Shown here: positions 1-64,000 of the stretch, piece by piece
Layout: each line of letters opens with the position of its first letter
Position numbering within the stretch: the stretch's first letter is position 1
Source of the DNA: a virus
Virus record (IMG/VR): IMGVR_UViG_3300032236_001129
Coordinates: 36,207-100,206 of that record
Length of the DNA stretch: 64,000 nucleotides
Strand: one strand, 5' to 3'
Translations under genes and position numbers: made by a program
The notes under the pieces: generated by a model
What the model was told of the DNA's origin: nothing
The model's database searches: none
Seen by the model: the letters and a program-made list of their open reading frames with translations, nothing else

Positions 1-100
1 GATAAAACTCAGAAAGAATTCTAAATAGCTTGATTCCTTCCGGGATAGGATCTCCTACCTCGGTCATTAAGACGCCTTCTATGGCGATAATTGCTGACAT
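1..100 (-). CDS. Partial small HAD-like protein (N-terminal part)
   Basis: An ATG at 100 overlaps the stop of the upstream micro-gene (TAATG), and the frame stays open to the left edge, so only the first 33 residues are visible. They read MSAIIAIEGVL, then GDPIPEGIKLFRIL. A beta strand ending in an acidic residue followed by GVL, then a P-x-G-x-x-L-x-x-x-L helix, resembles the first motif region of small HAD-like proteins common in actinobacteriophages. The nucleophile position reads E instead of D, so catalytic activity is doubtful. The rest of the gene lies outside the window. Family assignment is inference from a short stretch. Confidence 0.45.
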   Translation of the reverse strand, partial: MSAIIAIEGVLMTEVGDPIPEGIKLFRILSEFY

Positions 101-201
101 TATTCCTCTTCATCGTTGTCCAAATGTTTCTGCTCACAAAGTCTTGCGAGAGAAGCTACCACGTACATCTTGTTACATAACTGGCACTGGTACCTGTCCA
201 T
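100..201 (-). CDS. 33-residue zinc-finger-like micro-protein
   Basis: The frame runs from ATG at 201 to TAA at 100-102, coupled by TAATG to the next gene. The 33-residue product begins MDRYQCQLCNKMY and continues with a second cysteine and a histidine (C-E-Q-K-H), giving a C-x2-C ... C-x3-H set typical of a tiny zinc finger, and it ends in an acidic tail. A TACAAT stretch preceded by GG lies just upstream. Gene status rests on the coupling and the metal-binding pattern. Function is unknown; single-finger proteins like this are often nucleic-acid or protein-binding accessory factors. Confidence 0.55.
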   Translation of the reverse strand: MDRYQCQLCNKMYVVASLARLCEQKHLDNDEEE

Positions 202-215
202 ATGCCTATTGTACC

Positions 216-518
216 TTACTTCTTGCCTTTATTCCTTTTTGAGATTGCCGCAGCTTTCTTTTTAGCGTCAGCTTTTGAGCTAGCGCCCCAAGCCTGTAAC
301 GATAGAAGCAGACGTGTTGGTTCGCCATTTGGCTTGTGCTCTGGGCCAGAAGCATTTCCCATACGTGCCAAAAATGAGGCACGGCGTGGGTTATCTCCAG
401 ATTTAACTGGTGCCTTTAGATTGTGACCTTCTGCCTTAGCAGATGCACGACCCTTAGCGTTAAGTCCACCTTTAGGGTTCTTACCTTCTTTGCGTTGCCA
501 AGCTGGTGTTGAAGCCAT
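216..518 (-). CDS. Conserved basic phage protein, 100 aa, unknown function
   Basis: The product starts MASTPAWQRKEGKNPKGGLN and contains KAPVKSGDNPRRASFLARM and KPNGEPTRLLLSLQAWGASS, followed by a Lys/Ala-rich tail. This motif series (AWQRKEGKNP, GGLNAKGR, SFCARM-like, SLQAWG) is what I associate with a DUF6321-type small protein widespread in tailed phages of cyanobacteria and actinobacteria. It is very basic, which fits DNA or virion association, but no function is established. ATG at 518 shares bases with the stop of the upstream 55-residue gene (TAATG), so the two are translationally coupled. Confidence 0.8.
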   Translation of the reverse strand: MASTPAWQRKEGKNPKGGLNAKGRASAKAEGHNLKAPVKSGDNPRRASFLARMGNASGPEHKPNGEPTRLLLSLQAWGASSKADAKKKAAAISKRNKGKK

Positions 519-685
519 TACTTTTTCTTCTTTCGTGCGGCTGCAATATTATCTACAGCATTTGGATATGGGCGACCTGCAGCTTTAGCTCTAGCCTTAG
601 CAGAGGCTTTTTGACTCTTACTTAATTTTGAATGCTTACCGCCGTCAGGATCTTTTTTATCCCAAACTGGTTTTTCTTTAGCCAC
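518..685 (-). CDS. 55-aa Lys/Ala-rich micro-protein (GTG start)
   Basis: The GTG at 685 follows AAGGAG with good spacing (AAGGAGATCACTTC then GTG). The frame ends in TAA at 518-520, overlapping the next ATG. The product starts MAKEKPVWDKKDPDGGKHSK, then has SKSQKASAKARAKAAGRPYPN and ends in a Lys/Arg run. Its first bases overlap the last codons of the nucleotidyltransferase-like gene. The highly basic composition matches the many other small basic proteins in the left 7 kb. Function is unknown. Confidence 0.7.
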   Translation of the reverse strand: MAKEKPVWDKKDPDGGKHSKLSKSQKASAKARAKAAGRPYPNAVDNIAAARKKKK

Positions 686-1592
686 GAAGTGATCTCCTTA
701 TCAGAGTAGATGTTGAAGGCAGTTCAATTCCATAAAGCTCTTGTTGGGTCTTCTTCTCTTTAGATTCTCTTTGATCTTTGATAGCTCTCAATGCTTGGAT
801 AGCACCAGATTGCTTGCCGGCTTGCCAACGATAGTTGTGGAAGTCAGAGTATCCGGATCCAACCTGGCTAAATGCAATCTTACGACCATGGTGAACATCG
901 TCATAGAATGCAATAGCTTGATCCTGAGCTAGCTTCAGCTTTGTTTCTGCGTTGATACGATAAGCATCGTTAGGTGCGTTTCTAAGATCATTGATAGCTC
1001 TGTTGTGACGTTCCAAGATTTCTACAGCCATGTCATGATCACGCTGTGCTTTTTGTTCCCAGTCACGGCTGTAAGGTGGTTGAGGATTATGTTCTGGTCG
1101 AACAGTCCAGCCATCTGCAATTAGATCATAAGCTGCGTACGGATTGATCTCACGAATATCTGTAGCAGGATTTACATAGTATGTAAGTTCGTAGCCTTCC
1201 CAGTTACGGGTGTTAGGCATAATCTCAGAGTTAAAACTCTCATTGAACATAGCTGCAATCTCATTGTTAGAGAAGCCGGTATATTCTGGGTTAGCTTGGC
1301 GGAATTTGGTGTACTCAATACCAACTAGGCAATCTAGATCGCCAGGTTGACGGGCTGCCTGCCATTGGTATGAGACACCAGATCCCGCAAGCCAAGCCTT
1401 AGTCCATTTGTATGGATCATTGAAGTTACGACTTAGATAGTCAAATAGAATCTCTAAGATTCCATCTCGCATAGATATGCGAAGTGAATCACCTTGGAAT
1501 AAACGTGGGTCTAACTCAGCTGCGGGTGCGCTGAAATAAGAAGTAGCCCCGGGTGTGATACCCGGAGCTTCCATATAGTCGTAAATTCCCAT
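678..1592 (-). CDS. Nucleotidyltransferase-like protein, 304 aa
   Basis: Around residues 66-90 the protein reads WLAGSGVSYQ, then ARQPGDLDCLVGI: a G70-S71 followed 13 residues later by D85-L-D87. This is the hallmark hG[S/G]...Dh[D/E]h pattern of nucleotidyltransferase-fold enzymes. Further conserved-looking blocks include FSNNEIAAMFNE, YYVNPATDIREINPYAAYD and a Trp/His-rich stretch YSDFHNYRWQAGKQ near residue 250. The middle (190-235) is helical and charged. Substrate and role cannot be read from the sequence. It lies among virion-type small genes at the distal end of the minus-strand unit. The NTase call is inference from the motif. Confidence 0.6.
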   Translation of the reverse strand: MGIYDYMEAPGITPGATSYFSAPAAELDPRLFQGDSLRISMRDGILEILFDYLSRNFNDPYKWTKAWLAGSGVSYQWQAARQPGDLDCLVGIEYTKFRQANPEYTGFSNNEIAAMFNESFNSEIMPNTRNWEGYELTYYVNPATDIREINPYAAYDLIADGWTVRPEHNPQPPYSRDWEQKAQRDHDMAVEILERHNRAINDLRNAPNDAYRINAETKLKLAQDQAIAFYDDVHHGRKIAFSQVGSGYSDFHNYRWQAGKQSGAIQALRAIKDQRESKEKKTQQELYGIELPSTSTLIRRSLRG

Positions 1593-1644
1593 ATGCGTAT
1601 TCTTCCATCCTGTACGTCGTTACGTCTCGGCTTGAAGACTACAA

Positions 1645-1929
1645 TTATTTAGCTTCTTTAGCTGCCTTTGCCTCTTCTGCAATAGCTGCAATGCGAATAG
1701 CTGAATATTCAGCTGCTGCTTGAGCCTGAAGATCCATAAGTATTTCAGAGGTGTAGCGGCGAACTTCGATAAGAGTTGCTTCACGCTCTACAGGTACTGT
1801 AAAGATTGAAGGGTTCTTCTCAATGAATACATTTCCGCCCTCATCAATGAGTACTGCAAATCCTGCAGTAAGTTTAGGAGCGTTTGTAGCAGGAGTTTCT
1901 GCTGCTGGTGTTGTTACTTCTTCTGACAT
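1645..1929 (-). CDS. Unknown 94-aa protein, acidic/Ala-rich
   Basis: The product begins MSEEVTTPAAETPATNAPKL, a low-complexity Thr/Pro/Ala leader. It continues with a compact segment, GFAVLIDEGGNVFIEK, and a helix EREATLIEVRRYTSEILMDL, ending in an Ala/Glu/Lys helix. Similar short proteins with a GFAV-x(n)-EREATxxEVRR pattern occur in actinobacteriophages, without known function. A GGAAATGACATG context provides only a modest ribosome site. It sits 9 bp from the upstream zinc protein gene, so the two are probably co-transcribed. Confidence 0.7.
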   Translation of the reverse strand: MSEEVTTPAAETPATNAPKLTAGFAVLIDEGGNVFIEKNPSIFTVPVEREATLIEVRRYTSEILMDLQAQAAAEYSAIRIAAIAEEAKAAKEAK

Positions 1930-1937
1930 GTCATTTC

Positions 1938-2516
1938 CTATTCGTATAGTCCGAGTTTTTTACGGTTCTGTTCTACTACGTACGTTTTAGCTGGGCAGAA
2001 ATCGCAAAGGTAAACCTTTGTGCTAGCCGACTTCGCTGCGCTATCTAGACCGAGATCCTTACGGATATCGTCAGTTCCTTTAGGGATTAGTCGCTTCTTT
2101 TCTGACTTCCAATCCATACAGCCTTCTGTAGGACGCAGATGAAGGTTAAAGCACTTCATAGCGTCATCACCAAAGGTTGCTTTAGTTGTGTAATAGTCTG
2201 GGTCAATGTCTGCTAGACCGCCACCGACTCTATTTCTGAGATTCTCAATGATCTGCTTCTTTACCTCAGGACGTGAATAAAGCTTAACTCCCACTTTAGA
2301 TAGGAAGCCTGAGTGTGGAATGCCGGCAGATTGGTGATTATCAATTAGAACCTGCAGCAATACGTCATCATCTGGATGACCTTCGTAATCTGGCAGCTCT
2401 TCAATTGTCTTGCAGTTATAGCAATAGAGTAGACGGATCTTAGGACCGTCGTCTTTAATCTCTGTATATGTGCCCTCGTCGGCATTGCCGCCTTGGCCTA
2501 AAATTGGAATGCTCAT
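1938..2516 (-). CDS. Unknown 192-aa protein with two Cys pairs (zinc-binding)
   Basis: Residues about 32-35 read CYNC (LLYCYNCKTIEELPDYEG) and near the C-terminus LCDFC (VYLCDFCPAKTYVVEQ), giving two C-x2-C pairs that could hold one zinc. Other cysteines occur in KCFNLH and GCMDW. An intermediate segment, HSGFLSKVGVKLYSRPEV, is well ordered. It is the first gene after a putative extended -10 promoter at 2533-2554. The repeated acidic patches and Cys pairs suggest a nucleic-acid or protein-binding role; no specific function is recognised. Confidence 0.7.
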   Translation of the reverse strand: MSIPILGQGGNADEGTYTEIKDDGPKIRLLYCYNCKTIEELPDYEGHPDDDVLLQVLIDNHQSAGIPHSGFLSKVGVKLYSRPEVKKQIIENLRNRVGGGLADIDPDYYTTKATFGDDAMKCFNLHLRPTEGCMDWKSEKKRLIPKGTDDIRKDLGLDSAAKSASTKVYLCDFCPAKTYVVEQNRKKLGLYE

Positions 2517-2532
2517 TGTTTACCCCACTTAT

Positions 2533-2554
2533 CCCTCTATACAATATCGTACCA
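2533..2554 (-). promoter_or_regulatory. Putative extended -10 promoter for the 2516 gene
   Basis: Read on the minus strand this is TGGTACGATATTGTATAGAG followed by GG, with a TG-N-TACGAT extended -10 at 2546-2551 and no clear -35 box. Nearly the same block (TGGTA..ATATT..ATAG.GG) precedes other minus-strand genes near 7770, 13376, 22430, 24787 and 29632. Function is inferred from recurrence and position. Confidence 0.5.
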
Positions 2555-2561
2555 CAGATTG

Positions 2562-3887
2562 CTAGAGTCCCCGACCACCATTAAACTCATTGTTACGGGA
2601 TAGGTAGCTCTGCCAATCTTCATCTTCGTTCTCTACGTTACGCTCGTGAGTTTCCATGCCTGCTCCGCTAACTTCTTCCATATATCGGGAGAAAGCGCCG
2701 GCACGGCGGGAGATTGGTAGGGGTTGTTGCTTTTTACGAACCTCTTCGTTGCTTACCTTAGGGGTAGCCTTTGTTTGAAGCGATGAAAGAACATAGTTTG
2801 GAGTTACTACGCCTTCTCCATGCTGCTCAATAATAGAATGTAAAGATTCACGGTCTAGCTTTTTACCGGATTTATGATGAGCAAGAACAGCCTTCATGAC
2901 ATTGTCAATAGGCGCATTACCTTTTCCAATAGGCGTATCTGTTCGCTCAGAATGTGGCTTAACATAGTTGCCTCGAGCAATACCTTTTCTACGTCCTTCA
3001 GCAGACTCACCAAGAGTGAGCATACTTCTTACAGGAACGCCGGATTTACCGACAAAGTAGTTTTCTTTATCAGCTTTGCGCTTCTCTTCTTGTTCTTCAC
3101 CAATTTTTGCTAGCTGCTCAGGAGTTTTACCGCTGCTAAGCGTCTGCTTATCCTCTTTAGATAATTCTTCCCAGTTACGTCCAGCCATGCCTTTACGAGC
3201 ACGCTCTAGAGCCGTATTAAGAGCTGTTTCTTTATACTCAGGTGTACGAGTCTGTGCAGGCAATGGTTTTGTTGTTCCAGGTGTGCGACCAGCACCTGCA
3301 TATGGAGTCATTTGTCCAAACCAGGAGCGCTCATCTTCTGGGCTAACGCCATGATGAAAGATCATACCGGCAGACATGACTGCTTTAACATCATTGCTCA
3401 TGCCAGCTTGCTCATGAACAATACGATTTTCAACGTCAGGTGTAATAGGTTCTGGAGACTTTACGTAGATATCTGGGTTATCTTTACGCCAGTTAGCCAA
3501 GTGCTCTTGTTCTTCAGATAAATGTTTAGGGCATAGGGGAAAACCTACTCCACCAATTGTGCTTGAAGAAGGGGTGTGAAAAATATGGGTAGCTTGAGGA
3601 TGACTTTGATCGTGATCTTCACTCTTAAAGTGACAAGCAACACCTTGGCCAACTCTACGACGAGAAGTAACCGCAGTTCTTTTTACAGTTCCTGGTGTAC
3701 CTGAAGCAGGGTTTGGTTGGAATACTTCCATGCTCTTTTGCTTAGGGCGATGCTTAGGTTCTTTAGGGCCTTCAGTAATTTGAAGACTATTACCTTCGTC
3801 ATTGCTCTCATCTTCAGGGTCGTAAACAGAACGAATGTTCTTACCTGCATACGTTCTAGCAAACCCTAAGATATCTTCAACGGACAT
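2562..3887 (-). CDS. Unknown 441-aa protein, probably disordered, virion-associated candidate
   Basis: The first 60 residues are charged and polar. A possible metal-binding segment follows near residues 83-125: ACHFKSEDHDQSHPQATHIF, then LCPKHLSEEQEHLANW (Cys/His-rich). The remainder is Lys/Glu/Pro-rich with segments such as RKGMAGRNWEELSKEDK and GNAPIDNVMKAVLAHHKSG. The C-terminus carries SRYMEEVSG and SYLSRNNEFNGGRGL. Length and composition resemble large accessory proteins of actinobacteriophages, but I do not recognise a family. It starts 3 bp after the 85-residue gene's stop region and belongs to the same minus-strand unit. Confidence 0.65.
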   Translation of the reverse strand: MSVEDILGFARTYAGKNIRSVYDPEDESNDEGNSLQITEGPKEPKHRPKQKSMEVFQPNPASGTPGTVKRTAVTSRRRVGQGVACHFKSEDHDQSHPQATHIFHTPSSSTIGGVGFPLCPKHLSEEQEHLANWRKDNPDIYVKSPEPITPDVENRIVHEQAGMSNDVKAVMSAGMIFHHGVSPEDERSWFGQMTPYAGAGRTPGTTKPLPAQTRTPEYKETALNTALERARKGMAGRNWEELSKEDKQTLSSGKTPEQLAKIGEEQEEKRKADKENYFVGKSGVPVRSMLTLGESAEGRRKGIARGNYVKPHSERTDTPIGKGNAPIDNVMKAVLAHHKSGKKLDRESLHSIIEQHGEGVVTPNYVLSSLQTKATPKVSNEEVRKKQQPLPISRRAGAFSRYMEEVSGAGMETHERNVENEDEDWQSYLSRNNEFNGGRGL

Positions 3888-3889
3888 TG

Positions 3890-4147
3890 TTATTTCCAGT
3901 CGTTGGCGTTGTACTCATGACTTACATCATTGCGTAAATTTTTGATTGCTTCTGGGCGTACATTTCCCTTAGCATCACGAGCACCCATTGGTAGGTTAAT
4001 CTTATCATCATCTGGAGAACCTTCTTTTCCACCGGTAGCTACCCAGTGAGCGTGAAGGCGTGCAATTTCTTCATCGGGATTCCAAGGCTTACGTGGTGTA
4101 GGGCGAACCTGCTTGCGTAACTTAGAACGATCTGGTACGTTGCTCAT
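3890..4147 (-). CDS. Unknown 85-aa basic protein
   Basis: The product starts MSNVPDRSKLRKQVRPTPRK and continues PWNPDEEIARLHAHWVATGG, a helix with Trp/His residues, then DDKINLPMGARDAKGN. The N-terminus is strongly basic. It overlaps the upstream gene's stop (position 4147) and is followed after 2 bp by the next start, indicating an operon. No function is recognised; the pattern fits small virion or DNA-associated proteins. Confidence 0.65.
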   Translation of the reverse strand: MSNVPDRSKLRKQVRPTPRKPWNPDEEIARLHAHWVATGGKEGSPDDDKINLPMGARDAKGNVRPEAIKNLRNDVSHEYNANDWK

Positions 4148-4446
4148 TAGTATCCTTCCGGCCTTCTTGATTCTCTTGCTCGTTTAATAGCCCTACCTTC
4201 ACTAATAGAGTGAAGTTTTCCTTCTTGTTGGCCATTTTTAAAATAGTTAGTTCTTCCTAACTCCATATTCAAAGAGTCTTTGACGTCCCCAGAGTTTTCT
4301 ATAGCACTATTAATATGAGTATCTAAAGCGCCTACTTTTACTTTAGGAAAATCAATTACTTTGGCATCTGGAAGACTTTGAAAGTATTTTTTAAGGCCAT
4401 GACGCCTACGAGTTTCTCTGACTATAGTTTTAATATCTTTAGCCAT
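4147..4446 (-). CDS. Unknown 99-aa basic protein
   Basis: The product starts MAKDIKTIVRETRRRHGLKK and contains YFQSLPDAKVIDFPKVKVG, then ENSGDVKDSLNMELGRTNYF, ending in an Arg-rich tail (AIKRARESRRPEGY). One-base overlap with the downstream gene and 1 bp spacing from the upstream gene show tight coupling. No family is recognised. Confidence 0.65.
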   Translation of the reverse strand: MAKDIKTIVRETRRRHGLKKYFQSLPDAKVIDFPKVKVGALDTHINSAIENSGDVKDSLNMELGRTNYFKNGQQEGKLHSISEGRAIKRARESRRPEGY

Positions 4447-4447
4447 A

Positions 4448-4741
4448 TTAGTTACTCTTAGGTTTTTTTGAGATTACTGATGCAATGTTAGCTTCGGTAA
4501 TGCCATGCATTAAATGTCCTGAACGAGTAGATGGGGCGTCTACTTGACTTGGAGCCATACCAAGGGCAGTAAAAAACTTACCCTCTCCTGAACCAAATTT
4601 AGCTCTAGGCTTCTTAGGTTCTGTATTTTCAGGAATACCTAAAACATTTAAAACTTTATTTCCTACTTTTTTAAGGTCGGCAGCAGCGGGAGAGCTCTTG
4701 AGCTTCTCAATACGTCCCTTACGCTGCGATGCCTTGGCCAT
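4448..4741 (-). CDS. Unknown 97-aa Lys-rich protein
   Basis: The product starts MAKASQRKGRIEKLKSSPAA and contains a central segment PRAKFGSGEGKFFTALGMAP, followed by HLMHGITEANIASVISKKP. The C-terminal helix with GITEANIASVI looks structured, while the N-terminus is basic. It lies in the same tightly packed row of small minus-strand genes. Function is unknown. Confidence 0.65.
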   Translation of the reverse strand: MAKASQRKGRIEKLKSSPAAADLKKVGNKVLNVLGIPENTEPKKPRAKFGSGEGKFFTALGMAPSQVDAPSTRSGHLMHGITEANIASVISKKPKSN

Positions 4742-4744
4742 TTT

Positions 4745-5023
4745 TTAGTAAGTACCCAACATCTGATCGTTAGAGATGTGCGCTACAGGCATTGGAGCAC
4801 GAGGAGCTGAGTTTGCATCGTCAGATCCTGGAACAACCTTGTTAGGTGTCTCTTGATCAATAAAGTCATAGTTCCAGTATGGATGTAGTCCACGGCGGTT
4901 AGCCAAGACGATATCTTCACCGGTTCCTGGTGCAGTTGTTGTATTAGGACGTACCTTGCGGTACTTTCCATCTGTTGCGCCTTCTTTGATGCTCTCGTTG
5001 AGAGATTTATTTTCGATACGCAT
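4745..5023 (-). CDS. Unknown 92-aa protein
   Basis: The product starts MRIENKSLNESIKEGATDGK and continues YRKVRPNTTTAPGTGEDI, then ANRRGLHPYWNYDFIDQETP. A Tyr/Trp-containing core (HPYWNYDFI) is followed by a disordered Asp/Ala/Pro tail. A second overlapping frame on the same strand (4783-4971) is less protein-like and was left out. The start is 2 bp from the stop of the Pro-rich gene at 5026. Function is unknown. Confidence 0.65.
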   Translation of the reverse strand: MRIENKSLNESIKEGATDGKYRKVRPNTTTAPGTGEDIVLANRRGLHPYWNYDFIDQETPNKVVPGSDDANSAPRAPMPVAHISNDQMLGTY

Positions 5024-5025
5024 TG

Positions 5026-5481
5026 TTACTTCTTTCTTGTTACTGTGTATGGTGATTGATAGTTCGCAGGCTTTTGCTTACTAATATCGTGATCAATTGT
5101 AGAACGTCCTGGTAAACCTGGCTTTGGCCCTACTGGCTTTGGCTTAGGTGAGATTCCACCGTGAGGGGGCTCACTATTTGGCCCCTTTGGATATTCATTT
5201 GGCTTTGTCTTTGGACTACGCTCCTCAGGTTGTGGCTTAGTAGTCTTAGGCTTAATCTCTGGGTTATGAGGATTGTGCGGAGGATTGTGATTTGGCTTAT
5301 CCTTAGGGCCTTTACGATCAACATGATTATGTGGGCTACCTGAATCAGGATTCTTAGGCTCAACCTTATCTTTAGTACGTTCAATAATTGTTACGTGGGA
5401 TTGTTCTGGTGACCACTTATCGCCACGAAATGCTTCGCCAACACGCTTAGTGTTATGCTCTCTACGCTTTTTACTAAACAT
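5026..5481 (-). CDS. Proline/lysine/histidine-rich low-complexity protein, 151 aa
   Basis: From residue 40 to 135 the protein is built of P, K, H, N, G and E: GPKDKPNHNPPHNPHNPE, then KPKTTKPQPEERSPKTKP and GISPKPKPVGPKPGLPG. It is almost certainly disordered. The N-terminus MFSKKRREHNTKRVGEAFRG is strongly basic. Such Pro-rich chains can act as linkers or as SH3-type or polyanion-binding segments; no role is established. ATG at 5481 overlaps the TAA of the 53-residue gene. Confidence 0.6.
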   Translation of the reverse strand: MFSKKRREHNTKRVGEAFRGDKWSPEQSHVTIIERTKDKVEPKNPDSGSPHNHVDRKGPKDKPNHNPPHNPHNPEIKPKTTKPQPEERSPKTKPNEYPKGPNSEPPHGGISPKPKPVGPKPGLPGRSTIDHDISKQKPANYQSPYTVTRKK

Positions 5482-5642
5482 TATTTCTTCGCTTTCTTTG
5501 CTGATTTCTTTTCTGCTGGCTTAGCCGATGCCTTAGCTTTAGCCTCAATTTGAGCCTTACGTTCAGGAGTCATGACCTTAAGTTTTTCAACCTTATAGTC
5601 CATGTCCTTGCCATGAGGATCTTTGATACGCTTCTTTGCCAT
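5481..5642 (-). CDS. 53-aa Lys/Ala-rich micro-protein
   Basis: ATG at 5642 follows AAAGGAATAATGACACC. The product starts MAKKRIKDPHGKDMDYKVEK and continues LKVMTPERKAQIEAKAKASA with a Lys-rich tail. TAA at 5481-5483 shares bases with the next ATG (TAATG). The same architecture (basic, helical, ending KKxKK) recurs in the micro-proteins at 518-685 and 48011-48187, suggesting related roles. Function is unknown. Confidence 0.65.
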   Translation of the reverse strand: MAKKRIKDPHGKDMDYKVEKLKVMTPERKAQIEAKAKASAKPAEKKSAKKAKK

Positions 5643-5657
5643 GGTGTCATTATTCCT

Positions 5658-5861
5658 TTATTTTGGTTTTGTGTCAGGACTATGATGCTTCTTAACCCGT
5701 GGACGGGTAACTTTTTTACCCCTGGCGTGGCTAGTCTTCTGACGTCGTTTAGTAGATGCCGATTTGCTTCCTGGATTTAAGCTGGAGGCCTGTCCCGAGA
5801 CCCAAGGGCCTGCGGCTTTCTTATCCCAGCTATCAACTGAGGTAAATTGCTTACTCTTCAC
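5658..5861 (-). CDS. 67-aa basic protein (GTG start)
   Basis: GTG at 5861 lies inside the last codons of the zinc-ribbon gene. The product starts MKSKQFTSVDSWDKKAAGPW and turns very basic (STKRRQKTSHARGKKVTRPR), then VKKHHSPDTKPK. No Shine-Dalgarno is visible, so expression would depend on coupling to the upstream gene. Composition resembles DNA- or RNA-binding tails. Function is unknown. Confidence 0.5.
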   Translation of the reverse strand: MKSKQFTSVDSWDKKAAGPWVSGQASSLNPGSKSASTKRRQKTSHARGKKVTRPRVKKHHSPDTKPK

Positions 5862-6027
5862 GGGAGGCCATCAAACTCTTAGAATGCCTCTCATACTTTG
5901 CATTTCTGCAATAAGGGCATAGTCCGTCATCGCTGTAGATTGCTTCCAGGGGAGTCATTGGATACCCACACTTCTTACATGGAAGAGTTCCATCATAGAT
6001 AGTTAGTGTTGAGACGTCCTCACCCAT
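5851..6027 (-). CDS. 58-aa zinc-ribbon protein
   Basis: I start this at ATG 6027, which overlaps the stop of the BldC-like gene (ATGGGTGA), rather than at 6099, which would need a long unrelated overlap. The product reads MGEDVSTLTIYDGTLPCKKC, then GYPMTPLEAIYSDDGLCPYC. Two C-x2-C pairs separated by about 20 residues form a classical zinc ribbon. The tail is basic (RNAKYERHSKSLMASREE). Such ribbons usually mediate nucleic-acid or polymerase contacts. Its position directly after a DNA-binding regulator suggests a joint regulatory role (inference). Confidence 0.65.
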   Translation of the reverse strand: MGEDVSTLTIYDGTLPCKKCGYPMTPLEAIYSDDGLCPYCRNAKYERHSKSLMASREE

Positions 6028-6343
6028 TTGTCTGGTTTCCGCACTCACACTTGCCAGAAACAACACCTGGAAGAGTCCAGCAGTTACGGCATACGCCATT
6101 AGCTACTAGACTTTCTCCCTTAATGCGTGTAGTTCCACCTGGAGTCTTAACATAGTCAAGCTGCTTACCGGTTGCCCAACGACCGACAGTTCTTGGATCT
6201 ACGCTGAAGATATCTGCAACCTGTGAGGGCGTGAATAACTTATCTTTGTTAGGGGTAACAGGAAGGCTAGACTTATTAGATCCGCTGCCCTTTTTACCTG
6301 GGGCTGGAGTCACTGGAGCTGCAGCTTTTTTTCTAGGTGCCAT
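6020..6343 (-). CDS. BldC/MerR-type helix-turn-helix protein with C-terminal zinc knuckle
   Basis: Residues about 37-80 read FTPSQVADIFSVDPRTVGRW, then ATGKQLDYVKTPGGTTRIKG. This is the BldC-like variant of the MerR winged helix: (L/F)TPxxVAxxFxVDPxTVxRW and a wing with TPGGxxR. The first 36 residues are a Lys/Pro/Ser-rich flexible arm. The C-terminus has CRNC and CECG pairs, a likely zinc site not found in BldC itself. In Streptomyces BldC controls developmental genes, so this is a plausible phage regulator of host or late-phage transcription (inference). It is followed by the zinc-ribbon gene in coupled arrangement. Confidence 0.75.
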   Translation of the reverse strand: MAPRKKAAAPVTPAPGKKGSGSNKSSLPVTPNKDKLFTPSQVADIFSVDPRTVGRWATGKQLDYVKTPGGTTRIKGESLVANGVCRNCWTLPGVVSGKCECGNQTNG

Positions 6344-6703
6344 TTACCACACACTTTCTGAGACGTTTCGAGCTGTACCGGAGTATGAACCGTTTTCACG
6401 TGTAAAGTCTACACGAGTTGGGTAGAACTCCTCGTTTACATCCATCACGTCCATGATACCTAGCGCACGGGTGCGGTATCCAAAACGTGGTGGAAACAAT
6501 TGTACCTGAGGAAGAGGGGGACGTACTAAATCTTGTAGTAGAGCTGCCGGCATTGTGGCGGATTTAAGGGCACGAGCCATAAACGCTTCTTGAGCATTTG
6601 CAAATGGGCCCATGTAGTCATAGCGAAGAAGACTTGGTTCTGGATCTTCATTGACAATTGGACGACCTTTACTATGGTCATAGACTCCGTCTTGATTTTC
6701 CAT
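6344..6703 (-). CDS. Unknown 119-aa protein, probable virion component
   Basis: I choose ATG at 6703, which overlaps the stop of the upstream gene (CTAATGG), over the GTG at 6712. The product starts MENQDGVYDHSKGRPIVNED and contains YDYMGPFANAQEAFMARALK, then RPPLPQVQLFPPRFGYRTRA and a C-terminal stretch FTRENGSYSGTARNVSESVW. Balanced composition and aromatic residues suggest a folded domain. I do not recognise the family. Confidence 0.6.
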   Translation of the reverse strand: MENQDGVYDHSKGRPIVNEDPEPSLLRYDYMGPFANAQEAFMARALKSATMPAALLQDLVRPPLPQVQLFPPRFGYRTRALGIMDVMDVNEEFYPTRVDFTRENGSYSGTARNVSESVW

Positions 6704-6927
6704 TAGCGCCACTTTTTCTTGTCAAATTTGTTTTCTAGTCTTCCTAATTTAAAGCTAGCTATGCGGCCGATCTTATTGCGCATCTCATCGACGACAGCAT
6801 CATTGCAATGGTCGCAAGTAGCTCCGTGACCTAGATTATTATGGCGAATACCGGTTCTATTTTTTTCAGAAATATGCTGTGCTTCGTAGGTACCGTCGTC
6901 GTTGCTATAGTCATAGAATGCAGGCAT
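6703..6927 (-). CDS. Unknown 74-aa protein with Cys/His pair
   Basis: ATG at 6927 sits in TAATG with the upstream stop and is preferred over the GTG at 6936. The product starts MPAFYDYSNDDGTYEAQHIS and contains HNNLGHGATCDHCNDAVVDE, a C-x2-C with neighbouring histidines that may bind a metal. It ends in a basic helix (FDKKKWR). Function is unknown. Confidence 0.6.
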   Translation of the reverse strand: MPAFYDYSNDDGTYEAQHISEKNRTGIRHNNLGHGATCDHCNDAVVDEMRNKIGRIASFKLGRLENKFDKKKWR

Positions 6928-7472
6928 TATTGCCACCTTGGTTTCATGTGTTGGAAGTTTTGTCCAGTACGTGGATTAAACTCGGCTGGGACATTTGAAG
7001 AAATATTTGCTTTACCGTCATTCACTAAATGAGGTGCTGGAGCTAGGGCTGTTTTAGGAGCATTACGTGTTCCCAAAAAGACCACTGCCCCTTCGACGTT
7101 AGTCAAGTGGTAGTTTTTTTCTTTGAGCCTTCTGTCAGGCTTAAGATTTTCTGGCCAGAGGTATTGAGCTGGATCAATACGTTCGCCACGGTGAACACCA
7201 CGCTGATAGGCACGTTGGTTCTGACGATTCTTAAGTGAATCTAATACTGTGTCGCCTACTGAGAATGGCTTGCCCTTATCATCACGACGAGTACGGATTG
7301 TTCCTAGGTAACCGTCTGGATACTCTGCTTGAGGCGCACGTCCCACACCAATACGAAGGAAGTCCATAGCACTACGAGGTACTACAGGCGTGCCTCCACC
7401 ACCGGTGGTTGTATAAGCACCGATGTAACCGCTGGCTCCAAGATACTGCCAGTTATTGTGTGAGTTAGGCAT
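6927..7472 (-). CDS. Unknown 181-aa Gly/Arg-rich protein
   Basis: The product starts MPNSHNNWQYLGASGYIGAY, then has TTTGGGGTPVVPRSAMDFLR and a segment DDKGKPFSVGDTVLDSLKN. The middle is rich in Arg and Gln and the end in Asn and Gln. It is the first gene after a terminator hairpin at 7494-7518, so a promoter for the leftward small-gene operon is expected close by, but none is obvious. A TGTCAGTATATACG stretch lies at 7475-7488. No family is recognised. Confidence 0.65.
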   Translation of the reverse strand: MPNSHNNWQYLGASGYIGAYTTTGGGGTPVVPRSAMDFLRIGVGRAPQAEYPDGYLGTIRTRRDDKGKPFSVGDTVLDSLKNRQNQRAYQRGVHRGERIDPAQYLWPENLKPDRRLKEKNYHLTNVEGAVVFLGTRNAPKTALAPAPHLVNDGKANISSNVPAEFNPRTGQNFQHMKPRWQ

Positions 7473-7493
7473 GCTGTCAGTATATACGAAAAA

Positions 7494-7518
7494 GGGGACA
7501 GATGGTTAGTCTGTCCCC
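7494..7518 (-). terminator. Intrinsic terminator, 9-bp perfect stem
   Basis: GGGGACAGA (7494-7502) pairs perfectly with TCTGTCCCC (7510-7518) around a 7-nt loop. On the minus strand the stem is followed by TTTTTCG, so it terminates leftward transcription leaving the membrane-protein genes at 8348-7533. Confidence 0.85.
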
Positions 7519-7532
7519 AAATTCTTTAATCT

Positions 7533-7727
7533 TTACTTAGATGCACCGATACCGAATGCTGCGTCCTTTGGATTGAGCGCACGGAATAGCGGACCTGCGA
7601 CTGCACCAATAGCTGCCATACCGATTGACTTGGCGTCAGAGTGGCCAGCTAAGTACATACCTAGGCCTGCCGATACCGCTGTGCGGGCATATGACGCTAC
7701 GATTGCTTGAAGTGCTTTTGAGTTCAT
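7533..7727 (-). CDS. Small membrane protein, holin-like, 64 aa
   Basis: ATG at 7727 has an excellent ribosome site (AACAAGGAGAAAC then ATG), so I reject the upstream in-frame start at 7781, which runs through the leader. The product starts MNSKALQAIVASYARTAVSA, with a hydrophobic segment GLGMYLAGHSDAKSIGMAAIGAVAGPLF and the ending RALNPKDAAFGIGASK. The RxLNPxDxAFG ending is what I associate with small holin-like proteins of actinobacteria and cyanobacteria phages. Holin function is inference. Other candidates lie at 8091-8348 and 10583-11139. Confidence 0.65.
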   Translation of the reverse strand: MNSKALQAIVASYARTAVSAGLGMYLAGHSDAKSIGMAAIGAVAGPLFRALNPKDAAFGIGASK

Positions 7728-7762
7728 GTTTCTCCTTGTTAGGTAAATCCCCTTTAGGGGGC

Positions 7763-7780
7763 CTAATAAATATTCTACCA
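7763..7780 (-). promoter_or_regulatory. Putative extended -10 promoter and leader hairpin for the 7727 gene
   Basis: On the minus strand the sequence is TTGGTAGAATATTTATTAGG. TAGAAT (7772-7777) is the -10 with an upstream TG-G. A short stem CCCC-TAAA-GGGG follows at about 7748-7760, before the ribosome site. It matches the recurrent element described at 2533, 13376 and 29631. Confidence 0.5.
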
Positions 7781-7797
7781 AATATTTGGAAGAAGCG

Positions 7798-8094
7798 CTA
7801 CTTCTCTAGACGCTTAAGGATTTCCCGTGCTACTACTAGGGTTTCCATGTCTACATCGAAGTCTTCTTTAGCTTTTTTACGATCAAGTTCTCCTTGACGG
7901 TTTGTAGCGTTTAGGATCAAGCCAGAGAGCAGGATAGACTCAAGAGAAACTATTAATGTTAAGAATAGGAATGGGTAAGGCTCCATAAAAAACCAGATGG
8001 TCCACATTACGAGATGAAACCCGATAAAAGCTGGCTTACCAAAGTTCTCAGCTGCCCAATCAGATAGCTTATGAACTAGGTTGTGCAACTTCAT
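7798..8094 (-). CDS. DUF1003-like membrane protein, 98 aa
   Basis: The sequence has FGKPAFIGFHLVMWTIWFFM, then FLFLTLIVSLESILLSGLIL and NATNRQGELDRKKAKEDFDV: two membrane helices followed by N(Q)NRQxExDRxxAxxDFxVD. This is the core signature of the DUF1003 family of small bacterial membrane proteins, here with only the two-helix core and the following amphipathic helix. It overlaps the neighbouring coiled-coil membrane protein by 4 bp (ATGA type). Its role in a phage is unknown; membrane lesion control or superinfection exclusion are possibilities only. Confidence 0.75.
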   Translation of the reverse strand: MKLHNLVHKLSDWAAENFGKPAFIGFHLVMWTIWFFMEPYPFLFLTLIVSLESILLSGLILNATNRQGELDRKKAKEDFDVDMETLVVAREILKRLEK

Positions 8095-8348
8095 TCACTA
8101 ACCTCATCTACATGCTGTTCGAAGCGTCCTTCTAGCTTATCAACCTGTGATTTGATAGCTACTTGGTCTTGACGCAATTCTTTAAGCAGCGGGATAACTT
8201 CTAGGGTTACCTTGTCATGCAATGAGCTTCCATGATTAGGACGAAGCTCAGCAAGATACTTCTTGATTACCCAGTGACCGACTGCACCAACAAAAGCTAG
8301 AAGTGCAATTACACCGGAAATAATATTCCATCGATCAGCGGTTGTCAT
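8091..8348 (-). CDS. Membrane-anchored coiled-coil protein (DUF2746-like), 85 aa
   Basis: An N-terminal helix (WNIISGVIALLAFVGAVGHWVI) spans the membrane. It is followed by ELRPNHGSSLHDKVTLEV and a coiled-coil segment KELRQDQVAIKSQVDKLE, then GRFEQHVDEVSE. The ELRxNxGSSLHDKV motif followed by a short coiled coil is typical of small proteins next to lysis genes in actinobacteriophages. A holin or spanin-like accessory function is often suggested for them but unproven. It is the first gene of the leftward unit diverging from the plus-strand cassette. Confidence 0.7.
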   Translation of the reverse strand: MTTADRWNIISGVIALLAFVGAVGHWVIKKYLAELRPNHGSSLHDKVTLEVIPLLKELRQDQVAIKSQVDKLEGRFEQHVDEVSE

Positions 8349-8409
8349 TCAATCTCCTGGGCGTGTAGTGACAATAGCAGTACTATGCCGACAAAAATGC
8401 GATACGTCA

Positions 8410-8430
8410 TGTTAAACTATGATTAATCAT
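8410..8430 (+). promoter_or_regulatory. Putative promoter with 12-bp palindrome for the plus-strand cassette
   Basis: TG-T-TAAACT (8410-8418) fits an extended -10. It is directly followed by the perfect palindrome ATGATTAATCAT (8419-8430), immediately upstream of the AAGAGGAG ribosome site at 8431. The palindrome would lie at the transcription start, a good place for an operator. This is inferred only from position. Confidence 0.4.
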
Positions 8431-8444
8431 AAGAGGAGATTAAA

Positions 8445-10583
8445 ATAAGAAAACTACGTCTACTCGTAGAACTATTTCTTGCATCAATCCTTTACTTTTC
8501 TGTATCACAACTCGCAGCACACGCCGATGATTTAACACCTTCAGATCAGGTGGCAATTTCCCCTGCCTCTGACACATCTACAGCTACAGTATCCTTACCT
8601 GTTGCTCTTGCCTCTGCTATCTCTACAGTAGACGGCGCTACAGTTACTGTAAATGTTGCAATTCAAACAGCTAGTGATTCTTTAACTGCTGTTGTAGACA
8701 CCCAAGAAAAAATGCAGGTGGTGGAGTCTAGTACCGTAGCCGTTGCAGCTATTGATTCTGCCACGGTTGCTATCAATGATGCTCACGTAGCTATTCAAGC
8801 TGCTGAGTCAGCAACTGTTACAGCTGCGTTGGATCTGCAAGCTGTAGATTCCCAGACAGTTGTTGTTGCCATAGCAACTACTAACTTAGATAGTTCTACT
8901 GTAGTGCTTAACGTGGCCACTGCAGCTGTCGATTCCCAGACCCTTGTAGTCTCCCAAGATGCAGTTGCTTCTCAGAATGCCCAAGCTGCCGCCGATTCTT
9001 CTACCGTTACTGTGACCACAGGTGGGGTATCAGCTACGGTTTATAATGGAACAGGTAGATCACCGGCACTTCCTACAGATCAAACAACCCCTATTCTTAC
9101 AACTATAGTTCCACAGATCATTAACAATTGGGGTGGAGGTTCGGTACAAGGTGGCCCAGCTGATCGTGTGATCGTTAAATATGAAGGCACGATTACTGCC
9201 CCTGCTGATGCAGTGGCTGTTAAGTACGCTGTTTACTCTGATGATGGGGCTAAGCTGTATGTTGATGGTCAGCTAGCAATCAATAACTGGAGAGACCAAG
9301 GACCTACTTGGAGCCCATACAGTCCTGTGTATGATGTGACTACTAATAAGTCTCAAAATTTTGTGCTTTGGTACTATGAAAATGGTGGAGGTGCAGTTTG
9401 TACTCTTGGCTGGGCAATCTTTAGAGCTGATGGTACAGGATACTTTACAAGCCCTACTGCACCTAACTTTGGTACCACAACTACAACCAAAGATCAAGCA
9501 TTAGTAGCTGCAGCTCAAGCTGCGTTGGATACTCTTAATAATGATAGTGCTGTTTTAGTTACTCTTCAAGATGCAAAGACAGCTGCAGAAAATGTTGTAG
9601 CTGCGGATACTCAAACCAAAGCGGATGCTATCTCTCTATTAACACAGTTAACCGATACTACTACAGCATCTGTTGCCACAGCTGTAGATCTATCTAATCA
9701 AGCTGCTGCAAAAGCTAATGATGCTAAAGCAGCATTGGATACAGCAGTTACCACAGTTTCCAGCGTTGTTGCTCAATATATTGACGCTCAGCTTCAGTTG
9801 CAAGCTCAGAGAGATGCTGAAGCTGCCGCTGCCGCAGCTGCTGCAAGAGCTGCTGCAGTTGCTCCGGCTCCAGAACCTCAACCTGCTCCTCAACCTGAAC
9901 CAGATCCGCAACCTCAGCCCGATCCACAACCTCAACCGGATCCACAACCACAGCCAGATCCTCAGCCGCAACCAGATCCACAACCTGCGCCGCAACCAGA
10001 CCCAGGACCCGCACCTGCTCCTCAGCCAGAGCCTGCACCCGCTCCTGCGCCTGCTCCAGCGCCCGAACCAACTCCTGCACCTTCACCTGAACCACCTGTC
10101 GTTCCTGGTCTAGTTCCTAATAATCCAGACTCACTACCAGATAGTGTACCAAAGGAAGCGCCTAAAGAAGTTCTCGTGCCTCACGTACAAGTTGATAAAG
10201 CTGGTGTAGAAAATGGTGGCATTGAATTCTTTGGTACTAAAACACAGCCACAAGTAGTTGGAGAAGATGGAAAGCTTACCCCGCCTCCACCTCCTCCAGG
10301 TTCAGGGCTACCAATTCCTCCGGATGCGATAACCTTGAGCGATACATTTATCGGACAACCAGGCGGCACAACATTTAACGCACCTGACGTTGCCGTTCCC
10401 GTTATAGAAACTCCTGTTACTGGGGCTTTAGCGGCGGTACCTGGGGTACAGGCTCTCAATCATGCATTCGTTGCGATGGCTAACATCGGTAACGATATGT
10501 CCCCTATCACCCGTAAAAAAGCAAAGAAAATCTTGGTATTGACAACCGTCATTGCCGCCGTAAGAAGGAGATTTGGTAACTAA
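8445..10583 (+). CDS. Secreted PA14-domain, proline-rich surface protein; apparent ATA start
   Basis: The frame is open from a TAA at 8430-8432. AAGAGGAG (8431-8438) is followed after 6 nt by ATA at 8445, and no ATG, GTG or TTG lies before a textbook signal peptide (RKLRLLVELFLASILYFSVS, then QLAAHA before DD). GTG at 8550 would remove the signal and lacks a ribosome site. With ATA the product is 712 aa: signal peptide 1-27, Ser/Thr/Val heptad-like repeats 30-195, a PA14 domain about 198-335 (YNGTGRSP, then KYAVYSDDGAKLYVDGQLAI and DQGPTWSPY), coiled-coil Ala-rich segment 345-470, PQPDPQP repeats about 474-552, and a C-terminal KKAKKILVLTTVIAAVRRRF that may anchor in the membrane. PA14 domains bind carbohydrates. 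Surface display on the infected cell, or virion release with host wall, are both possible. Confidence 0.75.
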   Translation: MRKLRLLVELFLASILYFSVSQLAAHADDLTPSDQVAISPASDTSTATVSLPVALASAISTVDGATVTVNVAIQTASDSLTAVVDTQEKMQVVESSTVAVAAIDSATVAINDAHVAIQAAESATVTAALDLQAVDSQTVVVAIATTNLDSSTVVLNVATAAVDSQTLVVSQDAVASQNAQAAADSSTVTVTTGGVSATVYNGTGRSPALPTDQTTPILTTIVPQIINNWGGGSVQGGPADRVIVKYEGTITAPADAVAVKYAVYSDDGAKLYVDGQLAINNWRDQGPTWSPYSPVYDVTTNKSQNFVLWYYENGGGAVCTLGWAIFRADGTGYFTSPTAPNFGTTTTTKDQALVAAAQAALDTLNNDSAVLVTLQDAKTAAENVVAADTQTKADAISLLTQLTDTTTASVATAVDLSNQAAAKANDAKAALDTAVTTVSSVVAQYIDAQLQLQAQRDAEAAAAAAAARAAAVAPAPEPQPAPQPEPDPQPQPDPQPQPDPQPQPDPQPQPDPQPAPQPDPGPAPAPQPEPAPAPAPAPAPEPTPAPSPEPPVVPGLVPNNPDSLPDSVPKEAPKEVLVPHVQVDKAGVENGGIEFFGTKTQPQVVGEDGKLTPPPPPPGSGLPIPPDAITLSDTFIGQPGGTTFNAPDVAVPVIETPVTGALAAVPGVQALNHAFVAMANIGNDMSPITRKKAKKILVLTTVIAAVRRRFGN
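9868..10080 (+). repeat. Tandem PQPDPQP-coding repeat
   Basis: Imperfect 12-18 bp units encode alternating PQPDPQPQ and then APAPAPEP. The DNA repeats (cagccagatcctcagccg and variants) are degenerate at third positions, so selection is on the protein. The region is prone to length change by slippage. It forms a stiff stalk between the coiled-coil part and the C-terminal region of the surface protein. Confidence 0.8.
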
Positions 10584-10768
10584 TGAAGCAATTCTTTAAA
10601 GATATATCTTCAGATTTCTTCAGTGAGATCTGGACATTCGTAGGGCTATTCTCAGCATGGCTAGTACTAACTGGTTCTGCTAAGACCGTCATCGGTAAGG
10701 TAACCCTAGCCTCTTTTGTAGTGTGGATTCTTACCCTCCGTCTTCGTAACCCAAAGGATAAAGAATGA
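10583..10768 (+). CDS. Small two-helix membrane protein, 61 aa
   Basis: ATG at 10583 overlaps the stop of the surface-protein gene (TAATG). The product starts MKQFFKDISSDFFSEIWTFV, with hydrophobic GLFSAWLVLTGSAKTVIG and VTLASFVVWILTLRLRNPKD. Two membrane spans with a charged C-terminus fit a small class II-type holin or antiholin. Its position two genes upstream of the endolysin, in a short operon, supports a lysis role. No family is recognised with certainty. Confidence 0.65.
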   Translation: MKQFFKDISSDFFSEIWTFVGLFSAWLVLTGSAKTVIGKVTLASFVVWILTLRLRNPKDKE

Positions 10769-11139
10769 AAACAACAGGAAACATTCTTCTACGTATCGTT
10801 GCTGTGTTTGCAGCTAGCGGTCTAGGAGTTATCGGTGCTGGTTCTATCGCAGGAATCTCAGTACTAAAAGCCGTAACAGTAGCTGGTCTAACAGCGGTTG
10901 CTGCGGTAGTAGAAAAACTTGCTCGTGGCTTTATGAACGACGGTAAGCTTGACCTAGATGAAATTAACGCAGCATTTGCAGCAGTTGATGTTAACTCTAA
11001 GACAGCTGCTGACCTTCAAGTTGAAGCCAAGCAAAACGGTCAGGATATCTTAATCAAGGCTGATGGTGGAACAACTGTAGCGACTCCAGTTGCTGCAGCA
11101 GCACCAGTAGTAGACCAAAGCCACCCAGATTATAACTAA
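10765..11139 (+). CDS. Membrane protein, holin candidate, 124 aa
   Basis: The product starts MKTTGNILLRIVAVFAASGL, with GVIGAGSIAGISVLKAVTVA and GLTAVAAVVEKLARGFMNDG: two Gly/Ala-rich membrane helices followed by KLDLDEINAAFAAVD, an EF-hand-like acidic helix, and a flexible Ala/Val tail. The order NxLLRxxAVFAASGLGVIGAGS, then LARxFxxDGKLDxDEINAAF, is a pattern I associate with endolysin-adjacent membrane proteins of actinobacteriophages. It overlaps the previous gene by 4 bp and ends 10 bp before the endolysin. Holin function is inference. Confidence 0.7.
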   Translation: MKTTGNILLRIVAVFAASGLGVIGAGSIAGISVLKAVTVAGLTAVAAVVEKLARGFMNDGKLDLDEINAAFAAVDVNSKTAADLQVEAKQNGQDILIKADGGTTVATPVAAAAPVVDQSHPDYN

Positions 11140-11149
11140 GGAGTAAAAC

Positions 11150-11896
11150 ATGGCAGCAGAAAAAGGAACAGCAGCTCGTATGGTTGAAGTAGCTCTTGCA
11201 GAAGAAGGCTACGTAGAAGGTCCAAAGGACAATGAAACTAAGTACGGCGCATTTACAAAGGCTAACTTCTTGCCTTGGTGTGGCTCATTCGTTATGTGGT
11301 GTGCTAACCAAGCTGGCGTAAAGGTACCTAATACAGTATCTACAATGGCAGGTGCAGCAGCTTTCAAGAAGCTCGGTACTTGGACAGACGCAGCGGTAGC
11401 TCAGCCAGAACCAGGAGACATTGTTTACTTTGACTTCATGGCTGGCGGTGCTCCAATCGAGCACGTAGGCATTGTTGTTCGTGACAATGGCGATGGCACA
11501 ATCACCACTATCGAAGGAAATACTTCTGGAGATAAGAAGAAGTCTGGTTCACAGGCTAACGGTGGAGAAGCTGTTGTAAAGCTTCGTGCTTATAAGAAGA
11601 ACAAGAAGGCTCTCCCAATCTTCATTGAAGGTTTTGGTCGCCCCAACTATGTAGGTAATGACGTGCATGTGGATCCAGTCCCAGCAGTTAAGCCAGCATT
11701 TCCAGGACAAATCAAGCCAGGAGACAAAGGCGAGAACGTTAAGACAATCCAGCATGCACTTACTCTTGTAGAAGATGGTGACTATGGCCCTGCAACTAAG
11801 GCAGCAGTTATCAAGTTCCAGGATAACCATGCTAATCTAGATTCAAATGGAATTGTTGGCCCAAAGACTTGGGCAGCACTCATGGATCTACTTTAA
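11150..11896 (+). CDS. Endolysin: CHAP amidase/peptidase plus peptidoglycan-binding domain
   Basis: The ribosome site AAGGAGTAAAAC precedes ATG at 11150. The N-terminal catalytic domain (about 8-160) has the CHAP signature: nucleophile C44 in FLPWCGSFVMWCANQAG and catalytic histidine near residue 105 in GAPIEHVGIVVRDNGDG, followed by TTIEGNTSGD. Residues about 186-248 form a PG_binding_1 domain (KPGDKGENVKTIQHALTL, then DYGPATKAAVIKFQ and GIVGPKTWAALMDLL). It lacks a signal peptide, so it depends on a holin. It is the last gene of the plus-strand cassette and is followed by a strong terminator. It cleaves peptide or amide bonds in host peptidoglycan at the end of infection. Confidence 0.93.
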   Translation: MAAEKGTAARMVEVALAEEGYVEGPKDNETKYGAFTKANFLPWCGSFVMWCANQAGVKVPNTVSTMAGAAAFKKLGTWTDAAVAQPEPGDIVYFDFMAGGAPIEHVGIVVRDNGDGTITTIEGNTSGDKKKSGSQANGGEAVVKLRAYKKNKKALPIFIEGFGRPNYVGNDVHVDPVPAVKPAFPGQIKPGDKGENVKTIQHALTLVEDGDYGPATKAAVIKFQDNHANLDSNGIVGPKTWAALMDLL

Positions 11897-11910
11897 GAAT
11901 ATAAATAAGA

Positions 11911-11936
11911 AAGCCCCCAGTGATGGGGGCTTTTTT
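11911..11936 (+). terminator. Strong, probably bidirectional intrinsic terminator
   Basis: AAGCCCCC (11911-11918) pairs with GGGGGCTT (11925-11932) around AGTGAT, followed by TTTTTT on the plus strand. On the minus strand the stem is followed by a T-rich tract (CTTTCTTATTTA). It separates the convergent endolysin and phosphoesterase genes, whose stops lie 41 bp apart. Confidence 0.92.
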
Positions 11937-11937
11937 A

Positions 11938-13092
11938 TTACAGTGGATTACCCACCGTGTCTACTGTGGAATGAATCTCTTGTCCACGATACATTGTCTT
12001 ACCCTTATGGATATGAACCTGATCAAAGTGGAAGCTGTCATCATCGCCATCTTTGTAGAAGATAACGCTTACGCCTTGCTGCCAGTTTTCAAAGTATTGA
12101 AGCGCTTGACCTTTGACATCCACCCCACCCTTGACAGAAGGGACTGCACCGTCCACTCGGCAGAGGCATCCTGGACTAAAAGACACGCTCTTAATCGCCT
12201 GGTCACGATCAAATACTGTTTTTGATTGCTGTTCCATTCGATGAGTGTGACCAAAGAGCGTGGAAATATTTGGATTCGAATTTGCATACTGCGCAGCCGT
12301 TGAACCGCTGGAGTTAGCCCGATCACCATGCATAGCACGGAGACGCTTATTAATCCAATGTGCAGCAGCAGGGTAACCATCAATAAACTCCACTCCAAGT
12401 TCGTCACAACGTAATAGATTTTGTAAACTTAATACAGGCCAAGCATCTGGGATGTTAGCTACTTTAATACCGTAAGCTGCAGCAGCGTTAGTATTAATAA
12501 AACGATTGAGGCGCTTGTCGTGATTGCCTTCCAAAAGAATGATTCGTGAATCCACGCCGGCGTTAGCACGCTGCTCAGCAAGGAAACGATGACCACGATT
12601 GATAGCAAGCTGAGCAGTGTGTGCAAAGTTTGTCTCCTGTTCGTATGTACCGTACATCGGTAAGTCTAGGAAATCTCCTAGGTTAATGACTTGAGCTAGT
12701 GGATGGCCATGATCTAAACCTACTATTTGTAAAGCCACATCCATAGCAGCTTCATCATGGAAAGGATCTAAGGCACCGTCTTCATACTTACGGTAGCCAA
12801 TCTGTGGGTCTGGTAGCGCAACGGCAACCTTCCAGTCACTGCTGATTAGTGCAGGCGTACGAACCTTAGGTTGTACGATGGTAGGAGCTGCCTCTTGTAC
12901 AGGCTGCCAAGCCGGGCCCTCGCCCCATTTGGGGGACAGGATGATCTTAGTGTCATCCGGATTTGTAGAAAGACTAACCTTACTAATCTTGCCTACATCT
13001 TCTGCAGTAAGACCATTAGCCTTAAGCAGCTTCTCAATAGAACTAATAGCTCCATCTGTTTTAGCGTTATTGTATGCGTCTTCTAGCGACAT
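11938..13092 (-). CDS. Calcineurin-like metallophosphoesterase, 384 aa
   Basis: The metal-binding motifs of the family appear in order: PDPQIGYRK (first motif, about residue 93, with Q in place of the usual H), NLGDFLDLP (about 139), LLEGNHDKRLNRF (about 190), an isolated His in AAAHW, and LFGHTHRMEQ (about 282). Such enzymes hydrolyse phosphomonoesters or phosphodiesters with two metal ions; in phages they are often DNA-processing or nucleotide phosphatases. The first 45 residues (MSLEDAYNNAKTDGAISSIE) resemble the start of the adjacent HTH protein (MSLEALYSEAKES), suggesting an N-terminal docking or DNA-binding segment. The gene overlaps that partner by 10 bp. Confidence 0.9.
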   Translation of the reverse strand: MSLEDAYNNAKTDGAISSIEKLLKANGLTAEDVGKISKVSLSTNPDDTKIILSPKWGEGPAWQPVQEAAPTIVQPKVRTPALISSDWKVAVALPDPQIGYRKYEDGALDPFHDEAAMDVALQIVGLDHGHPLAQVINLGDFLDLPMYGTYEQETNFAHTAQLAINRGHRFLAEQRANAGVDSRIILLEGNHDKRLNRFINTNAAAAYGIKVANIPDAWPVLSLQNLLRCDELGVEFIDGYPAAAHWINKRLRAMHGDRANSSGSTAAQYANSNPNISTLFGHTHRMEQQSKTVFDRDQAIKSVSFSPGCLCRVDGAVPSVKGGVDVKGQALQYFENWQQGVSVIFYKDGDDDSFHFDQVHIHKGKTMYRGQEIHSTVDTVGNPL

Positions 13093-13322
13093 GCGCAGGT
13101 TCCGTTTCTATGCTCTCTTAAAGAGGTTAGTCCAAATGTTGCTCCGGCAGATTTGTAAAGATCAAAAAGACTTCGTGTAGAAAAGTCATCATCATTTAAA
13201 GAGGTTTTAAATGCAGCTAAATCGTTTTCATTGAGCAAGGTAGACCACGCACCAACTACACACATCCCAGCTACAAAGGGATTACTTTCTTTTGCTTCAG
13301 AATATAAAGCTTCTAAACTCAT
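13083..13322 (-). CDS. Small helix-turn-helix protein paired with the phosphoesterase, 79 aa
   Basis: ATTAGGAGGCGCA precedes ATG at 13322, a strong ribosome site. The product starts MSLEALYSEAKESNPFVAGM and continues NENDLAAFKTSLNDDDFSTR, then SLFDLYKSAGATFGLTSLRE and HRNGTCACR. The last 30 residues follow the pattern of actinobacteriophage HTH proteins whose recognition helix ends in S-x-x-x-H-R-x-G-x-C-x-C. These are often found beside phosphoesterase or terminase genes. It may act as a specificity subunit or regulator (inference). The promoter and leader hairpin are at 13343-13381. Confidence 0.65.
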   Translation of the reverse strand: MSLEALYSEAKESNPFVAGMCVVGAWSTLLNENDLAAFKTSLNDDDFSTRSLFDLYKSAGATFGLTSLREHRNGTCACR

Positions 13323-13342
13323 TGCGCCTCCTAATTTCTATC

Positions 13343-13381
13343 TAATAGGGGATCCGTGAGGACCCCCTATTAAATATTATA
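13343..13381 (-). promoter_or_regulatory. Extended -10 element followed by a 13-bp leader hairpin
   Basis: The minus strand has AGTATAATATTTAATAGGGG, with a consensus TATAAT at 13376-13381. Immediately downstream, 13343-13355 and 13360-13372 form a 13-bp stem (TAATAGGGG/CCCCTATTA plus inner pairs) with a 4-nt loop. One inner position is a G-U pair on the minus-strand RNA but an A-C mismatch on the plus strand, so the RNA made leftward is the one that folds. No T-tract follows, so this looks like a 5'-UTR structure rather than a terminator. Confidence 0.6.
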
Positions 13382-13388
13382 CTAGATA

Positions 13389-13733
13389 TTAGTACGAAGA
13401 ATCAATACCAGATTCAAAACCACGATGAGTAACTGGAGGAATGACTGGGCTGTTAGCCATTGTCATACCTGCAGCTGGATCATTTGGCTTGACGATATTG
13501 GTTACGATGGTGTGTGAAGCACCATTGCGTTCAGCTGCAGAGATAGGACGGTTTGCACGTGTGCCTTGTCCCTGAGCTGCTGGGTCTCCTGCTTGAGTAT
13601 TCTTGCGTCCTTCAAGCTTGCCTGATGCAGGCTTAGCTGATGGTGCTGTGAAGGCTGTGCCTGCACGACCCATTGAGGAACGACCTTGTGTGTTTTCTGC
13701 TGCTACTGCAGCATCGACATCTGACTTTGCCAT
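13389..13733 (-). CDS. Unknown 114-aa low-complexity protein
   Basis: The product starts MAKSDVDAAVAAENTQGRSS and is rich in Ala, Gly, Asn and Pro: GKLEGRKNTQAGDPAAQGQG, then ISAAERNGASHTIVTNIVKP. It is probably mostly disordered, with one short hydrophobic segment (SHTIVTNIV). It is the last gene of the replication and recombination block before the promoter of the HTH-phosphoesterase pair. The 46 bp upstream contain only a short imperfect repeat. No family is recognised. Confidence 0.6.
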   Translation of the reverse strand: MAKSDVDAAVAAENTQGRSSMGRAGTAFTAPSAKPASGKLEGRKNTQAGDPAAQGQGTRANRPISAAERNGASHTIVTNIVKPNDPAAGMTMANSPVIPPVTHRGFESGIDSSY

Positions 13734-13779
13734 GTTGGTACCTAACTGTTAGAGGTGAGATCTCGTCTCAAATCTTATA

Positions 13780-14058
13780 TTAATTTGCAGTGATTGTAAA
13801 GACAATTGCGCTAATCTGGCCATCTCTTGAATCTACCGTAGTAAATCCTGGACGGCAACTTAGGTTCATTCCCCTTGGTGCAACGTAACCACTGGCAATA
13901 GCAATAGCTTTTACCGCCTGGTTAACTGCTGATGCACCCACTGCACGAAGCTGTACTTGGGGCTTTTCATATAGGGCGTGGGCGATAGCTGAGCCCACTG
14001 ATTGTGCATTAGATCCTGCGCCTACACGCAAGAATTTCTCTTCTGTTGAATCAGTCAC
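13780..14058 (-). CDS. spoVS: SpoVS-family protein, 92 aa
   Basis: The product contains FLRVGAGSNAQSVGSAIAHA, then VQLRAVGASAVNQAVKAIAI and ASGYVAPRGMNLSCRPGFTT. This matches the SpoVS core (LRVxxxSxxxxVAxAIA, IGAxAVNQAVKAIAIARGYVAPxGxDLxCxPAF). It covers the whole family at its usual size of about 86-92 residues. SpoVS is an Alba-like small nucleic-acid-binding fold known from sporulation control in Bacillus and Streptomyces, and also found in non-spore-formers. A phage copy could bind DNA or RNA or interfere with host development (inference). No sporulation operon context is present. Confidence 0.9.
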   Translation of the reverse strand: MTDSTEEKFLRVGAGSNAQSVGSAIAHALYEKPQVQLRAVGASAVNQAVKAIAIASGYVAPRGMNLSCRPGFTTVDSRDGQISAIVFTITAN

Positions 14059-14117
14059 GATTTGTAGTCCTTTAGGTTCGATTTTTAGTCGCCCACCTAG
14101 CCCCTACAATACCCTTT

Positions 14118-14137
14118 AAAAGCCCGTCAGTACGGCT
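14118..14137 (-). terminator. Weak hairpin in the 87-bp gap upstream of the resolvase-like gene's end
   Basis: On the minus strand AGCCGT, ACTG, ACGGGCT can pair as a short stem with one bulged G, followed by TTTAAAGG. It may weakly terminate transcription after the nuclease gene at 14146 before spoVS. The rest of 14059-14145 shows nothing recognisable. Confidence 0.3.
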
Positions 14138-14145
14138 ATAAGGCC

Positions 14146-14484
14146 TTAACTCTTAAGCCCCCTACCCAAGAGGTCAACCCATACAGAAGCAGGCATTGTG
14201 GCGTACCACTGGCCTACATCCGTAGTGCCTTTCTTCTTATGAATAACAACGCCTGTCCAAGCGCCATCATTCTTCATCTCTGTCTCTAATTCTTTTAGCC
14301 ACTCTGATAGCTTCATCGTAGCTTGATTTTTAATCTCAATAGTTACACCAGGAATGCCTGATACATCCCCCTTGTCAAGGGTCGCACCGGCTAGACGGCG
14401 ATCTGCATATGGGAACCACTGCTTAAGCCATGCCACCACAGCCCGCTCTGCCCCACTACCTTTTGCTTTAGCTGGGTTACTCAT
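14146..14484 (-). CDS. PD-(D/E)XK nuclease, Holliday-junction-resolvase-like, 112 aa
   Basis: The active-site series is visible: KGSGAERAVVAWLKQWFPYA (N-terminal helix with E), DRRLAGATLDKGDVSGIPGV (catalytic D in KGDV), then TIEIKNQATMKLSEWLKE (E-x-K). The tail GVVIHKKKGTTDVGQWYATM forms the last strand of the core. Size and order fit small Hjc-like or VRR-type phage nucleases acting on branched DNA. A second nuclease of the same fold lies at 16142-16459, and RecA and a Cas4-like exonuclease are close by. Exact substrate is not determinable from the sequence. Confidence 0.8.
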   Translation of the reverse strand: MSNPAKAKGSGAERAVVAWLKQWFPYADRRLAGATLDKGDVSGIPGVTIEIKNQATMKLSEWLKELETEMKNDGAWTGVVIHKKKGTTDVGQWYATMPASVWVDLLGRGLKS

Positions 14485-14960
14485 GTTGTGTACCTCCGTT
14501 GTCGTGATCGTAATCCACCATCAGATGTGCGACGGGTAAGCTCACGAGATACGACTGAGCAGTCTCTCTCAATGTTCTGAGTTCTAGTTTCAATAAGCTT
14601 ACGGAACGCATACTTAGTATCGTAGTCGTAGATCAGTTCCTGGATCTCATCTGATGCTTGGATCTGTGCCTTGATTAAGGTGACAGTATCTCCCTTGGCT
14701 CCAGTCCAGCTTTTAAGTAAAGCCACTGACTCAGCATTTTTTAAAGTGCTTTCAGCTTCACGCTCGTTGACTACTGCGATAGCAAAAGCTCCAGCCAAGT
14801 GATCATTCCACTGCGTGTACTGTACGAATAGATCCATAAGACCTTCATCATCCAGCTCAGTAATGTCACGAGGTAGATTAGGAATGTCGTACTCAGGCCG
14901 AGGAGTTAAAGCAAACCCCAGCTCGTTAAGTGCGGCCACTACTTTGGTAGAAATACTCAT
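14481..14960 (-). CDS. Conserved helical protein of the recombination block, 159 aa
   Basis: The product starts MSISTKVVAALNELGFALTP, then has DIPNLPRDITELDDEGLMDL and FVQYTQWNDHLAGAFAIAVV. A long helical stretch follows (EREAESTLKNAESVALLKSW) and the C-terminus is basic (CSVVSRELTRRTSDGGLRSR). The pattern LPxDxTELDDExLMDLFxxxTxWxxxxA and the ending ERDxxVVSRELTRR are familiar from actinobacteriophage recombination regions, where the protein has no assigned function. It overlaps both neighbours by 4 bp (ATGA), so its product is probably made in step with the Cas4-like nuclease and the resolvase-like protein. Confidence 0.75.
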   Translation of the reverse strand: MSISTKVVAALNELGFALTPRPEYDIPNLPRDITELDDEGLMDLFVQYTQWNDHLAGAFAIAVVNEREAESTLKNAESVALLKSWTGAKGDTVTLIKAQIQASDEIQELIYDYDTKYAFRKLIETRTQNIERDCSVVSRELTRRTSDGGLRSRQRRYTT

Positions 14961-15826
14961 TCGGATTCCTTTCTAAAAGGCGCACAACGTTTGCATCCAT
15001 TTTCTGAATCTTGGTTGCACATAGGAGGACGGTCGTTAGCTACAGCCCAGGCAACGTCCAAAGCCTTGTCAAAGATCTCAGCTGTATATTCTGGGTTGTA
15101 CTTAACCACGAACTCTTTATATTCCTGGTTAGCTTTAAGCTCATAGATAAATACGATCTCTTCTGGTGCTGCCTCAAGCAGACCTTCTTCTACCATTAGG
15201 TGGCAGAGGTGAAGGTAAACCTGTCCTTGTAGCTGGTGAGAACGTAGAGGTGTGCGGATGTTCTTCCACACTACATCGATATCATTGTTGTACTGCGCCA
15301 TCATGGCAGGCATTTCCATACGGATAGTGCCGGTACCAATAGACTTAATCTCAATCAGGCAGTCATCACCTAGACCTTTGATCCAACCGTCAGCATGACC
15401 ACGCATCATATGCTTGTCACTGCGTAGAGGAACTTCGAGATACTCATCTTCAATATCCACATTGTTAGATGCTAGATCCCAACCTTTACCTGTAGGGCCA
15501 TGCCACATACCATAAAGCACACCCATCTCTCTAAACCAGTTCTGCCACTTAGCGTGGATAGTATGGCCTTCTGCAAAGATAGATGCTAGACGAAGCGTAG
15601 GCTTGTCACGAGTCTCTTGATAGTTTCCCTTGATAGCGTGGTACTGAGCAAGTGCACACCACTCAGGCTTAATAATATCTGAAGGATGAATATAACTCTG
15701 GTCTCGGTCATCAAAGGGCTTAGATAGAACATGGCGTTCTAACGCACCCATAAGGCGTGTATCACGCTTGTTCGCATTAAGAAATGCTTTTAAATCTTTA
15801 CTAGGAACCGTCACCGGCTTTCCCAT
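14957..15826 (-). CDS. Cas4/RecB-like Fe-S exonuclease, 289 aa
   Basis: AAGGAGGCAAAA precedes ATG at 15826, so this start is preferred over 15853. The PD-(D/E)XK core is visible as HMMRGHADGWIKG (motif with D) and DCLIEIKSIGTG (E-x-K), followed by SHQLQGQVYLHLC (the conserved Q of RecB-type nucleases). Four cysteines at C57, C270, C278 and C281 match the Fe-S cluster layout of Cas4 and AddB nucleases. These enzymes resect DNA ends. In phages they act with RecA-type recombinases, here encoded 0.7 kb away. Nothing nearby suggests a CRISPR role. Confidence 0.88.
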   Translation of the reverse strand: MGKPVTVPSKDLKAFLNANKRDTRLMGALERHVLSKPFDDRDQSYIHPSDIIKPEWCALAQYHAIKGNYQETRDKPTLRLASIFAEGHTIHAKWQNWFREMGVLYGMWHGPTGKGWDLASNNVDIEDEYLEVPLRSDKHMMRGHADGWIKGLGDDCLIEIKSIGTGTIRMEMPAMMAQYNNDIDVVWKNIRTPLRSHQLQGQVYLHLCHLMVEEGLLEAAPEEIVFIYELKANQEYKEFVVKYNPEYTAEIFDKALDVAWAVANDRPPMCNQDSENGCKRCAPFRKESE

Positions 15827-16142
15827 TTTTGCCTCCTTGTTCAATCCACTCATCTAAAGTTAGCCCCTGCTTCTTAAATTTACGTTCGGCTGCATTACGT
15901 TCTCTGTGGGATAAACCGCCAAAGATTCCATGTAGCTCGTTGTTGTTGATGGCTTCCTTAAGACATTCTTTACGTACAGGACACGGTGGTCTCCCATCCT
16001 TGCCCCAACAGATTGCCTTAGCCTTGTCAGCTATGGGCTTGTATAAAGCTTTGTCTCGGGGTGGGAAGAACATCTCTGTATCTTCTCCCTGACACTTAGC
16101 ATCATATCGCCAAGTCCACGCTGGGTCGTCGTCGTAACGCAC
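15801..16142 (-). CDS. whiB: WhiB-family regulator with atypical cysteine spacing, 113 aa
   Basis: The four cysteines are C17, C45, C54 and C60, in KAICWGKDGRPPCPVRKECL, so the canonical C-x2-C-x5-C is stretched to C-x8-C-x5-C. The beta-turn motif normally G(V/I)WGG reads GIFGG at 72-76, followed by the basic SHRERNAAERKFKKQG. WhiB proteins carry a 4Fe-4S cluster and regulate transcription through the principal sigma factor, and they are restricted to actinobacteria and their phages. The C-terminus overlaps the Cas4-like gene start. The loop insertion and W-to-F change set it apart from the second WhiB at 25904. Confidence 0.9.
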   Translation of the reverse strand: MRYDDDPAWTWRYDAKCQGEDTEMFFPPRDKALYKPIADKAKAICWGKDGRPPCPVRKECLKEAINNNELHGIFGGLSHRERNAAERKFKKQGLTLDEWIEQGGKNGKAGDGS

Positions 16143-16459
16143 TATTCACCTCTTACTGCATTGCGCAGTTCAAAAAAATCCTCCTCTAATAGTACGACGT
16201 AGTTTTCACCATCTAGATGCAGGCCGAGTACCGGTGTTCTGCTATCAAGTATTGCTTCCTTAGTAATCTTCTCAAGCACCTCTGCTTTGATCGTTACTGA
16301 CTTCTTGCCAGTCCACTTGTGCTCGATAAGGAGGTCGTCAGTTCTGACGTCCCCCTTACGAGACCAAAATGCACCAGAGGCAGCATTGCGCTTACCGCCC
16401 GTGACTTTCTCTAAACGCTTTTCATGCTTTAGAGATTGTTTCTGACCCTCACTCTTCAT
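16142..16459 (-). CDS. Second PD-(D/E)XK nuclease, resolvase-like, 105 aa
   Basis: The product starts MKSEGQKQSLKHEKRLEKVT and continues GGKRNAASGAFWSRKGDVRT (D of the active site), DDLLIEHKWTGKKSVTIKAE (E-x-K written as E-H-K) and PVLGLHLDGENYVVLLEEDF. The GxRxxxSGAFWxxKGDV and IExKxTxKKSxxIKxxxLEKI signature is the small actinobacteriophage resolvase or endonuclease type. It overlaps RecA by 11 bp and abuts the WhiB gene. It is distinct in sequence from the nuclease at 14146, so the phage has two small nucleases of one fold. Confidence 0.8.
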   Translation of the reverse strand: MKSEGQKQSLKHEKRLEKVTGGKRNAASGAFWSRKGDVRTDDLLIEHKWTGKKSVTIKAEVLEKITKEAILDSRTPVLGLHLDGENYVVLLEEDFFELRNAVRGE

Positions 16460-17510
16460 CAGGACTTAGCATCAATACTGGGGTTGACTTCAAGGTATCC
16501 ATCACAGCTGCTGTGAGTTCTTCCCGCAAGTCAATCTCTTCTCGAAGCGAATCAATGAGAGCTTGAGCTCCTTGCCACTTACGATCATTATAGTACATCC
16601 AGCCACCACGTCGATCCACGATGCCATTGAGTAGAGATAGAGCTACGATTTCCTTACCGGAGTCATAGCTACCTGCATCAATAGGACCACCGTCTGCGAA
16701 GTAGAAGTCTAGATAAGCAGTCTGTTGTGGAGGATAAGTCTTGTTCTTAATAGTACGGACACGGATGGTTTGCCCCACACGGCGCTTCTCCTGTCCGGTG
16801 CCTACCTCAAGCCATTCATCACGCTTTACTTCGCAACGAACGCTGTAGGCATAGTCTTTACCAAGACCTCCCGGTGTTGTACGAGGATCGCCATGCATGA
16901 CGCCGATCTTCATACGGTATTGATTAATCATCATGCCCAGTACGGGGCGTTCTGACTCAATCAAATCTCTTTTAGTTGCTGACATCACCTTACGGAAAAA
17001 CTTATTGGTGATTAAAGCTCCTCGTCCGACGGTGAATTCATCCATTGCTTTCTCATCCTCCGCAGAAGGAACGAGGGCAGGAAGAGAATCAATAACAACC
17101 ATATCCACCGCTTTGCTTTCCATGAATTTAATAACGGCATCGAAGGCATCCTCCATACTATTGGTTTCAACAAGTAGAACACGACCTGTGTCTACTCCGC
17201 AGAGCTCTGCGTATTTTGCATCGAAGTCTTCAGCAGCAATCCATACTGCTGTGAACTCTGGATTGACTTGCTGGTTAGCAGCGATGGTACGAAGAGCGAG
17301 CGCTGTCTTACCATGTGATGCCTCACCTACTAGTTCTACCCAGCGGTTCATAGGCCAACCTCCACCTAGAACAACATCTAAGGTAAGAGAACCGGTTGTG
17401 ATTCTGCTAGGCATGTTGACGTCGCTAGCTGCAACGACAGTGTTAGATCCCAGCTTCTTGTTAAGGAGAGCTGCTACCTTGAGTGCCTCTGAATTAATTG
17501 TCATTGTCAT
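16449..17510 (-). CDS. recA: RecA-like recombinase, 353 aa
   Basis: Residues 36-55 show RITTGSLTLDVVLGGGWPMN, followed by the Walker A GEASHGKT at about 62-69. Walker B is MVVIDSLPALVPSAEDEK, and the L1/L2 area includes INQYRMKIGVMHGDPRTTPG. Length equals bacterial RecA, but the sequence is the divergent phage type and the usual acidic tail is reduced to SPDEE. It polymerises on ssDNA and drives strand exchange. The start at 17510 overlaps the stop of the zinc-ribbon gene (TAATG). It stands with two nucleases, the Cas4-like enzyme and PolA in one unit. Confidence 0.92.
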   Translation of the reverse strand: MTMTINSEALKVAALLNKKLGSNTVVAASDVNMPSRITTGSLTLDVVLGGGWPMNRWVELVGEASHGKTALALRTIAANQQVNPEFTAVWIAAEDFDAKYAELCGVDTGRVLLVETNSMEDAFDAVIKFMESKAVDMVVIDSLPALVPSAEDEKAMDEFTVGRGALITNKFFRKVMSATKRDLIESERPVLGMMINQYRMKIGVMHGDPRTTPGGLGKDYAYSVRCEVKRDEWLEVGTGQEKRRVGQTIRVRTIKNKTYPPQQTAYLDFYFADGGPIDAGSYDSGKEIVALSLLNGIVDRRGGWMYYNDRKWQGAQALIDSLREEIDLREELTAAVMDTLKSTPVLMLSPDEE

Positions 17511-17908
17511 TAACCGATCCTATCTACGATTACATTTGGATTGAAGCCGCCACCTTGGCCTACTTGCTTTGCTTTCTGCGTAGGTGTGCCGGAAGATCCA
17601 GCAGGCATTCCTGCTCCAGATCCTTGCTGCATTACCGGATAGCCACAGTCATAGCAACGCATACGTTGCGTACCTACTGGGGCAAAATAATTTCCAGAGT
17701 TACACTCGGGGCAACGATCTGCCTTCTTTGCACTCTGAGCTTTGGTAGTTAACTGATCGGTATTTGGATCATAGTTAACCTGAAGATTGGGCTGTTGTGG
17801 CTGTGGTGTATACGGAACCTGAGCGTTAGGAGTGCTTTGCACACCAGGTTGACGTGGGTTCTGATTACCGAGCTTGTTAGCCCACCAGTTTTGATTACTC
17901 ATATTCAT
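17510..17908 (-). CDS. Zinc-ribbon protein with disordered flanks, 132 aa
   Basis: Residues 1-60 are Asn/Gln/Pro-rich (PGVQSTPNAQVPYTPQPQQP) and disordered. A zinc ribbon follows: DRCPECNSGNYFAPVGTQRM then RCYDCGYPVMQQ, two C-x2-C pairs 16 residues apart. The tail is Gly/Ser-rich and ends GGFNPNVIVDRIG. Similar ribbon proteins with Gln/Pro arms sit beside recA or polymerase in actinobacteriophages, with unknown function. A single-stranded nucleic-acid or polymerase-binding role is plausible only by analogy. Confidence 0.7.
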   Translation of the reverse strand: MNMSNQNWWANKLGNQNPRQPGVQSTPNAQVPYTPQPQQPNLQVNYDPNTDQLTTKAQSAKKADRCPECNSGNYFAPVGTQRMRCYDCGYPVMQQGSGAGMPAGSSGTPTQKAKQVGQGGGFNPNVIVDRIG

Positions 17909-18323
17909 GTCCTGCCTTTGATTCTAGTAGTCCTAAATCAAATAGAGTTGAGATGCACGAGATGGAGGAAGACAGAGCAACGATCTTAAATAGAGCTGTC
18001 ATCTTGTCAAGAGACTCGTCATTGATATCTAAAGCTTCTACATCGTTATCATCTAGGACGTAGGCTGCTATAGATATGCGAGCTGCCATATCTGAGTGCG
18101 AATCAATAAACGGCAATAAGCTAGCAAAGCGTTCTAAGCGCTTTTGACTAGCTTGCTCTTCCATGTCTGATACCTCATCTGAAATTGGAGGCAAGCCCAA
18201 GGCATTAGCTATGCCTTCGGCTGGCTCCAACATCGTGTCATAGATAGCCTGTCGTATTAAGATAGGCAAGGGTATGTGCTTTACCCTGGTTCTCTGAGGT
18301 TTCTTCTTACGTTTAAAAATCAT
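17895..18323 (-). CDS. Unknown 142-aa helical protein
   Basis: I start at ATG 18323, which overlaps the stop of the micro-gene upstream (CCATGA), instead of a TTG at 18386 that would read through that gene. The product starts MIFKRKKKPQRTRVKHIPLP, then has QAIYDTMLEPAEGIANALGL and helices RFASLLPFIDSHSDMAARIS and LDKMTALFKIVALSSSISCI. The N-terminus is strongly basic and the remainder all-helical and acidic. No family is recognised. Confidence 0.65.
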   Translation of the reverse strand: MIFKRKKKPQRTRVKHIPLPILIRQAIYDTMLEPAEGIANALGLPPISDEVSDMEEQASQKRLERFASLLPFIDSHSDMAARISIAAYVLDDNDVEALDINDESLDKMTALFKIVALSSSISCISTLFDLGLLESKAGHEYE

Positions 18324-18451
18324 GGGCGAGATTCCCAACGCTTCTCGCAACGTGTGCAAAGGATAGTGAAATCCTGCTGCGTCCAAGAAATGCTATACAT
18401 CTTGTGCCCAAATACTCTACAAATAAACTGACTCACTTTGCTTCTACCCAT
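18320..18451 (-). CDS. 43-aa zinc-binding micro-protein behind the polymerase
   Basis: ATG at 18451 lies inside the end of the polymerase gene (ATGGGTAG) and TGA at 18320-18322 overlaps the next ATG (ATGA), a double coupling that argues for a real gene. The product starts MGRSKVSQFICRVFGHKMYS, then has ISWTQQDFTILCTRCEKRWE and ends SRP. C-R-x-F-G-H-K and C-T-R-C form a Cys/His set typical of the small CxxxxGHK...CxRC proteins seen in phages. A nucleic-acid-related role is likely but unproven. Confidence 0.65.
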   Translation of the reverse strand: MGRSKVSQFICRVFGHKMYSISWTQQDFTILCTRCEKRWESRP

Positions 18452-20426
18452 CTTTTGCTTCTCCCCATCTATTGACAATTTTAACATCTGCTAGAAGTGG
18501 GATATCTAGGGCTTTGATGCCTTCCATAGCTTCACGAATAGCGGCTGCTGTTTCTTCTATAATCTCTATAGGCGCAACTGTAACTAGTTCATCATGAATA
18601 GTTAGGATCATAGCAGCACCGTCAGGAAGCAGGTTGTATGCCCGCACCATTGCTAGCTTAATAAGATCCGCAGCAGAGCCTTGAATAACTGTGTTGAACG
18701 CCTGACGTTCTGCACCAGCACGACGACCCATCTCAGGAGACAGAAGGTCTGGTAGATAACGACGACGGTTTAGATATGTAAGAGCATAAGGAACCGGACC
18801 ACGCCTACGAGTTTCAGCAATGACCTTCTTCTTATACTTAGCAATAGACGGAAACTTACGTCCAAAGCTGTCTAGCAGATCACGTGCTTCTCTAGAGGAA
18901 ACTCCAATAGAAGTAGCAATCTTTTCAGGACCAACCCCGTACATCATTGCAAGTACGAGAGTTTTAGCAGCACTGCGATCTACTCCCACCGTGTTACCGA
19001 TGGTGGTATAGATATCGACTCCATCAATATAGTTCTGACAAAGAACTCTATCTCCAGAGAATGATGAAAGAATGCGTGGCTCGATCTGTGAGTAGTCAGC
19101 TACAACAAGTTGGTAGCCCTCAGGAGCTACGAACAAGTTACGGATAGCCTTACCGTTCACAGTACGAGGGTTAGGTACATTCTGCAAATTTGGATTCCGA
19201 CTTGAAAAGCGCCCCGTGTCTGCACCGTACTGAATGAAGTCAGTATGGATGCGGCCTTTAAGGAGGAGAGATTTTTTAGCCACTGTTTTTGCTTTTCCAC
19301 CTGTGGTGCGAGTGATGTCACCGCCTAGGTATGGAATCACATAAGTTGTAAGCAACTTATTCAAGTCGGAATAATTGAGTAGGGCATCAACTAAAGCATC
19401 CTTGCCCTGGAATGCTTTGAGCGCAGGCTCAGACACCGAGTAGTCTGAGATGACGGGAGCCAACCCCGCTTCGCTATTGCTGATGCCCTTAGGCGTAAGA
19501 AGGCGAGGTCGAAGCCCACGACCGCCATCTTGTTTGGATGAAAAAAGTAACTTCTGCTTTTCAGGAACACTGTTAATGTTAAAAGCTTTACCAGCTAGGC
19601 GATAGATATCAGCTTTAGTAGTCTCTAGCTGTAGCTCAAGGTTGTTCTTAAGAACCTTTAGAGCCTCGACGTCAATGTCTGCACCGTGTAATTCCATGCT
19701 AGAGATAACACGTAGCACATCCATCTCAAGATTAAATACACCACGCACACTATCACGATCTAGACGGGGTTCAAACTTCTTCCAAAGCTTCCAGGTCCAC
19801 TCAGCATCTAGTGCAGCGTAGGTAGCAACATCGTCAAAGGTGTGGATTTCAATTTGAGCACCAACACCTTTGACCATGTTGTAATTGAACTCTCGTTTTA
19901 AGCAATCATCTAGCCCCAGAGCACGGCTATTCCGGGTGTCAAGAATAAAAGCTGCGTTGAGAGTACAGGCATATGGTTGAGCAGGAAGCCCACCGATGTA
20001 TTTAGAAACACTTTGTAAATCGAACTTAAGGTTGTGACCAATTTTTAGATTGTCACTAAAGAATAAAGGCTTTAGAGCTTTGAATACTTCACCAGCTGTG
20101 AGTTGCTCAGGGGCTTCACTAAAAATCTTTGTGGCTTTACGCTCATCTTTACTGTAATCGATAGGGCGAATAGGCAAGCCCTTGATAAGACGATCTTGGG
20201 CAGAAGGTAGCAAAGGATAATCAGTACGTACGTAGTCACCATTAGGGTGACCCATAGGGATAACATCAACACGGCCGTCAGTTGCGAGCGCAATCCAAAC
20301 GACTTGGTTCTGTCGTGGGTCTCCACGAGTATCGCCCATAGTTTCTACGTCAAAGACAAAAGCGTCTTTGTTTAAGTAGTACTCTACGAGTTCAGATAAC
20401 TGATCCTCGGTTGTAATAATATTCAT
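18444..20426 (-). CDS. polA: DNA polymerase I-type replicative polymerase, 660 aa
   Basis: An N-terminal 3'-5' exonuclease domain begins with FVFDVETMGDTRG (D26 and E28), continues LKIGHNLKFDLQSV and ends with VATYAALDAEWTWKLW. The polymerase domain has motif A VVADYSQIEPRILS near residue 440, motif B with MMYGVGPEKIATSIG near 494 and motif C LTIHDELVTVAP near 612. No 5' nuclease domain is present, as in phage T7-like PolA enzymes. Motif A has the usual E in DYSQIE. Translation may be regulated by the structure at 20431-20489. It replicates phage DNA together with primase, DnaB-like helicase and ssDNA-binding candidate. Confidence 0.95.
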   Translation of the reverse strand: MNIITTEDQLSELVEYYLNKDAFVFDVETMGDTRGDPRQNQVVWIALATDGRVDVIPMGHPNGDYVRTDYPLLPSAQDRLIKGLPIRPIDYSKDERKATKIFSEAPEQLTAGEVFKALKPLFFSDNLKIGHNLKFDLQSVSKYIGGLPAQPYACTLNAAFILDTRNSRALGLDDCLKREFNYNMVKGVGAQIEIHTFDDVATYAALDAEWTWKLWKKFEPRLDRDSVRGVFNLEMDVLRVISSMELHGADIDVEALKVLKNNLELQLETTKADIYRLAGKAFNINSVPEKQKLLFSSKQDGGRGLRPRLLTPKGISNSEAGLAPVISDYSVSEPALKAFQGKDALVDALLNYSDLNKLLTTYVIPYLGGDITRTTGGKAKTVAKKSLLLKGRIHTDFIQYGADTGRFSSRNPNLQNVPNPRTVNGKAIRNLFVAPEGYQLVVADYSQIEPRILSSFSGDRVLCQNYIDGVDIYTTIGNTVGVDRSAAKTLVLAMMYGVGPEKIATSIGVSSREARDLLDSFGRKFPSIAKYKKKVIAETRRRGPVPYALTYLNRRRYLPDLLSPEMGRRAGAERQAFNTVIQGSAADLIKLAMVRAYNLLPDGAAMILTIHDELVTVAPIEIIEETAAAIREAMEGIKALDIPLLADVKIVNRWGEAKDG

Positions 20427-20430
20427 TGCT

Positions 20431-20489
20431 CTCCTGTGAGTAGGTTAGGGAGCCGGTAGAAAGGAGGTTCAAAAACCCGGCTCCCCAAC
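20431..20489 (-). promoter_or_regulatory. 13-bp hairpin with 16S-3'-end-like loop upstream of the polymerase start
   Basis: On the minus strand 20489-20477 pairs with 20456-20444 as a 13-bp stem containing one G-U pair (A-C mismatch on the other strand). The 20-nt loop (20476-20457) contains ACCTCCTTTCTA, the same letters as the 3' end of bacterial 16S rRNA. The polymerase ribosome site AGGAG (20435-20431) begins 8 nt after the stem and could pair with CTCCT of the loop, forming an H-type pseudoknot that hides it. No T-tract follows, so it is not an ordinary terminator. Confidence 0.55.
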
Positions 20490-20503
20490 ATTAGTGGGAT
20501 AGA

Positions 20504-21208
20504 TTAGTTAGCAGCAGCGATTTCTCGTGCTACATCAGCGAGCTCTTCCTTAGAGGACATGTAGAGTGCCTCAGGACCAAATGGCTTAAGAGTCTTGATG
20601 TATTCAGCTGTTGCTACTGGATCGATATCCCAATCCTCAGCGAGATCACGTTCCTTAACAGGAACGACAGAGTGAGTAGTCTTGGTACCAGTACCAGACT
20701 TACTTACTGCGTAGTACAAATCTGGGCGATTGAGTGGGCCGGTCTTTGGATCAGACGCAAGCTTCTCAAGCTGCTTACAGAGACGTACACCTACGATCAT
20801 TAGTTCAAGCGATGGGCCTTCTGGATCAGAAAGGTTAAGCACTGTGAATGCAAACTTCTGTGATGGCACGCTACCTACTGCGATGAGTGGGTCGCCCTCA
20901 CCAACAGAGATGAATGACTTCTTGCCTGGACGGTTAACCCAGTGTTGCATGAAAGCCATTGGCTCTGATGAGATGAACTTAACGAGTTGTAGATCTTCAT
21001 CAAACTTAAAGTCGGTAGCGAACTTGCTGTTCTTTACAGTAGCCTGCTTGGCTGCAGCCCAACCGGTTTGGATGATAGATGAATTTGAAGAGGTAGTTGT
21101 TTCGTCCTCTTCGATAAAAAGATCTTCTTCAGTAACAGAAGATGTTGTTGTGTATGAGTCTACGTTTGGAACGTCTGACTTATTGGCACGAAGTGATGTT
21201 GCGGTCAT
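20504..21208 (-). CDS. Probable ssDNA-binding protein, 234 aa
   Basis: After an acidic Ser/Thr-rich leader (1-50) the protein reads GWAAAKQATVKNSKFATDFK, then LQLVKFISSEPMAFMQHWVN and RPGKKSFISVGEGDPLIAVG, followed by FAFTVLNLSDPEGPSLELMI and YYAVSKSGTGTKTTHSVVPV. This segment order is the one annotated as ssDNA-binding in many actinobacteriophages, resembling the core of T4 gp32-like proteins. Related proteins usually have a C-P-L-C zinc pair where this one has GDPLIAVG, so a zinc site has been lost here. It is adjacent to the polymerase gene. The functional call is by family resemblance only. Confidence 0.65.
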   Translation of the reverse strand: MTATSLRANKSDVPNVDSYTTTSSVTEEDLFIEEDETTTSSNSSIIQTGWAAAKQATVKNSKFATDFKFDEDLQLVKFISSEPMAFMQHWVNRPGKKSFISVGEGDPLIAVGSVPSQKFAFTVLNLSDPEGPSLELMIVGVRLCKQLEKLASDPKTGPLNRPDLYYAVSKSGTGTKTTHSVVPVKERDLAEDWDIDPVATAEYIKTLKPFGPEALYMSSKEELADVAREIAAAN

Positions 21209-21234
21209 GTTGGTCTTCTTTCATAGGTCGTTGG

Positions 21235-21705
21235 TCAGTTAACTTCTTGATCGTGAATATGTTTCCAAGTATCCATCAGTTCTAGTGATAGATCTGGATG
21301 CCTATTCCAATCGATTCTTGGAGCTTCTATAAGCCCACGGGCTTCAAAAGCTTCAATGGTAGCTTCTACTATTGCTCTGCTGTACATTCGCCAACCTGGC
21401 TTCTTTACACCATTTACAATAGGAGACTTTAGTCTATAAGGTGCACGAGGAATATATCCCTTGCGTTCCCATAAACGGATAGTCACTAGAGGTCTACCGA
21501 GTGCTAGAGCAAAAGCCCCTGCACTAAATAATTCTACCACATTTCCGTTAGGTAGTTTCTTACTTTGTGGGTCTGAATCCCACGAGCCTTCTTCTTTTAC
21601 CTTAGGCTTTTTAGCCTCAGGGTTTAGAGGACGACGCTTTCTTTTAGAGCCTGGATAGTACTCATCGAGTTCCGATAGAAGACGATTTACTTGATCGTCG
21701 CTCAT
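21235..21705 (-). CDS. MerR-like DNA-binding protein, 156 aa
   Basis: From ATG 21705 (AGAAGGGTACTCCC before it) the product starts MSDDQVNRLLSELDEYYPGS; an alternative in-frame ATG lies at 21747. A basic linker KRKRRPLNPEAKKPKVKEEG leads to the winged-helix segment VVELFSAGAFALALGRPLVT, then IRLWERKGYIPRAPYRLKSP and a wing GWRMYSRAIVEATIEAFE. (L/F)SxxxxAxxLGRxxxTIRxWExKGxIPxxPYR is characteristic of MerR-like HTH_17 proteins of actinobacteriophages. It probably regulates phage transcription. The 26 bp upstream of the next gene contain only its ribosome site. Confidence 0.75.
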   Translation of the reverse strand: MSDDQVNRLLSELDEYYPGSKRKRRPLNPEAKKPKVKEEGSWDSDPQSKKLPNGNVVELFSAGAFALALGRPLVTIRLWERKGYIPRAPYRLKSPIVNGVKKPGWRMYSRAIVEATIEAFEARGLIEAPRIDWNRHPDLSLELMDTWKHIHDQEVN

Positions 21706-21994
21706 GGGAGTACCCTTCTGAACTCTTTGAATATACTTGGCGTTCATGATAGCTAGTAGGCTTTCTAGATGCCTTAGCCATCTGATCTTCACGCAGCTTC
21801 TTCCTTACAATTTCAGCTGCAGCTTCTTCCTCATTTAATACAGAACGTTCTTCTGAAAGAACAATCTCTACAAGAGTCTGAGCCACTTCTGCTAAACGAT
21901 CTTCTTCTACATCAGGAAAGTTATCCTGAATAAAGTTTTCTAATAGTGGAGAGATAATCTCCACGTGCCTAGGATTTGCTCGGAATGAACGCAT
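21662..21994 (-). CDS. Unknown 110-aa helical protein overlapping both neighbours
   Basis: From ATG 21994 the product starts MRSFRANPRHVEIISPLLEN and continues FIQDNFPDVEEDRLAEVAQT, LVEIVLSEERSVLNEEEAAA, then a basic Ser/Lys/Arg tail (YSHERRSSKSSSIGTR). The body is acidic and helical with a good hydrophobic pattern, which supports it as coding. It overlaps the upstream gene by 26 bp and the MerR-like gene by about 44 bp, unusually long for this genome, so its exact ends are less sure. Confidence 0.55.
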   Translation of the reverse strand: MRSFRANPRHVEIISPLLENFIQDNFPDVEEDRLAEVAQTLVEIVLSEERSVLNEEEAAAEIVRKKLREDQMAKASRKPTSYHERQVYSKSSEGYSHERRSSKSSSIGTR

Positions 21995-22406
21995 AAGACA
22001 CCGCCTTAGGAAACATTGAGTCGATCTCTTCTTCGGTAAGAAGATCTTCGTACAAGCAAGCCATAACCTCTGACTCATCTAGAACAGGTACAAGCTTATA
22101 GCAACGATCAGTAAGACCCTTTTGCTTTAGGATTGCACGAGCAGTATCTTCGTCAAGCTTTTGTGTGACTCTGCGTTGACGCTGCAGGGACTGATAGCCA
22201 TCTACCTCTTCGGGTAGCGTGTACCAGATATGACCCTTTTCATCGGGCGTACCCTCATTATCCACAAGATCAGATAGCTCTGCCTTGAGGCTAGATTGTT
22301 CTTTGGTTAGGTCTTCGATACGACCACGTAGACTTACATACTTACGCACCTTGGCAACAATTGGGTTACCTTCTTTAGGTGCTTCTCTTTCAATAACTTT
22401 TGGCAT
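21969..22406 (-). CDS. Unknown 145-aa protein with coiled coil
   Basis: The product starts MPKVIEREAPKEGNPIVAKV, followed by a coiled-coil segment RKYVSLRGRIEDLTKEQSSL, then KAELSDLVDNEGTPDEKGHI and a conserved-looking WYTLPEEVDGYQSLQRQRRV. The C-terminal half is acidic (ESEVMACLYEDLLTEEEIDS). The pattern (coiled coil, GHxWxxL, RQRRV, ending SYAFIPSK) is familiar from actinobacteriophages without a known function. It follows a promoter-like element only about 20 bp upstream. Confidence 0.7.
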   Translation of the reverse strand: MPKVIEREAPKEGNPIVAKVRKYVSLRGRIEDLTKEQSSLKAELSDLVDNEGTPDEKGHIWYTLPEEVDGYQSLQRQRRVTQKLDEDTARAILKQKGLTDRCYKLVPVLDESEVMACLYEDLLTEEEIDSMFPKAVSYAFIPSKS

Positions 22407-22419
22407 TTGTTTAACCCCC

Positions 22420-22437
22420 CTATTAAATACTATACCA
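22420..22437 (-). promoter_or_regulatory. Extended -10 promoter for the 22406 gene
   Basis: The minus strand reads TGTGGTATAGTATTTAATAG followed by six G. TATAGT (22429-22434) is preceded by TG-G, and the G-rich run serves as the ribosome site 9 nt before ATG. The leader would be only about 20 nt. Confidence 0.55.
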
Positions 22438-22445
22438 CAGGAAAA

Positions 22446-22601
22446 TTAGTCTTGCAACTCCGGCTTAACGTAGTCCTTTAGGGCAGCCACGATTACATCC
22501 GTGACTGTACGGCCATCGATCTGAGCCTTGTCTTTGACAGCGGTCCAGAGCTCGTTTGATACCCGGATGGTACGGGTCGGGGTCTTAGGTGCGTTTGGCA
22601 T
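22446..22601 (-). CDS. Ribbon-helix-helix protein, 51 aa
   Basis: ATG at 22601 to TAA at 22446-22448. The product starts MPNAPKTPTRTIRVSNELWT and continues AVKDKAQIDGRTVTDVIVAA, then LKDYVKPELQD. A beta strand RTIRVS, helix ELWTAVKDKAQIDG and second helix TVTDVIVAALKDYV give the MetJ/Arc (RHH) DNA-binding fold at the usual size of about 50 residues. It lies just behind the helicase gene, within 10 bp. It probably acts as a dimeric repressor, possibly of the promoter at 22420-22437 directly downstream of it (inference). Confidence 0.75.
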   Translation of the reverse strand: MPNAPKTPTRTIRVSNELWTAVKDKAQIDGRTVTDVIVAALKDYVKPELQD

Positions 22602-22610
22602 CCCACTAGT

Positions 22611-24191
22611 TTAGACCATCGTCTCTTGAAGGAATGCTTTAAGACTACCCAAATTTAATTCAACTCCACCGGCCTCGTTGATACCCTCGCCATCCATAAC
22701 AGCGTCAGCCACTGCATTCTTTTGCAACAACATATCGTGTTGTCGCTCTTCGATAGACCCCTCCATCAGGAAGTCTTGAATAACGATACTAGGCCACGTC
22801 GAAGATGCTCTGCGTATGCGGCCATTTCTTTGAAGAGCCAGCCCAGCGTTCCAAGGCAGATCATAGTTAATGAGTAGATTAGCTTGAGGCAAGTCCACAC
22901 CATACCCACCGGCATCACTGCTAACAAGCACACGGCAATCTGGATCAGTTTGAAAAGTAACCTTAGCGTGTTCTTTATCTCTAGCATCTAGCTCTCCTGT
23001 ATACAGCTGTGCGTTAAAGTCTTCAAGCTCACGAGCAATAAGCTTAGCCATATGTACATAGCTGGTAAAGATAACAACCTTATTCTTATCATAGCTTTCT
23101 AAGAATTCATATACATAGCGACGAAGAGCATCCATCTTTGGAGATCCCTTTAGATCATCAAGCTTGCCAGCCTCATCTAAATCATTTACATACTTTGATC
23201 CAGCTCCGTTGTCATACCGGTACTTGCCGGCTGATGTCTTAAGCAAAGCTGGCGCATCACAAAGCATTCTTAATGCTGTTAGTTTAGACATGATCTTTCC
23301 CTTGAGAGCATTGGCTGCCTCATTCTGATTCTCACCAGAGTAGTGTGAGAATAAGTCAAAGGATGTGCCGTAGCTATCAATTGCCTGCTCTAGATCATCT
23401 AGGATTTCACTGGCAATAAGGTTGTAGAGCTTTACCCCGGCCCGATCAAACGGCACACGGATAGGCTCAGCAAAGATAGTCTTAGGTAGGTAAGGTGCTA
23501 CGTCTGGGTCTTGCTGACGCTTGCGTACACTGGCAGTAGCCATAGCAGTATTTAATGTAGGTAGATTGCGGTAACGCTCTACCCCACCAAAATGATTACG
23601 AACAATAAAAGTCTTATCAAATAAATCAAAACGTCCTAGAACTTTAGGATCCACAAACTGCATGATGCTATAGAGTTCCTCAGGCTTACCGTTCTCGATA
23701 GGAGTTCCGGTAAGAGCATACTTAACTCTACTGTCTAACTTCTTTACATGCTTGGAGCGTTTAGATCTGAAGGACTTGATGGCTGTTGCTTCATCGCATA
23801 CGATGAATCCTCTGCAGAGCTTTGATACTTGCTCCCAGTCGTTAACAACTTGCTCGTAGTTGATAATGACGTAGTCAACGAGCGTATGGCCCCAGTCGAA
23901 AGCTTCTTCGTATTGAGCTTCTCGTTGCTTTGGGGTGCCATCAATGACCAAAGGGTTTGCAGTACCATTTGTAAATTTCCTAATCTGTTCAGCCCATTGA
24001 TACTTAAGGCTTGATAAACAGATAATGATACCAGGCTCTGTAATTTTTTCTTGTTCTTTTAATTTTTCTAGTGCAGCAATAGTAAGAACAGTTTTACCCA
24101 GGCCAAGGTCGTAGGCCACCAGCATCTTCTTGCGGGCGACCATAGTCTCTACGGCATCAACCTGGTAAGGTAAAAGTGTTCCTGTGAACAT
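22611..24191 (-). CDS. SNF2-like superfamily 2 helicase/ATPase, 526 aa
   Basis: An N-terminal LLPYQVDAVETMVARKKMLV leads to Walker A in DLGLGKTVLTIAALEKL (about 28-45), motif Ia LSSLKYQWAEQIRK, motif II FIVCDEATAIKSFRS (about 134), motif III YALTGTPIENGKPEE, motif V SDAGGYGVDLPQANLLINYD and motif VI ALQRNGRIRRASS. DEAT in place of DEAH and GTP-x-x-N are typical of SNF2-like phage helicases that translocate on dsDNA. It shares its start with the dNMP kinase stop. Role in replication restart or recombination is inferred. Confidence 0.93.
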   Translation of the reverse strand: MFTGTLLPYQVDAVETMVARKKMLVAYDLGLGKTVLTIAALEKLKEQEKITEPGIIICLSSLKYQWAEQIRKFTNGTANPLVIDGTPKQREAQYEEAFDWGHTLVDYVIINYEQVVNDWEQVSKLCRGFIVCDEATAIKSFRSKRSKHVKKLDSRVKYALTGTPIENGKPEELYSIMQFVDPKVLGRFDLFDKTFIVRNHFGGVERYRNLPTLNTAMATASVRKRQQDPDVAPYLPKTIFAEPIRVPFDRAGVKLYNLIASEILDDLEQAIDSYGTSFDLFSHYSGENQNEAANALKGKIMSKLTALRMLCDAPALLKTSAGKYRYDNGAGSKYVNDLDEAGKLDDLKGSPKMDALRRYVYEFLESYDKNKVVIFTSYVHMAKLIARELEDFNAQLYTGELDARDKEHAKVTFQTDPDCRVLVSSDAGGYGVDLPQANLLINYDLPWNAGLALQRNGRIRRASSTWPSIVIQDFLMEGSIEERQHDMLLQKNAVADAVMDGEGINEAGGVELNLGSLKAFLQETMV

Positions 24192-24736
24192 TAAACTAGG
24201 AGCCCCTGCATTCTTGTCTTGACCATAAGTTCTAGGTCTTCGATGGTTCCATTGTTAGTAAAGATTTGGTCTACCTTATACCCATCCATCTGTGACTCTG
24301 ATACATGAGCGTTAACAGCATCTATGCCTACACGCTTTACACGCCACAGCTGTGAGTTTGGGAATCCCTTTACATAGTCCGCTTCGTTGGTAAAGCGAAC
24401 ATCGGTAACCACAATATTATCCGAAGGAGTATAGGAACTTAAAGCCTGCTTAACCCAGAAGTCTTCCCCGAATACTTTACGAGCAGCTACTCCTGAGTTC
24501 TGAAGTAGGCGGCGAATATGTGGAGATTGCTTAGCCTTTTCCCAACCGTCACGGTCTACCCGTGCCTTAACAAATACTGGCTCTCCAACTATAGAGTCAA
24601 ACATTGGATTAGTCTCATAAAGAAAGTCACGAATCTTGTCAGCAAATGCTACACGGGTATAACCAAACTGATCCACAAGGATTTTAGCTACTGTGTCTTT
24701 GCCTGACTGTGCGTATCCTGTTAGTCCGATAATCAT
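24191..24736 (-). CDS. Deoxynucleoside monophosphate kinase, 181 aa
   Basis: I start at ATG 24736 (GGGGAGGCGGC upstream) instead of 24856, since the first 40 codons of the longer frame are antisense-like and unrelated. The product starts MIIGLTGYAQSGKDTVAKIL (Walker A GYAQSGKDT, 6-14), continues FGYTRVAFADKIRDFLYETN, then LLQNSGVAARKVFGEDFWVK and NIVVTDVRFTNEADYVKG. This pattern (AFADxxR near residue 30, G-E-D-F-W, VTDVRFxNEA) fits T4 gp1-like dNMP kinases that supply dNDPs for phage DNA synthesis. It overlaps the primase by 4 bp. Confidence 0.9.
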   Translation of the reverse strand: MIIGLTGYAQSGKDTVAKILVDQFGYTRVAFADKIRDFLYETNPMFDSIVGEPVFVKARVDRDGWEKAKQSPHIRRLLQNSGVAARKVFGEDFWVKQALSSYTPSDNIVVTDVRFTNEADYVKGFPNSQLWRVKRVGIDAVNAHVSESQMDGYKVDQIFTNNGTIEDLELMVKTRMQGLLV

Positions 24737-25698
24737 AAAAATGCCGCCTCCCCGAACACTGAATGTTTTGAACCCTCTATACAATAGTGTACCAAATCTT
24801 CTGGCATGTCGCCAATATCTTTGTACTCGCTTCCTTGATAGTTCAAGAACCAGCACTCCATACCTTCTTTGCGAGTTCTTTCAAGTAGATCTAAAGATGC
24901 TTTCTTACCGGCAGCATCGTTATCCATTGCGATAATCAACTTGTCTGCTTCCTTCATCAGCTGGATCTGCAGATCACTGACTGAAGCACCGAAGGTTGAG
25001 ACTCCTCCAGCTACTCCCAATGATGCTAGGCGTACGCAGTCTAAAGGAGACTCAACTACAATCATTGTTCCGCCGGTAAATACGTCAAGACCAAATAAAG
25101 TTCTGGACTTGCCTACTCCAGTAGGACGGTTACGGAAGAAGCGTTCTGTTTGACTCTTCTCTTGCCAACCCATAAGCGTTTTAGATTGTGGGTTACGAAT
25201 AGGAGTGATCCAAGAATTCTTTTCTGGATTCCAACGCACACCATAATGAGCACAAGCATCTTCAGTAAGACCACGTTCCTCTAATGCCCAGTCAGGAACA
25301 TCATCAAAGACAGCAAGGCGTGCCTCGCTCATGCTTACCGGAGCTGGAAGAGATATATAAGAGTTGCGAGCCTCTTCAAGCTGGCGAGCAAGGTACTCAA
25401 AGTTAACTTCGATATTGCTACGAAGCCAATCCTTGGCAGCATCAAAGTCAACATGTCCCCATGGGGTAGTAAACTCTTTGATCTCACCAACAAGAGTAAG
25501 AAGGGTTCCTTTGTACCCGCATGAGAAACAGTGATGAACACCAGTCTCAGCATTCATAGACCAGGAGGGATTGTTATCTTCCCGGCCTGTGCGCTCCAAG
25601 TGCATTGGGCACCAAGCAATTAGCTCATCACCACGGTGATGATGAGTTTCAATACCGAGTGTAAGTAATACGCCTTCTACTGAGCCCTCTGCGTACAT
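24733..25698 (-). CDS. DNA primase: CHC2 zinc finger plus TOPRIM, 321 aa
   Basis: The zinc finger is C30-x2-H33 (AWCPMHLERTGREDNNPSWS) and C57-x2-C60 (HHCFSCGYKGTLLTLVG). The TOPRIM domain shows the conserved E in IVVESPLDCVRLASLGVAGG (about 214) and D-x-D in IAMDNDAAGKKASLDLLE (about 257). The linker TRFFRNRPTGVGKSRTLFGL matches bacterial and phage primases. It synthesises RNA primers for lagging-strand synthesis with the DnaB-like helicase encoded 0.4 kb upstream. The protein lacks a helicase domain, so helicase and primase are separate here. Confidence 0.93.
   Translation of the reverse strand: MYAEGSVEGVLLTLGIETHHHRGDELIAWCPMHLERTGREDNNPSWSMNAETGVHHCFSCGYKGTLLTLVGEIKEFTTPWGHVDFDAAKDWLRSNIEVNFEYLARQLEEARNSYISLPAPVSMSEARLAVFDDVPDWALEERGLTEDACAHYGVRWNPEKNSWITPIRNPQSKTLMGWQEKSQTERFFRNRPTGVGKSRTLFGLDVFTGGTMIVVESPLDCVRLASLGVAGGVSTFGASVSDLQIQLMKEADKLIIAMDNDAAGKKASLDLLERTRKEGMECWFLNYQGSEYKDIGDMPEDLVHYCIEGSKHSVFGEAAFL
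24776..24794 (-). promoter_or_regulatory. Extended -10 promoter inside the end of the primase gene
   Basis: The minus strand reads TTGGTACACTATTGTATAGA followed by GGG, with TACACT (24786-24791) preceded by TG-G. It matches the 2533-2554 element almost letter for letter over 22 bp. It would give the dNMP kinase and helicase genes a start independent of upstream transcription. Confidence 0.5.
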
Positions 25699-25907
25699 TA
25701 TTCTTTCCAGATGTAAGTTGGGTTATCGATTGGTGTAGGAGCTGTAGCTAGAGTTCCGCACAAGGCGCACTCCATCTCTGTAAAGTACATAGCAATCTCG
25801 TAGTCATCGAACATCGCTTGGATATTCCAGACCTTAGAACCGCATGGACATATATGTGTAGGCTCTCCTCGAAGATCCAACGCTAAGCTTTCTTCTTTTT
25901 CAATCAT
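25698..25907 (-). CDS. 69-aa zinc-ribbon protein
   Basis: The product starts MIEKEESLALDLRGEPTHIC, then has PCGSKVWNIQAMFDDYEIAM and YFTEMECALCGTLATAPTPI. C-P-C-G and C-A-L-C-G pairs separated by about 30 residues form a zinc ribbon; the spacer carries the acidic YE segment. Small ribbons of this type (ICPCGSxxWxxxxxF...CxxCG) are common in actinobacteriophages between WhiB and primase genes. Function is unknown. Confidence 0.75.
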   Translation of the reverse strand: MIEKEESLALDLRGEPTHICPCGSKVWNIQAMFDDYEIAMYFTEMECALCGTLATAPTPIDNPTYIWKE

Positions 25908-26149
25908 CGTCTCGCCTTTCTGCGAATATTACGGCGCTCTTTAGGAGTGGTTCCACCCCATACGCCTTCCTTCTCGTTAATACTTAATGCATATGCTAGA
26001 CACTTGTCTTTAATCCAGCAATCGTTACAGACCTTCTTGGCCTGTGCTACATCTGATGGTTCGTACTCTTCTGGAAAGAAGATCTCCGTATCGTAATCAA
26101 CACAGAGCTGAGTACCATCAAATGGATTGGACGCCAGCGAAAGCAGCAT
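25904..26149 (-). CDS. whiB: WhiB-family transcription factor, canonical, 81 aa
   Basis: I start at ATG 26149; a TTG at 26158 is the alternative. Cysteines C16, C41, C44 and C50 follow the canonical C ... C-x2-C-x5-C pattern (KKVCNDCWIKDKCLAYALSI), with GVWGG at 62-66 and the basic tail RRNIRRKARR. This is a complete WhiB with all Fe-S ligands and the sigma-contact tryptophan. Phage WhiB proteins can compete with host WhiB proteins and block superinfection or alter septation. It overlaps the helicase gene end by about 32 bp. Confidence 0.94.
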   Translation of the reverse strand: MLLSLASNPFDGTQLCVDYDTEIFFPEEYEPSDVAQAKKVCNDCWIKDKCLAYALSINEKEGVWGGTTPKERRNIRRKARR

Positions 26150-27353
26150 ACTCTTCAAAACGACCCTCCTCCCAATCCCATAGTAGATCTGTCGAACCCA
26201 TACCTGAAATACGGCTAGCAGCCACAGTTAAGGAACGAGATGAATCATCTTCTTCATCCTGACGTTGTAGAACTAGAACTATGTCTGAGTCCTGCAAGAA
26301 AGATGATGTGTAACCAATTGAGTCTGCAGTAACCTTGCCCCCACGCATCTTAGAGCGCAGAGTCTGGGTACTAACTACAACTGGAATATCGTAACGCTGT
26401 GCTACACGCTTCATTCCACGAGTAAGACTACGTAGTGAGCGCTCGCTTTCTGTTTCACCAGTCTCTTCATCAAACATAAGATACATACCATCCACGAATA
26501 AGATATCAGGATTGTACTTCTCTACCTTTGCACACAAACCGGTAATAGTTCTAGAGGCCACTGTGTCGGGCATCCAGAAATCATCACGTGCGATGCCTAA
26601 GTGATCTAGATAGCGTTGCTCTTCTTCTGTACGCAAAGCTCCCATGATCAAACGCTTATGCGAGATGTGAGAACGCATAGCATCGTAACGAGTTTTCATT
26701 TCACGAGCTGTCATTTCAAATGATTGAAACATTACTCGTTGGTTTTCATCCTGTGCTTTGATAGCCATCTGCATGGCAAGCACAGACTTACCGGTCTTAG
26801 GAGGAGCAGCAATTGTCCACAGCTGCTGCTTCATAACACCAGAAGTAATCTCATCGATAGTTCTAAAGCCAGTAGACAATCCAAGCAAACCATTGGGACG
26901 AGTCTTGATAGCCATGTACTCGTCGTAGCGCTGCATAGGATCATCGCTTAGGTTTTCATCTAAAGATTCTCGTTGGTTGTCGTTCATCAAGATCTGCGCT
27001 GCAGACGCCATGGTCTGTAGAGCTGTGTTGTGATCTTGCTGAGAGACTGCCTGCTGAGCTTCCAACAAAGCATCGATAGTCTTCTGACGCTTACGGTATT
27101 CGATAAGCTGGTCAAGAAGGTATTCGATACTGTCTTCTACGGCATGCAGGACGTAGGTAGGAAAGTTATCCTTAACAGTTACGGCAGTAGGGACTTCTCC
27201 ATACTTCTCGTTATGCTTGGTAATGAACTTCCACACCTGCTTGTTGAGATCATTGAAGAACCAGTCTTCTTGTACCCCAGTCTCAAGCAGTGGCTTGATA
27301 TCTCTATTGCGGATAGCTTTAGATAATAACCGCTCTTCGTTATTTGCTGCCAC
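26118..27353 (-). CDS. dnaB: DnaB-like replicative helicase, 411 aa
   Basis: The N-terminal domain (KAIRNRDIKPLLETGVQEDW) is DnaB-like. The RecA-type core has Walker A APPKTGKSVLAMQMA (about 188), the following glutamate in RVMFQSFEMTAREM, Walker B ILFVDGMYLMFDEE, and H4-like VVVSTQTLRSKMRGGKV with a C-terminal ILVLQRQDEEDDSSRS arginine-finger region. It unwinds DNA 5'-3' as a hexamer at the fork. The loader is encoded at 28052-28693. The order loader, SWIM protein, HAD-like, helicase, WhiB, primase forms one leftward unit. Confidence 0.93.
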   Translation of the reverse strand: MAANNEERLLSKAIRNRDIKPLLETGVQEDWFFNDLNKQVWKFITKHNEKYGEVPTAVTVKDNFPTYVLHAVEDSIEYLLDQLIEYRKRQKTIDALLEAQQAVSQQDHNTALQTMASAAQILMNDNQRESLDENLSDDPMQRYDEYMAIKTRPNGLLGLSTGFRTIDEITSGVMKQQLWTIAAPPKTGKSVLAMQMAIKAQDENQRVMFQSFEMTAREMKTRYDAMRSHISHKRLIMGALRTEEEQRYLDHLGIARDDFWMPDTVASRTITGLCAKVEKYNPDILFVDGMYLMFDEETGETESERSLRSLTRGMKRVAQRYDIPVVVSTQTLRSKMRGGKVTADSIGYTSSFLQDSDIVLVLQRQDEEDDSSRSLTVAASRISGMGSTDLLWDWEEGRFEEYAAFAGVQSI

Positions 27354-27723
27354 TCATCCCCCCCTCGTTTAAGAACCAGTGACCGTATCTTAATGCACGA
27401 TCTGGTATGTCAATCACATACTTTACTTCCGGCCGGTAAGGTAGCTCTGCAACTAAGTCAGCAACTACGTTATAAGCCTTGGCATAGTTAAAGGGATTGG
27501 TGCCTAGATTATCTAAGTCTTCTAGAACCCTATCCATAGAACTCTGTGGCATTTCAAAGCCGACCAACTCAAGAGTGTAATCATGAGTCTCTTTGAATCT
27601 CCAGAAGTGAGCAAGAGATTGTCGGTTGTATGTCGTCTCGACATACGGTACTGATATGCCCATCACTTTATTAATTTTTGTTTCCCTACTAAGCAAGCAG
27701 TCTAACGAGACAATGACTCGCAT
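27340..27723 (-). CDS. Unknown protein, possible HAD-like fold, about 127 aa
   Basis: The product from ATG 27723 starts MRVIVSLDCLLSRETKINKV; an alternative start lies at 27756 (MRGGDISNEI). The opening strand VIVSLDCLLS could be HAD motif I with a single D, and near the end VKYVIDIPDRALRYGHWFLN resembles the last strand and Trp-containing tail of actinobacteriophage HAD-like proteins. The middle (LELVGFEMPQSSMDRVLEDL) is helical. The catalytic second aspartate of HAD enzymes is missing (D-C). Function is uncertain. Its start lies 3 bp from the SWIM-type gene, or 36 bp with the later ATG. Confidence 0.55.
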   Translation of the reverse strand: MRVIVSLDCLLSRETKINKVMGISVPYVETTYNRQSLAHFWRFKETHDYTLELVGFEMPQSSMDRVLEDLDNLGTNPFNYAKAYNVVADLVAELPYRPEVKYVIDIPDRALRYGHWFLNEGGMSGSK

Positions 27724-27758
27724 GGGAATCTCATTTGAAATGTCGCCCCCCCGCATGA

Positions 27759-28055
27759 TTAAACGATCTCGATCTTGCCGTAGTTAACTAACAGATTTCG
27801 AAACGCTATAGGATCTTCGCTGGCCATAAGACTTTGATCATGATCTACTCTGTTAGAAATCTCTACAGGATAGATGCCGCCGTTCTCATCCATGCGAGTC
27901 TTTACGAAGCGAGTGTGCTTGCAAGAGTTGCGGGTTTCAAATCCGGCACAGTTACAACGCAACTTGTGAGAGCTGTGGTGAATGTGCACTTCGTGTACCC
28001 CAGTGTCAGATAAAAAAATCTGAGTAATCATCCAGTCCATTGTTGACTCTTTCAT
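27759..28055 (-). CDS. SWIM-type zinc-finger protein, 98 aa
   Basis: The core reads HKLRCNCAGFETRNSCKHTR: C34-x-C36 ... C45-x-H47, exactly the CxCx(n)CxH pattern of SWIM zinc fingers. N-terminally there is a beta-hairpin FLSDTGVHEVHIHHSSH and C-terminally DPIAFRNLLVNYGKIEIV. SWIM domains bind DNA or proteins and occur beside SNF2 ATPases and recombination proteins. The gene overlaps the helicase loader by 4 bp, suggesting the protein acts in helicase loading or origin recognition (inference). Confidence 0.8.
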   Translation of the reverse strand: MKESTMDWMITQIFLSDTGVHEVHIHHSSHKLRCNCAGFETRNSCKHTRFVKTRMDENGGIYPVEISNRVDHDQSLMASEDPIAFRNLLVNYGKIEIV

Positions 28056-28693
28056 ATGCGTCGGTCCCCTGTCTCTGATTCTACATCAGCCCACATGAAT
28101 GCTTCATGGGCAAAGCTTTCCATTGCTTCTCCGTATGTACTTCTCCACTTTGACATCTTAACGTTTGTAGTTACGATAGTTGGTAATCCCGCATTAAAAC
28201 GAGAACGCACTACCGCATCAAAAGTATTTTCTGCCCAACCACTTGCAGTTCGATATTCTTTTCCTAGGTCATCTAGAATAAAAAGTGGTATGGACTCTCG
28301 TACATCCCCGTTAATCTTTTGGATAAGCTCCTTTGATTCAGGATCATTCCAGGATTCCTTCTCAAGTCGTAGGTACTTTGGATAATCCATAAATAACCCT
28401 GGCTGGTTGGAGGAGACCGGCATAGTCCGAATCAGCTCCTGAAGGGCCACAGAGGCCAATGTGGTCTTGCCGTGACCTGGTAACCCTACCAAGGCCAGTC
28501 CAAGGCCGCTAGAGGGGCTTCCAGGGCTTTTAATGACCACTCCTGACCGGACTGTATCTACCCAAGTTTGAACAACGGCCTTGACCTTGGCGTTGTCTAG
28601 GTCTGAGAACTCCATTCCGATAGTCTTCATAGGCAGGCTGGCACGTAGGATGGCGTGGCGTACAGTGGGTGACTCTTTGTTAATGTCGTACAT
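28052..28693 (-). CDS. DnaC-like AAA+ helicase loader, 213 aa
   Basis: Walker A is VGLPGHGKTTLASVALQELI (about 70-78) and Walker B is IPLFILDDLGKEYRTASGWA (about 138-150), followed by sensor-type TIVTTNVKMSKWRSTYGEAM and a C-terminal ADVESETGDRRI. The DDLGxE box and TTN are diagnostic for the DnaC/DnaI/IstB AAA+ group. N-terminal residues 1-55 likely contact the helicase. It loads the DnaB-like helicase made from the same operon. The start shares bases with the initiator gene stop (TAATG). Confidence 0.92.
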   Translation of the reverse strand: MYDINKESPTVRHAILRASLPMKTIGMEFSDLDNAKVKAVVQTWVDTVRSGVVIKSPGSPSSGLGLALVGLPGHGKTTLASVALQELIRTMPVSSNQPGLFMDYPKYLRLEKESWNDPESKELIQKINGDVRESIPLFILDDLGKEYRTASGWAENTFDAVVRSRFNAGLPTIVTTNVKMSKWRSTYGEAMESFAHEAFMWADVESETGDRRI

Positions 28694-29610
28694 TACTTGC
28701 CCCCTAGTAGTCGTAGCATCTTCTCTTGCTGGTTCCTGATCATCTCTTCATCGTATGATTCAGGAAGTTCTTCCCGAGTCACAGTTCCTTCTACCGTCTG
28801 GTAGTAAGCGATGAACTTACGCCACACAGGAATTCCAGAACCTGCGTCGTTTAAATTACGTGGGTCCTCAAAGAACATTCTAATAGCTGCAAGCATCTGT
28901 TGTCTACTTACGCCCTTGCCCACCTTCTGATTAATCCAGATAGCAAACTGCTGAGTGTTCAGCTGCATGGTGAGATGGCCAGCGGAGCTTTGATTAAGCA
29001 ACGATCCAAACTCTGCGACTAAATCTTTAGTGCCCCAGTCTTCCTCAGGTCTATGGCTGCGATGCGAGAGTGAGATGCTTTCTGGCTTCGGGCCATATTT
29101 AGCTTTCCGCATAGCAATCTTGTCTTCGATCTTTCCAACAGCACCGCTGGCATCATCTTCTGCCTCAGGCTTGAATCGCTTTGCGGGCTTGACTTCTTCT
29201 CCGTCTAAATCCCATCCCATAACTTCTCCTTCCTTCGAGGACGCAGTCCTCGATATAGTAGAACTACGTAGTAGTTCTACTATAGGTTTATCTATAGTCT
29301 TATAGTCGCTAGTAGTTGTATCACTATAGACATACAAGAGCCCTGAAAATCCGGTGTCGGTGCCAAGGAGCTTTTTAGCCCCTTCTGTGAACTTCATGTA
29401 GCTATTCCACTTCCCGTTAACCTGCTCTCGGGTCGTGATTATGTACCCAGCTCTCTTCAATTCATTGATTGCAGCTTGAACCGCATCCCTGCCTTCGGGC
29501 ATGACAGCAGAGAGCTCATCGGCGGACACAGGTCTGCCTAGCTCTGCATAGTATGCGAATATACCTTTTGCCCTAGCGGACAAATATGGGTTTGAATATG
29601 GTGACTTCAT
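28693..29610 (-). CDS. Winged-helix replication initiator-like protein, 305 aa
   Basis: Residues 10-80 form a winged helix: LSARAKGIFAYYAELGRPVS, then ADELSAVMPEGRDAVQAAIN and ELKRAGYIITTREQVNGKWN, a MarR/DnaD-like fold. A low-complexity linker (about 100-175) contains ELLRSSTISRTASSKEGE, whose DNA carries perfect palindromes. The C-terminal part (about 200-290) is a helical domain with QQFAIWINQKVGKGVSRQQM, then WRKFIAYYQTVEGTVTREEL. This layout and the position directly before the helicase loader match actinobacteriophage replication initiators. Origin recognition is inferred. Confidence 0.7.
   Translation of the reverse strand: MKSPYSNPYLSARAKGIFAYYAELGRPVSADELSAVMPEGRDAVQAAINELKRAGYIITTREQVNGKWNSYMKFTEGAKKLLGTDTGFSGLLYVYSDTTTSDYKTIDKPIVELLRSSTISRTASSKEGEVMGWDLDGEEVKPAKRFKPEAEDDASGAVGKIEDKIAMRKAKYGPKPESISLSHRSHRPEEDWGTKDLVAEFGSLLNQSSAGHLTMQLNTQQFAIWINQKVGKGVSRQQMLAAIRMFFEDPRNLNDAGSGIPVWRKFIAYYQTVEGTVTREELPESYDEEMIRNQQEKMLRLLGGK
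29236..29284. repeat. Two adjacent perfect palindromes inside the initiator gene
   Basis: CGAGGAC-GCA-GTCCTCG (29236-29252) has 7-bp arms. TATAGTAGAACTAC-GTA, then the exact inverse complement of the arm (29254-29284), has 14-bp arms. They are separated by one base and lie in the linker-coding region of 28693-29610. Both have 3-nt spacers. The perfect symmetry is more than coding needs. An origin site, protein-binding site or internal RNA structure are possible. Confidence 0.75.
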
Positions 29611-29621
29611 GTAAACCCCCT

Positions 29622-29638
29622 CCTAGAAATATTCTACC
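29622..29638 (-). promoter_or_regulatory. Extended -10 promoter for the replication operon
   Basis: The minus strand reads CGGTAGAATATTTCTAGGAG followed by GGGG. TAGAAT is at 29631-29636, and the ribosome site AGGAGGGGG follows at once, with ATG at 29610. It resembles the other elements but has CG in place of TG before the -10. It would start the leftward replication unit. Confidence 0.5.
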
Positions 29639-29900
29639 GAGGTGGGATACGTTTTGGCAAATCGCCCTTTGGAAGTCCTGTAAAGATCTGCTCTACGATT
29701 AACGATAGTGTTAGACCTACGAATGTGGATGCTAGAACATATGGAAATAAAAATCTAAGTCTTACTGTAAGAGTTAGACAAAAGATAAGACTAAGTACAA
29801 TAGCTAATAAGCCCCGCCACTTACCTAGTTTGATGAGGAAAGCTTCTACGGCAGCCAAGATACACGCTGTCGCTAACGCTGAAATAATTAATGTGCCCAT
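29634..29900 (-). CDS. Small membrane protein, 88 aa
   Basis: I start at ATG 29900; a frame-extension to 29957 would overlap the tail gene. The product starts MGTLIISALATACILAAVEA, followed by FLIKLGKWRGLLAIVLSLIF and a third hydrophobic segment FLFPYVLASTFVGLTLSLIV, then a basic C-terminus GLPKGDLPKRIPPR. Three membrane spans are predicted by eye. It lies between the tail and replication blocks, with no ribosome site of note. Function is unknown. Confidence 0.55.
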   Translation of the reverse strand: MGTLIISALATACILAAVEAFLIKLGKWRGLLAIVLSLIFCLTLTVRLRFLFPYVLASTFVGLTLSLIVEQIFTGLPKGDLPKRIPPR

Positions 29901-29910
29901 ATAAAACAGT

Positions 29911-32900
29911 CTACTCTCTAAATACGCATCTGTCAATATCGAAGTATTGACCCGCATGGAATGCGCTTGGGGTACAGGTAGTTGTCATAACCATATAAGA
30001 AGCTCCAGCGATTTCAGATGCTGGGAAGACGTTACCAATATAGTTCCAGCGAAGCTCATAGTTCTTTGCTCCACTAGCGTTGGTAAGCATATCGTAGCTT
30101 TGTGTATAGGACTTAATTACTGAGCCGTCTGGTCCATAGAACACGTTGGTCATTGTGTATGTTCCAAAAGCATTTGTAGATGGACGGATAGCTACTGATC
30201 CGTAGTAACCTTGTTCAGAGTTAATTGGGATGTGTCCTGTTTTAATTGCCCAACTATTATTACTGGTAGATGATGCCTTAGTAGACGTTACTCGGCAATA
30301 GGATGTTCCTTGAACTGTGGTATCTGCTGCAAGAATTCCTACGGTTTGAATACGGTTTAGGTTAGCTGTAACCCCAACCCATTCTCCAAGATCTTTTTCA
30401 AATGATGCTGAAGGAATCAAAGACGAAGAAAGCTCTCCTTGGTATTCAAGAGATGGGAAGCCAGGCTTCACACAATAGGTAACACCGTGAGGCATAACCA
30501 ATTCTAGATTAGCGTATAGGCGTTGAAGCTTTGAGAAGTAGTTGTTAAAGTAGCTGCTCTTGCCGCCACCTTGACTCTGCTCTTGATTCAGCCAGATAGT
30601 CTTAGCGGTGTTGCCTGGGTTAGGCATGTGCTTTGTAAGAGCGTTAGAGGGGTCGATAAACTTAGTTGGGGTACGTCCAAACTCTGCTTGAAATCCATCA
30701 AACTGGAAATAGTTAGTCTGAGGTAACCCAGCAGATGCTGCAGCCTGGGTAAATGTTAGATCAAGCTGAAATGATGTTTCGCCCTGTAGCAAGTTGCGTA
30801 CAGTCTGCATACGAATCCATTGATACTGGTCGTGTTGAATTACTTCTAACAAGTTAGATGTTGCATCGACTTGGCCTTTATTAGTATAGAGATTATAGGT
30901 TCCTTCACCGCCACGTACATATACAGAGACTACAAAGTCTTCTCCACCCTTAGCAGGTTCTGGAAGATAAACAGTTGTGTGGATTTCTCCTACAGCTCCT
31001 GGAGCATCTACCCCAAATGTTCCAAAAGTACATTGACCCATTTGGCTACCAAACAATGGACCATATGGATAGAGCACAGGTGCGTGAGTTATTGGGTCTA
31101 ATACCAAACCACCAAGAGATCCATTAGGATTTTCAATACGTGCCGGAGTAACTCCGCTTGATACTAAGCTAAGAGTTCCGTGGTCTGCTGTCCAGTCTGC
31201 AAGTGTTTCCATGGATGGGTTGTTAACAAAGTTAATTCTATTTTTTATTTCCCAAATACAGTTATTAGGTGAGAAGTAGATGTGATTGACCGGATCACTT
31301 GGAGGATTAGCTCCGTCTCCACCAAAGAAGTCGTACCCCTCATTAGCTTCTTGAAGCATGATGCCGTCTACCCAAAGGGTATCTCCAGCTACTGCATCCG
31401 GGAAGTAGAGAGTTACCTTAGCAAGCGGACTTCCAGAGTCACGGCTTTGAGGTGGCGTGATTCCAGTTACCTTAACGTTAATCTTATCCGGTACAGCTTG
31501 TGCAATAAAGAATCCTGGAGGACCAAAAGGTTCCCAGTACAGCGGTTCTGTTCCTGCCCAGTGTGGAAAAGGAACTGTGGATACAGGAGGATAAAGAGTT
31601 GGATCTACGATAGTAGGGTCTGTGTCATCGTGTACATAGTGAAAGGTAAGAGTGTATGGATCAGAATCTACATAGTATGGGCTGTCTTGTAGATACTGTC
31701 CATTAGCATCCATAAGCACTTGGCTTTGTTGTTCTACAGTTGCACGGTTTGAGAACTCAATGCGAGCAACCACTGTGCGATATGCAGCAGTGTATCCGCA
31801 ACTTACATATGCACTAAAGGTATAGTTCTGCCCAGGATCTACAGAGATCCAGTCAGAAGTAATGTAGCCACCGGTGCCACTTAAAATAGTTAGTTCTCCA
31901 AGAGTAGCTCCATGCTCAAGAGCTCCAGGATAAATTGTTGGGTCTTGTGCAAAGGATCCGTTAGGAGAAGCTGTCCAGAAGCCAATACCATTTTCAAAGT
32001 CTGGATTAAGAACATAGTTTTCTTGCTCACCCTTTACGTATACACGCACACGACGAGCATCTTCAAACTCATAGCTGTTCTTAGCCTCAGCTAGCTGCAT
32101 CATGTCAAGCGCATACTTCTTATAGGCAGAGCTAGAAGACTTAATGTTAATAGATACAGTAGCAGTGGCAGCTGTGTTAGGAGACTTAGATCCTGCACGT
32201 CCTACATAGTTGTAGCTGGTGAACTCTTGCCAAGACCCATTAGTTGTTAGATTAGCTGGGGTAGGGGTAGAACCTAAAAGGTTGCCTCTCGAATCCCACC
32301 AATGAATTACTGCATTAACTGTAGCTGTAGCTGTATCTAGTTGTTGAATCCAACCTGTAAATAAATAATATGTATTTGGTTCTACCGGTATGCCATAAAG
32401 ATCTTGACTACTTGTTGGATCTGGAAGATTTAAAGTAACTGTTGAAGTAGTGTGAGTGGTAAGTAGTCCAAAGCCTACAGCTCGTGGTGGATATAGTGGA
32501 TCCACAAGAACTAATTCATTGTTAGAAACTAGAACCCCAATATCTGCAAGGGAGGTACTAAAGTTTTGTTTTGTCAGGGTAGCTGTACCGGTAACAGTCC
32601 AGCGTCCAATAGACTCTTCAAAAGAAGAATCGTTATAGTCAAGTAGTAGGTTATGGCCTGTTACAACATTGCTACCCCAGTGAGTTAGCGCAGTACTAAA
32701 GGTACTTACAGCTGAAGTGGTTCCCTTTTCAATGTTGATTTCATTTCCTGCAGAGTAGAGTGAACGGTAGTATACGTCTCCAAGTGTAGGCTCATTATTA
32801 AACCCTAGATCTAAAATCTTAGGTAAGACTAGTGAGTTATTTACTCCAGCCTTATCTGCAGTGTGCTCAAGGATTAAACCTTCAACTGAAATCTTGTCAT

Positions 32901-33414
32901 ACATATATGCATATGCATACAAAACTTCTTCAAGACGATTTGTAGGCTCCGCTTCACCAGTTGCATCGCCAATATTATCCGCAGTCTGATTTAACCATGC
33001 TCTAGGAATCCACTTAGTAATTTTATCTAAGGTGGTTGTTTGATCCACAATAATGGTGTCTGCAGATCCGCAGAAGATCCAGCCATTGCTGTTGAATAGC
33101 CACAAGGAATAGTTAACCTGTGAGTTAGGCTTGTCAACAAAAGTTTCTGTATAGTTAGTAGCAAACGTACTTAGTGCCCCACCAGCAACCAGCAAAGCAT
33201 CAAAAGGATTATCTGGAGTTCCTGTAAAGTTCTTTACTAGGCGCCAGTGAGTAGGGGTAGGCAAGTTAGGATCATAGCTCATGGTGTTCCATGTGATATA
33301 CGTCTTGTTATAGTCAATAGCTTTAGCAGTAATTCCAGAGTTAAAGTAAACTCCGGTGCTGTCTAGCTGACCATACTTAAACGTATCGTATCTACGTACT
33401 CCGAATTTTGCCAT
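29911..33414 (-). CDS. Large tail-tip / fibre protein with jelly-roll carbohydrate-binding modules, 1167 aa
   Basis: The N-terminus MAKFGVRRYDTFKYGQLDST and WNTMSYDPNLPTPTHWRLVK looks like a baseplate-attachment domain. Three or more beta-sandwich modules follow, each starting like FEESIGRWTVTGTATLTKQN, DFENGIGFWTASPNGSFAQD, METLADWTADHGTLSLVSS and FEKDLGEWVGVTANLNRIQT, and containing YTFSAYVSCG or FVVSVYVRGG. This is the CBM4/9-like fold of polysaccharide-binding tail proteins. It probably contacts the host envelope. It is the last gene of the tail operon, after the gp6-like wedge and the 380-residue fibre protein. Confidence 0.75.
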   Translation of the reverse strand: MAKFGVRRYDTFKYGQLDSTGVYFNSGITAKAIDYNKTYITWNTMSYDPNLPTPTHWRLVKNFTGTPDNPFDALLVAGGALSTFATNYTETFVDKPNSQVNYSLWLFNSNGWIFCGSADTIIVDQTTTLDKITKWIPRAWLNQTADNIGDATGEAEPTNRLEEVLYAYAYMYDKISVEGLILEHTADKAGVNNSLVLPKILDLGFNNEPTLGDVYYRSLYSAGNEINIEKGTTSAVSTFSTALTHWGSNVVTGHNLLLDYNDSSFEESIGRWTVTGTATLTKQNFSTSLADIGVLVSNNELVLVDPLYPPRAVGFGLLTTHTTSTVTLNLPDPTSSQDLYGIPVEPNTYYLFTGWIQQLDTATATVNAVIHWWDSRGNLLGSTPTPANLTTNGSWQEFTSYNYVGRAGSKSPNTAATATVSINIKSSSSAYKKYALDMMQLAEAKNSYEFEDARRVRVYVKGEQENYVLNPDFENGIGFWTASPNGSFAQDPTIYPGALEHGATLGELTILSGTGGYITSDWISVDPGQNYTFSAYVSCGYTAAYRTVVARIEFSNRATVEQQSQVLMDANGQYLQDSPYYVDSDPYTLTFHYVHDDTDPTIVDPTLYPPVSTVPFPHWAGTEPLYWEPFGPPGFFIAQAVPDKINVKVTGITPPQSRDSGSPLAKVTLYFPDAVAGDTLWVDGIMLQEANEGYDFFGGDGANPPSDPVNHIYFSPNNCIWEIKNRINFVNNPSMETLADWTADHGTLSLVSSGVTPARIENPNGSLGGLVLDPITHAPVLYPYGPLFGSQMGQCTFGTFGVDAPGAVGEIHTTVYLPEPAKGGEDFVVSVYVRGGEGTYNLYTNKGQVDATSNLLEVIQHDQYQWIRMQTVRNLLQGETSFQLDLTFTQAAASAGLPQTNYFQFDGFQAEFGRTPTKFIDPSNALTKHMPNPGNTAKTIWLNQEQSQGGGKSSYFNNYFSKLQRLYANLELVMPHGVTYCVKPGFPSLEYQGELSSSLIPSASFEKDLGEWVGVTANLNRIQTVGILAADTTVQGTSYCRVTSTKASSTSNNSWAIKTGHIPINSEQGYYGSVAIRPSTNAFGTYTMTNVFYGPDGSVIKSYTQSYDMLTNASGAKNYELRWNYIGNVFPASEIAGASYMVMTTTCTPSAFHAGQYFDIDRCVFRE

Positions 33415-33421
33415 GAGTTAA

Positions 33422-34564
33422 TTACATCCCTGCGAGTAAGAAAGCGTTAAATCCACCTTGTGCTGCTGCCGCTGCTGCCGCAGCTGCTGCCGTATTTGCT
33501 GTATTGGCTAAGTCATAAGCCGTCTTAACAGAGTTTGGCGTAGCTGCTGTTGTTGTTGATGTTGACGATGTTGAATCTGTAAGTTGAAGAATACCTGCTG
33601 CTGAGGTGGTTCCTGCATTTACAGATAGTGTAAGGTTACCAGATAAAGCGCCACCACCTGAAAGAGGTGAAGTGGTTGATATTGTGCGAGTAGCTGGTAC
33701 CGCAGCATTAGCTAGATCGTAAGCAATCTTAAGAGAGTTTGGTGTAGCAGCTGTGGTTGTAGATGTGGAGTTAGTAGCATCTGTTAGTTGAAGTATGCCT
33801 GCCACAGTAGTGCTTCCTGTAGGAAGTGAAGCCCAGGAAGAAGCAGATCCGCTTGATGTAAGCCACTTACCGCTAGTACCTGCAGACTGAGCAGGAACCA
33901 CATACACAGAAGAAGTATTCAAGCTAATGGTTACATCACCAGAAGCAGCTCCACCTGTAAGACCTGTACCAGCGGTAACGCTAGTAATGTCTGCAGAGAT
34001 TGTTGCCCAAGATGCAGTAGACCCATCTGTAGTTAACCATTTACCGTTATTGCCTGTTTGAGACGGCAAGCTGATTGGTGCTGCAGCCCAGGATGGAATA
34101 CCACCAACAAGAGTTAATAGGTAGCCGTTAGTTCCAGCAGATAATCGACTAAGAGTATTTGTTGCACTGCCGTAAAGAATATCTCCTGTAGCTACTGCGT
34201 TAAGTCCTGTTCCGCCATATGGAACTGTAAGGGCGTTTGTAAGAACAAGGCTAGGAACAGTTACTGTTCCAGTAAATGTTGGAGAAGCAATTGTGGCATA
34301 GATTGAAGAAGATCCTACACCGTTTACAAGTCCGGCTTCAATATTAGCTAGACGATCAGACAGGGTTGTCCAAGAAGTGGTTAGGGCAAAGCTACCTGTG
34401 TAGGTAGAAGCCAAAGGCTTATTGGTATTGCTGGCTGTACCGATGGCTGCCTCAATGGCTAAGACTTCCTCTTGGAGGGAGTTTACGTCATTAGCTACTA
34501 CGGTATCCCGAAGGTCTACTCGAGAGCTAAATGGGCGTAAGGCGCCGGGAAATGAAGCTGTCAC
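33422..34564 (-). CDS. Tail fibre protein with repeated beta elements, 380 aa (GTG start)
   Basis: The start is GTG (AATAGTGACAGC). Residues 1-45 (GALRPFSSRVDLRDTVVAND, then VNSLQEEVLAIEAAIGTAS) are a typical adaptor for baseplate fibres. The rest is Ser/Thr/Gly/Ala-rich with recurring units: LSAGTNGYLLTLVGGIPSWA, QSAGTSGKWLTSSGSASSWA and two near copies of ILQLTDxTxSTSTTTAATPNS followed by K-x-A-Y-D-L-A-N. The C-terminus ends AAAAAAAAQGGFNAFLLAGM. The repeats suggest a trimeric beta-helical shaft. Host binding is likely. Confidence 0.75.
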   Translation of the reverse strand: MTASFPGALRPFSSRVDLRDTVVANDVNSLQEEVLAIEAAIGTASNTNKPLASTYTGSFALTTSWTTLSDRLANIEAGLVNGVGSSSIYATIASPTFTGTVTVPSLVLTNALTVPYGGTGLNAVATGDILYGSATNTLSRLSAGTNGYLLTLVGGIPSWAAAPISLPSQTGNNGKWLTTDGSTASWATISADITSVTAGTGLTGGAASGDVTISLNTSSVYVVPAQSAGTSGKWLTSSGSASSWASLPTGSTTVAGILQLTDATNSTSTTTAATPNSLKIAYDLANAAVPATRTISTTSPLSGGGALSGNLTLSVNAGTTSAAGILQLTDSTSSTSTTTAATPNSVKTAYDLANTANTAAAAAAAAAAQGGFNAFLLAGM

Positions 34565-34592
34565 TATTAATACCTACCTATCTTTACTGAGG

Positions 34593-36362
34593 TCATTGTA
34601 TACCACCAACCACTGTAATGGCCAGGTTTGCTGCTAGCAAATATGGAACTTCATACGCATCTAGGTCTATATTGCCCGCACTTGCCGAGCCATCTCTGTT
34701 AAGCTGAACAATATCTACAACGTCTACCCCATCAGCATTTGATGCTGCTGTAATAACGTTTGAAGAGTGGATGCGTCGACCAAAGGTATTGTTATCAAAA
34801 TCAAATAGGCCGCCAGTTCCCAGCATAGCCTTGTATACATTTAGCTTTACAGTGGATGCTTGATAAGCATCCTTTGCGGTAACGTTTAGGCCCAAATAGA
34901 TTGGGACATATACTGGAGAATTAATAGTAAGAGTTGTACCTACAGGAATCTTATCCGCCATGTAGCTTATTGCTGCTGTCTTAGCCGCATTCCAGTTAGC
35001 TGTTGGCTGAGTACCACTTACAGTTCCACCGGATACAAAAGCTGTAGTAGTGGTGTTAGCAATTCTAAAGGTAGTTGTAGATGGGGTGTCATAGATTACT
35101 GCATCGATAAGGTTGTAGGCTGTAGGGTTTACTCCCACAATAGTTACAATCTCTCCAACGCTATATAGGTGGTTGCTAGCTGTAGTTACAGTTATATATG
35201 TTCCATCACCAGTTACGTTTGTTACAGAACCTGTCTGCACATAGATGCCTGGGGTAGAGGTAAAGTCATTTGGTGATTGCAAATAAGTATTTACAACTGA
35301 GTAGACCGCTGATTCAGCCTTAACCTTGCCCACACCAGAAACCAAAGATAATAGATATTCATAGTCTGCCAAAGTTACTGCACGCTTTCTAGCAGAGATG
35401 GCAGCTTTAATTTTTGCCTTAAGCTGCGCATTGTTATCTGCGTCAGCTCCTCCCACAGCAGCAGCTGGGTTGGTTGCCTGCAAGAATGAGATAGCTTCTG
35501 CATCAGGGTTGCCAGGAATAAAGGTAACTTCTGAGACACTGTTAGCAGAGATATTGCCGGCTACTCCCACACTAGTTCTATAGGTGGCACTGACTACCTG
35601 ACCATTGCCTGGGATTTGACCGGTGATTCCATCTCCAAAGATTACGGTAATAGTTCCGTCTTCATTTTGGCGGGTAGTAAATACTAGATCTAAAGGACCT
35701 GATTCAATCAACGAGTCAACATATTTCCAGGTAGAAAACGCTACGTCTTGGCCTATGTAAACTACTAGAGAGCTATCTACTACGCCAATATCAATGATGT
35801 TAATTTCCTGACTTGCTGTTCCATCAGAATTTCCAATGATAATTGGGAGTGGCTTGTTATAGTTTGGATCTATCAAGTCTGGACGATCTGTGTTAACAGT
35901 CTTGCCTTCTACACAGGCAAGAGAAACAGTTTGGCCTGGTAGAACAGCTGTAGCTGCTTCAGTGGTTTCAAAGAATGCTTCAGTGTAGTTGGCATAGCTA
36001 AGCAACGCCATTACCTGGGTGCCAATAGGAATATCAATGGTGTCTGTGTCTTGAAGGTTTGTAAAGCTAATGCGGACAGTAGCTGGGGTAGGTCCAGTTG
36101 GCTTGTAGCCGTACAAGGCGGCAAAGCTTAAAAGGTTGCTTCGTTGGGTAGCTGTATCAATCGATGTCTCATTAGCAATCCGGTCAAGATAGTAAGACAT
36201 GATGTCGCCCATATAGGCGAAGGTCTCAATAAGAACTGAGCCTAGGTCATTAGGGTCAGCAGCATCCCATGCAAGTCCTGTACGTGTATTGACTAGAGAG
36301 ATCAGGTCTGCTTTAAGACCAGCGTAGTCTCTAGATGTATAATCAATTTGTGGATCAGCCAT
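34593..36362 (-). CDS. Baseplate J-like wedge protein (gp6 type), 589 aa
   Basis: The product starts MADPQIDYTSRDYAGLKADL and has YMGDIMSYYLDRIANETSID, then RSNLLSFAALYGYKPTGPTP, and later YEYLLSLVSGVGKVKAESAV near residue 330. These features (SRDY...L, AYxGDxLxYYLDRxAxExxLxTA, and the AVTxxDYExLa segment) define the baseplate J/gp6 family of contractile tails. The C-terminal half includes YMADKIPVGTTLTINSPVYV. It builds the baseplate wedge ring with the gp25-like protein encoded next to it. The spacing is 2 bp. Confidence 0.92.
   Translation of the reverse strand: MADPQIDYTSRDYAGLKADLISLVNTRTGLAWDAADPNDLGSVLIETFAYMGDIMSYYLDRIANETSIDTATQRSNLLSFAALYGYKPTGPTPATVRISFTNLQDTDTIDIPIGTQVMALLSYANYTEAFFETTEAATAVLPGQTVSLACVEGKTVNTDRPDLIDPNYNKPLPIIIGNSDGTASQEINIIDIGVVDSSLVVYIGQDVAFSTWKYVDSLIESGPLDLVFTTRQNEDGTITVIFGDGITGQIPGNGQVVSATYRTSVGVAGNISANSVSEVTFIPGNPDAEAISFLQATNPAAAVGGADADNNAQLKAKIKAAISARKRAVTLADYEYLLSLVSGVGKVKAESAVYSVVNTYLQSPNDFTSTPGIYVQTGSVTNVTGDGTYITVTTASNHLYSVGEIVTIVGVNPTAYNLIDAVIYDTPSTTTFRIANTTTTAFVSGGTVSGTQPTANWNAAKTAAISYMADKIPVGTTLTINSPVYVPIYLGLNVTAKDAYQASTVKLNVYKAMLGTGGLFDFDNNTFGRRIHSSNVITAASNADGVDVVDIVQLNRDGSASAGNIDLDAYEVPYLLAANLAITVVGGIQ
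34595..34606 (-). promoter_or_regulatory. Possible promoter for the fibre genes
   Basis: The minus strand reads TTGGTGGTATACAATGACC, with TG-G-TATACA or TACAAT as -10. It lies at the end of the gp6-like gene, about 30 bp upstream of the GTG at 34564. Weaker than the other elements, since the ATATT part is absent. Confidence 0.3.
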
Positions 36363-36364
36363 TA

Positions 36365-36754
36365 TTACCTCGTTATCATTCCGTCAGGGCTAAAGTTTGC
36401 AGTGCTTACTGATAGGCTAGCTAGAGTGCTGTTAGGCATAGTTAAGGTTAGGTTAACCTGCCCAACCCCATCAGTTCCTTGTGCAACAACCTTTAAATCA
36501 GCTACTTCGATATCTGGAATCCACCTAGCAATTGCTTGTCTGATGGCTTGATTAACAGCTGCCTCAAAGTTGTTTTGGTTTTCAAAAAGTGCAGAATCAA
36601 TATCTGTACCGTACTCTGTGAGGATAGGGCGTTGACCTACCCGGGTAGATAGAAGAGTAAGAACCCTGTCTATCCAAATCTTATTTGTATCTGTAGTAGC
36701 TTTTACTACCCCAAAACCATCTAAGGTATATGGGTAGGATATTGATTTACTCAT
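36365..36754 (-). CDS. Baseplate wedge protein, gp25-like, 129 aa
   Basis: The sequence has SYPYTLDGFGVVKATTDTNK, then DRVLTLLSTRVGQRPILTEY and GTDIDSALFENQNNFEAAVN, followed by QAIRQAIARWIPDIEVADLK. The (L/I)LT...G.R.M.P.yG.dl...LFe and AI..WEPRI.v....... pattern is the GPW/gp25 fold. It initiates sheath polymerisation from the baseplate. It overlaps the spike-like gene by 4 bp. Confidence 0.93.
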   Translation of the reverse strand: MSKSISYPYTLDGFGVVKATTDTNKIWIDRVLTLLSTRVGQRPILTEYGTDIDSALFENQNNFEAAVNQAIRQAIARWIPDIEVADLKVVAQGTDGVGQVNLTLTMPNSTLASLSVSTANFSPDGMITR

Positions 36755-45288: not shown

Positions 45289-46809
45289 TTACGCCGTAGC
45301 GTTTCCTGTTAGTTGTCCAAGCTTAATGACAACGAACTCTGCTGGGTATTCAAGAGCGACACCGACCTCAATGTTAACGATACCGTTTTGGATATCGCTA
45401 AAGCTTGTTGTTGTGTTATCGCAACGGACAAAGAAAGCGTCCTTAGCTGATGTTCCACGAAGACCACCCTGTTGCCAGTATGATTCTAGGAAAGCTCCAA
45501 GGGCTGAGCGGATGCTTGCCCATAGACGGCTGTCATTGTTCTCAAACACAGCAAATGTCGAACGATTTGTCATCTCGTTCTTGATGTAAATCAAGGAGCG
45601 ACGTACGTTGATATAGCGGTGTTGTGGTGTGTTCTGCAAGGTGCGAGCACCCATTGGAACGATGCCAGCACCAGGAACCTGGCGAATAGCATTAAGTGGG
45701 TTTGCAGCTGTGTTGATGTCATCTAGCTCAGCATTTGAGAGTAGACGCTCTGTTGCTACTGCAAGAGCCAAACGGTTGTTGATACCGGCTGGAGACTTGA
45801 AGACGCCACGAGATGCATCAGTTGCAAGGTATTGTCCCATCATTGCTGCGCCTGGAGCCTGTAGACGAACTGCTCCTGGAGTTGCACGAAGGGTGTTAGG
45901 GATTTGAATCCATGGGTAGTATGCAGCTGCAAACTCACCAGAAGCTGCTCCAAGAGCTGCTGTGATGAAGGTCTTAGCATCTGCTACCGATAGTCCTGAC
46001 TTAACGTCGAGTATTGCAAAAGCATCTCCACGCTCTTCGCAATAGCTTGCGAGGTCAGTTTGAATTGCTTGTGAAAGCGCATCGTCTGCAACGTATGCAG
46101 CATCTGGTACGTTCATAACCAATGGGTTTTGAACTGGATCAAATGTTGTATAAGCAGCGACATAGTTAGCTTCTACTGGAGCATCTCCATTAAGTCCACC
46201 TGTAAGGGAGACAAGTCCACCTGTTGTTAGAGCAGGAAGGTTTGCTGGTGATGTAGATCCTGAAGCTAAATCAGCTACATTTACGTAGCGCTCGGCTACG
46301 CTGTTTACAGCTGATACTACGTAACGTGAGTCTGCAGAGTCCATGCTGAGGTCAGCATAGGTCTGTGAAACGCCAGCAGCTGTTGTAACGGTTAGGTTAA
46401 AACGATCTGCTGCTCCTGAGGCTGTAATTGCTACTGCAACTGAATTGCCCCATGTTCCTGGGCTTACTGCTGTTACTGAAAGAGTATTAATTCCACCATC
46501 TCCTGAACGATCCTTCAGGTTAACGGTTGCTGATGCAGCACTAGCTCCCACTACTCTCTTTACGTAAAGATTGCGACCGCCATTAGCAAAGAAATTGTAG
46601 GCAGCCCATGTTGTTGGGTAGGCGTCGTCCAACTTGCCAAATGTCTTGACGAAGTCAATCCATGAGGTAAGCAGAACAGGTACAGTGATCGGACCTTGTC
46701 CCAATGCGCCCACAAGGGCACCAACTGCGCTGCCGTTATCGGCAAGCGTAATTGTGGTAGGAAGTTCGATTTCCTGAATGAAAACGCCTGGGCGACTGTA
46801 TGTAGTCAT
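45289..46809 (-). CDS. Tail sheath protein, 506 aa
   Basis: The product starts MTTYSRPGVFIQEIELPTTI and has VGALVGALGQGPITVPVLLT, then SWIDFVKTFGKLDDAYPTTW and AAYNFFANGGRNLYVKRVVG. The C-terminal domain shows NAIRQVPGAGIVPMGARTLQ, then RYINVRRSLIYIKNEMTNRS and FAVFENNDSRLWASIRSALG. The YxxPGVyxxE, FG...G and YINVRRLxxYIExSI, F(E/I)PNdxxLW elements define contractile sheaths. The ribosome site AAGGAGAAAACCGG precedes ATG. It is the direct evidence that the phage is a myovirus. Confidence 0.95.
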   Translation of the reverse strand: MTTYSRPGVFIQEIELPTTITLADNGSAVGALVGALGQGPITVPVLLTSWIDFVKTFGKLDDAYPTTWAAYNFFANGGRNLYVKRVVGASAASATVNLKDRSGDGGINTLSVTAVSPGTWGNSVAVAITASGAADRFNLTVTTAAGVSQTYADLSMDSADSRYVVSAVNSVAERYVNVADLASGSTSPANLPALTTGGLVSLTGGLNGDAPVEANYVAAYTTFDPVQNPLVMNVPDAAYVADDALSQAIQTDLASYCEERGDAFAILDVKSGLSVADAKTFITAALGAASGEFAAAYYPWIQIPNTLRATPGAVRLQAPGAAMMGQYLATDASRGVFKSPAGINNRLALAVATERLLSNAELDDINTAANPLNAIRQVPGAGIVPMGARTLQNTPQHRYINVRRSLIYIKNEMTNRSTFAVFENNDSRLWASIRSALGAFLESYWQQGGLRGTSAKDAFFVRCDNTTTSFSDIQNGIVNIEVGVALEYPAEFVVIKLGQLTGNATA

Positions 46810-46856
46810 CCGGTTTTCTCCTTAGTTGTTAGTTGATTATATTTAGAGTCCGAGTT

Positions 46857-47471
46857 TTATACGTTTAGCTTAGTGAACGGGGTGTCCGATACAGTATACG
46901 TAATTGTGGGATTTTCTAGCACCTGGTACAGCTGAGTGAGCACATCAGGTAGAACTTCTGCGCTTACTCTTATGTTGTAGACATTACTAAACAGACGCTT
47001 GTCTGACTCAGTAGTATCTCGTTTTACGAATCCAAGCATATCTAACCTGCGTAGGGTGCCATCTTCAGGGATAGTCAAGGATCCAAATCTAAACGGTAAT
47101 CTGTCATTATTATACAGTGCTGCAATCAGTTGTCGGTCATGCCGTGGTTGACGGCAATAAGTCGTTACCTGATAATACAACGCTACTGGGATAGGCCAGG
47201 AAGTACTGGTGACCGTGCTTGGGTCTACGCCTTCTGGTACATATCCATCTTCAATAAACGGGAAGACTATGTTTCCACGATGGGAGCGGTCTGTCTCTTC
47301 GTTTACTCCTACAAGATCAATTGTGATATATGGGTAGGCCTGCTGACGAATCTGAGCATCAGGCTGACCATAGAATACTCCTACAGGGCGAGCTGGGTTA
47401 CCAGAGTCTGAGACCGTGATACCGGAGAGCTTAGCCTTGAGAGCTTTATCTTCATTAATAATAAATGGCAT
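46857..47471 (-). CDS. Probable tail terminator / completion protein, 204 aa
   Basis: The sequence has PARPVGVFYGQPDAQIRQQA, then YPYITIDLVGVNEETDRSHR and PIPVALYYQVTTYCRQPRHD, RQLIAALYNNDRLPFRFGSL. The strand YPYITIDLVG, the W-P-x-P-(V/L)-x-L-x-Y-x-V-x-T-x-x-R-x-x-x-x-D segment and the RFGxLxIPEDGTLRRLD part fit tail completion proteins that lie just upstream of the sheath gene in myoviruses of this kind. It shares its start position with the preceding gene's stop. The exact counterpart in T4 (gp3 or gp15) cannot be decided from sequence. Confidence 0.7.
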   Translation of the reverse strand: MPFIINEDKALKAKLSGITVSDSGNPARPVGVFYGQPDAQIRQQAYPYITIDLVGVNEETDRSHRGNIVFPFIEDGYVPEGVDPSTVTSTSWPIPVALYYQVTTYCRQPRHDRQLIAALYNNDRLPFRFGSLTIPEDGTLRRLDMLGFVKRDTTESDKRLFSNVYNIRVSAEVLPDVLTQLYQVLENPTITYTVSDTPFTKLNV

Positions 47472-47752
47472 TAGAGGTCACCTCGCATATAGGATTGGAT
47501 GACTGGGGTTGGGGGTGTGCTTGAGTTACCATAAGCAAAGGTGTAGATATGATCCGAGAAGTCAGGATCCATCTTAACTCCCATAGTTTTACCACTAGGA
47601 ACTACGGTAAGGGTTGCAGCGGCAGCAGGATCCAGGCCAGCAGCAATAGCGTGGCTACGGAGTCGTTGGGTATCGATAACAGCTAGATCCCTTTTATAGA
47701 GTTCCAAAATCCTATCAAGTGTTATTTCGAGGAGTGTCTTTTTCTTAGCCAT
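47471..47752 (-). CDS. Unknown 93-aa protein, possible virion or neck component
   Basis: The product starts MAKKKTLLEITLDRILELYK, then has RDLAVIDTQRLRSHAIAAGL and DPAAAATLTVVPSGKTMGVK, ending TFAYGNSSTPPTPVIQSYMR. An N-terminal basic helix is followed by a helical middle and a Pro/Ser/Thr tail. It starts inside the stop of the 53-residue gene (ATGGCTAA) and ends at the start of the tail terminator gene, so it belongs to the tail operon. No family is recognised. Confidence 0.65.
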   Translation of the reverse strand: MAKKKTLLEITLDRILELYKRDLAVIDTQRLRSHAIAAGLDPAAAATLTVVPSGKTMGVKMDPDFSDHIYTFAYGNSSTPPTPVIQSYMRGDL

Positions 47753-47906
47753 TCTTTTTTATGGCCTTTGAAATTAGATATCCCGCAACGAGACCGGCAA
47801 CAACTTTCTTGTTACCATTTTTATCTAATCCAGCAAGACCACGTACGAATTCAGTTTTATCTGCTTCGGTCTCTTTACTCAAGAGCCGGTTGGCTAAAAA
47901 GATCAT
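47745..47906 (-). CDS. 53-aa micro-protein with C-terminal hydrophobic segment
   Basis: GGAGGAATT precedes ATG at 47906, the best ribosome site in this stretch. The product starts MIFLANRLLSKETEADKTEF and continues VRGLAGLDKNGNKKVVAGLV, then AGYLISKAIKKNG. A DxNxN-like acidic loop (LDKNGN) and the hydrophobic VVAGLVAGYLI followed by lysines suggest a small membrane-associated protein. Its TAA lies in the next ATG. Function is unknown. Confidence 0.65.
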   Translation of the reverse strand: MIFLANRLLSKETEADKTEFVRGLAGLDKNGNKKVVAGLVAGYLISKAIKKNG

Positions 47907-47977
47907 AATTCCTCCATAGGAAGATGCAAGGGTATAGCTGCTGGGTTCCAGATTTCTCTGGCGTCATAGGTAAGCAT
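47903..47977 (-). CDS. Possible 24-aa leader peptide
   Basis: ATG at 47977 to TGA at 47903-47905, overlapping the next ATG (TTATGATC). The peptide starts MLTYDAREIWNPAAIPLHLP. It lies directly after the terminator at 47988-48003 and carries the ribosome site of the following gene within its last codons. It may be a leader peptide or chance; no ribosome site is evident for it. Confidence 0.3.
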   Translation of the reverse strand: MLTYDAREIWNPAAIPLHLPMEEL

Positions 47978-47987
47978 AAAGTAAAAA

Positions 47988-48003
47988 CGCCCCTTTCGGG
48001 GCG
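47988..48003 (-). terminator. Intrinsic terminator with GAAA tetraloop
   Basis: On the minus strand CGCCCC-GAAA-GGGGCG is followed by TTTTTAC. It ends transcription of the micro-protein and adhesin block before the tail operon. Confidence 0.9.
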
Positions 48004-48010
48004 CTTAAAC

Positions 48011-48187
48011 TTACTTTGTTTTCTTGACTTTCTTAGCCAAAGCCTTGTCCATCTTTTCGTCTTCCTTACGGGAAGGCTTCTTCTTATCCATCTTCTTATC
48101 AGCCTTTTCAAAGGCTGCCTTCTGCTTTGGGCTCATGCCCTTTTCAAGCTTAGCGTCTTGCTTCTTATCTGAATCCTTCTTAGCCAT
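48011..48187 (-). CDS. 58-aa Lys-rich helical micro-protein
   Basis: The product starts MAKKDSDKKQDAKLEKGMSP, continues KQKAAFEKADKKMDKKKPSR and ends KEDEKMDKALAKKVKKTK. About a third of residues are lysine. It overlaps no other gene but ATG at 48187 abuts the stop of the cysteine-rich gene. The S-P-K-Q-K-A-A-F-x-K-A-D-K-x-M-D pattern recurs in small phage proteins of unknown function. It may bind DNA or the capsid interior. Confidence 0.65.
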   Translation of the reverse strand: MAKKDSDKKQDAKLEKGMSPKQKAAFEKADKKMDKKKPSRKEDEKMDKALAKKVKKTK

Positions 48188-48280
48188 TTACTTGCCTTTC
48201 TTGGTTGTTGGTTTTGATGTCTTCTTGCAGGCACCTTTGCAGTTAGGCTTGGAACAGCCGCATCCACATGATTTGCACAT
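48188..48280 (-). CDS. 30-aa cysteine-rich micro-protein (metal-binding candidate)
   Basis: ATG at 48280 to TAA at 48188-48190. The 30-residue product starts MCKSCGCGCSKPNCKGACKK and ends in a Lys/Thr/Pro tail. Six cysteines lie within the first 18 residues (C2, C5, C7, C9, C14, C18). The density is metallothionein-like or could hold an Fe-S or zinc cluster. Spacing to both neighbours is 1-3 bp, in line with an operon. I found no recognisable family. Confidence 0.6.
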   Translation of the reverse strand: MCKSCGCGCSKPNCKGACKKTSKPTTKKGK

Positions 48281-48282
48281 AG

Positions 48283-48474
48283 TTATCTTCCTGTCTTGTG
48301 AGTTTGGTGCCACTGCTTTCCAGCCGCAACACCTTGTTGGATGGTCTTAATTTTACCATTCTTTTTGGTCAGATCTAGGGTGGGTCCCCCACCATTAGGG
48401 TGGCTTACAATGACGTCTCCCTTTTTGTTCTTAGAGAACTTGTGGGTTTTGCCTGCAATCTTTACTTTTGTCAT
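48283..48474 (-). CDS. 63-aa basic protein
   Basis: The product starts MTKVKIAGKTHKFSKNKKGD and continues VIVSHPNGGGPTLDLTKKNG, then KIKTIQQGVAAGKQWHQTHK. A small beta-rich segment is followed by a Gln/Gly-containing helix. It lies 3 bp from the collagen-like gene and the cysteine-rich gene. Similar short KxHxxSxxxKGDVIVxHP proteins occur in phages, with no known role. Confidence 0.65.
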   Translation of the reverse strand: MTKVKIAGKTHKFSKNKKGDVIVSHPNGGGPTLDLTKKNGKIKTIQQGVAAGKQWHQTHKTGR

Positions 48475-48476
48475 TT

Positions 48477-49061
48477 TTACCCAATATTGTAAATAGTTAA
48501 GTTGGCAGAAGGTACGGCTGGGCGAGTTGGGTTAGTTCCAGCAGCAGTAGCAAGTAGTTTCATGCCGGCTGCCCCAGACCACCAGTGGATCTGAATCCAA
48601 TCTCCGTTCACCACTTGAATAGGAAACTCAATGTTTGCAAGTGTCTGATCATTTTGAGCGCTTGATGTAGTAAATGAATATCCAGATCCGGTTACCTGTA
48701 CTCCATTTTTTACTATCCAAGTTTCAATGTTGTAGTTACTTGCTCCGCCAGTAAAAGCAAATTGACCAAGAAAGTTTAAATTATAGGTGCCTGTTTGAGT
48801 AAACAAAATTTTAGTATTGTCAGTTCCTGATATTGACATGGAATTGCTAATATTTGTCGTATCCCAATGCACCACATTATCTGAGGTCACCCCACCAGAT
48901 GTTTGCGTATTAGAGGCGGCAAAATTACCATAGTAAAGTGTTGGAGAAATTCCAGTATCGCCTTTAGGACCGGTAGCACCGGTTGCCCCGGTATCTCCCT
49001 TTGGACCTGCAGGACCTTGTGGGCCTACACCGCCTGAGTTGGAGTAATGAATGATAGCCAT
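48477..49061 (-). CDS. Collagen-like fibre protein with C1q-like head, 194 aa
   Basis: Residues about 14-38 form eight G-x-y triplets (GPQGPAGPKGDTGATGATGP and on), a collagen-like trimerisation stalk. The C-terminal 140 residues are beta-rich: DTTNISNSMSISGTDNTKIL, FTQTGTYNLNFLGQFAFTGG, and WIVKNGVQVTGSGYSFTTSS, resembling C1q/TNF-like jelly-roll heads found on phage spikes. ATG at 49061 shares a base with the neighbouring stop. A short receptor-binding or decoration spike is the likely role. Confidence 0.75.
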   Translation of the reverse strand: MAIIHYSNSGGVGPQGPAGPKGDTGATGATGPKGDTGISPTLYYGNFAASNTQTSGGVTSDNVVHWDTTNISNSMSISGTDNTKILFTQTGTYNLNFLGQFAFTGGASNYNIETWIVKNGVQVTGSGYSFTTSSAQNDQTLANIEFPIQVVNGDWIQIHWWSGAAGMKLLATAAGTNPTRPAVPSANLTIYNIG

Positions 49062-49354
49062 TAGCGACGTACCATCAAAACGCCTACATATGAATCTCCG
49101 CTTGCAGATAAAGCATAGGCTTCAAATGCAGGGGGAAGATTATCAATAGTTACTGCTCCACCTGGAACAATGCTTACTCCGTAAGAGGTAGAGGTAAGCC
49201 CCGCTCCTCCTAGGTAGACAGCTTCAGAACCTAAGTTCTGTACTTGAATAGTTACGCTGCTTCCGCCTTCAACACCTTCAGGGGTTAATTGAACTGGGGT
49301 AGCGTCATTAATTGCAACTCGAGCATGAGTTAAGCCGGTTACATAGCTTGCCAT
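49061..49354 (-). CDS. Small beta-rich fibre/decoration protein, 97 aa
   Basis: The product starts MASYVTGLTHARVAINDATP, then has VQLTPEGVEGGSSVTIQVQN and LGSEAVYLGGAGLTSTSYGV, with GVLMVRR at the end. The pattern V-x-L-(T/P)...VTIQNLG(S/T)xxVYLG-x-x-x-V-T-x-x-x-G-x-x-L is familiar as a small beta-sandwich decoration-type protein found beside phage fibres. It is coupled to the collagen-like gene. Confidence 0.65.
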   Translation of the reverse strand: MASYVTGLTHARVAINDATPVQLTPEGVEGGSSVTIQVQNLGSEAVYLGGAGLTSTSYGVSIVPGGAVTIDNLPPAFEAYALSASGDSYVGVLMVRR

Positions 49355-49355
49355 A

Positions 49356-49517
49356 TCAGACCTTCTTTAGCTTAGGGTTTTTACGCTTTGCTGCTGCAGA
49401 AGCGCCACGAGATGAAGCTGCTAGGATTGCACCAGCTGCCTTTTTAGAAACGCCTTCCTTCTTAGCGATCTTTTCTTGCACCGCTTTAAAGCCTGGGTGT
49501 GCTTTACTTTTTGCCAT
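49356..49517 (-). CDS. 53-aa conserved basic phage protein
   Basis: ATG at 49517 lies in the end of the next upstream gene. The product starts MAKSKAHPGFKAVQEKIAKK, continues EGVSKKAAGAILAASSRGAS and ends AAAKRKNPKLKKV. The HPGFxAVQxxIAxxEGxSxxxAGAILAxxSRxASxxAKxxNPxLxxV pattern is a recurring small protein in tailed phages, with no function known. It is too short for most gene callers. Confidence 0.75.
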   Translation of the reverse strand: MAKSKAHPGFKAVQEKIAKKEGVSKKAAGAILAASSRGASAAAKRKNPKLKKV

Positions 49518-49650
49518 TTTTCTTCTTGCCTTTCTTCTCTACGTGTTCTGGTAGTTTAGCATCTTTGGGAGTTATTGCCGCCCATTGCTTAGCTATCTGT
49601 GGATGGTGTATATAAAGATATGCCCGCTGGGCTTTAGATTTGAACGGCAT
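49504..49650 (-). CDS. 48-aa conserved MPFKSKAQ-type phage protein
   Basis: ATG at 49650 overlaps the stop of the upstream gene (CTAATG). The product starts MPFKSKAQRAYLYIHHPQIA, continues KQWAAITPKDAKLPEHVEKK and ends in a Lys/Gly tail. MPFKSKAQRxYLxxxHPxIAKxW is a recognisable small phage protein that recurs in many dsDNA phages; function is unknown. The 14-bp overlap with the next gene shows coupled translation. Confidence 0.8.
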   Translation of the reverse strand: MPFKSKAQRAYLYIHHPQIAKQWAAITPKDAKLPEHVEKKGKKKNGKK

Positions 49651-50228
49651 TAGAGTGTCGTAGGGTCAAAAGGATTGTAGTTAGCATAGTGCTGGAACTG
49701 CATATCGTTGACCAGCTCTTCAGCGTTAACCTGGTTGCAATCAACATGCATCATGGTGTACTTATCTGTGATAAGACCCATAGGCAGGATGCGGGTAGGC
49801 GTCCAAACTTCACCACGGAATACAACCCGATCACGTAGATACTTATCTGGGTTATCTTCCATCTTAGTTAAGTTAGGGTAGGTAGCGGCGTTCTTACCGT
49901 AGGTGTTACGGTGATCCTCTACCAAGTCAATGTTAATAGTTAATGAGAGTACGTCAGTGTTATAGAAACCACGGTCGCTCTGAACAGTCACACCTTGGTT
50001 GATAGTTGAATTAACAACGGGGACAATGATAGGGCCAATAAATCTACGGCCACCGGTCTCATTACCACCGACATCGTAGATCTCATCTATGACGGTAGTC
50101 GAAGGGTCATAGAACCACCACTCGATCTTATTACCGACAGTGTTTACAATTTCTTTTGTAGTTCCAGATATAACGGATTGACGTTCATGGTTAATACTGA
50201 AACGGCCTTCACGACCTTCTCCACGCAT
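49650..50228 (-). CDS. Structural protein, probable neck or head-completion type, 192 aa
   Basis: The product starts MRGEGREGRFSINHERQSVI, then has KIEWWFYDPSTTVIDEIYDV and GGRRFIGPIIVPVVNSTINQ, LSLTINIDLVEDHRNTYGKN and RDRVVFRGEVWTPTRILPMG. Strong aromatic and beta content, the absence of disorder and a position with tail genes downstream support a virion role. The pattern WxxYD...xxYDxG...GGRxxxxPxxxPVV and DR(V/I)xYRGxxFxPxxixxxG is reminiscent of actinobacteriophage head-to-tail proteins, but no exact function is claimed. Confidence 0.7.
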   Translation of the reverse strand: MRGEGREGRFSINHERQSVISGTTKEIVNTVGNKIEWWFYDPSTTVIDEIYDVGGNETGGRRFIGPIIVPVVNSTINQGVTVQSDRGFYNTDVLSLTINIDLVEDHRNTYGKNAATYPNLTKMEDNPDKYLRDRVVFRGEVWTPTRILPMGLITDKYTMMHVDCNQVNAEELVNDMQFQHYANYNPFDPTTL

Positions 50229-50237
50229 GGCGTCTCC

Positions 50238-51641
50238 TTAGTTAAGTGGGTAACGTATGATTACAATACCTGAACCACCAGTGTACCCTGCGGTTCCTCC
50301 ATTTTCACCGCCACCTCCGCCACCACCAGTATTGGCAGTTCCAGCAGATCCAGCCTGTCTTGAAGCAGATCCAGTACGGTTTGCTCCGTTACCCCCGCCA
50401 CCCATTCCACCAGGTCCAGATTGATAGTTATAGTCTTCGTCTCCAGCTCCACCACCACCAGCGTAATAGTTGTTCACACCGGTACTAGTTGGAATAGCAA
50501 AAGTAGGGATGTATGCGCCTATTCCACCAGCACCACCTGGTTTACCAACAGAAGAATCTCCTGCAACTCCAGCGCCACCAGCTCCTCCTCCACCACCTGA
50601 AACGTAGAGAACTGTTCCCCCACCTCCAGCATAACCTTGTCCATAAGTTCCAGCACCACCTAATGAGTTTCCAGCAGATTCGCGGAACCCACCGCCACCA
50701 CCAGAACCACCAACAAGACCACTACCATCTGCACCACCAGCGCCAACATAACTTCCACCGCCACCGCCACCTAAAGTTACAATTGGCCCAAACATAGATG
50801 GAGTACCGTTTGCTCCAGGTTGCCCACCACCTGAGGAACTACTTCCAGCACCACCACTTCCAATTATTACTGGAACAGTTGTTCCAGCAACTAGAGTTAG
50901 TTTACTTTCAAGACCGGCACCACCACCAGTAGCATCAACTGTACAGCGTAAACCACCAGCCCCGCCTCCAGCGTTAATTCTGGAACCGCCTCCACCACCT
51001 GCTATAACAAGGTAATCAAGATTAGAAATTTGTTGGGTTGTTGTAAGAGTGCTTGAAGAGGTAAAAGTATGATAGGCATATCCTCCGGAAACAGTAATTG
51101 TTCCCCCTGTTGCTTTAACCCCATTAGACACACCATACAATGTAAACGTAGATCCAGAAAGAAAGTTATATGGATTTTGTGCAGAAATAATAACTAAAGA
51201 AGTAATAGGTGTGTTATCAGACCATAATCCTGCACCTATTTCAAGACGTGTATCATTACCATTTTGTGGGCTTACCCCGTACGAAGAAAAATTTTTATAC
51301 TTTGTGCTTGATGAGTAATCAGAAATAGTTACTTCTGCTGTTGAAAAAGTATTTGTAGGCCCACCATTACCCAAAGAGTTATCAAATAAATTCACATAGC
51401 TATTAGTATAGCTTTGAGTAATATTTCCAGAGGCGTAGTATCCACGAAGGATTTTAGTAGACGCATTAGAAGAAGAATTATTTGGATAAAGGCGTACGTC
51501 ATAACCATACTGAGTGTTATCTGTTCTTACAGAACCAACAAGTTTTAATTCTGTATAGTGTTGTGGTATATTTGCAAAAGTTACAGTAGCAACCGTAGAG
51601 CTAACTGTTATAGTTTGAATAGGTATTAATGTATTAGCCAT
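50238..51641 (-). CDS. Two-domain adhesin with glycine-rich C-terminus, 467 aa (paralogue 1)
   Basis: Residues 1-175 are a jelly-roll-like domain: TVSSTVATVTFANIPQHYTE, then LKLVGSVRTDNTQYGYDVRL, ending FLSGSTFTLYGVSNGVKA. A linker GYAYHTFTSSSTLTTTQ leads to the glycine-rich part starting DYLVIAGGGGGSRINAGGGA and ending GGSGIVIIRYPLN. The poly-Gly tracts (GGGGGG, AGGGGT) with periodic hydrophobic and Ser/Thr positions resemble adhesins such as phage S16 gp38, whose glycine-rich motifs fold as polyglycine-II helices. Receptor binding is likely. It starts 9 bp from the end of the next upstream paralogue. Confidence 0.8.
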   Translation of the reverse strand: MANTLIPIQTITVSSTVATVTFANIPQHYTELKLVGSVRTDNTQYGYDVRLYPNNSSSNASTKILRGYYASGNITQSYTNSYVNLFDNSLGNGGPTNTFSTAEVTISDYSSSTKYKNFSSYGVSPQNGNDTRLEIGAGLWSDNTPITSLVIISAQNPYNFLSGSTFTLYGVSNGVKATGGTITVSGGYAYHTFTSSSTLTTTQQISNLDYLVIAGGGGGSRINAGGGAGGLRCTVDATGGGAGLESKLTLVAGTTVPVIIGSGGAGSSSSGGGQPGANGTPSMFGPIVTLGGGGGGSYVGAGGADGSGLVGGSGGGGGFRESAGNSLGGAGTYGQGYAGGGGTVLYVSGGGGGAGGAGVAGDSSVGKPGGAGGIGAYIPTFAIPTSTGVNNYYAGGGGAGDEDYNYQSGPGGMGGGGNGANRTGSASRQAGSAGTANTGGGGGGGENGGTAGYTGGSGIVIIRYPLN

Positions 51642-53077
51642 TAGACTGCATACCTCACAATTACTAGTCCAGATCCACCTTGTCCACCTTGTGCTGGATA
51701 TCCTGCGTAACCGCCGCCTCCACCGCCAGAGCCTGTGTTAACAGTTCCTGAGTTACCTCCAGAAACAGTTTTAGTACCGGCACCTCCACCACCAGAACCG
51801 CCTGAACCTTGTGTGCCATAACCTGTAGAGCCACCACCACCACCTGCGTAGTAGCCAGAAACTCCAGTACCAGTTATAGTTGATAAAGCAGATATTTGAA
51901 CTCCGTTACCGCCAGCACCTCCAACAGAGTTAGGTGAAGTTGCTGCAGCACTACCAGGGCTACCTGCTGAGCCAGCACCGCCACCACCACCACCTGCACC
52001 CCAATATAGAGATGCAACAGGTGTTACACCACCGCCAGCATATCCTTGTCCTGAAGTTGGGGAACCACCAGTTCCTGCGGCGTTAACACCATTACCGGCT
52101 GCACCGCCACCACCAGAACCTCCGCTACCTCCAGTTGCCCCACCACCTCCGTTAAGCTGTGAAGCTCCATAGCCTCCGCCAACAGATACGATTGATCCAA
52201 AAGAAGAATTTCCACCACTAGTTCCATTGTAACCTGGGCCAGGTCCTGGAACAGAAACGCTAACACCACCAGCACCAATTAATACTGGGTAAGAAGTTCC
52301 TGCAGTAAGAGATAGTGCAGACTCAACAGAGCCACCACCACCAGTTGCTGTAACTGTTGAGCGAAGACCACCAGCGCCACCTCCGCCCATACCATCGTAT
52401 GGTCCAGAAGCCCCGCCTCCGCCACCTGCAATAACTAGATAATCACAAGAAATTGCTTGACGAGCAATAAACTTTCCTGAAGTCTTAAATACATGGTACC
52501 AATATGTTCCGTTATTGGTTACAAAGTCACCACCCTCAGCCTTTGTAGTTTCTGCTGCCTTAATTCCATAAGCGGTTAATGAAGAACCTGAAAGAAAACT
52601 AGCACCAGGAACAGTAAGAGTAATGCTTGTTATTGGAGACGTATTGAACCATTGGCCTACTGAAAGCTGTACCGCACTATTTGGTGCAGAACTTCTAGAT
52701 ATTACAGTTTTATTAGTAGTAGCGTTTGAGTAGTTCATGAAATTAAGTATGTCTGTAGTAACAATTGATGTGGTGTTGTCACCTAAAAATATAGAAGAGG
52801 TGCTATATGCTCTAGAAGAACCGCCCGTACTAGATCCAATACCATACACACGTGTCCACGAATAATTACTTCCAGTATCCCCATTTACTGTAAAATAAGA
52901 GTTAACAGCAGTTGAGTTATTTCCTGAATTTAGTACTACAACAAGATCTGTATAAGTTGTGGGAATGTTAGATAAAGTTATAGAGCTTGCATTACTTGTA
53001 AGGGTAGTAACAGCAATAGGGGTATAAGTATTTGATTCCCCTTGAGGCCCACCAGAAGGTGTTGTTGTTATAGCCAT
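51641..53077 (-). CDS. Two-domain glycine-rich adhesin, 478 aa (paralogue 2)
   Basis: The N-terminal domain reads TTLTSNASSITLSNIPTTYT, then DLVVVLNSGNNSTAVNSYFT and VNGDTGSNYSWTRVYGIGSS, ending FLSGSSLTAYGIKAAETT. The linker GTYWYHVFKTSGKFIARQAI precedes DYLVIAGGGGGASGPYDGMG. The end is GGSGLVIVRYAV. Its glycine part has several motifs AGGGG followed by hydrophobic residues (GQGYAGGGVTPVASLYWGAG). Domain order and boundary sequences are the same as in the other three, so they arose by duplication and divergence. Fold and binding function are inferred. Confidence 0.8.
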   Translation of the reverse strand: MAITTTPSGGPQGESNTYTPIAVTTLTSNASSITLSNIPTTYTDLVVVLNSGNNSTAVNSYFTVNGDTGSNYSWTRVYGIGSSTGGSSRAYSTSSIFLGDNTTSIVTTDILNFMNYSNATTNKTVISRSSAPNSAVQLSVGQWFNTSPITSITLTVPGASFLSGSSLTAYGIKAAETTKAEGGDFVTNNGTYWYHVFKTSGKFIARQAISCDYLVIAGGGGGASGPYDGMGGGGAGGLRSTVTATGGGGSVESALSLTAGTSYPVLIGAGGVSVSVPGPGPGYNGTSGGNSSFGSIVSVGGGYGASQLNGGGGATGGSGGSGGGGAAGNGVNAAGTGGSPTSGQGYAGGGVTPVASLYWGAGGGGGGAGSAGSPGSAAATSPNSVGGAGGNGVQISALSTITGTGVSGYYAGGGGGSTGYGTQGSGGSGGGGAGTKTVSGGNSGTVNTGSGGGGGGYAGYPAQGGQGGSGLVIVRYAV

Positions 53078-53665
53078 TTACGCAGTCCTAATCCCATAAA
53101 GAGCAAAATGAGTGTAAGCAGAAAATGTACCATTTTCCGGATACAATGTAATACTATTAATTTTATCTGTGTTATTTCTCCAATTACAATTAAGAATTTT
53201 TAAATAAGAAGAGGAGTTAACATTTCTGTCTCCACCAGAAAAAGAGCGAACAGTCTTATTTTTTGTAGTAGAGTTTGCATCAGCAATTTCTATAATTGAT
53301 GCGCTTGTATAAGATGCTGTGTTTGCACCACCAGTACCCCACAACCCCCAAGTTGAGCTTCCACCACTAGAACCAAATGCTACACCAGCTCCATCACCGT
53401 AGAGCTGTCCCCATGAGTAATTAGAAGCAGAATCACCATTAAAACGAAGGTAAAAACTATCGTTATTAAAAGAGTGTAGTGTGGTTGCACGAATTTGAAG
53501 ATTTGAATAGGTATCTGGAATACCTGTAAAAGTCACTGAGCTTTGGGAACTAGTAAGGCTGATTGTTGCTAATGCAAACATTCCACCCTGGATTGTAGTT
53601 TGATCCCAAACTTTATTGGTTTTGGAGCCGTATACCCCAGCACCATTAAATCTTTTAATAGACAC
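53078..53665 (-). CDS. Single-domain relative of the adhesins, 195 aa
   Basis: The product starts MSIKRFNGAGVYGSKTNKVW, then MFALATISLTSSQSSVTFTG, IPDTYSNLQIRATTLHSFNN and FYLRFNGDSASNYSWGQLYG, ending NGTFSAYTHFALYGIRTA. It consists of only the jelly-roll-like domain of the neighbouring glycine-rich proteins (SVTFTGIPxTYSxLQIR, RFNGDSxxNYSWxxLYGxG, xxFxLYGI). A tail attachment or alternative binding role is possible. Confidence 0.75.
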   Translation of the reverse strand: MSIKRFNGAGVYGSKTNKVWDQTTIQGGMFALATISLTSSQSSVTFTGIPDTYSNLQIRATTLHSFNNDSFYLRFNGDSASNYSWGQLYGDGAGVAFGSSGGSSTWGLWGTGGANTASYTSASIIEIADANSTTKNKTVRSFSGGDRNVNSSSYLKILNCNWRNNTDKINSITLYPENGTFSAYTHFALYGIRTA

Positions 53666-53687
53666 GAATGACTCCCCTTTGGGAAAA

Positions 53688-53924
53688 TTAGAGAACTAGA
53701 ACTGAGGCTTCGTCAGCTGTGAGAGGCTCACCAGCGACTAACTTAGCTTTTGCAGAAACCTTAAGCGCTGCAATACGTGCTTCTTCTGCTTCACGTACTG
53801 CCTGTGCTTCAGCAGCAGCTGCGGCATCCTGATCACGCTGTGCAATTTCTTGTGCTGTTAGGGGAACAATGCGCTGTTCTCCTGTTGTGCAGTCAACGAT
53901 AATCTTTGTAGGTGTATCGGACAT
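53688..53924 (-). CDS. Tail-fibre-associated small protein, 78 aa
   Basis: The product starts MSDTPTKIIVDCTTGEQRIV, then PLTAQEIAQRDQDAAAAAEA, followed by a helix QAVREAEEARIAALKVSAKA and KLVAGEPLTADEASVLVL. D(C/V)xTGExxxxPLTxxExAQxxxxxxxAxxxAxxxxAxxxAxxxxxxKL is a widespread small protein next to phage fibre genes, often suggested to assist fibre attachment or folding. It overlaps the next gene by one base. Function is inferred from context. Confidence 0.7.
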   Translation of the reverse strand: MSDTPTKIIVDCTTGEQRIVPLTAQEIAQRDQDAAAAAEAQAVREAEEARIAALKVSAKAKLVAGEPLTADEASVLVL

Positions 53925-54295
53925 TATTCAGTTACTTCCTTCCATGACTTAGAGGTTTCATCCCATGTGTAGCGCTTTCCTTCTACAGTGGGCATAGGAG
54001 TTGGTGCATCCCATGTGTAGGTATCTTTATTAAGAGTCCATGATGGGAAAGGCTTTGGAGCAATAAATGCGTCTAGAGCCGCATCGTACTTAAACCCAAT
54101 ACCCGCATAGTTACCACGAAATGGGTTACCACCTAAACGGTGTTCTCCAGCAAATGTGTTATACGAGGTCTTCTTCCAAGTACCACCCAAACCGAGTTCA
54201 TCGGCTAGGAATGCTTGACCGTCTTCTACCTCATCAGCTACGACAAGTACACGAGTGACAATGTTGTCACTATCAATTTCGGCCCAATGTGCCAT
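53924..54295 (-). CDS. Fibre-associated protein, MAHWAEI family, 123 aa
   Basis: The product starts MAHWAEIDSDNIVTRVLVVA, then DEVEDGQAFLADELGLGGTW and KKTSYNTFAGEHRLGGNPFR, GNYAGIGFKYDAALDAFIAP and KPFPSWTLNKDTYTWDAPTP. (A/F)AxxDxxNxVxxVxVVxNxxxxxGxxFLxxxLGxxGxWxxTSYNTxxGxHxxGGxPxRxNYAxxGxxYD is a very common small phage protein found beside fibres, including cyanophages. Likely a tail or fibre accessory. A gap of 52 bp upstream has an A/T-rich stretch with the ribosome site only. Confidence 0.85.
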   Translation of the reverse strand: MAHWAEIDSDNIVTRVLVVADEVEDGQAFLADELGLGGTWKKTSYNTFAGEHRLGGNPFRGNYAGIGFKYDAALDAFIAPKPFPSWTLNKDTYTWDAPTPMPTVEGKRYTWDETSKSWKEVTE

Positions 54296-54347
54296 ATGTT
54301 TTTCTCCTTGCTTGATTAGATAATAATAACATACCTAGTGGTATGGC

Positions 54348-55781
54348 TTATGCCTTATAACGAATAATAACTACTCCAGAGCCGCCATTGGCGCCCTTAG
54401 TAACTGGTGGGCTAACTCCATAAGACCCGCCGCCTCCACCACCTGTAGAAGCGGTACCAGCAATACCAGCACCGTTACCTCCACCATAACCAGCACCACC
54501 ACCGCCGTAGCCACCTTGTGAAGAAGCAACGTTAGAGGCACCGCCTCCGCCACCTGCAAAGTAGTAAGTTCCGCTTACATTTTGGCCTAAGCCAGTAGCA
54601 GCTCCCCATACAGTCCAAGTAGCAAGTCCGACGCCACCATCTCCACCCTTAGTATCTGTAGTAACACGACTTTGTCCAACTCCGCCTGCCCCACCACCAC
54701 CAGAGCCGTTACAGTTTGAAACTTGTGGTCCAATTGAGCCAGAAGCATTTCCGTAACCAGTTAAAGTTCCGTAAGAAGTCTGTGTTGCAGCAGCACCGCC
54801 AACTGTTCCGCCGTAACCTCCTGACATACAGCATCCGCCACCAGAACCACCTGTGTATCCAACATAGCCAAAACCGTTGTTGTTAGAAACACCTACGTCA
54901 AATCCAGCACCACCACCTCCACCAAGTGCTGTTGCGGTATTAAAGACTGAGTTACTTCCGCTGTTACCTGCTGAACCGTTTTGAAAGTTAGTTCCTGCTC
55001 CTCCAGCACCTACAGTTACTGTATATGAAGTTGTAGCACTTAACGCTGGAATAGTTCCTGCAAGAACACCTCCAGCACCGCCACCACCAGGCATAGGACC
55101 AGCATATGCAGATCCTCCTGCGCCACCACCAGCGACTACAAGAACATCTACGTTAGTAAGGTTAGAAGTAGGTACAAAAGAACCTGAAGAGATGAAAGAG
55201 TGATAAGTGTATGTGCCATCAAAAGCAATATTTCCACCAGATGCTCTAACAGAGTTTCCATAGGTCTTTACAAGGTTTTTAATTCCATAAACAGTAAAGG
55301 ATGAGTTTTGAAGAATAGTGTTTCCTGTATTAGATAAAAATGTAATAGAGGTAATAGGCGCAGTAGTAGTTGAAAGTCCTGATACCAAAGCAACATATCC
55401 TGCTCCGTTATTAGTAACTACAGAATCACCGTAAGCACTCTTTTGACCATATCCAGAATAGTTAGGTATATAAATCTCACCGCCACCAAAGCTATTAGCA
55501 ACAGATGCTGTATCTGTGCACCAGATAAGCTCTTGAATTGTAGCGCTTACGTAACCGGTAGTACTAGATCCGTTTCCGTACATACCTTTTTGAGAGTATC
55601 CAGTAGTAACTCCGTTATATTGAACCTGAAGAGTATCAGCACCAGCTGCTCGTCCAGTACGTGCGGTTACTTTTACAATTAAATCTGTGTATCCTTGAGG
55701 GATATTAGAGATAGTAACTGATGAGGTTCCACCAGAAGGCACCGTATAGGTTGCCAATTTTGTCATTGTCTCATTAGCCAT
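54348..55781 (-). CDS. Two-domain glycine-rich adhesin, 477 aa (paralogue 3)
   Basis: The N-terminal domain reads YTVPSGGTSSVTISNIPQGY, then TDLIVKVTARTGRAAGADTL and VQYNGVTTGYSQKGMYGNGS, ending SFTVYGIKNLVKT. The linker DGTYTYHSFISSGSFVPTSN leads to VDVLVVAGGGAGGSAYAGPM. It has an unusual double cysteine (GSGGGCCMSGGYGGT) and another cysteine (VSNCNGSGGGG) in the glycine-rich part, and ends GGSGVVIIRYKA. Disulphide or metal bridging at the tip is conceivable. Otherwise the organisation equals the other adhesins. Confidence 0.8.
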   Translation of the reverse strand: MANETMTKLATYTVPSGGTSSVTISNIPQGYTDLIVKVTARTGRAAGADTLQVQYNGVTTGYSQKGMYGNGSSTTGYVSATIQELIWCTDTASVANSFGGGEIYIPNYSGYGQKSAYGDSVVTNNGAGYVALVSGLSTTTAPITSITFLSNTGNTILQNSSFTVYGIKNLVKTYGNSVRASGGNIAFDGTYTYHSFISSGSFVPTSNLTNVDVLVVAGGGAGGSAYAGPMPGGGGAGGVLAGTIPALSATTSYTVTVGAGGAGTNFQNGSAGNSGSNSVFNTATALGGGGGAGFDVGVSNNNGFGYVGYTGGSGGGCCMSGGYGGTVGGAAATQTSYGTLTGYGNASGSIGPQVSNCNGSGGGGAGGVGQSRVTTDTKGGDGGVGLATWTVWGAATGLGQNVSGTYYFAGGGGGASNVASSQGGYGGGGAGYGGGNGAGIAGTASTGGGGGGSYGVSPPVTKGANGGSGVVIIRYKA

Positions 55782-57223
55782 TAGCGTGCGTACCTCACAA
55801 TCACAAGTCCAGATCCGCCCATCATTCCTCGGTTACCAGTATTACCACCATTAGTAGAGTATAGACCACCATCTACACCACCTCCACCACCACCGCCAGT
55901 GTTCATAGTTCCTGCATAAGGCGCAGATGAAACTCCTCCAGTAAGTACAGTTCCTCCACGTCCTCCGCCACCAAGGCCGCCAGCAGCAGTTGTAGTATCA
56001 CGAGAACCACCACCGCCACCTGCATAATAATAATGTCCACTAGAAAGTTGTCCAGTACCTGTAGCAGCTCCAATAACATCTAGTGCTGCAATAGTTGTAT
56101 AGGTTAGCCCTACACCACCAACACCACCAGCTGATTCAGTTGCAGAGCCACCAGCACCACCAGCGCCACCACCACCTGAAGAAGAGTAAGGTGACCCAGT
56201 ACCAGTTCTGGCACTGTTACCGCCAGCGTTTCCGTATCCTGTTGCTCCACCAGACGTTCCTTGGTTTGCTGCGCCTCCAACGTTTCCAGTGTTGTATCCA
56301 GCACCGCCACCAGAACCTCCGGAACTACCTGTCCCATTGTGTGACCCGTAACCTCCGCCATTAGCAGTGATTGTGTCAAATACAGAGTTACTTCCATTAA
56401 TACCAGAACTACCATCAGAATAACCACCAGGACCACCAGCACCTACAGTTACTGTGTACGTTGTAAATGCAGAAAGTGAGCGTCCGCTTTGCCAGCAAAG
56501 ACCACCAGCTCCACCACCACCACCAGCTGCGGAAGCACCTCCACCGCCACCTCCGATTACAAGTACATCCGCAGTAATTGCTCTGTTAGTTGTAAGAGTT
56601 CCGGTACCGTTAAATACGTGATAAACATAGCTAGCGTCATATGAAACAAATGTTCCCCCAGATGCCGCAGTATTTTTTGCGTTAACTGAACCAATACCAT
56701 AAAGAGAAAATGTAGTTCCTACACCAAAGTTAATAGACCCACTTGTTGTGGTCACTGTAACAGAAGTAATTGGGGCAGTAGAGGAGCCACCTGTACCTCT
56801 CCATAATCCAGCACAAAGGTTTGCACCTGGAAGGTTAGTAGAGTAGCTGTCATTAGTATTTGAACGAGCTAACACAGTTTTATACAAAGCACTGCTGCTA
56901 TAACTCATGATGTTTACTACAGCGTGATTTGCACCAAAAGTTGTTCCCCAAGAAGCGTCTGTGTATCCAATTGCAAGGTAAGAAAAATTACTACCACGTT
57001 CACCAATTGGAGTAGAAGTACTGCTAGTAGCAAGGTTTGTCCAAGAATAATTAGTTCCTGTATCACCATTAAAACGAAGAGCTGGAGTCCAGTTTGCTGT
57101 TGCAACAGCGCCATGCATTACTATTTGCAAATCAGTATATGACTGATCAATATTGCTAAATGTAACGCTTGTAGTTGTTGCGTTAGTTACAGTAAGTGTT
57201 TGTAGGGGTACAAGTGTGGCCAT
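55781..57223 (-). CDS. Two-domain glycine-rich adhesin, 480 aa (paralogue 4)
   Basis: The N-terminal domain reads TLTVTNATTTSVTFSNIDQS, then YTDLQIVMHGAVATANWTPA and LRFNGDTGTNYSWTNLATSS, ending TTFSLYGIGSVNAKN. The linker ASYVYHVFNGTGTLTTNRAI precedes DVLVIGGGGGGASAAGGGGG. The end is GGSGLVIVRYAR. It is the longest of the four and the first in transcription order after the single-domain relative at 57223. Stop and start are shared with both neighbours (TAATGG), so the paralogues are made together. Confidence 0.8.
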   Translation of the reverse strand: MATLVPLQTLTVTNATTTSVTFSNIDQSYTDLQIVMHGAVATANWTPALRFNGDTGTNYSWTNLATSSTSTPIGERGSNFSYLAIGYTDASWGTTFGANHAVVNIMSYSSSALYKTVLARSNTNDSYSTNLPGANLCAGLWRGTGGSSTAPITSVTVTTTSGSINFGVGTTFSLYGIGSVNAKNTAASGGTFVSYDASYVYHVFNGTGTLTTNRAITADVLVIGGGGGGASAAGGGGGAGGLCWQSGRSLSAFTTYTVTVGAGGPGGYSDGSSGINGSNSVFDTITANGGGYGSHNGTGSSGGSGGGAGYNTGNVGGAANQGTSGGATGYGNAGGNSARTGTGSPYSSSGGGGAGGAGGSATESAGGVGGVGLTYTTIAALDVIGAATGTGQLSSGHYYYAGGGGGSRDTTTAAGGLGGGGRGGTVLTGGVSSAPYAGTMNTGGGGGGGVDGGLYSTNGGNTGNRGMMGGSGLVIVRYAR

Positions 57224-57804
57224 TATTTAATCCCGTATAGTGTAAAAGTAGATCCTGCTTGCCAATAGTCACTACCATTACCAATATAAAGGTTAATAGT
57301 AGTAATTGCATTTGTGCTGTTGTATACCCCGCCCCATAATGCTACTTCATCAGTAGAACCATTAGTATTAGAGCCACTATATGACCGATAAATTTTACTT
57401 TTAGCAGTGCTTGTATAATCGTAGATATCAATGATACTTGCTGCTGGATATGTAGTGCTTGGGTTGTATGACCACATTGGTGTTGCGCTACTAGCACCTT
57501 GATAGTTAGATGCAGAAGCAGTACCGGTACTCCAAAAATGTTGGCTTGTATAACTTCCTGTGCTGTCATTATTAAAGTTAATTGACGGGTTTGTTGCGAC
57601 ATTGGCCATTGTTACAGCACGGAGTTGTAAATGTGTATAAGTTTGTGGTATGCCCGTAAAGTTTACGTACCAGTTATTAGATGCTGTAATAACTACAGAG
57701 CTAATTGCTTCCATAGCAGGAATGGAAGTAAGCTGGTCCCAAACAGTTTGCTGCTTGGGAAAACCAGCCTGAATGCTTTGTTTAGATAGACGACTAACTG
57801 ACAT
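57223..57804 (-). CDS. Single-domain relative of the adhesins, 193 aa
   Basis: The product starts MSVSRLSKQSIQAGFPKQQT, then VWDQLTSIPAMEAISSVVIT, NWYVNFTGIPQTYTHLQLRA and VTMANVATNPSINFNNDSTG, ending QAGSTFTLYGIK. It contains just the jelly-roll-like domain (VNFTGIPQTYTHLQLR, STFTLYGIK). The N-terminus (VWDQ) resembles that of the 195-aa relative (VWDQTTIQGG), so these two are closer to each other. Ribosome site GGGGGGACTGACTT lies upstream. Confidence 0.75.
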   Translation of the reverse strand: MSVSRLSKQSIQAGFPKQQTVWDQLTSIPAMEAISSVVITASNNWYVNFTGIPQTYTHLQLRAVTMANVATNPSINFNNDSTGSYTSQHFWSTGTASASNYQGASSATPMWSYNPSTTYPAASIIDIYDYTSTAKSKIYRSYSGSNTNGSTDEVALWGGVYNSTNAITTINLYIGNGSDYWQAGSTFTLYGIK

Positions 57805-57819
57805 AAGTCAGTCCCCCCT

Positions 57820-58191
57820 TTACGAGTTCTCAGCGCCGAATGCAGCGAATGAAAGTGTTGTAGCTGATGCGTTAATTGTAACGATATCGGTTGTTGCTAG
57901 GGTAATTCCAAGTGTTAGGGCGATTGTATCGTTAGCCGCAATTGGGGTTCCATAAGCAATATAGTGACGACTATCAGCTGTTGCACCTGCTGGGCGCACC
58001 AAGATATTAAAGGTAGCGGCAGTTGAAGCCTGGTTACAAATAGTAATTGTCGATACTACAGCAGAAAGGGTTCCTGATCCAGGTACTGTGTAGAGGTTAT
58101 AGTTAGTATTAGCTGCTGAAAGCTGTTGGGCTCCGTTACCGGTAGCACCTGCTGCTCCAGTCATTCCTAAGACTTTATATGCTGTTGCCAT
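57820..58191 (-). CDS. Small beta-rich virion protein, 123 aa
   Basis: The product starts MATAYKVLGMTGAAGATGNG, then NLYTVPGSGTLSAVVSTITI and CNQASTAATFNILVRPAGAT, followed by ALTLGITLATTDIVTINASA. LYTVPxGxxxVVSTIxxCNxxxxxxTFxIxVRPAG...Y and LTxGITLxxTDxVxVxAS is a common phage beta-sandwich decoration or fibre-tip protein. A possible promoter on its upstream side reads TGTTATACT on the minus strand (58212-58222). Confidence 0.75.
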   Translation of the reverse strand: MATAYKVLGMTGAAGATGNGAQQLSAANTNYNLYTVPGSGTLSAVVSTITICNQASTAATFNILVRPAGATADSRHYIAYGTPIAANDTIALTLGITLATTDIVTINASATTLSFAAFGAENS

Positions 58192-58237
58192 TCTTGGCCT
58201 TTCTTACGTGGTGGTAGGGTTTTAGTATAACAGAGGG

Positions 58238-58909
58238 TTAAGCACCCATGAGCATAAATACAGTGGGGGTAGCATCTGCAGCAGCAGAAGCCCACTGTAC
58301 GCCGGTTCCTGTAGAGGTCAATACCTGTCCTGAGGTACCTGCGGAGCTGTTAGCAGTCAGCGTTCCTGCCAAAGTTAGGTTAGTTGCTGTAGCTCCAGAA
58401 AAAGATGCTCCAGTGCTAAGTACCAAAGATCCGGTACCAGTAATAGTAGTAGCGCCGGTATAGTCTGCATCCCACGAAGCTGCGGTAGTACCACTATTAA
58501 GAATACAAGTAATCTGTACTGTGGTATTTGCCGGGATGCTTACTACTAGGTTACCTCCAGAGGAGTTAAATGTAAGAGTTCCTGTACTATTATTATTGAT
58601 GTAGAAAGATCCACCCAAGGTCATAGTACTTGCTACTGGCAAGACCACTGTCTGGTTAGCGCTTCCTGTAAAGAACTGAGCGTAAGCGCTGGATACTGTA
58701 AGAGTAGTTGTACCGCCTGCTGTAGCTGTAGTGGCATATCCAGCAGCACCGCTTGTTGTATACCCTAGGGATGTCCAGGCAGTAGTTCCATCACCAATCT
58801 TAATCTTAAGAGTATCGGTTTCAAAACCAATTTCTCCTGCAGATAGGGTTGGGTTAGCTGATGTCCACGCTGAGGCTGTACCACGGCGTACTTGAATCTT
58901 AACTGTCAT
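58238..58909 (-). CDS. Fibre protein with Mtd-N-type adaptor, 223 aa
   Basis: The first 50 residues, IQVRRGTASAWTSANPTLSA then GEIGFETDTLKIKIGDGTTA and WTSLGYT, match the N-terminal domain of Bordetella phage major tropism determinant-like proteins (IxxRRGTxxxWxxxNPxLxxGExGxExDTxxxKxGDGxTxWxxL). The rest is beta-rich (FYINNNSTGTLTFNSSGGNL). The C-terminus has SAGTSGQVLTSTGTGVQWAS, the same SAGTSGxxLTSxGxxxxWAS unit seen in the fibre at 33422. Such N-domains attach fibres to the tail. No reverse transcriptase or template repeat is visible. Confidence 0.85.
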   Translation of the reverse strand: MTVKIQVRRGTASAWTSANPTLSAGEIGFETDTLKIKIGDGTTAWTSLGYTTSGAAGYATTATAGGTTTLTVSSAYAQFFTGSANQTVVLPVASTMTLGGSFYINNNSTGTLTFNSSGGNLVVSIPANTTVQITCILNSGTTAASWDADYTGATTITGTGSLVLSTGASFSGATATNLTLAGTLTANSSAGTSGQVLTSTGTGVQWASAAADATPTVFMLMGA

Positions 58910-59184
58910 GGTGTCCCCAAATCAAGCGTGTCTGTCATGTACTTTGTAATATCTGCATCAAAAATTGTGTCATCTGCAGGCCCTCCACCATCAAATGGTG
59001 AATAAGATGCAATACTTGCACCGTCAGCAGAACCACCAGATCCCACCGCAGTCCAAACAGAACCTGTCCAAACATACACCGTGTTATTAGACGTATTAAG
59101 GTACAAGTCCCCAAGTTTAGATGTTGTTGGGGCAGAAGCAACCGCCAATAGGTTTAACGGTACTAAACGTGTTGTTACTGCCAC
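58906..59184 (-). CDS. Small fibre-associated protein, 92 aa
   Basis: The sequence has LNLLAVASAPTTSKLGDLYL, then NTSNNTVYVWTGSVWTAVGS and FDGGGPADDTIFDADITKYM. GDLYxNTxxNxVYxWTGxxWxxVGSGG is a common short fibre or adaptor motif, and the second part, DGGxPxx, is found in fibre shafts. It overlaps the Mtd-N-type gene by 4 bp. Likely forms part of the same spike. Confidence 0.7.
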   Translation of the reverse strand: MAVTTRLVPLNLLAVASAPTTSKLGDLYLNTSNNTVYVWTGSVWTAVGSGGSADGASIASYSPFDGGGPADDTIFDADITKYMTDTLDLGTP

Positions 59185-59196
59185 TGCCTACTCCTA

Positions 59197-60900
59197 CTAT
59201 CCTACGACTACGACTGTGTATGCTCCAGAAGAAACTGTTGAGGAAGATACCCAGCTAAGTGTAACAGTATTTGTATCTGTGCGTGTCACGTCAACTTCTA
59301 CAGGGGTATAGGTTGAAGAATCGTATACCTGTACGACCACTGCACGACTACCCAAGTTGTGCGTAATTGTCCAGGTTACAGAGCCACCAGATGGGCTTAA
59401 AGAGCCATTTGTAGTTGTGTACTTTTGTGGAAGTGGTGAGCCACTGTCTGAAAGGTTAGTGCGGGCACCTGATGCAGTTGTAGCACCGGTTCCACCATTG
59501 GTCACTGCTACAGAGCCTGTAAGTCCGATGGTTACTGTTCCACCCAAAGCCACTGGGCTACCAGAGACTGAGATGTTAGTACCAGCAGAAACAGTGATAG
59601 ATGAGTTAGCAAGCTGGGTATTTGAAATACCGCCTGCCTTTACATCCACTGCACCAGAGGTTACAGAGAAAGTAGAGCTAGAGAATGATGCAACACCCTT
59701 TGTAGAAGTTGTTGCGTCAGAGTGAGATGTAGTTGCTACCCCAGTTACACGACCATATGAATCAACAGATACTGCGCTAACAAAGCTGTTAGTGGCAGAA
59801 GGTGTTGTATTGGTTTGTGATACTGTAGCAAGATCAATATTATCTGCGTTAACTACGATGCGGCTTGAAGAAGCTGTAATAACGTCGATTGTGTTACCAG
59901 TCTTTGTAAGACCAGCACCTGCAATAAATGAACCAGCAGATGAGAAGAGTACCCATGTAAGGGCTGTTCCTGAAGAACCACCAATTGTGATTGGGTCGTT
60001 TGTTGTAAGAACCCAAGCTGTATCAGCCTGTGTGCTTCCTTCAGTTACCCAGACATATGCGCCTGCTGTAACTTCAGCATCAGCATCAAAGTCAGAGGCA
60101 CGATCCCAAACACCGTTTGCGCCACTGCCTACAGTGGTAACAACCCAGATACCATTTTGAGCACCAGATGATTGATCCTTAAGAAGGATACGATCACCGG
60201 ATGCAAGGTTGGTACCATCTAATGTGTTAGGTGCGCCTGTAATTTGGCCACGAGTAGAGGTTCCACCAGTAGCTGTGTATGTGATGCTAGATAGGTTTGC
60301 AGTAGAAGCAAAACGAACGCTCTGCTTTGCATCAAGGCCAGTACGAGAAGCGTCTACATAAGCTTTGGTTGCAGCATCTTGTGCGTTGACTGGATCTGCA
60401 AGTCCTGTAATATTTTGTGAGTTAAACGCAACGCTAGCTGTAGGAGCAGCAAGAGCGCTGATGTGAATACCTGAGTGATCGGTATCTGTGTGGCGGTGTA
60501 CGTGATCTGCACGAGCAACCTTGATGCTAGATCCACCAGCATTAGCTGATCCAAGGTTTGCGATATCAGAATCGCCACCACGTGGGTCTGATGTTACCCA
60601 ATCAGCTGAAGAAGATGTTCCCTTAGAAACATAAAGAATTAAATTAGTTGTATCAAAGTATGTTGATCCAACAGAGCTAGGGGTTGTCGCTGGTGCGCCA
60701 GAGCCACTCAGTGATCCACCTACGTATGCCCACGAAGTACCATCATAGATCTTCAGTACGTGAAGGGTCGTATCAAATACGATTTGACCGGCCACTGGTG
60801 AAGAGATCGCATTGATCGATGTAGTGGAAAGGTTTTGAATACGGGCATTCTGAAGCTCGAGTTGACTGAGGTCAATCGGGGTTAGAAATTTACGTGCCAT
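59197..60900 (-). CDS. Tail fibre / spike protein, 567 aa
   Basis: The product starts MARKFLTPIDLSQLELQNAR, a phage fibre N-terminus. GQIVFDTTLHVLKIYDGTSW and GSTYFDTTNLILYVSKGTSS are repeated adaptor units. Residues about 120-330 include ADHVHRHTDTDHSGIHISAL, DPVNAQDAATKAYVDASRTG and NGIWVVTTVGSGANGVWDRA, a T4/lambda-type side fibre segment. The C-terminus VTWTITHNLGSRAVVVQVYD and VTLSWVSSSTVSSGAYTVVV is a domain shared with the collagen-like gene 60911 (WxIxHNLGxxxxVxVxD). Host receptor contact is likely. Confidence 0.8.
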   Translation of the reverse strand: MARKFLTPIDLSQLELQNARIQNLSTTSINAISSPVAGQIVFDTTLHVLKIYDGTSWAYVGGSLSGSGAPATTPSSVGSTYFDTTNLILYVSKGTSSSADWVTSDPRGGDSDIANLGSANAGGSSIKVARADHVHRHTDTDHSGIHISALAAPTASVAFNSQNITGLADPVNAQDAATKAYVDASRTGLDAKQSVRFASTANLSSITYTATGGTSTRGQITGAPNTLDGTNLASGDRILLKDQSSGAQNGIWVVTTVGSGANGVWDRASDFDADAEVTAGAYVWVTEGSTQADTAWVLTTNDPITIGGSSGTALTWVLFSSAGSFIAGAGLTKTGNTIDVITASSSRIVVNADNIDLATVSQTNTTPSATNSFVSAVSVDSYGRVTGVATTSHSDATTSTKGVASFSSSTFSVTSGAVDVKAGGISNTQLANSSITVSAGTNISVSGSPVALGGTVTIGLTGSVAVTNGGTGATTASGARTNLSDSGSPLPQKYTTTNGSLSPSGGSVTWTITHNLGSRAVVVQVYDSSTYTPVEVDVTRTDTNTVTLSWVSSSTVSSGAYTVVVVG

Positions 60901-60910
60901 TAATTAACTC

Positions 60911-61303
60911 CTAAGATAAGTAGGCGTGACCTGAAAAAGCTGAGCTGAATGTTAACGTAAGGTTGTTCGTGTCTGTGTACCTAATCTCACCTTCGACAAT
61001 AGTACCAGCCGAATCTTGAACTGTCACGTTTGGCATGAAACCTAAATTATGATTAATAATCCAAGGATTATCAGGCATGCTTTGGGTCCAAGTGTAGGCC
61101 ACTGTTGGGCTAAATCCTGGGTCTCCCTTATCACCCTTTTCTCCCTTAGGTCCTTGTGGGCCAACAGAAGCGATGTTAGTGATATTAGGGCCTGGAGCTA
61201 CATAGGTAGGTTCCTGGGTAAGATCGATTACTACAGGGGTTTGTGGAACAATCTCAATAACCTGGGTGCAGGCTGTGCAAGTACAGTCTACGGAATGCGT
61301 CAT
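60911..61303 (-). CDS. Collagen-like fibre protein, 130 aa
   Basis: The N-terminus has CTCTACTQVIEIVP with three cysteines. Residues about 48-64 form five collagen triplets (GPQGPKGEKGDKGDPG). The C-terminus reads NPWIINHNLGFMPNVTVQDS then AGTIVEGEIRYTDTNNLTLT and FSSAFSGHAYLS, a beta-sandwich tip (WxixHNLGxxPxVxVxDSxGxxxxGxxxYxDxNxxxxxFSxaxxGxAYl) common in phage fibres. It starts at the stop of the structural gene upstream. Confidence 0.8.
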   Translation of the reverse strand: MTHSVDCTCTACTQVIEIVPQTPVVIDLTQEPTYVAPGPNITNIASVGPQGPKGEKGDKGDPGFSPTVAYTWTQSMPDNPWIINHNLGFMPNVTVQDSAGTIVEGEIRYTDTNNLTLTFSSAFSGHAYLS

Positions 61304-62406
61304 TATTGTGGTCCTAGTGGGATACTAACTTGTGCTCGGGTGAATACCTTACCTGTAAGGTAGGTCTTTGTTTTGCCACTGCTATCTGTCATTTGCAGAT
61401 CGTAGTATGAAACATTTGGAAGGTCTCTTGTGATAGACCCAATAAGGGCTAGGTTTAGAGTATCCAAAGTACCGGCTGGCAAAGATGAGTTGGTATCTGA
61501 AGCTTCCTTTGTAATAGTAAAGGTAGCGATGATTGCAGGGCCTACACGTCCACCAGGAATGTCTGGATAGAGGCGTACCTGTGCAAGAGGTGAGAAGTCA
61601 GCGAGATCCATAGAGAAGCGTACCTTCTCAGCGAAGTCATCTCCAGCATAGAGAGATAGGTCTCGTGTTGGTACTGGAGAAGCTGGGGTAATATCTCCGT
61701 AGTTTGGAATAGGTAGGATAACTCGCTGTGGCAATGAACCGTCATCCACTTCTTGTGGGCGGTAGATTGGGATATAGCGGTTTGTAAGGCGGCTGACACG
61801 ACGTAGTGTGTAGACCTCCATGCGGTAAAGTCCCACACCCAACATTGAACATAGTTCACGGTATTGAGCTTGACGGGTCTGTACCATCTCCATAAGCTGG
61901 CGATAGCGCTCTGAACGTGGGATAGAGACGCCATCTGGTGAGATGATGTCGATATCGAATGCAGAGTCTGTAGCCAAGGTATAGAGGGCTAGGGTTGAAG
62001 CAAGAATGATAAGCGGATACTCATCAACCAATGGGAGAGTATTCATATTTACAGAGCTGCCGTTTACATCTGTAGTGGTACGAGCATGCTCTGCAAAGGC
62101 AGTATTAATATAATAGTTAATGTCGCTATCTGTAAAGTAGCGGTAGAAGGTTCCGGAAGCTGTGATAACGGTTCCGGTAGCTGGAGGGGTATCAAAGATA
62201 ATAGATCCAAAGCCCTCTTCAACTGTAATGTGGTTAGAGACGTTTACCCCGTCCACTGTCACCAAAAGGGTTGAGCCCTGTACTGGAGCCTCAGTCATGT
62301 GGAAGATATTAGCTATTCCATCGCCTGTGAAAGACTCTACAAAGGACCGACCCATATCGCCAATTTCAGCACGAAGTCTAATGCCCAGTGAGGCTACTGT
62401 TGCCAT
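61303..62406 (-). CDS. Structural protein, head or neck candidate, 367 aa
   Basis: The product starts MATVASLGIRLRAEIGDMGR, then has EAPVQGSTLLVTVDGVNVSN, TASGTFYRYFTDSDINYYIN and TLPLVDEYPLIILASTLALY. A helical segment SRLTNRYIPIYRPQEVDDG and a beta-rich end (VRLYPDIPGGRVGPAIIATF, NVSYYDLQMTDSSGKTKTYL) follow. FT-D-x-(D/E)-(I/L)-x-x-Y-I-x-x-A-x-x-E-H resembles head-completion adaptors encoded after capsid genes. It is preceded by a hairpin at 62480-62515. Exact role not determined. Confidence 0.65.
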   Translation of the reverse strand: MATVASLGIRLRAEIGDMGRSFVESFTGDGIANIFHMTEAPVQGSTLLVTVDGVNVSNHITVEEGFGSIIFDTPPATGTVITASGTFYRYFTDSDINYYINTAFAEHARTTTDVNGSSVNMNTLPLVDEYPLIILASTLALYTLATDSAFDIDIISPDGVSIPRSERYRQLMEMVQTRQAQYRELCSMLGVGLYRMEVYTLRRVSRLTNRYIPIYRPQEVDDGSLPQRVILPIPNYGDITPASPVPTRDLSLYAGDDFAEKVRFSMDLADFSPLAQVRLYPDIPGGRVGPAIIATFTITKEASDTNSSLPAGTLDTLNLALIGSITRDLPNVSYYDLQMTDSSGKTKTYLTGKVFTRAQVSIPLGPQ

Positions 62407-62479
62407 GGATCCTCCATATAAGGTTGCTTGTGCATATCATCTAATATTTACGTTAAATAATCCGCCTAAACGTTAAAGA

Positions 62480-62515
62480 CCCCCCACAGACAGGAGGGCG
62501 GTTGTCTGTGAGGGG
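62480..62515 (-). terminator. 13-bp hairpin between head genes, terminator or attenuator
   Basis: 62480-62492 pairs with 62503-62515 (CACAGACA/TGTCTGTG core). One position is a G-U pair only on the minus-strand RNA, showing it works leftward. On the minus strand it is followed by TCTTTAACG, a weak U tract. It lies in the 137-bp gap between the 121-aa head gene and the 367-aa gene. A second AGAGAG/CTCTCT repeat lies at about 62520-62545. No ORF is seen in the gap. Confidence 0.65.
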
Positions 62516-62543
62516 CGGAAAGAGAGTCTTTAAAAAAGCTCTC

Positions 62544-62909
62544 TTACAATCGATCGTATAGATAACCCTTTTCTTGAAGGTGGTTAGCTACATGCTTTGT
62601 GACCTTGTACTTCTTGCCGGCTTCAAAGGAGTAATTATTTCCTGAGCCGATGGTCATCATATCAATATTCTCTGCGACACGTACTACGACCATATCATCT
62701 GCGAGAGAAACTCCCACTGATTCTACTTCGTCAATGATTGTAGGTGCGGCTGGGACAGTCATGTCCACAATCTCTGTGGCGTCCTTGACCTCTTTTACGG
62801 CTGTTGCCATAGACATTTCATTTGCACGAGCTGCTTGCTGCTCTGCTACTGCCTTAAGTTGTTCTTCACGCTTACGTCCTGTGACGTCTGTAACTTTTGC
62901 TTTTGACAC
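62544..62909 (-). CDS. Head-associated protein, 121 aa
   Basis: The N-terminal 45 residues are a charged helix (REEQLKAVAEQQAARANEMS). The C-terminal half is beta-rich: VGVSLADDMVVVRVAENIDM then MTIGSGNNYSFEAGKKYKVT and KHVANHLQEKGYLYDRL. The FxxGxKYKVxxxVAxHLxxKGYLYD(R) segment is a recurrent small phage protein encoded just after the major capsid gene, possibly a decoration or head-completion factor. It is read through a hairpin after the capsid gene (62940-62963). Confidence 0.75.
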   Translation of the reverse strand: MSKAKVTDVTGRKREEQLKAVAEQQAARANEMSMATAVKEVKDATEIVDMTVPAAPTIIDEVESVGVSLADDMVVVRVAENIDMMTIGSGNNYSFEAGKKYKVTKHVANHLQEKGYLYDRL

Positions 62910-62939
62910 GATTTGTGTTCTCCTTGTAGTTTTTAGGGT

Positions 62940-62963
62940 GGGGGCCCGGTTTCCCGAGCCCCC
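62940..62963 (-). terminator. GC-rich hairpin after the major capsid gene
   Basis: 62940-62949 and 62954-62963 form a 10-bp stem, with a GAAA loop on the minus-strand RNA and one G-U pair. It is followed by ACCCTAAAAAC, not a U tract. It is more likely a partial terminator or mRNA-stabilising structure that lets capsid mRNA exceed that of downstream genes. Confidence 0.55.
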
Positions 62964-62971
62964 GGGTTAAA

Positions 62972-64000
62972 TTAGTTGGTTTCTGCGATGATTACAGACT
63001 GGTCAGTAATAAGACCAAGACCGTAGATAGCATACCATGCAAGAGCGTGCTCACGACCGAAGTCAAGAATACCGCCGTCACGAAGTTCCACAGGAAGTGA
63101 AATAGCGTGACCGAATGCATTGTCACCAATAAAGATTGCTGAGTAGCGATCCTTGTTACCGTTACCGGTCTTTGTAACAGGGGTTGTGTAACCTCCGCCA
63201 GTTGGGTAAACGATATCTCCAGGAGCAACAGTTGAGTCGGTTGTGTAACCGGTACCTGCACCGTTGGTGACCTTCTGGATTTGAGTTGTCTCGATGAAGA
63301 CTGTGTCGTAGAGACGACCAATTTCACCTAGCATGAAGTTACCTGGAGCTGCGTACTTTGTAACTTCGATGAACTCAGGATTGTCACGAAGACGACGTGA
63401 TTGGTGTGGATGCACGAATGCAACGTAGGTCTCGCCAAGGCGAGGGATGTTCTTGGTTGAGAGGCTCTCAACTGCGTCCTTAACAACGTGAGGTGTCAAG
63501 TATGAAGCACCTGTAAGTTCAGCACGGTTTGTAGCTGTTGTGCCGTACTCGTACCAGTTGTTAACGCCTGAGAGAGCTGAGCGATCTTCACCGTAGATAA
63601 CGGAAGAAGCTGCCATGAGGGTATCACGAGCCTGTCCATCAAGGTAAAGTGCCATGTTACGTCCAAGAAGACGTGAAGCTGATGCCATAACGTCATCGAA
63701 TGATGCGTTAAGGAGAAGCTCAGATACTGCAATTGCGAAGCCGTGCTCTGCAACTGTAATAGAGAACTGTTGTGCTGTCAATGCGCTTGTTGACATACGG
63801 ACGCCTTCAACGAGTGAAGATGCGAATCCGAGGTTGTTGTAACGCATGAAGTTGATCTGGAGACCAGGAGCCACGCCAAGTTCTGTCTTCTTGACTGCGA
63901 ATTGTTCGAAGCGCAAGATAGGCATTGATTGGAATAGGATTTCCTTAGACCAGATGGTCTGGATTGCTTGTGTAAGCTGGCTGTTAGCGCCAGAATACGC
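62972..64000 (-). CDS. Major capsid protein, N4 gp56-like (5' end beyond window)
   Basis: The reading frame continues to the right edge (AYSGANSQLTQAIQTIWSKE, then ILFQSMPILRFEQFAVKKTE), so the ATG at 63925 is internal and the N-terminus lies outside. Diagnostic stretches are PGLQINFMRYNNLGFASSLV, SITVAEHGFAIAVSELLLNA, DGQARDTLMAASSVIYGEDR, FVHPHQSRRLRDNPEFIEVT and GRLYDTVFIETTQIQKVTNG, matching the N4-gp56 family of HK97-fold capsid proteins (E-x-G-x-A-x-x-x-S-x-x-L, VHPxQxxDLRxxPxF, GExGRxxxxxFIET). The visible part is 342 codons. It forms the head shell. Confidence 0.92.
   Translation of the reverse strand, partial: AYSGANSQLTQAIQTIWSKEILFQSMPILRFEQFAVKKTELGVAPGLQINFMRYNNLGFASSLVEGVRMSTSALTAQQFSITVAEHGFAIAVSELLLNASFDDVMASASRLLGRNMALYLDGQARDTLMAASSVIYGEDRSALSGVNNWYEYGTTATNRAELTGASYLTPHVVKDAVESLSTKNIPRLGETYVAFVHPHQSRRLRDNPEFIEVTKYAAPGNFMLGEIGRLYDTVFIETTQIQKVTNGAGTGYTTDSTVAPGDIVYPTGGGYTTPVTKTGNGNKDRYSAIFIGDNAFGHAISLPVELRDGGILDFGREHALAWYAIYGLGLITDQSVIIAETN

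Follow-up and report, generated by a model that had tools for sequence, protein, structure and literature searches.

At which codon does a large exported protein begin when its reading frame holds no ATG, GTG or TTG ahead of the signal peptide, and why would a phage keep such a start? The question is raised by a 64,000-nucleotide stretch of viral DNA (hereafter the window), which belongs to a virus record of 100,206 bases. An earlier note on this DNA had described an in-frame TAA, a Shine-Dalgarno (SD) sequence, a spacer of 6 nt, an ATA codon, a signal peptide running to AAHA before DD and GTG 8550 as the next possible start, and we have confirmed this layout position by position. The note left two alternatives, a real ATA start that keeps expression low or an ATG that had been mutated or misread, which are weighed here against relatives of the gene in other phages.

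The start site of the surface protein gene

The elements of the start region are the following:

8384-8420, + strand: promoter-like block, TATGCCGACAAAAAT...ATGTTAAACTAT, conserved in L001, L005 and L016, which are the nearest ATA relatives
8430-8432, + strand: in-frame TAA stop upstream of the start, from reading the frame
8431-8438, + strand: SD AAGAGGAG, 6 nt before the start, anti-SD duplex of -9.4 kcal/mol
8445-8447, + strand: ATA start codon
8445-8525, + strand: Sec-type signal peptide, read from the sequence, with the n-region RKLR, a hydrophobic core and the cleavage site AAHA

The spacer between the SD and ATA is ATTAAA (8439-8444), and the single ATT within it, at 8439, abuts the SD directly. 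The N-terminus of the protein reads IRKLRLLVELFLASILYFSVSQLAAHA, followed by cleavage and then DD. When the window was compared with L001 over codons 2-32, the differences by codon position were 3/1/8 and dN/dS was 0.06/0.40, and because of this substitution pattern the signal-peptide region is judged to evolve as coding sequence. Furthermore, ATA followed by the signal peptide was seen again in independent contigs. ATA 8445 is well supported as the genuine start of the exported surface protein gene by the position of the SD, the in-frame TAA and this recurrence.

It is very improbable that ATA is an internal isoleucine codon of a protein begun further upstream by recoding, frameshifting or readthrough. 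ATA, ATT and ATC do all encode isoleucine, but the TAA of the window lies 5 codons upstream of ATA, a stop stands directly before the codon in L142, L152 and L002, and other relatives have TTG, GTG, CTG or ATG at this site. The remaining two frames near the SD contain no ATG, GTG or TTG and are closed at once, so that no frameshifted start is available. A start at GTG 8550-8552 (codon 36), with a cytoplasmic product, has next to no credibility: this is the first in-frame ATG, GTG or TTG after 8445 and the one reported by a mechanical ORF finder, but it lacks an SD, L005 and L054 have GTC and GTA, respectively, in its place, and conservation contradicts it, signal-peptide-like N-termini being found in 71 of 73 relatives. 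As it also lies behind the cleavage site, the note rightly pointed out that annotating the start at 8550 would conceal the export signal, and gene finders restricted to ATG, GTG and TTG remove that signal from this surface protein.

The block at 8384-8420 does not match the sigma-70 consensus and is a promoter only putatively. An upstream mini-ORF (ATGCCGACAAAA...) was considered and rejected, having no SD and a variable middle, and is read as promoter-like block. Many members of the gene family have a near-consensus -10 element 20-50 nt upstream, which indicates that their leaders are short. Of 62 leaders, 21 fold better than 95% of shuffles. A short hairpin at the mRNA 5' end, directly before the SD, was noticed in L011, L012, L017, L021, L057, L061, L130, L142, L187, L201 and others, its sequence differing from lineage to lineage.

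Start codons across the gene family

Relatives were sought with the protein, with its conserved C-terminus and with the neighbouring endolysin, and were found at more than 100 loci in viral contigs and at two in Actinobacteria MAGs. In a collection of isolated phages no relative was found by protein and a single short DNA match in the PA14 region was obtained; a literature search yielded nothing on this gene family. The members share the signal peptide, a variable exposed part (PA14, fibronectin III or SUEL-lectin-like) and usually a Pro- or Ala-rich stretch, and in most of them the C-terminus is conserved and ends in a short hydrophobic helix and arginines. Recombination between the N- and C-termini of members is likely.

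Family starts were assigned by SD spacing together with alignment of the signal peptides. The 73 start sites, which include the near-duplicates L009/L025/L041, L163/L170 and L185/L191, comprise TTG 43, ATA 10, ATG 9, ATT 5, GTG 4, CTG 1 and ATC 1, so that 17 of the 73 use a codon other than ATG, GTG or TTG. Among 1169 homologous starts that belong to other genes of these loci, the codons were ATG 1071, GTG 80 and TTG 18; this background leans to ATG, its references having been picked with ATG plus an SD, and the gap to the family is very large. Nearly every near-cognate reading in the background is accounted for by a neighbouring canonical codon. Automatic start calling based on the SD produced many false near-cognate calls next to ATG, and the homology-based background was used instead. 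Against it, the family is enriched in non-canonical codons (Fisher p 2e-19, with 3 background cases taken and relatedness ignored) and avoids ATG (odds ratio 0.013). Judged by these counts, relatives in dozens of other phages shun the normal start codon. The weakness of the start is not absolute, since 9 of the 73 relatives have ATG.

The codons ATA, ATT and ATC are carried by about ten different leaders scattered over the C-terminal tree, where they need about 12 changes, at least 5 of which are forced by starred branches. Within one leader type, L142 and L187 have ATA and L152 has ATT. A scan for the stem pattern described below, blind to the start codon, added L307 (ATA), L380 (ATA) and L335 (ATC). 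A sequencing error or a single ATG to ATA mutation, the second alternative of the note, has practically no chance of being the explanation: ATA is indeed one base from ATG, but ATA stands at this place in L001, L005 and L016 too, as well as behind unrelated leaders of other samples, and the third base is T or C elsewhere. The comparison of homologous start codons that the note had proposed thus refutes an error as a general explanation, and the weak start appears as a family-wide pattern from which an isolated error is excluded. The first alternative, a real ATA for low expression, gains support from the recurrent ATA, ATT and ATC, with TTG commonest and ATG rare. The note had overlooked this property of the whole family, as well as the covarying hairpin, the overlap with a holin-like gene and the non-canonical infC starts of the host that are described below.

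The SDs are strong in every start class (median about -9 kcal/mol), and when a stronger SD was looked for as a compensation in AUH members, no difference in strength was seen among the start classes. The start codon is followed by A in 68 of 74 members, compared with 668 of 1579 in the background. In 29 of 74 members the start codon immediately follows a stop codon, as against 8.7% of background ATG starts.

Two other genes of these contigs have apparent near-cognate starts. In L022:780, a terminase large subunit, AAAGGTG is followed by ATAGACATT with an apparent ATA start and no canonical start nearby, and its relatives have GTG, ATG or TTG. A DUF1003 gene has an apparent ATT start in three contigs (L160, L212 and L007).

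A covarying hairpin inside the reading frame

Directly inside the reading frame of the window lies an inverted repeat:

8454-8469, + strand: RNA stem-loop CTACG-TCTACT-CGTAG, nucleotides 10-25 of the ORF, with a 5-bp stem, supported by compensatory changes in relatives

The pattern CTACG-N6-CGTAG has this single site in the 64 kb, and the stem is the predicted fold of the start region. We examined it in 41 distinct members, selected by protein alone for Arg at residue 5. Nucleotides 10-14 of the ORF pair with nucleotides 21-25 in a complete 5-bp stem in 33 of the 41, whereas permutation of synonymous codons within columns gave 20.7 +/- 1.6 full stems (maximum 27 in 2000) and sliding of the partner along the sequence left 0-1. 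Cells in which both sides had changed numbered 13, compared with 3.0 +/- 1.4 in shuffles, relatedness not being fully removed from this count. The compensatory pairs are CTGCG/CGCAG, CTACG/CGTAG, CAGCG/CGCTG (L054), TTGCG/CGCAA (L090 and L155) and CCGCG/TGCGG (L192). In complete stems, Val (GTA) at residue 8 goes with a CTA codon for Leu-4, and Ala at residue 8 with CTG or TTG; these stems hold G-U pairs but no A-C pairs. All ten ATA, ATT or ATC members with Arg at residue 5 carry the stem. The loop is variable except for an A at nucleotide 18, an A that is also in line with a general tendency of codons in this region to end in A.

This covariation, which exceeds both the shuffled and the slid controls, points to a structured RNA element. 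A full stem is absent from 8 of the 41, and RNAalifold gave a consensus structure on the 33 members with the full stem and none on all 41. No Rfam family matches the hairpin. The stem is missing from the TRK type and from the L142/L148/L152/L187 type, which often have another hairpin between promoter and SD.

The surface protein and the adjoining lysis cassette

The product and its downstream neighbours are laid out as follows:

8445-10583, + strand: exported surface protein of 712 aa, with a helical stalk, PA14, a second helical stalk, a Pro-rich linker and a conserved C-terminus
9006-9488, + strand: PA14 beta-sandwich, residues 188-348 (Pfam PA14, E 2.7e-7; Foldseek to PA14 sugar-binding domains)
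10083-10580, + strand: conserved C-terminal region, the family marker, with a short hydrophobic helix at the end flanked by KK and RRR
10583-10768, + strand: holin-like protein of 61 aa with two TM segments, its ATG overlapping the TAA of the surface gene (TAATG)
10765-11139, + strand: second small membrane protein in a holin-like position, overlapping the previous gene by 4 nt
11150-11896, + strand: endolysin with CHAP and a peptidoglycan-binding domain

The PA14 assignment reaches 30.9 bits in Pfam, above the curated cut-off of 24, and Foldseek matched PA14 sugar-binding domains at an E of about 1e-6, as well as PA14 proteins of uncultured phages. The predicted model places PA14 between two long helices; the Pro-rich linker that follows is disordered, and a helix lies at the C-terminus. 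The mean pLDDT of the model is 70.6, and the linker and most of the C-terminus are under 50. A sortase LPXTG-like motif is not conserved, TPVTG of the window being TPIEG, VPLEG or TPLPA in relatives. Because of this variation, and because TPVTG sits far from the C-terminal helix, the protein is not assigned to the sortase-anchored class. We infer that it is lectin-like and stalked and sits on the infected cell's envelope. Elsewhere in the window, four similar Gly-rich proteins of 467-480 aa are encoded among tail genes (50238-57223, - strand).

The 61-aa holin-like protein has no Pfam or PHROG name. The SD of its gene sits within the C-terminal Arg codons of the surface protein gene, and at 61 of 70 loci the stop of the surface gene overlaps the next gene, by 1 nt (TAATG) in 36 and by 4 nt (such as ATGA) in 25. 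From this overlap and the position of the SD, the holin-like gene is probably translated in coupling with the surface gene.

The likely host and its IF3

WhiB genes are present in 12 of 18 phage records, the phage of the window having two of them. These WhiB-like genes lie on the - strand at 15891-16112 and 25928-26110 (G000:C1:52097-52318 and 62134-62316). Because of the WhiB genes and the matches in MAGs, freshwater actinobacteria are taken as the likely hosts. In the order of the MAG holding L196, which is the likely host order, infC starts with ATC in 21 and with GTC in 4 of 26 readable genes; the last of the 26, L272, is printed GTT with ATC adjoining. Most of these starts are preceded by AAGGAG or AGGAG. 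The infC genes of the likely host order (L242 and L245-L274) have an ATC start, with GTC in some species.

In Streptomyces, where infC starts at ATC, IF3 represses non-canonical starts including the GTC of sigR (PMC5472188), and the exclusion by IF3 of weak third-base pairs between the start codon and the initiator anticodon has been reported in vitro (PMC10158994). As the gene for IF3 has such an ATC or GTC start in the likely host order, starts that IF3 can repress are probably in use there too. Two phage-borne factors were considered and discarded: an initiator tRNA with another anticodon (the 100-kb record carries only tRNA-Asn) and a phage-encoded IF3 (there is no infC on 11 phage records).

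A proposed mechanism for the weak start

We consider it probable that the strong SD, a weak and IF3-sensitive start and the hairpin inside the ORF together throttle the stalked PA14 surface protein and may throttle the coupled lysis cassette as well. The family keeps its start weak (UUG, AUA, AUU, AUC and CUG over AUG) and its SD strong, and the consistent pairing of the two argues for selection on low or conditional initiation and not for decay. The SD would place the initiator tRNA on a codon that IF3 discriminates against, and initiation would be slow. With the start codon in the P site, the hairpin (+10 to +25) would come close to the point where mRNA enters the 30S subunit, and would belong to the same initiation region. 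The arrangement would probably serve to throttle a large Sec substrate and, via the TAATG overlap, the holin-like gene that heads the lysis cassette. Our hypothesis is that the stem either helps initiation or holds it back, and that the pace of the lysis genes is set by the weak start. Because most members use TTG, which IF3 tolerates better, the evidence favours plain throttling over a dedicated IF3 sensor, and the property shared by the family may be merely lower initiation.

A more specific version, possible though tentative, is that the near-cognate start and the covarying stem-loop from +10 form a joint device for the start rate, which would hold or admit the 30S complex in dependence on IF3, with the TAATG overlap fixing the expression or timing of the adjoining lysis genes. 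Rather unlikely is a translational operator, in which a phage or host protein would bind the stem-loop (+10 to +25) and prevent initiation up to a set time, a block made effective by the weak start. The fixed register to the start codon, the compensatory changes, the acceptance of G-U and not A-C in complete stems and the stem of all ten AUH members with Arg at residue 5 would fit an operator; on the other side, no binding protein is known, the loop varies save for its A, and TRK-type relatives do without the stem.

The wide spread of codons (TTG, ATA, ATT, ATC, CTG, GTG and ATG) could also reflect relaxed constraint, small amounts of protein being needed, near-cognate starts being tolerated and the codon drifting with no regulation. 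We regard this as improbable: SD, A at +4 and stem are kept while ATG is avoided, and drift should also weaken the SDs and often return to ATG, as selection favours AUG (PMC5622118). It is equally doubtful that the inverted repeat is a DNA operator instead of an RNA hairpin: compensatory changes would also keep a palindrome in DNA, but the half-site changes in at least 5 ways at fixed spacing, and where a complete stem departs from Watson-Crick pairing it does so by G-T, on the sense strand alone.

Comparison with known systems

To the best of our knowledge, AUA, AUU and AUC starts are known from very few genes, and here they recur many times in one freshwater phage gene family. The family thereby presents, within a single context, a naturally occurring range of start codons, in which IF3 discrimination in actinobacterial phages is directly testable. 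The gene of the window resembles infC and sigR in its non-canonical start, its strong SD at proper spacing and the infC of its inferred host. In infC (ATT in E. coli, ATC in Streptomyces) an AUH start is likewise joined to a strong SD, and IF3 represses such starts (PMC5472188). However, infC is autoregulated by its own product, whereas the phage gene encodes a surface protein and is not accompanied by infC on those 11 phage records. The GTC-started, IF3-repressed sigR of Streptomyces is also actinobacterial and has a non-canonical start with an extensive SD (PMC5472188). It is a single gene with a single codon, in contrast to the seven near-cognate codons and the covarying stem-loop of the phage family. 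The PA14 sugar-binding fold is common to the protein of the window and to adhesins such as the Marinomonas RTX adhesin and the yeast flocculins, but the former is phage-encoded, carried on a long helical stalk and placed beside a lysis cassette. Finally, the MS2 replicase hairpin is a phage translational operator and, like the element described here, a small stem-loop in the initiation region, although the stem of the phage family comes after the start codon (+10 to +25) and would be an operator only putatively.

Follow-up and report, generated by a model that had tools for sequence, protein, structure and literature searches.

We tentatively propose that the gene at 8445-10583 on the plus strand of a viral DNA and a small gene directly behind it encode a previously undescribed two-protein display system (a conserved tail and its 61-aa partner), found in freshwater actinobacterial phages and a few bacterial relatives, in which lectin heads are swapped under selection and expression is held down by AUA, AUU, AUC or UUG start codons. 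The function that we favour, and to which we give an even chance, is that this two-gene module displays a calcium-dependent lectin on the surface of the infected cell, most likely against competing phages. Sequence and structural models point to a signal peptide, a lectin fold, a conserved tail, a constant partner and a non-AUG start; we infer docking of the pair at the membrane, a glycan target and a role in exclusion. Export and display, as predicted from sequence, are well supported by inference, and the exclusion role is a guess.

In the proposed mechanism, the product of the first gene would be exported by Sec, and long helices with a Pro-rich stalk would hold its PA14 domain, predicted to be an adhesin-type lectin dependent on calcium, at a distance from the cell. 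The conserved C-terminal tail would be kept at the membrane, most likely docked to the 61-aa two-helix protein encoded by the second gene, which would be made from a start overlapping the stop of the first. A weak start codon (ATA here) may keep the output of the first gene low or under IF3 control. The lectin would most likely bind surface glycans of the host or of sister cells, and adsorption of competing phages would be hindered late in infection.

The window, that is, the whole stretch of DNA analysed here (64,000 nucleotides), belongs to a virus record of 100,206 bases and contains the following features around the pair:

8434-8438, plus strand: Shine-Dalgarno AGGAG, 6 nt from the ATA, read from the sequence
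8445-10583, plus strand: display protein gene, ATA start, 712 aa, without an in-frame ATG, GTG or TTG upstream of the signal peptide core
8445-8525, plus strand: predicted Sec signal peptide (sequence, hydropathy), cleavage probably after AHA (residue 27); comparable N-terminus in relatives with a complete 5' end
8595-8996, plus strand: long helices, residues 51-184, first stalk (AlphaFold2 pLDDT mostly 92-98)
8997-9488, plus strand: PA14 lectin domain, residues 185-348, with SDDG (D266-D267), from Pfam, Foldseek and conservation in relatives
9495-9854, plus strand: long Ala-rich helix, residues 351-470 (AlphaFold2)
9855-10106, plus strand: Pro-rich flexible stalk with tandem repeats, disordered in the AlphaFold2 model
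10107-10580, plus strand: conserved C-terminal tail module, residues 555-712, shared at 58-96% identity by three bacterial genomes and over 120 viral contigs
10583-10768, plus strand: 61-aa partner, two predicted TM helices (WLVLTGSAK core), behind the tail in 185/188 loci
10765-11139, plus strand: 124-aa membrane protein, holin candidate; matches phrog_26427, annotated there as nuclease
11150-11896, plus strand: endolysin, CHAP and PG_binding_1 (Pfam and PHROG domain matches)
11910-11933, no strand assigned: terminator-like hairpin at the operon end

The 712-aa gene is real. A single open frame spans 8433-10583, and the 712 residues are counted from 8445, where the codon is ATA and not ATG, GTG or TTG. 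A default gene caller starts instead at GTG 8550, which loses the signal peptide; AUA, AUU and AUC starts lead standard gene callers to miss or shorten the display protein. Upstream of the gene, the stretch at 8412-8431 (TTAAACTATGATTAATCATA) resembles a promoter, and GTTAAACTAT is common to L001, L005 and L017. A small palindrome lies between the promoter-like stretch and the Shine-Dalgarno.

The signal peptide, PA14 domain and PQPDPQP stalk recognised in the sequence-only reading all hold up. The N-terminus is signal-peptide-like (IRKLRLLVELFLASILYFSVSQLAAHA, then DD), with a hydropathy peak of 1.8, and has no Cys at the cleavage site (SVSQLAAHADD) that would make a lipobox. Pfam finds PA14 with an E value of 2.7e-7 and 30.9 bits, against a curated cut-off of 24. 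PA14 domains are known also from enzymes and sensors. The top Foldseek matches are PA14 lectins (6qe7, 5j6y, 6x7x and 6m8m, E 1e-6 to 1e-10) and include RsgI3, MpPA14, an RTX adhesin and flocculins; the nearest are PA14 domains of adhesins and of polysaccharide sensing. SDDG stands at residues 265-268, with D266-D267-G268 at least 90% conserved among 20 aligned relatives; in PA14 lectins this is the position of the calcium- and sugar-binding DcisD pair (PMC8092209). TRF places the PQPDPQP tandem repeats of the stalk at 9869-9986.

AlphaFold2 gives the whole protein a mean pLDDT of 72.5, with region 471-652 (the Pro-rich and part of the conserved sequence) disordered and two C-terminal helices at 668-683 and 687-709. 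On this model, the two long helices would pack as a hairpin with PA14 at its tip. The heptad-like repeats claimed for the Ser/Thr/Val region do not show a significant 3.5-residue period (matched by 141/500 shuffles); AlphaFold2 places long confident helices there (51-184 and 351-470). Of the supposed Ala-rich coiled coil, an Ala-rich helix is confirmed, modelled at 351-470.

The tail ends in the motif ANIGNDMSPxTRKKAKK, followed by 11-15 hydrophobic residues and RRR; the end of the protein in the window reads KKAKK-ILVLTTVIAAV-RRR. The basic-hydrophobic-basic C-terminus described earlier is thus present, and membrane anchoring by it is plausible from the sequence, but a hydrophobic core of 11 residues is short for a transmembrane helix, and the 61-aa protein is therefore probably needed for anchoring. 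LPXTG is missing before the hydrophobic stretch, where every aligned row has NIGNDMSPxTRKKAKK. Foldseek with the tail alone, whose model reaches a pLDDT of 63, returned 0 matches, and searches of Pfam, PHROG, PDB and INPHARED found no relative of the conserved tail.

The last ~155 residues form the tail module, which recurs at 58-96% identity in over 120 viral contigs from fresh water (71% mean column identity when aligned); in IMG/VR, the whole protein finds 52 relatives and the tail profile 124 stretches. In INPHARED, tblastn with the whole display protein, the tail and the 61-aa protein gave 0 matches. Weak phmmer matches to heliorhodopsin and Pro-rich proteins were discarded as composition.

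The ectodomain varies far more than the tail. Among 45 full-length relatives, the commonest residue accounts for 0.82-0.84 of rows in the tail vs 0.30-0.45 in the ectodomain; PA14 is present in 30 of the 45, and FN3, SUEL-lectin or GLEYA in others. Between syntenic phages the tail keeps ~83-90% identity, with PA14 down to 42% and the helices to ~25%. Since dS is saturated in several comparisons, we rely on contrasts in dN. In the comparison with the syntenic contig L005, the tail has a dN of 0.033 and the partner 0.036, vs 0.215 for PA14 and 0.60-0.69 for the helices; against L017 the values are 0.048, 0.015, 0.54 and ~1.0, and neighbouring genes in the two comparisons show 0.02-0.3. The contrast between tail and PA14 is not universal, because against L001 the dN of PA14 (0.057) does not exceed that of the tail (0.087). 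A variable ectodomain on a constant tail would be what superinfection blocking predicts, which is a guess.

The first base of the partner gene is also the final base of the display gene's stop codon (overlap TAATG). The partner follows the tail in 185 of the 188 tail loci with room downstream, a count in which some contigs recur; the remaining three represent a single bacterial locus in three records, where a short tail-end copy lies directly 5' of the partner. The length of the tail and the type of partner vary together (39:3 vs 6:29, p 4e-12), which could reflect contact or linked exchange, as adjacent genes could simply recombine together. In the bacterial contig L054, a 60-aa frame (3427-3609) holding the tail end only (ANIGNDLSPTTRKKAKK) stands immediately upstream of a longer partner copy, and is either a remnant or an independent short gene. 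Bacterial partners (L054:3609-3977 and L119:1214-1492) carry a charged C-terminal extension, for a total of 93-123 aa, that phage copies lack.

Weak starts recur across the family. Heuristic calls on unique N-termini give TTG 22, ATA 11, GTG 6, ATT 5, ATG 3, ATC 1 and CTG 1, an approximate split because some calls are doubtful (L055, L066, L104, L110, L112, L045, L047 and L050). ATG thus starts 3 of ~50 display genes, vs 75 of 78 partner genes, all 78 of which have a canonical start. The 124-aa protein (s124) and the endolysin are unclean start controls, since their matches often begin within longer proteins. We prefer to this heuristic a strict criterion, namely that no in-frame ATG, GTG or TTG is available: 15 of 52 unique 5' ends have none ahead of the signal-peptide core, and discounting L047, with a TTG further in, leaves 14, which by position are 9 ATA (window included), 4 ATT and 1 ATC. 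Sequencing error behind the ATA is ruled out by these 14 ends. IF3 represses such non-AUG codons in infC and Streptomyces sigR (PMC5472188). By analogy, the rarity of ATG and the non-AUG starts in relatives suggest that the display protein is probably throttled or IF3-controlled through its start codon. In L006, L010, L026, L034 and L048 the display gene is preceded by the leader ATTCCGAGGGGAATAC-TTG; base-pairing of its Shine-Dalgarno within a short hairpin (ATTCC/GGAAT) would be a possible extra translational control.

The tail occurs in 3 of 296 genomes of one bacterial order, and the partner in the same three; a class-wide bacterial genome sample held no further copies. The surroundings, where examined, are non-phage genes: chorismate-binding, PAP2 and TrpD-like genes neighbour the first copy, UbiA is near the second and an epimerase near the third, the other scanned neighbours of these two giving no informative Pfam match. 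Because bacteria carry copies as well, phage competition cannot be the module's sole use. Their tail branches are long (0.46-1.12 vs a median of 0.043) in a poorly resolved tree, whose branching does not separate phage-first from bacterium-first origin. An ORF at 15801-16142, read from its translation as WhiB-like, suggests an actinobacterial host, whiB being a usual actinophage marker (PMC6802176); together with the three related genomes it makes such a host probable.

Our order of preference is interference with other phages, then adhesion, lysis and a part of the virion. Surface display on the host, as the sequence-only reading had it, would fit the predicted signal peptide, the lectin-type ectodomain and the conserved tail, and a variable lectin head, a constant exported tail and low expression fit a surface protein under changing outside pressure. 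A displayed lectin might instead make infected cells adhere to neighbouring cells, particles or algae, which would bring progeny to new hosts or protect cells from grazers. The closest folds are indeed adhesin lectins, among them MpPA14, from a bacterial adhesin that binds diatoms, and yeast flocculins (PMC8092209, PMC8621652), and copies exist in bacteria outside phages, but the weak start codons of phage copies speak against high expression, and we consider such an adhesin or aggregation factor rather unlikely.

Somewhat less likely still is a role in lysis, in which the exported protein would join its 61-aa membrane partner, holin-like in size and topology, and the holin and endolysin in disrupting the actinobacterial envelope. 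The gene had been placed inside the lysis cassette, and the endolysin is close in the window; in 10 of 22 contigs it lies within 1.5 kb, on the same strand. In the other 12 the pair is still together with no endolysin so near (10 have one within 8 kb, and none was found in the other 2), so adjacency holds in under half of the scorable contigs and there is no constant link to holin and endolysin. What constantly accompanies the gene is the 61-aa protein rather than the lysis genes. The pair also sits in bacterial chromosomes away from recognised lysis genes, and known spanins and holins differ from a lectin-like, highly variable ectodomain. A fibre or decoration protein of the virion, its signal peptide serving an unusual assembly route, is very improbable: a conserved base that bears a variable carbohydrate-binding domain is reminiscent of tail fibres, but the relatives' N-termini are signal-peptide-like, the partner is a small membrane protein, copies occur in bacterial chromosomes, and the gene lies far from the contractile-tail genes (sheath, baseplate), which are on the minus strand at 34-47 kb.

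The favoured display module has partial parallels. LPXTG/sortase and PEP-CTERM/exosortase systems place a C-terminal motif, a hydrophobic stretch and a basic end on otherwise unrelated exported proteins. The display tail resembles these signals in its tripartite end; however, it has neither motif, carries basic residues also before the hydrophobic stretch, and has a partner of 61 aa rather than an enzyme of sortase size. PblA and PblB are tail proteins that are not known to carry a signal peptide, unlike the display protein with its predicted one. With the lysin of Streptococcus mitis phage SM1, they are likewise phage proteins on bacterial surfaces that bind host ligands (PMC2920869). The Ltp lipoproteins (Streptococcus thermophilus phage TP-J34, superinfection exclusion) are, like the module, phage-encoded and composed of few genes, and they are exported and tethered to the host surface, as is predicted for the module, whereas they have a lipid anchor, no lectin domain and a tested function, in place of the predicted protein tail and two-helix partner (PMC3952083). 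MpPA14 and MhPA14 of RTX adhesins (PMC8092209, PMC6650083) and yeast flocculins (PMC8621652) share the PA14 beta-sandwich, SDDG at the DcisD position and a long stalk; they are cellular, exported by type I secretion or linked to the yeast wall, whereas the display protein is phage-borne, predicted to be Sec-exported and has another tail. Conserved IF3-disfavoured starts occur also in infC and Streptomyces sigR, the latter likewise first in a coupled pair (PMC5472188); in the display family the genes are phage genes, the codon varies (TTG, ATA, ATT, ATC) and IF3 control would hold by analogy.

Actinobacteria of fresh water rank among the most numerous bacteria in lakes and are believed to be under heavy phage attack (PMC10202952). 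If the proposal is true, a common phage module would redecorate infected cells with interchangeable lectins and so provide a testable explanation for phage competition and for cell-surface change; it hints at a little-known remodelling, perhaps defence, of infected cells by phages. The tail and partner are a newly proposed candidate pair for anchoring that could serve to mark exported proteins, and a single phage gene family with recurrent AUA, AUU and AUC starts offers a natural series for studies of start-codon control.

Elsewhere in the window, a DUF1003 membrane protein (7798-8094, Pfam 6.6e-13) belongs to the divergent operon adjoining the display gene, and a DUF1003-like gene is near the module in some relatives too. 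A 1167-aa protein at 29911-33414 matches CBM_4_9 weakly, without reaching the curated cut-off, and is a candidate receptor-binding protein. On the minus strand at 50238-57223, a gene set that occurs twice encodes four proteins of 467-480 aa; the three scanned are each Gly-rich with a phrog_2295 match, and are possibly duplicated fibre genes.
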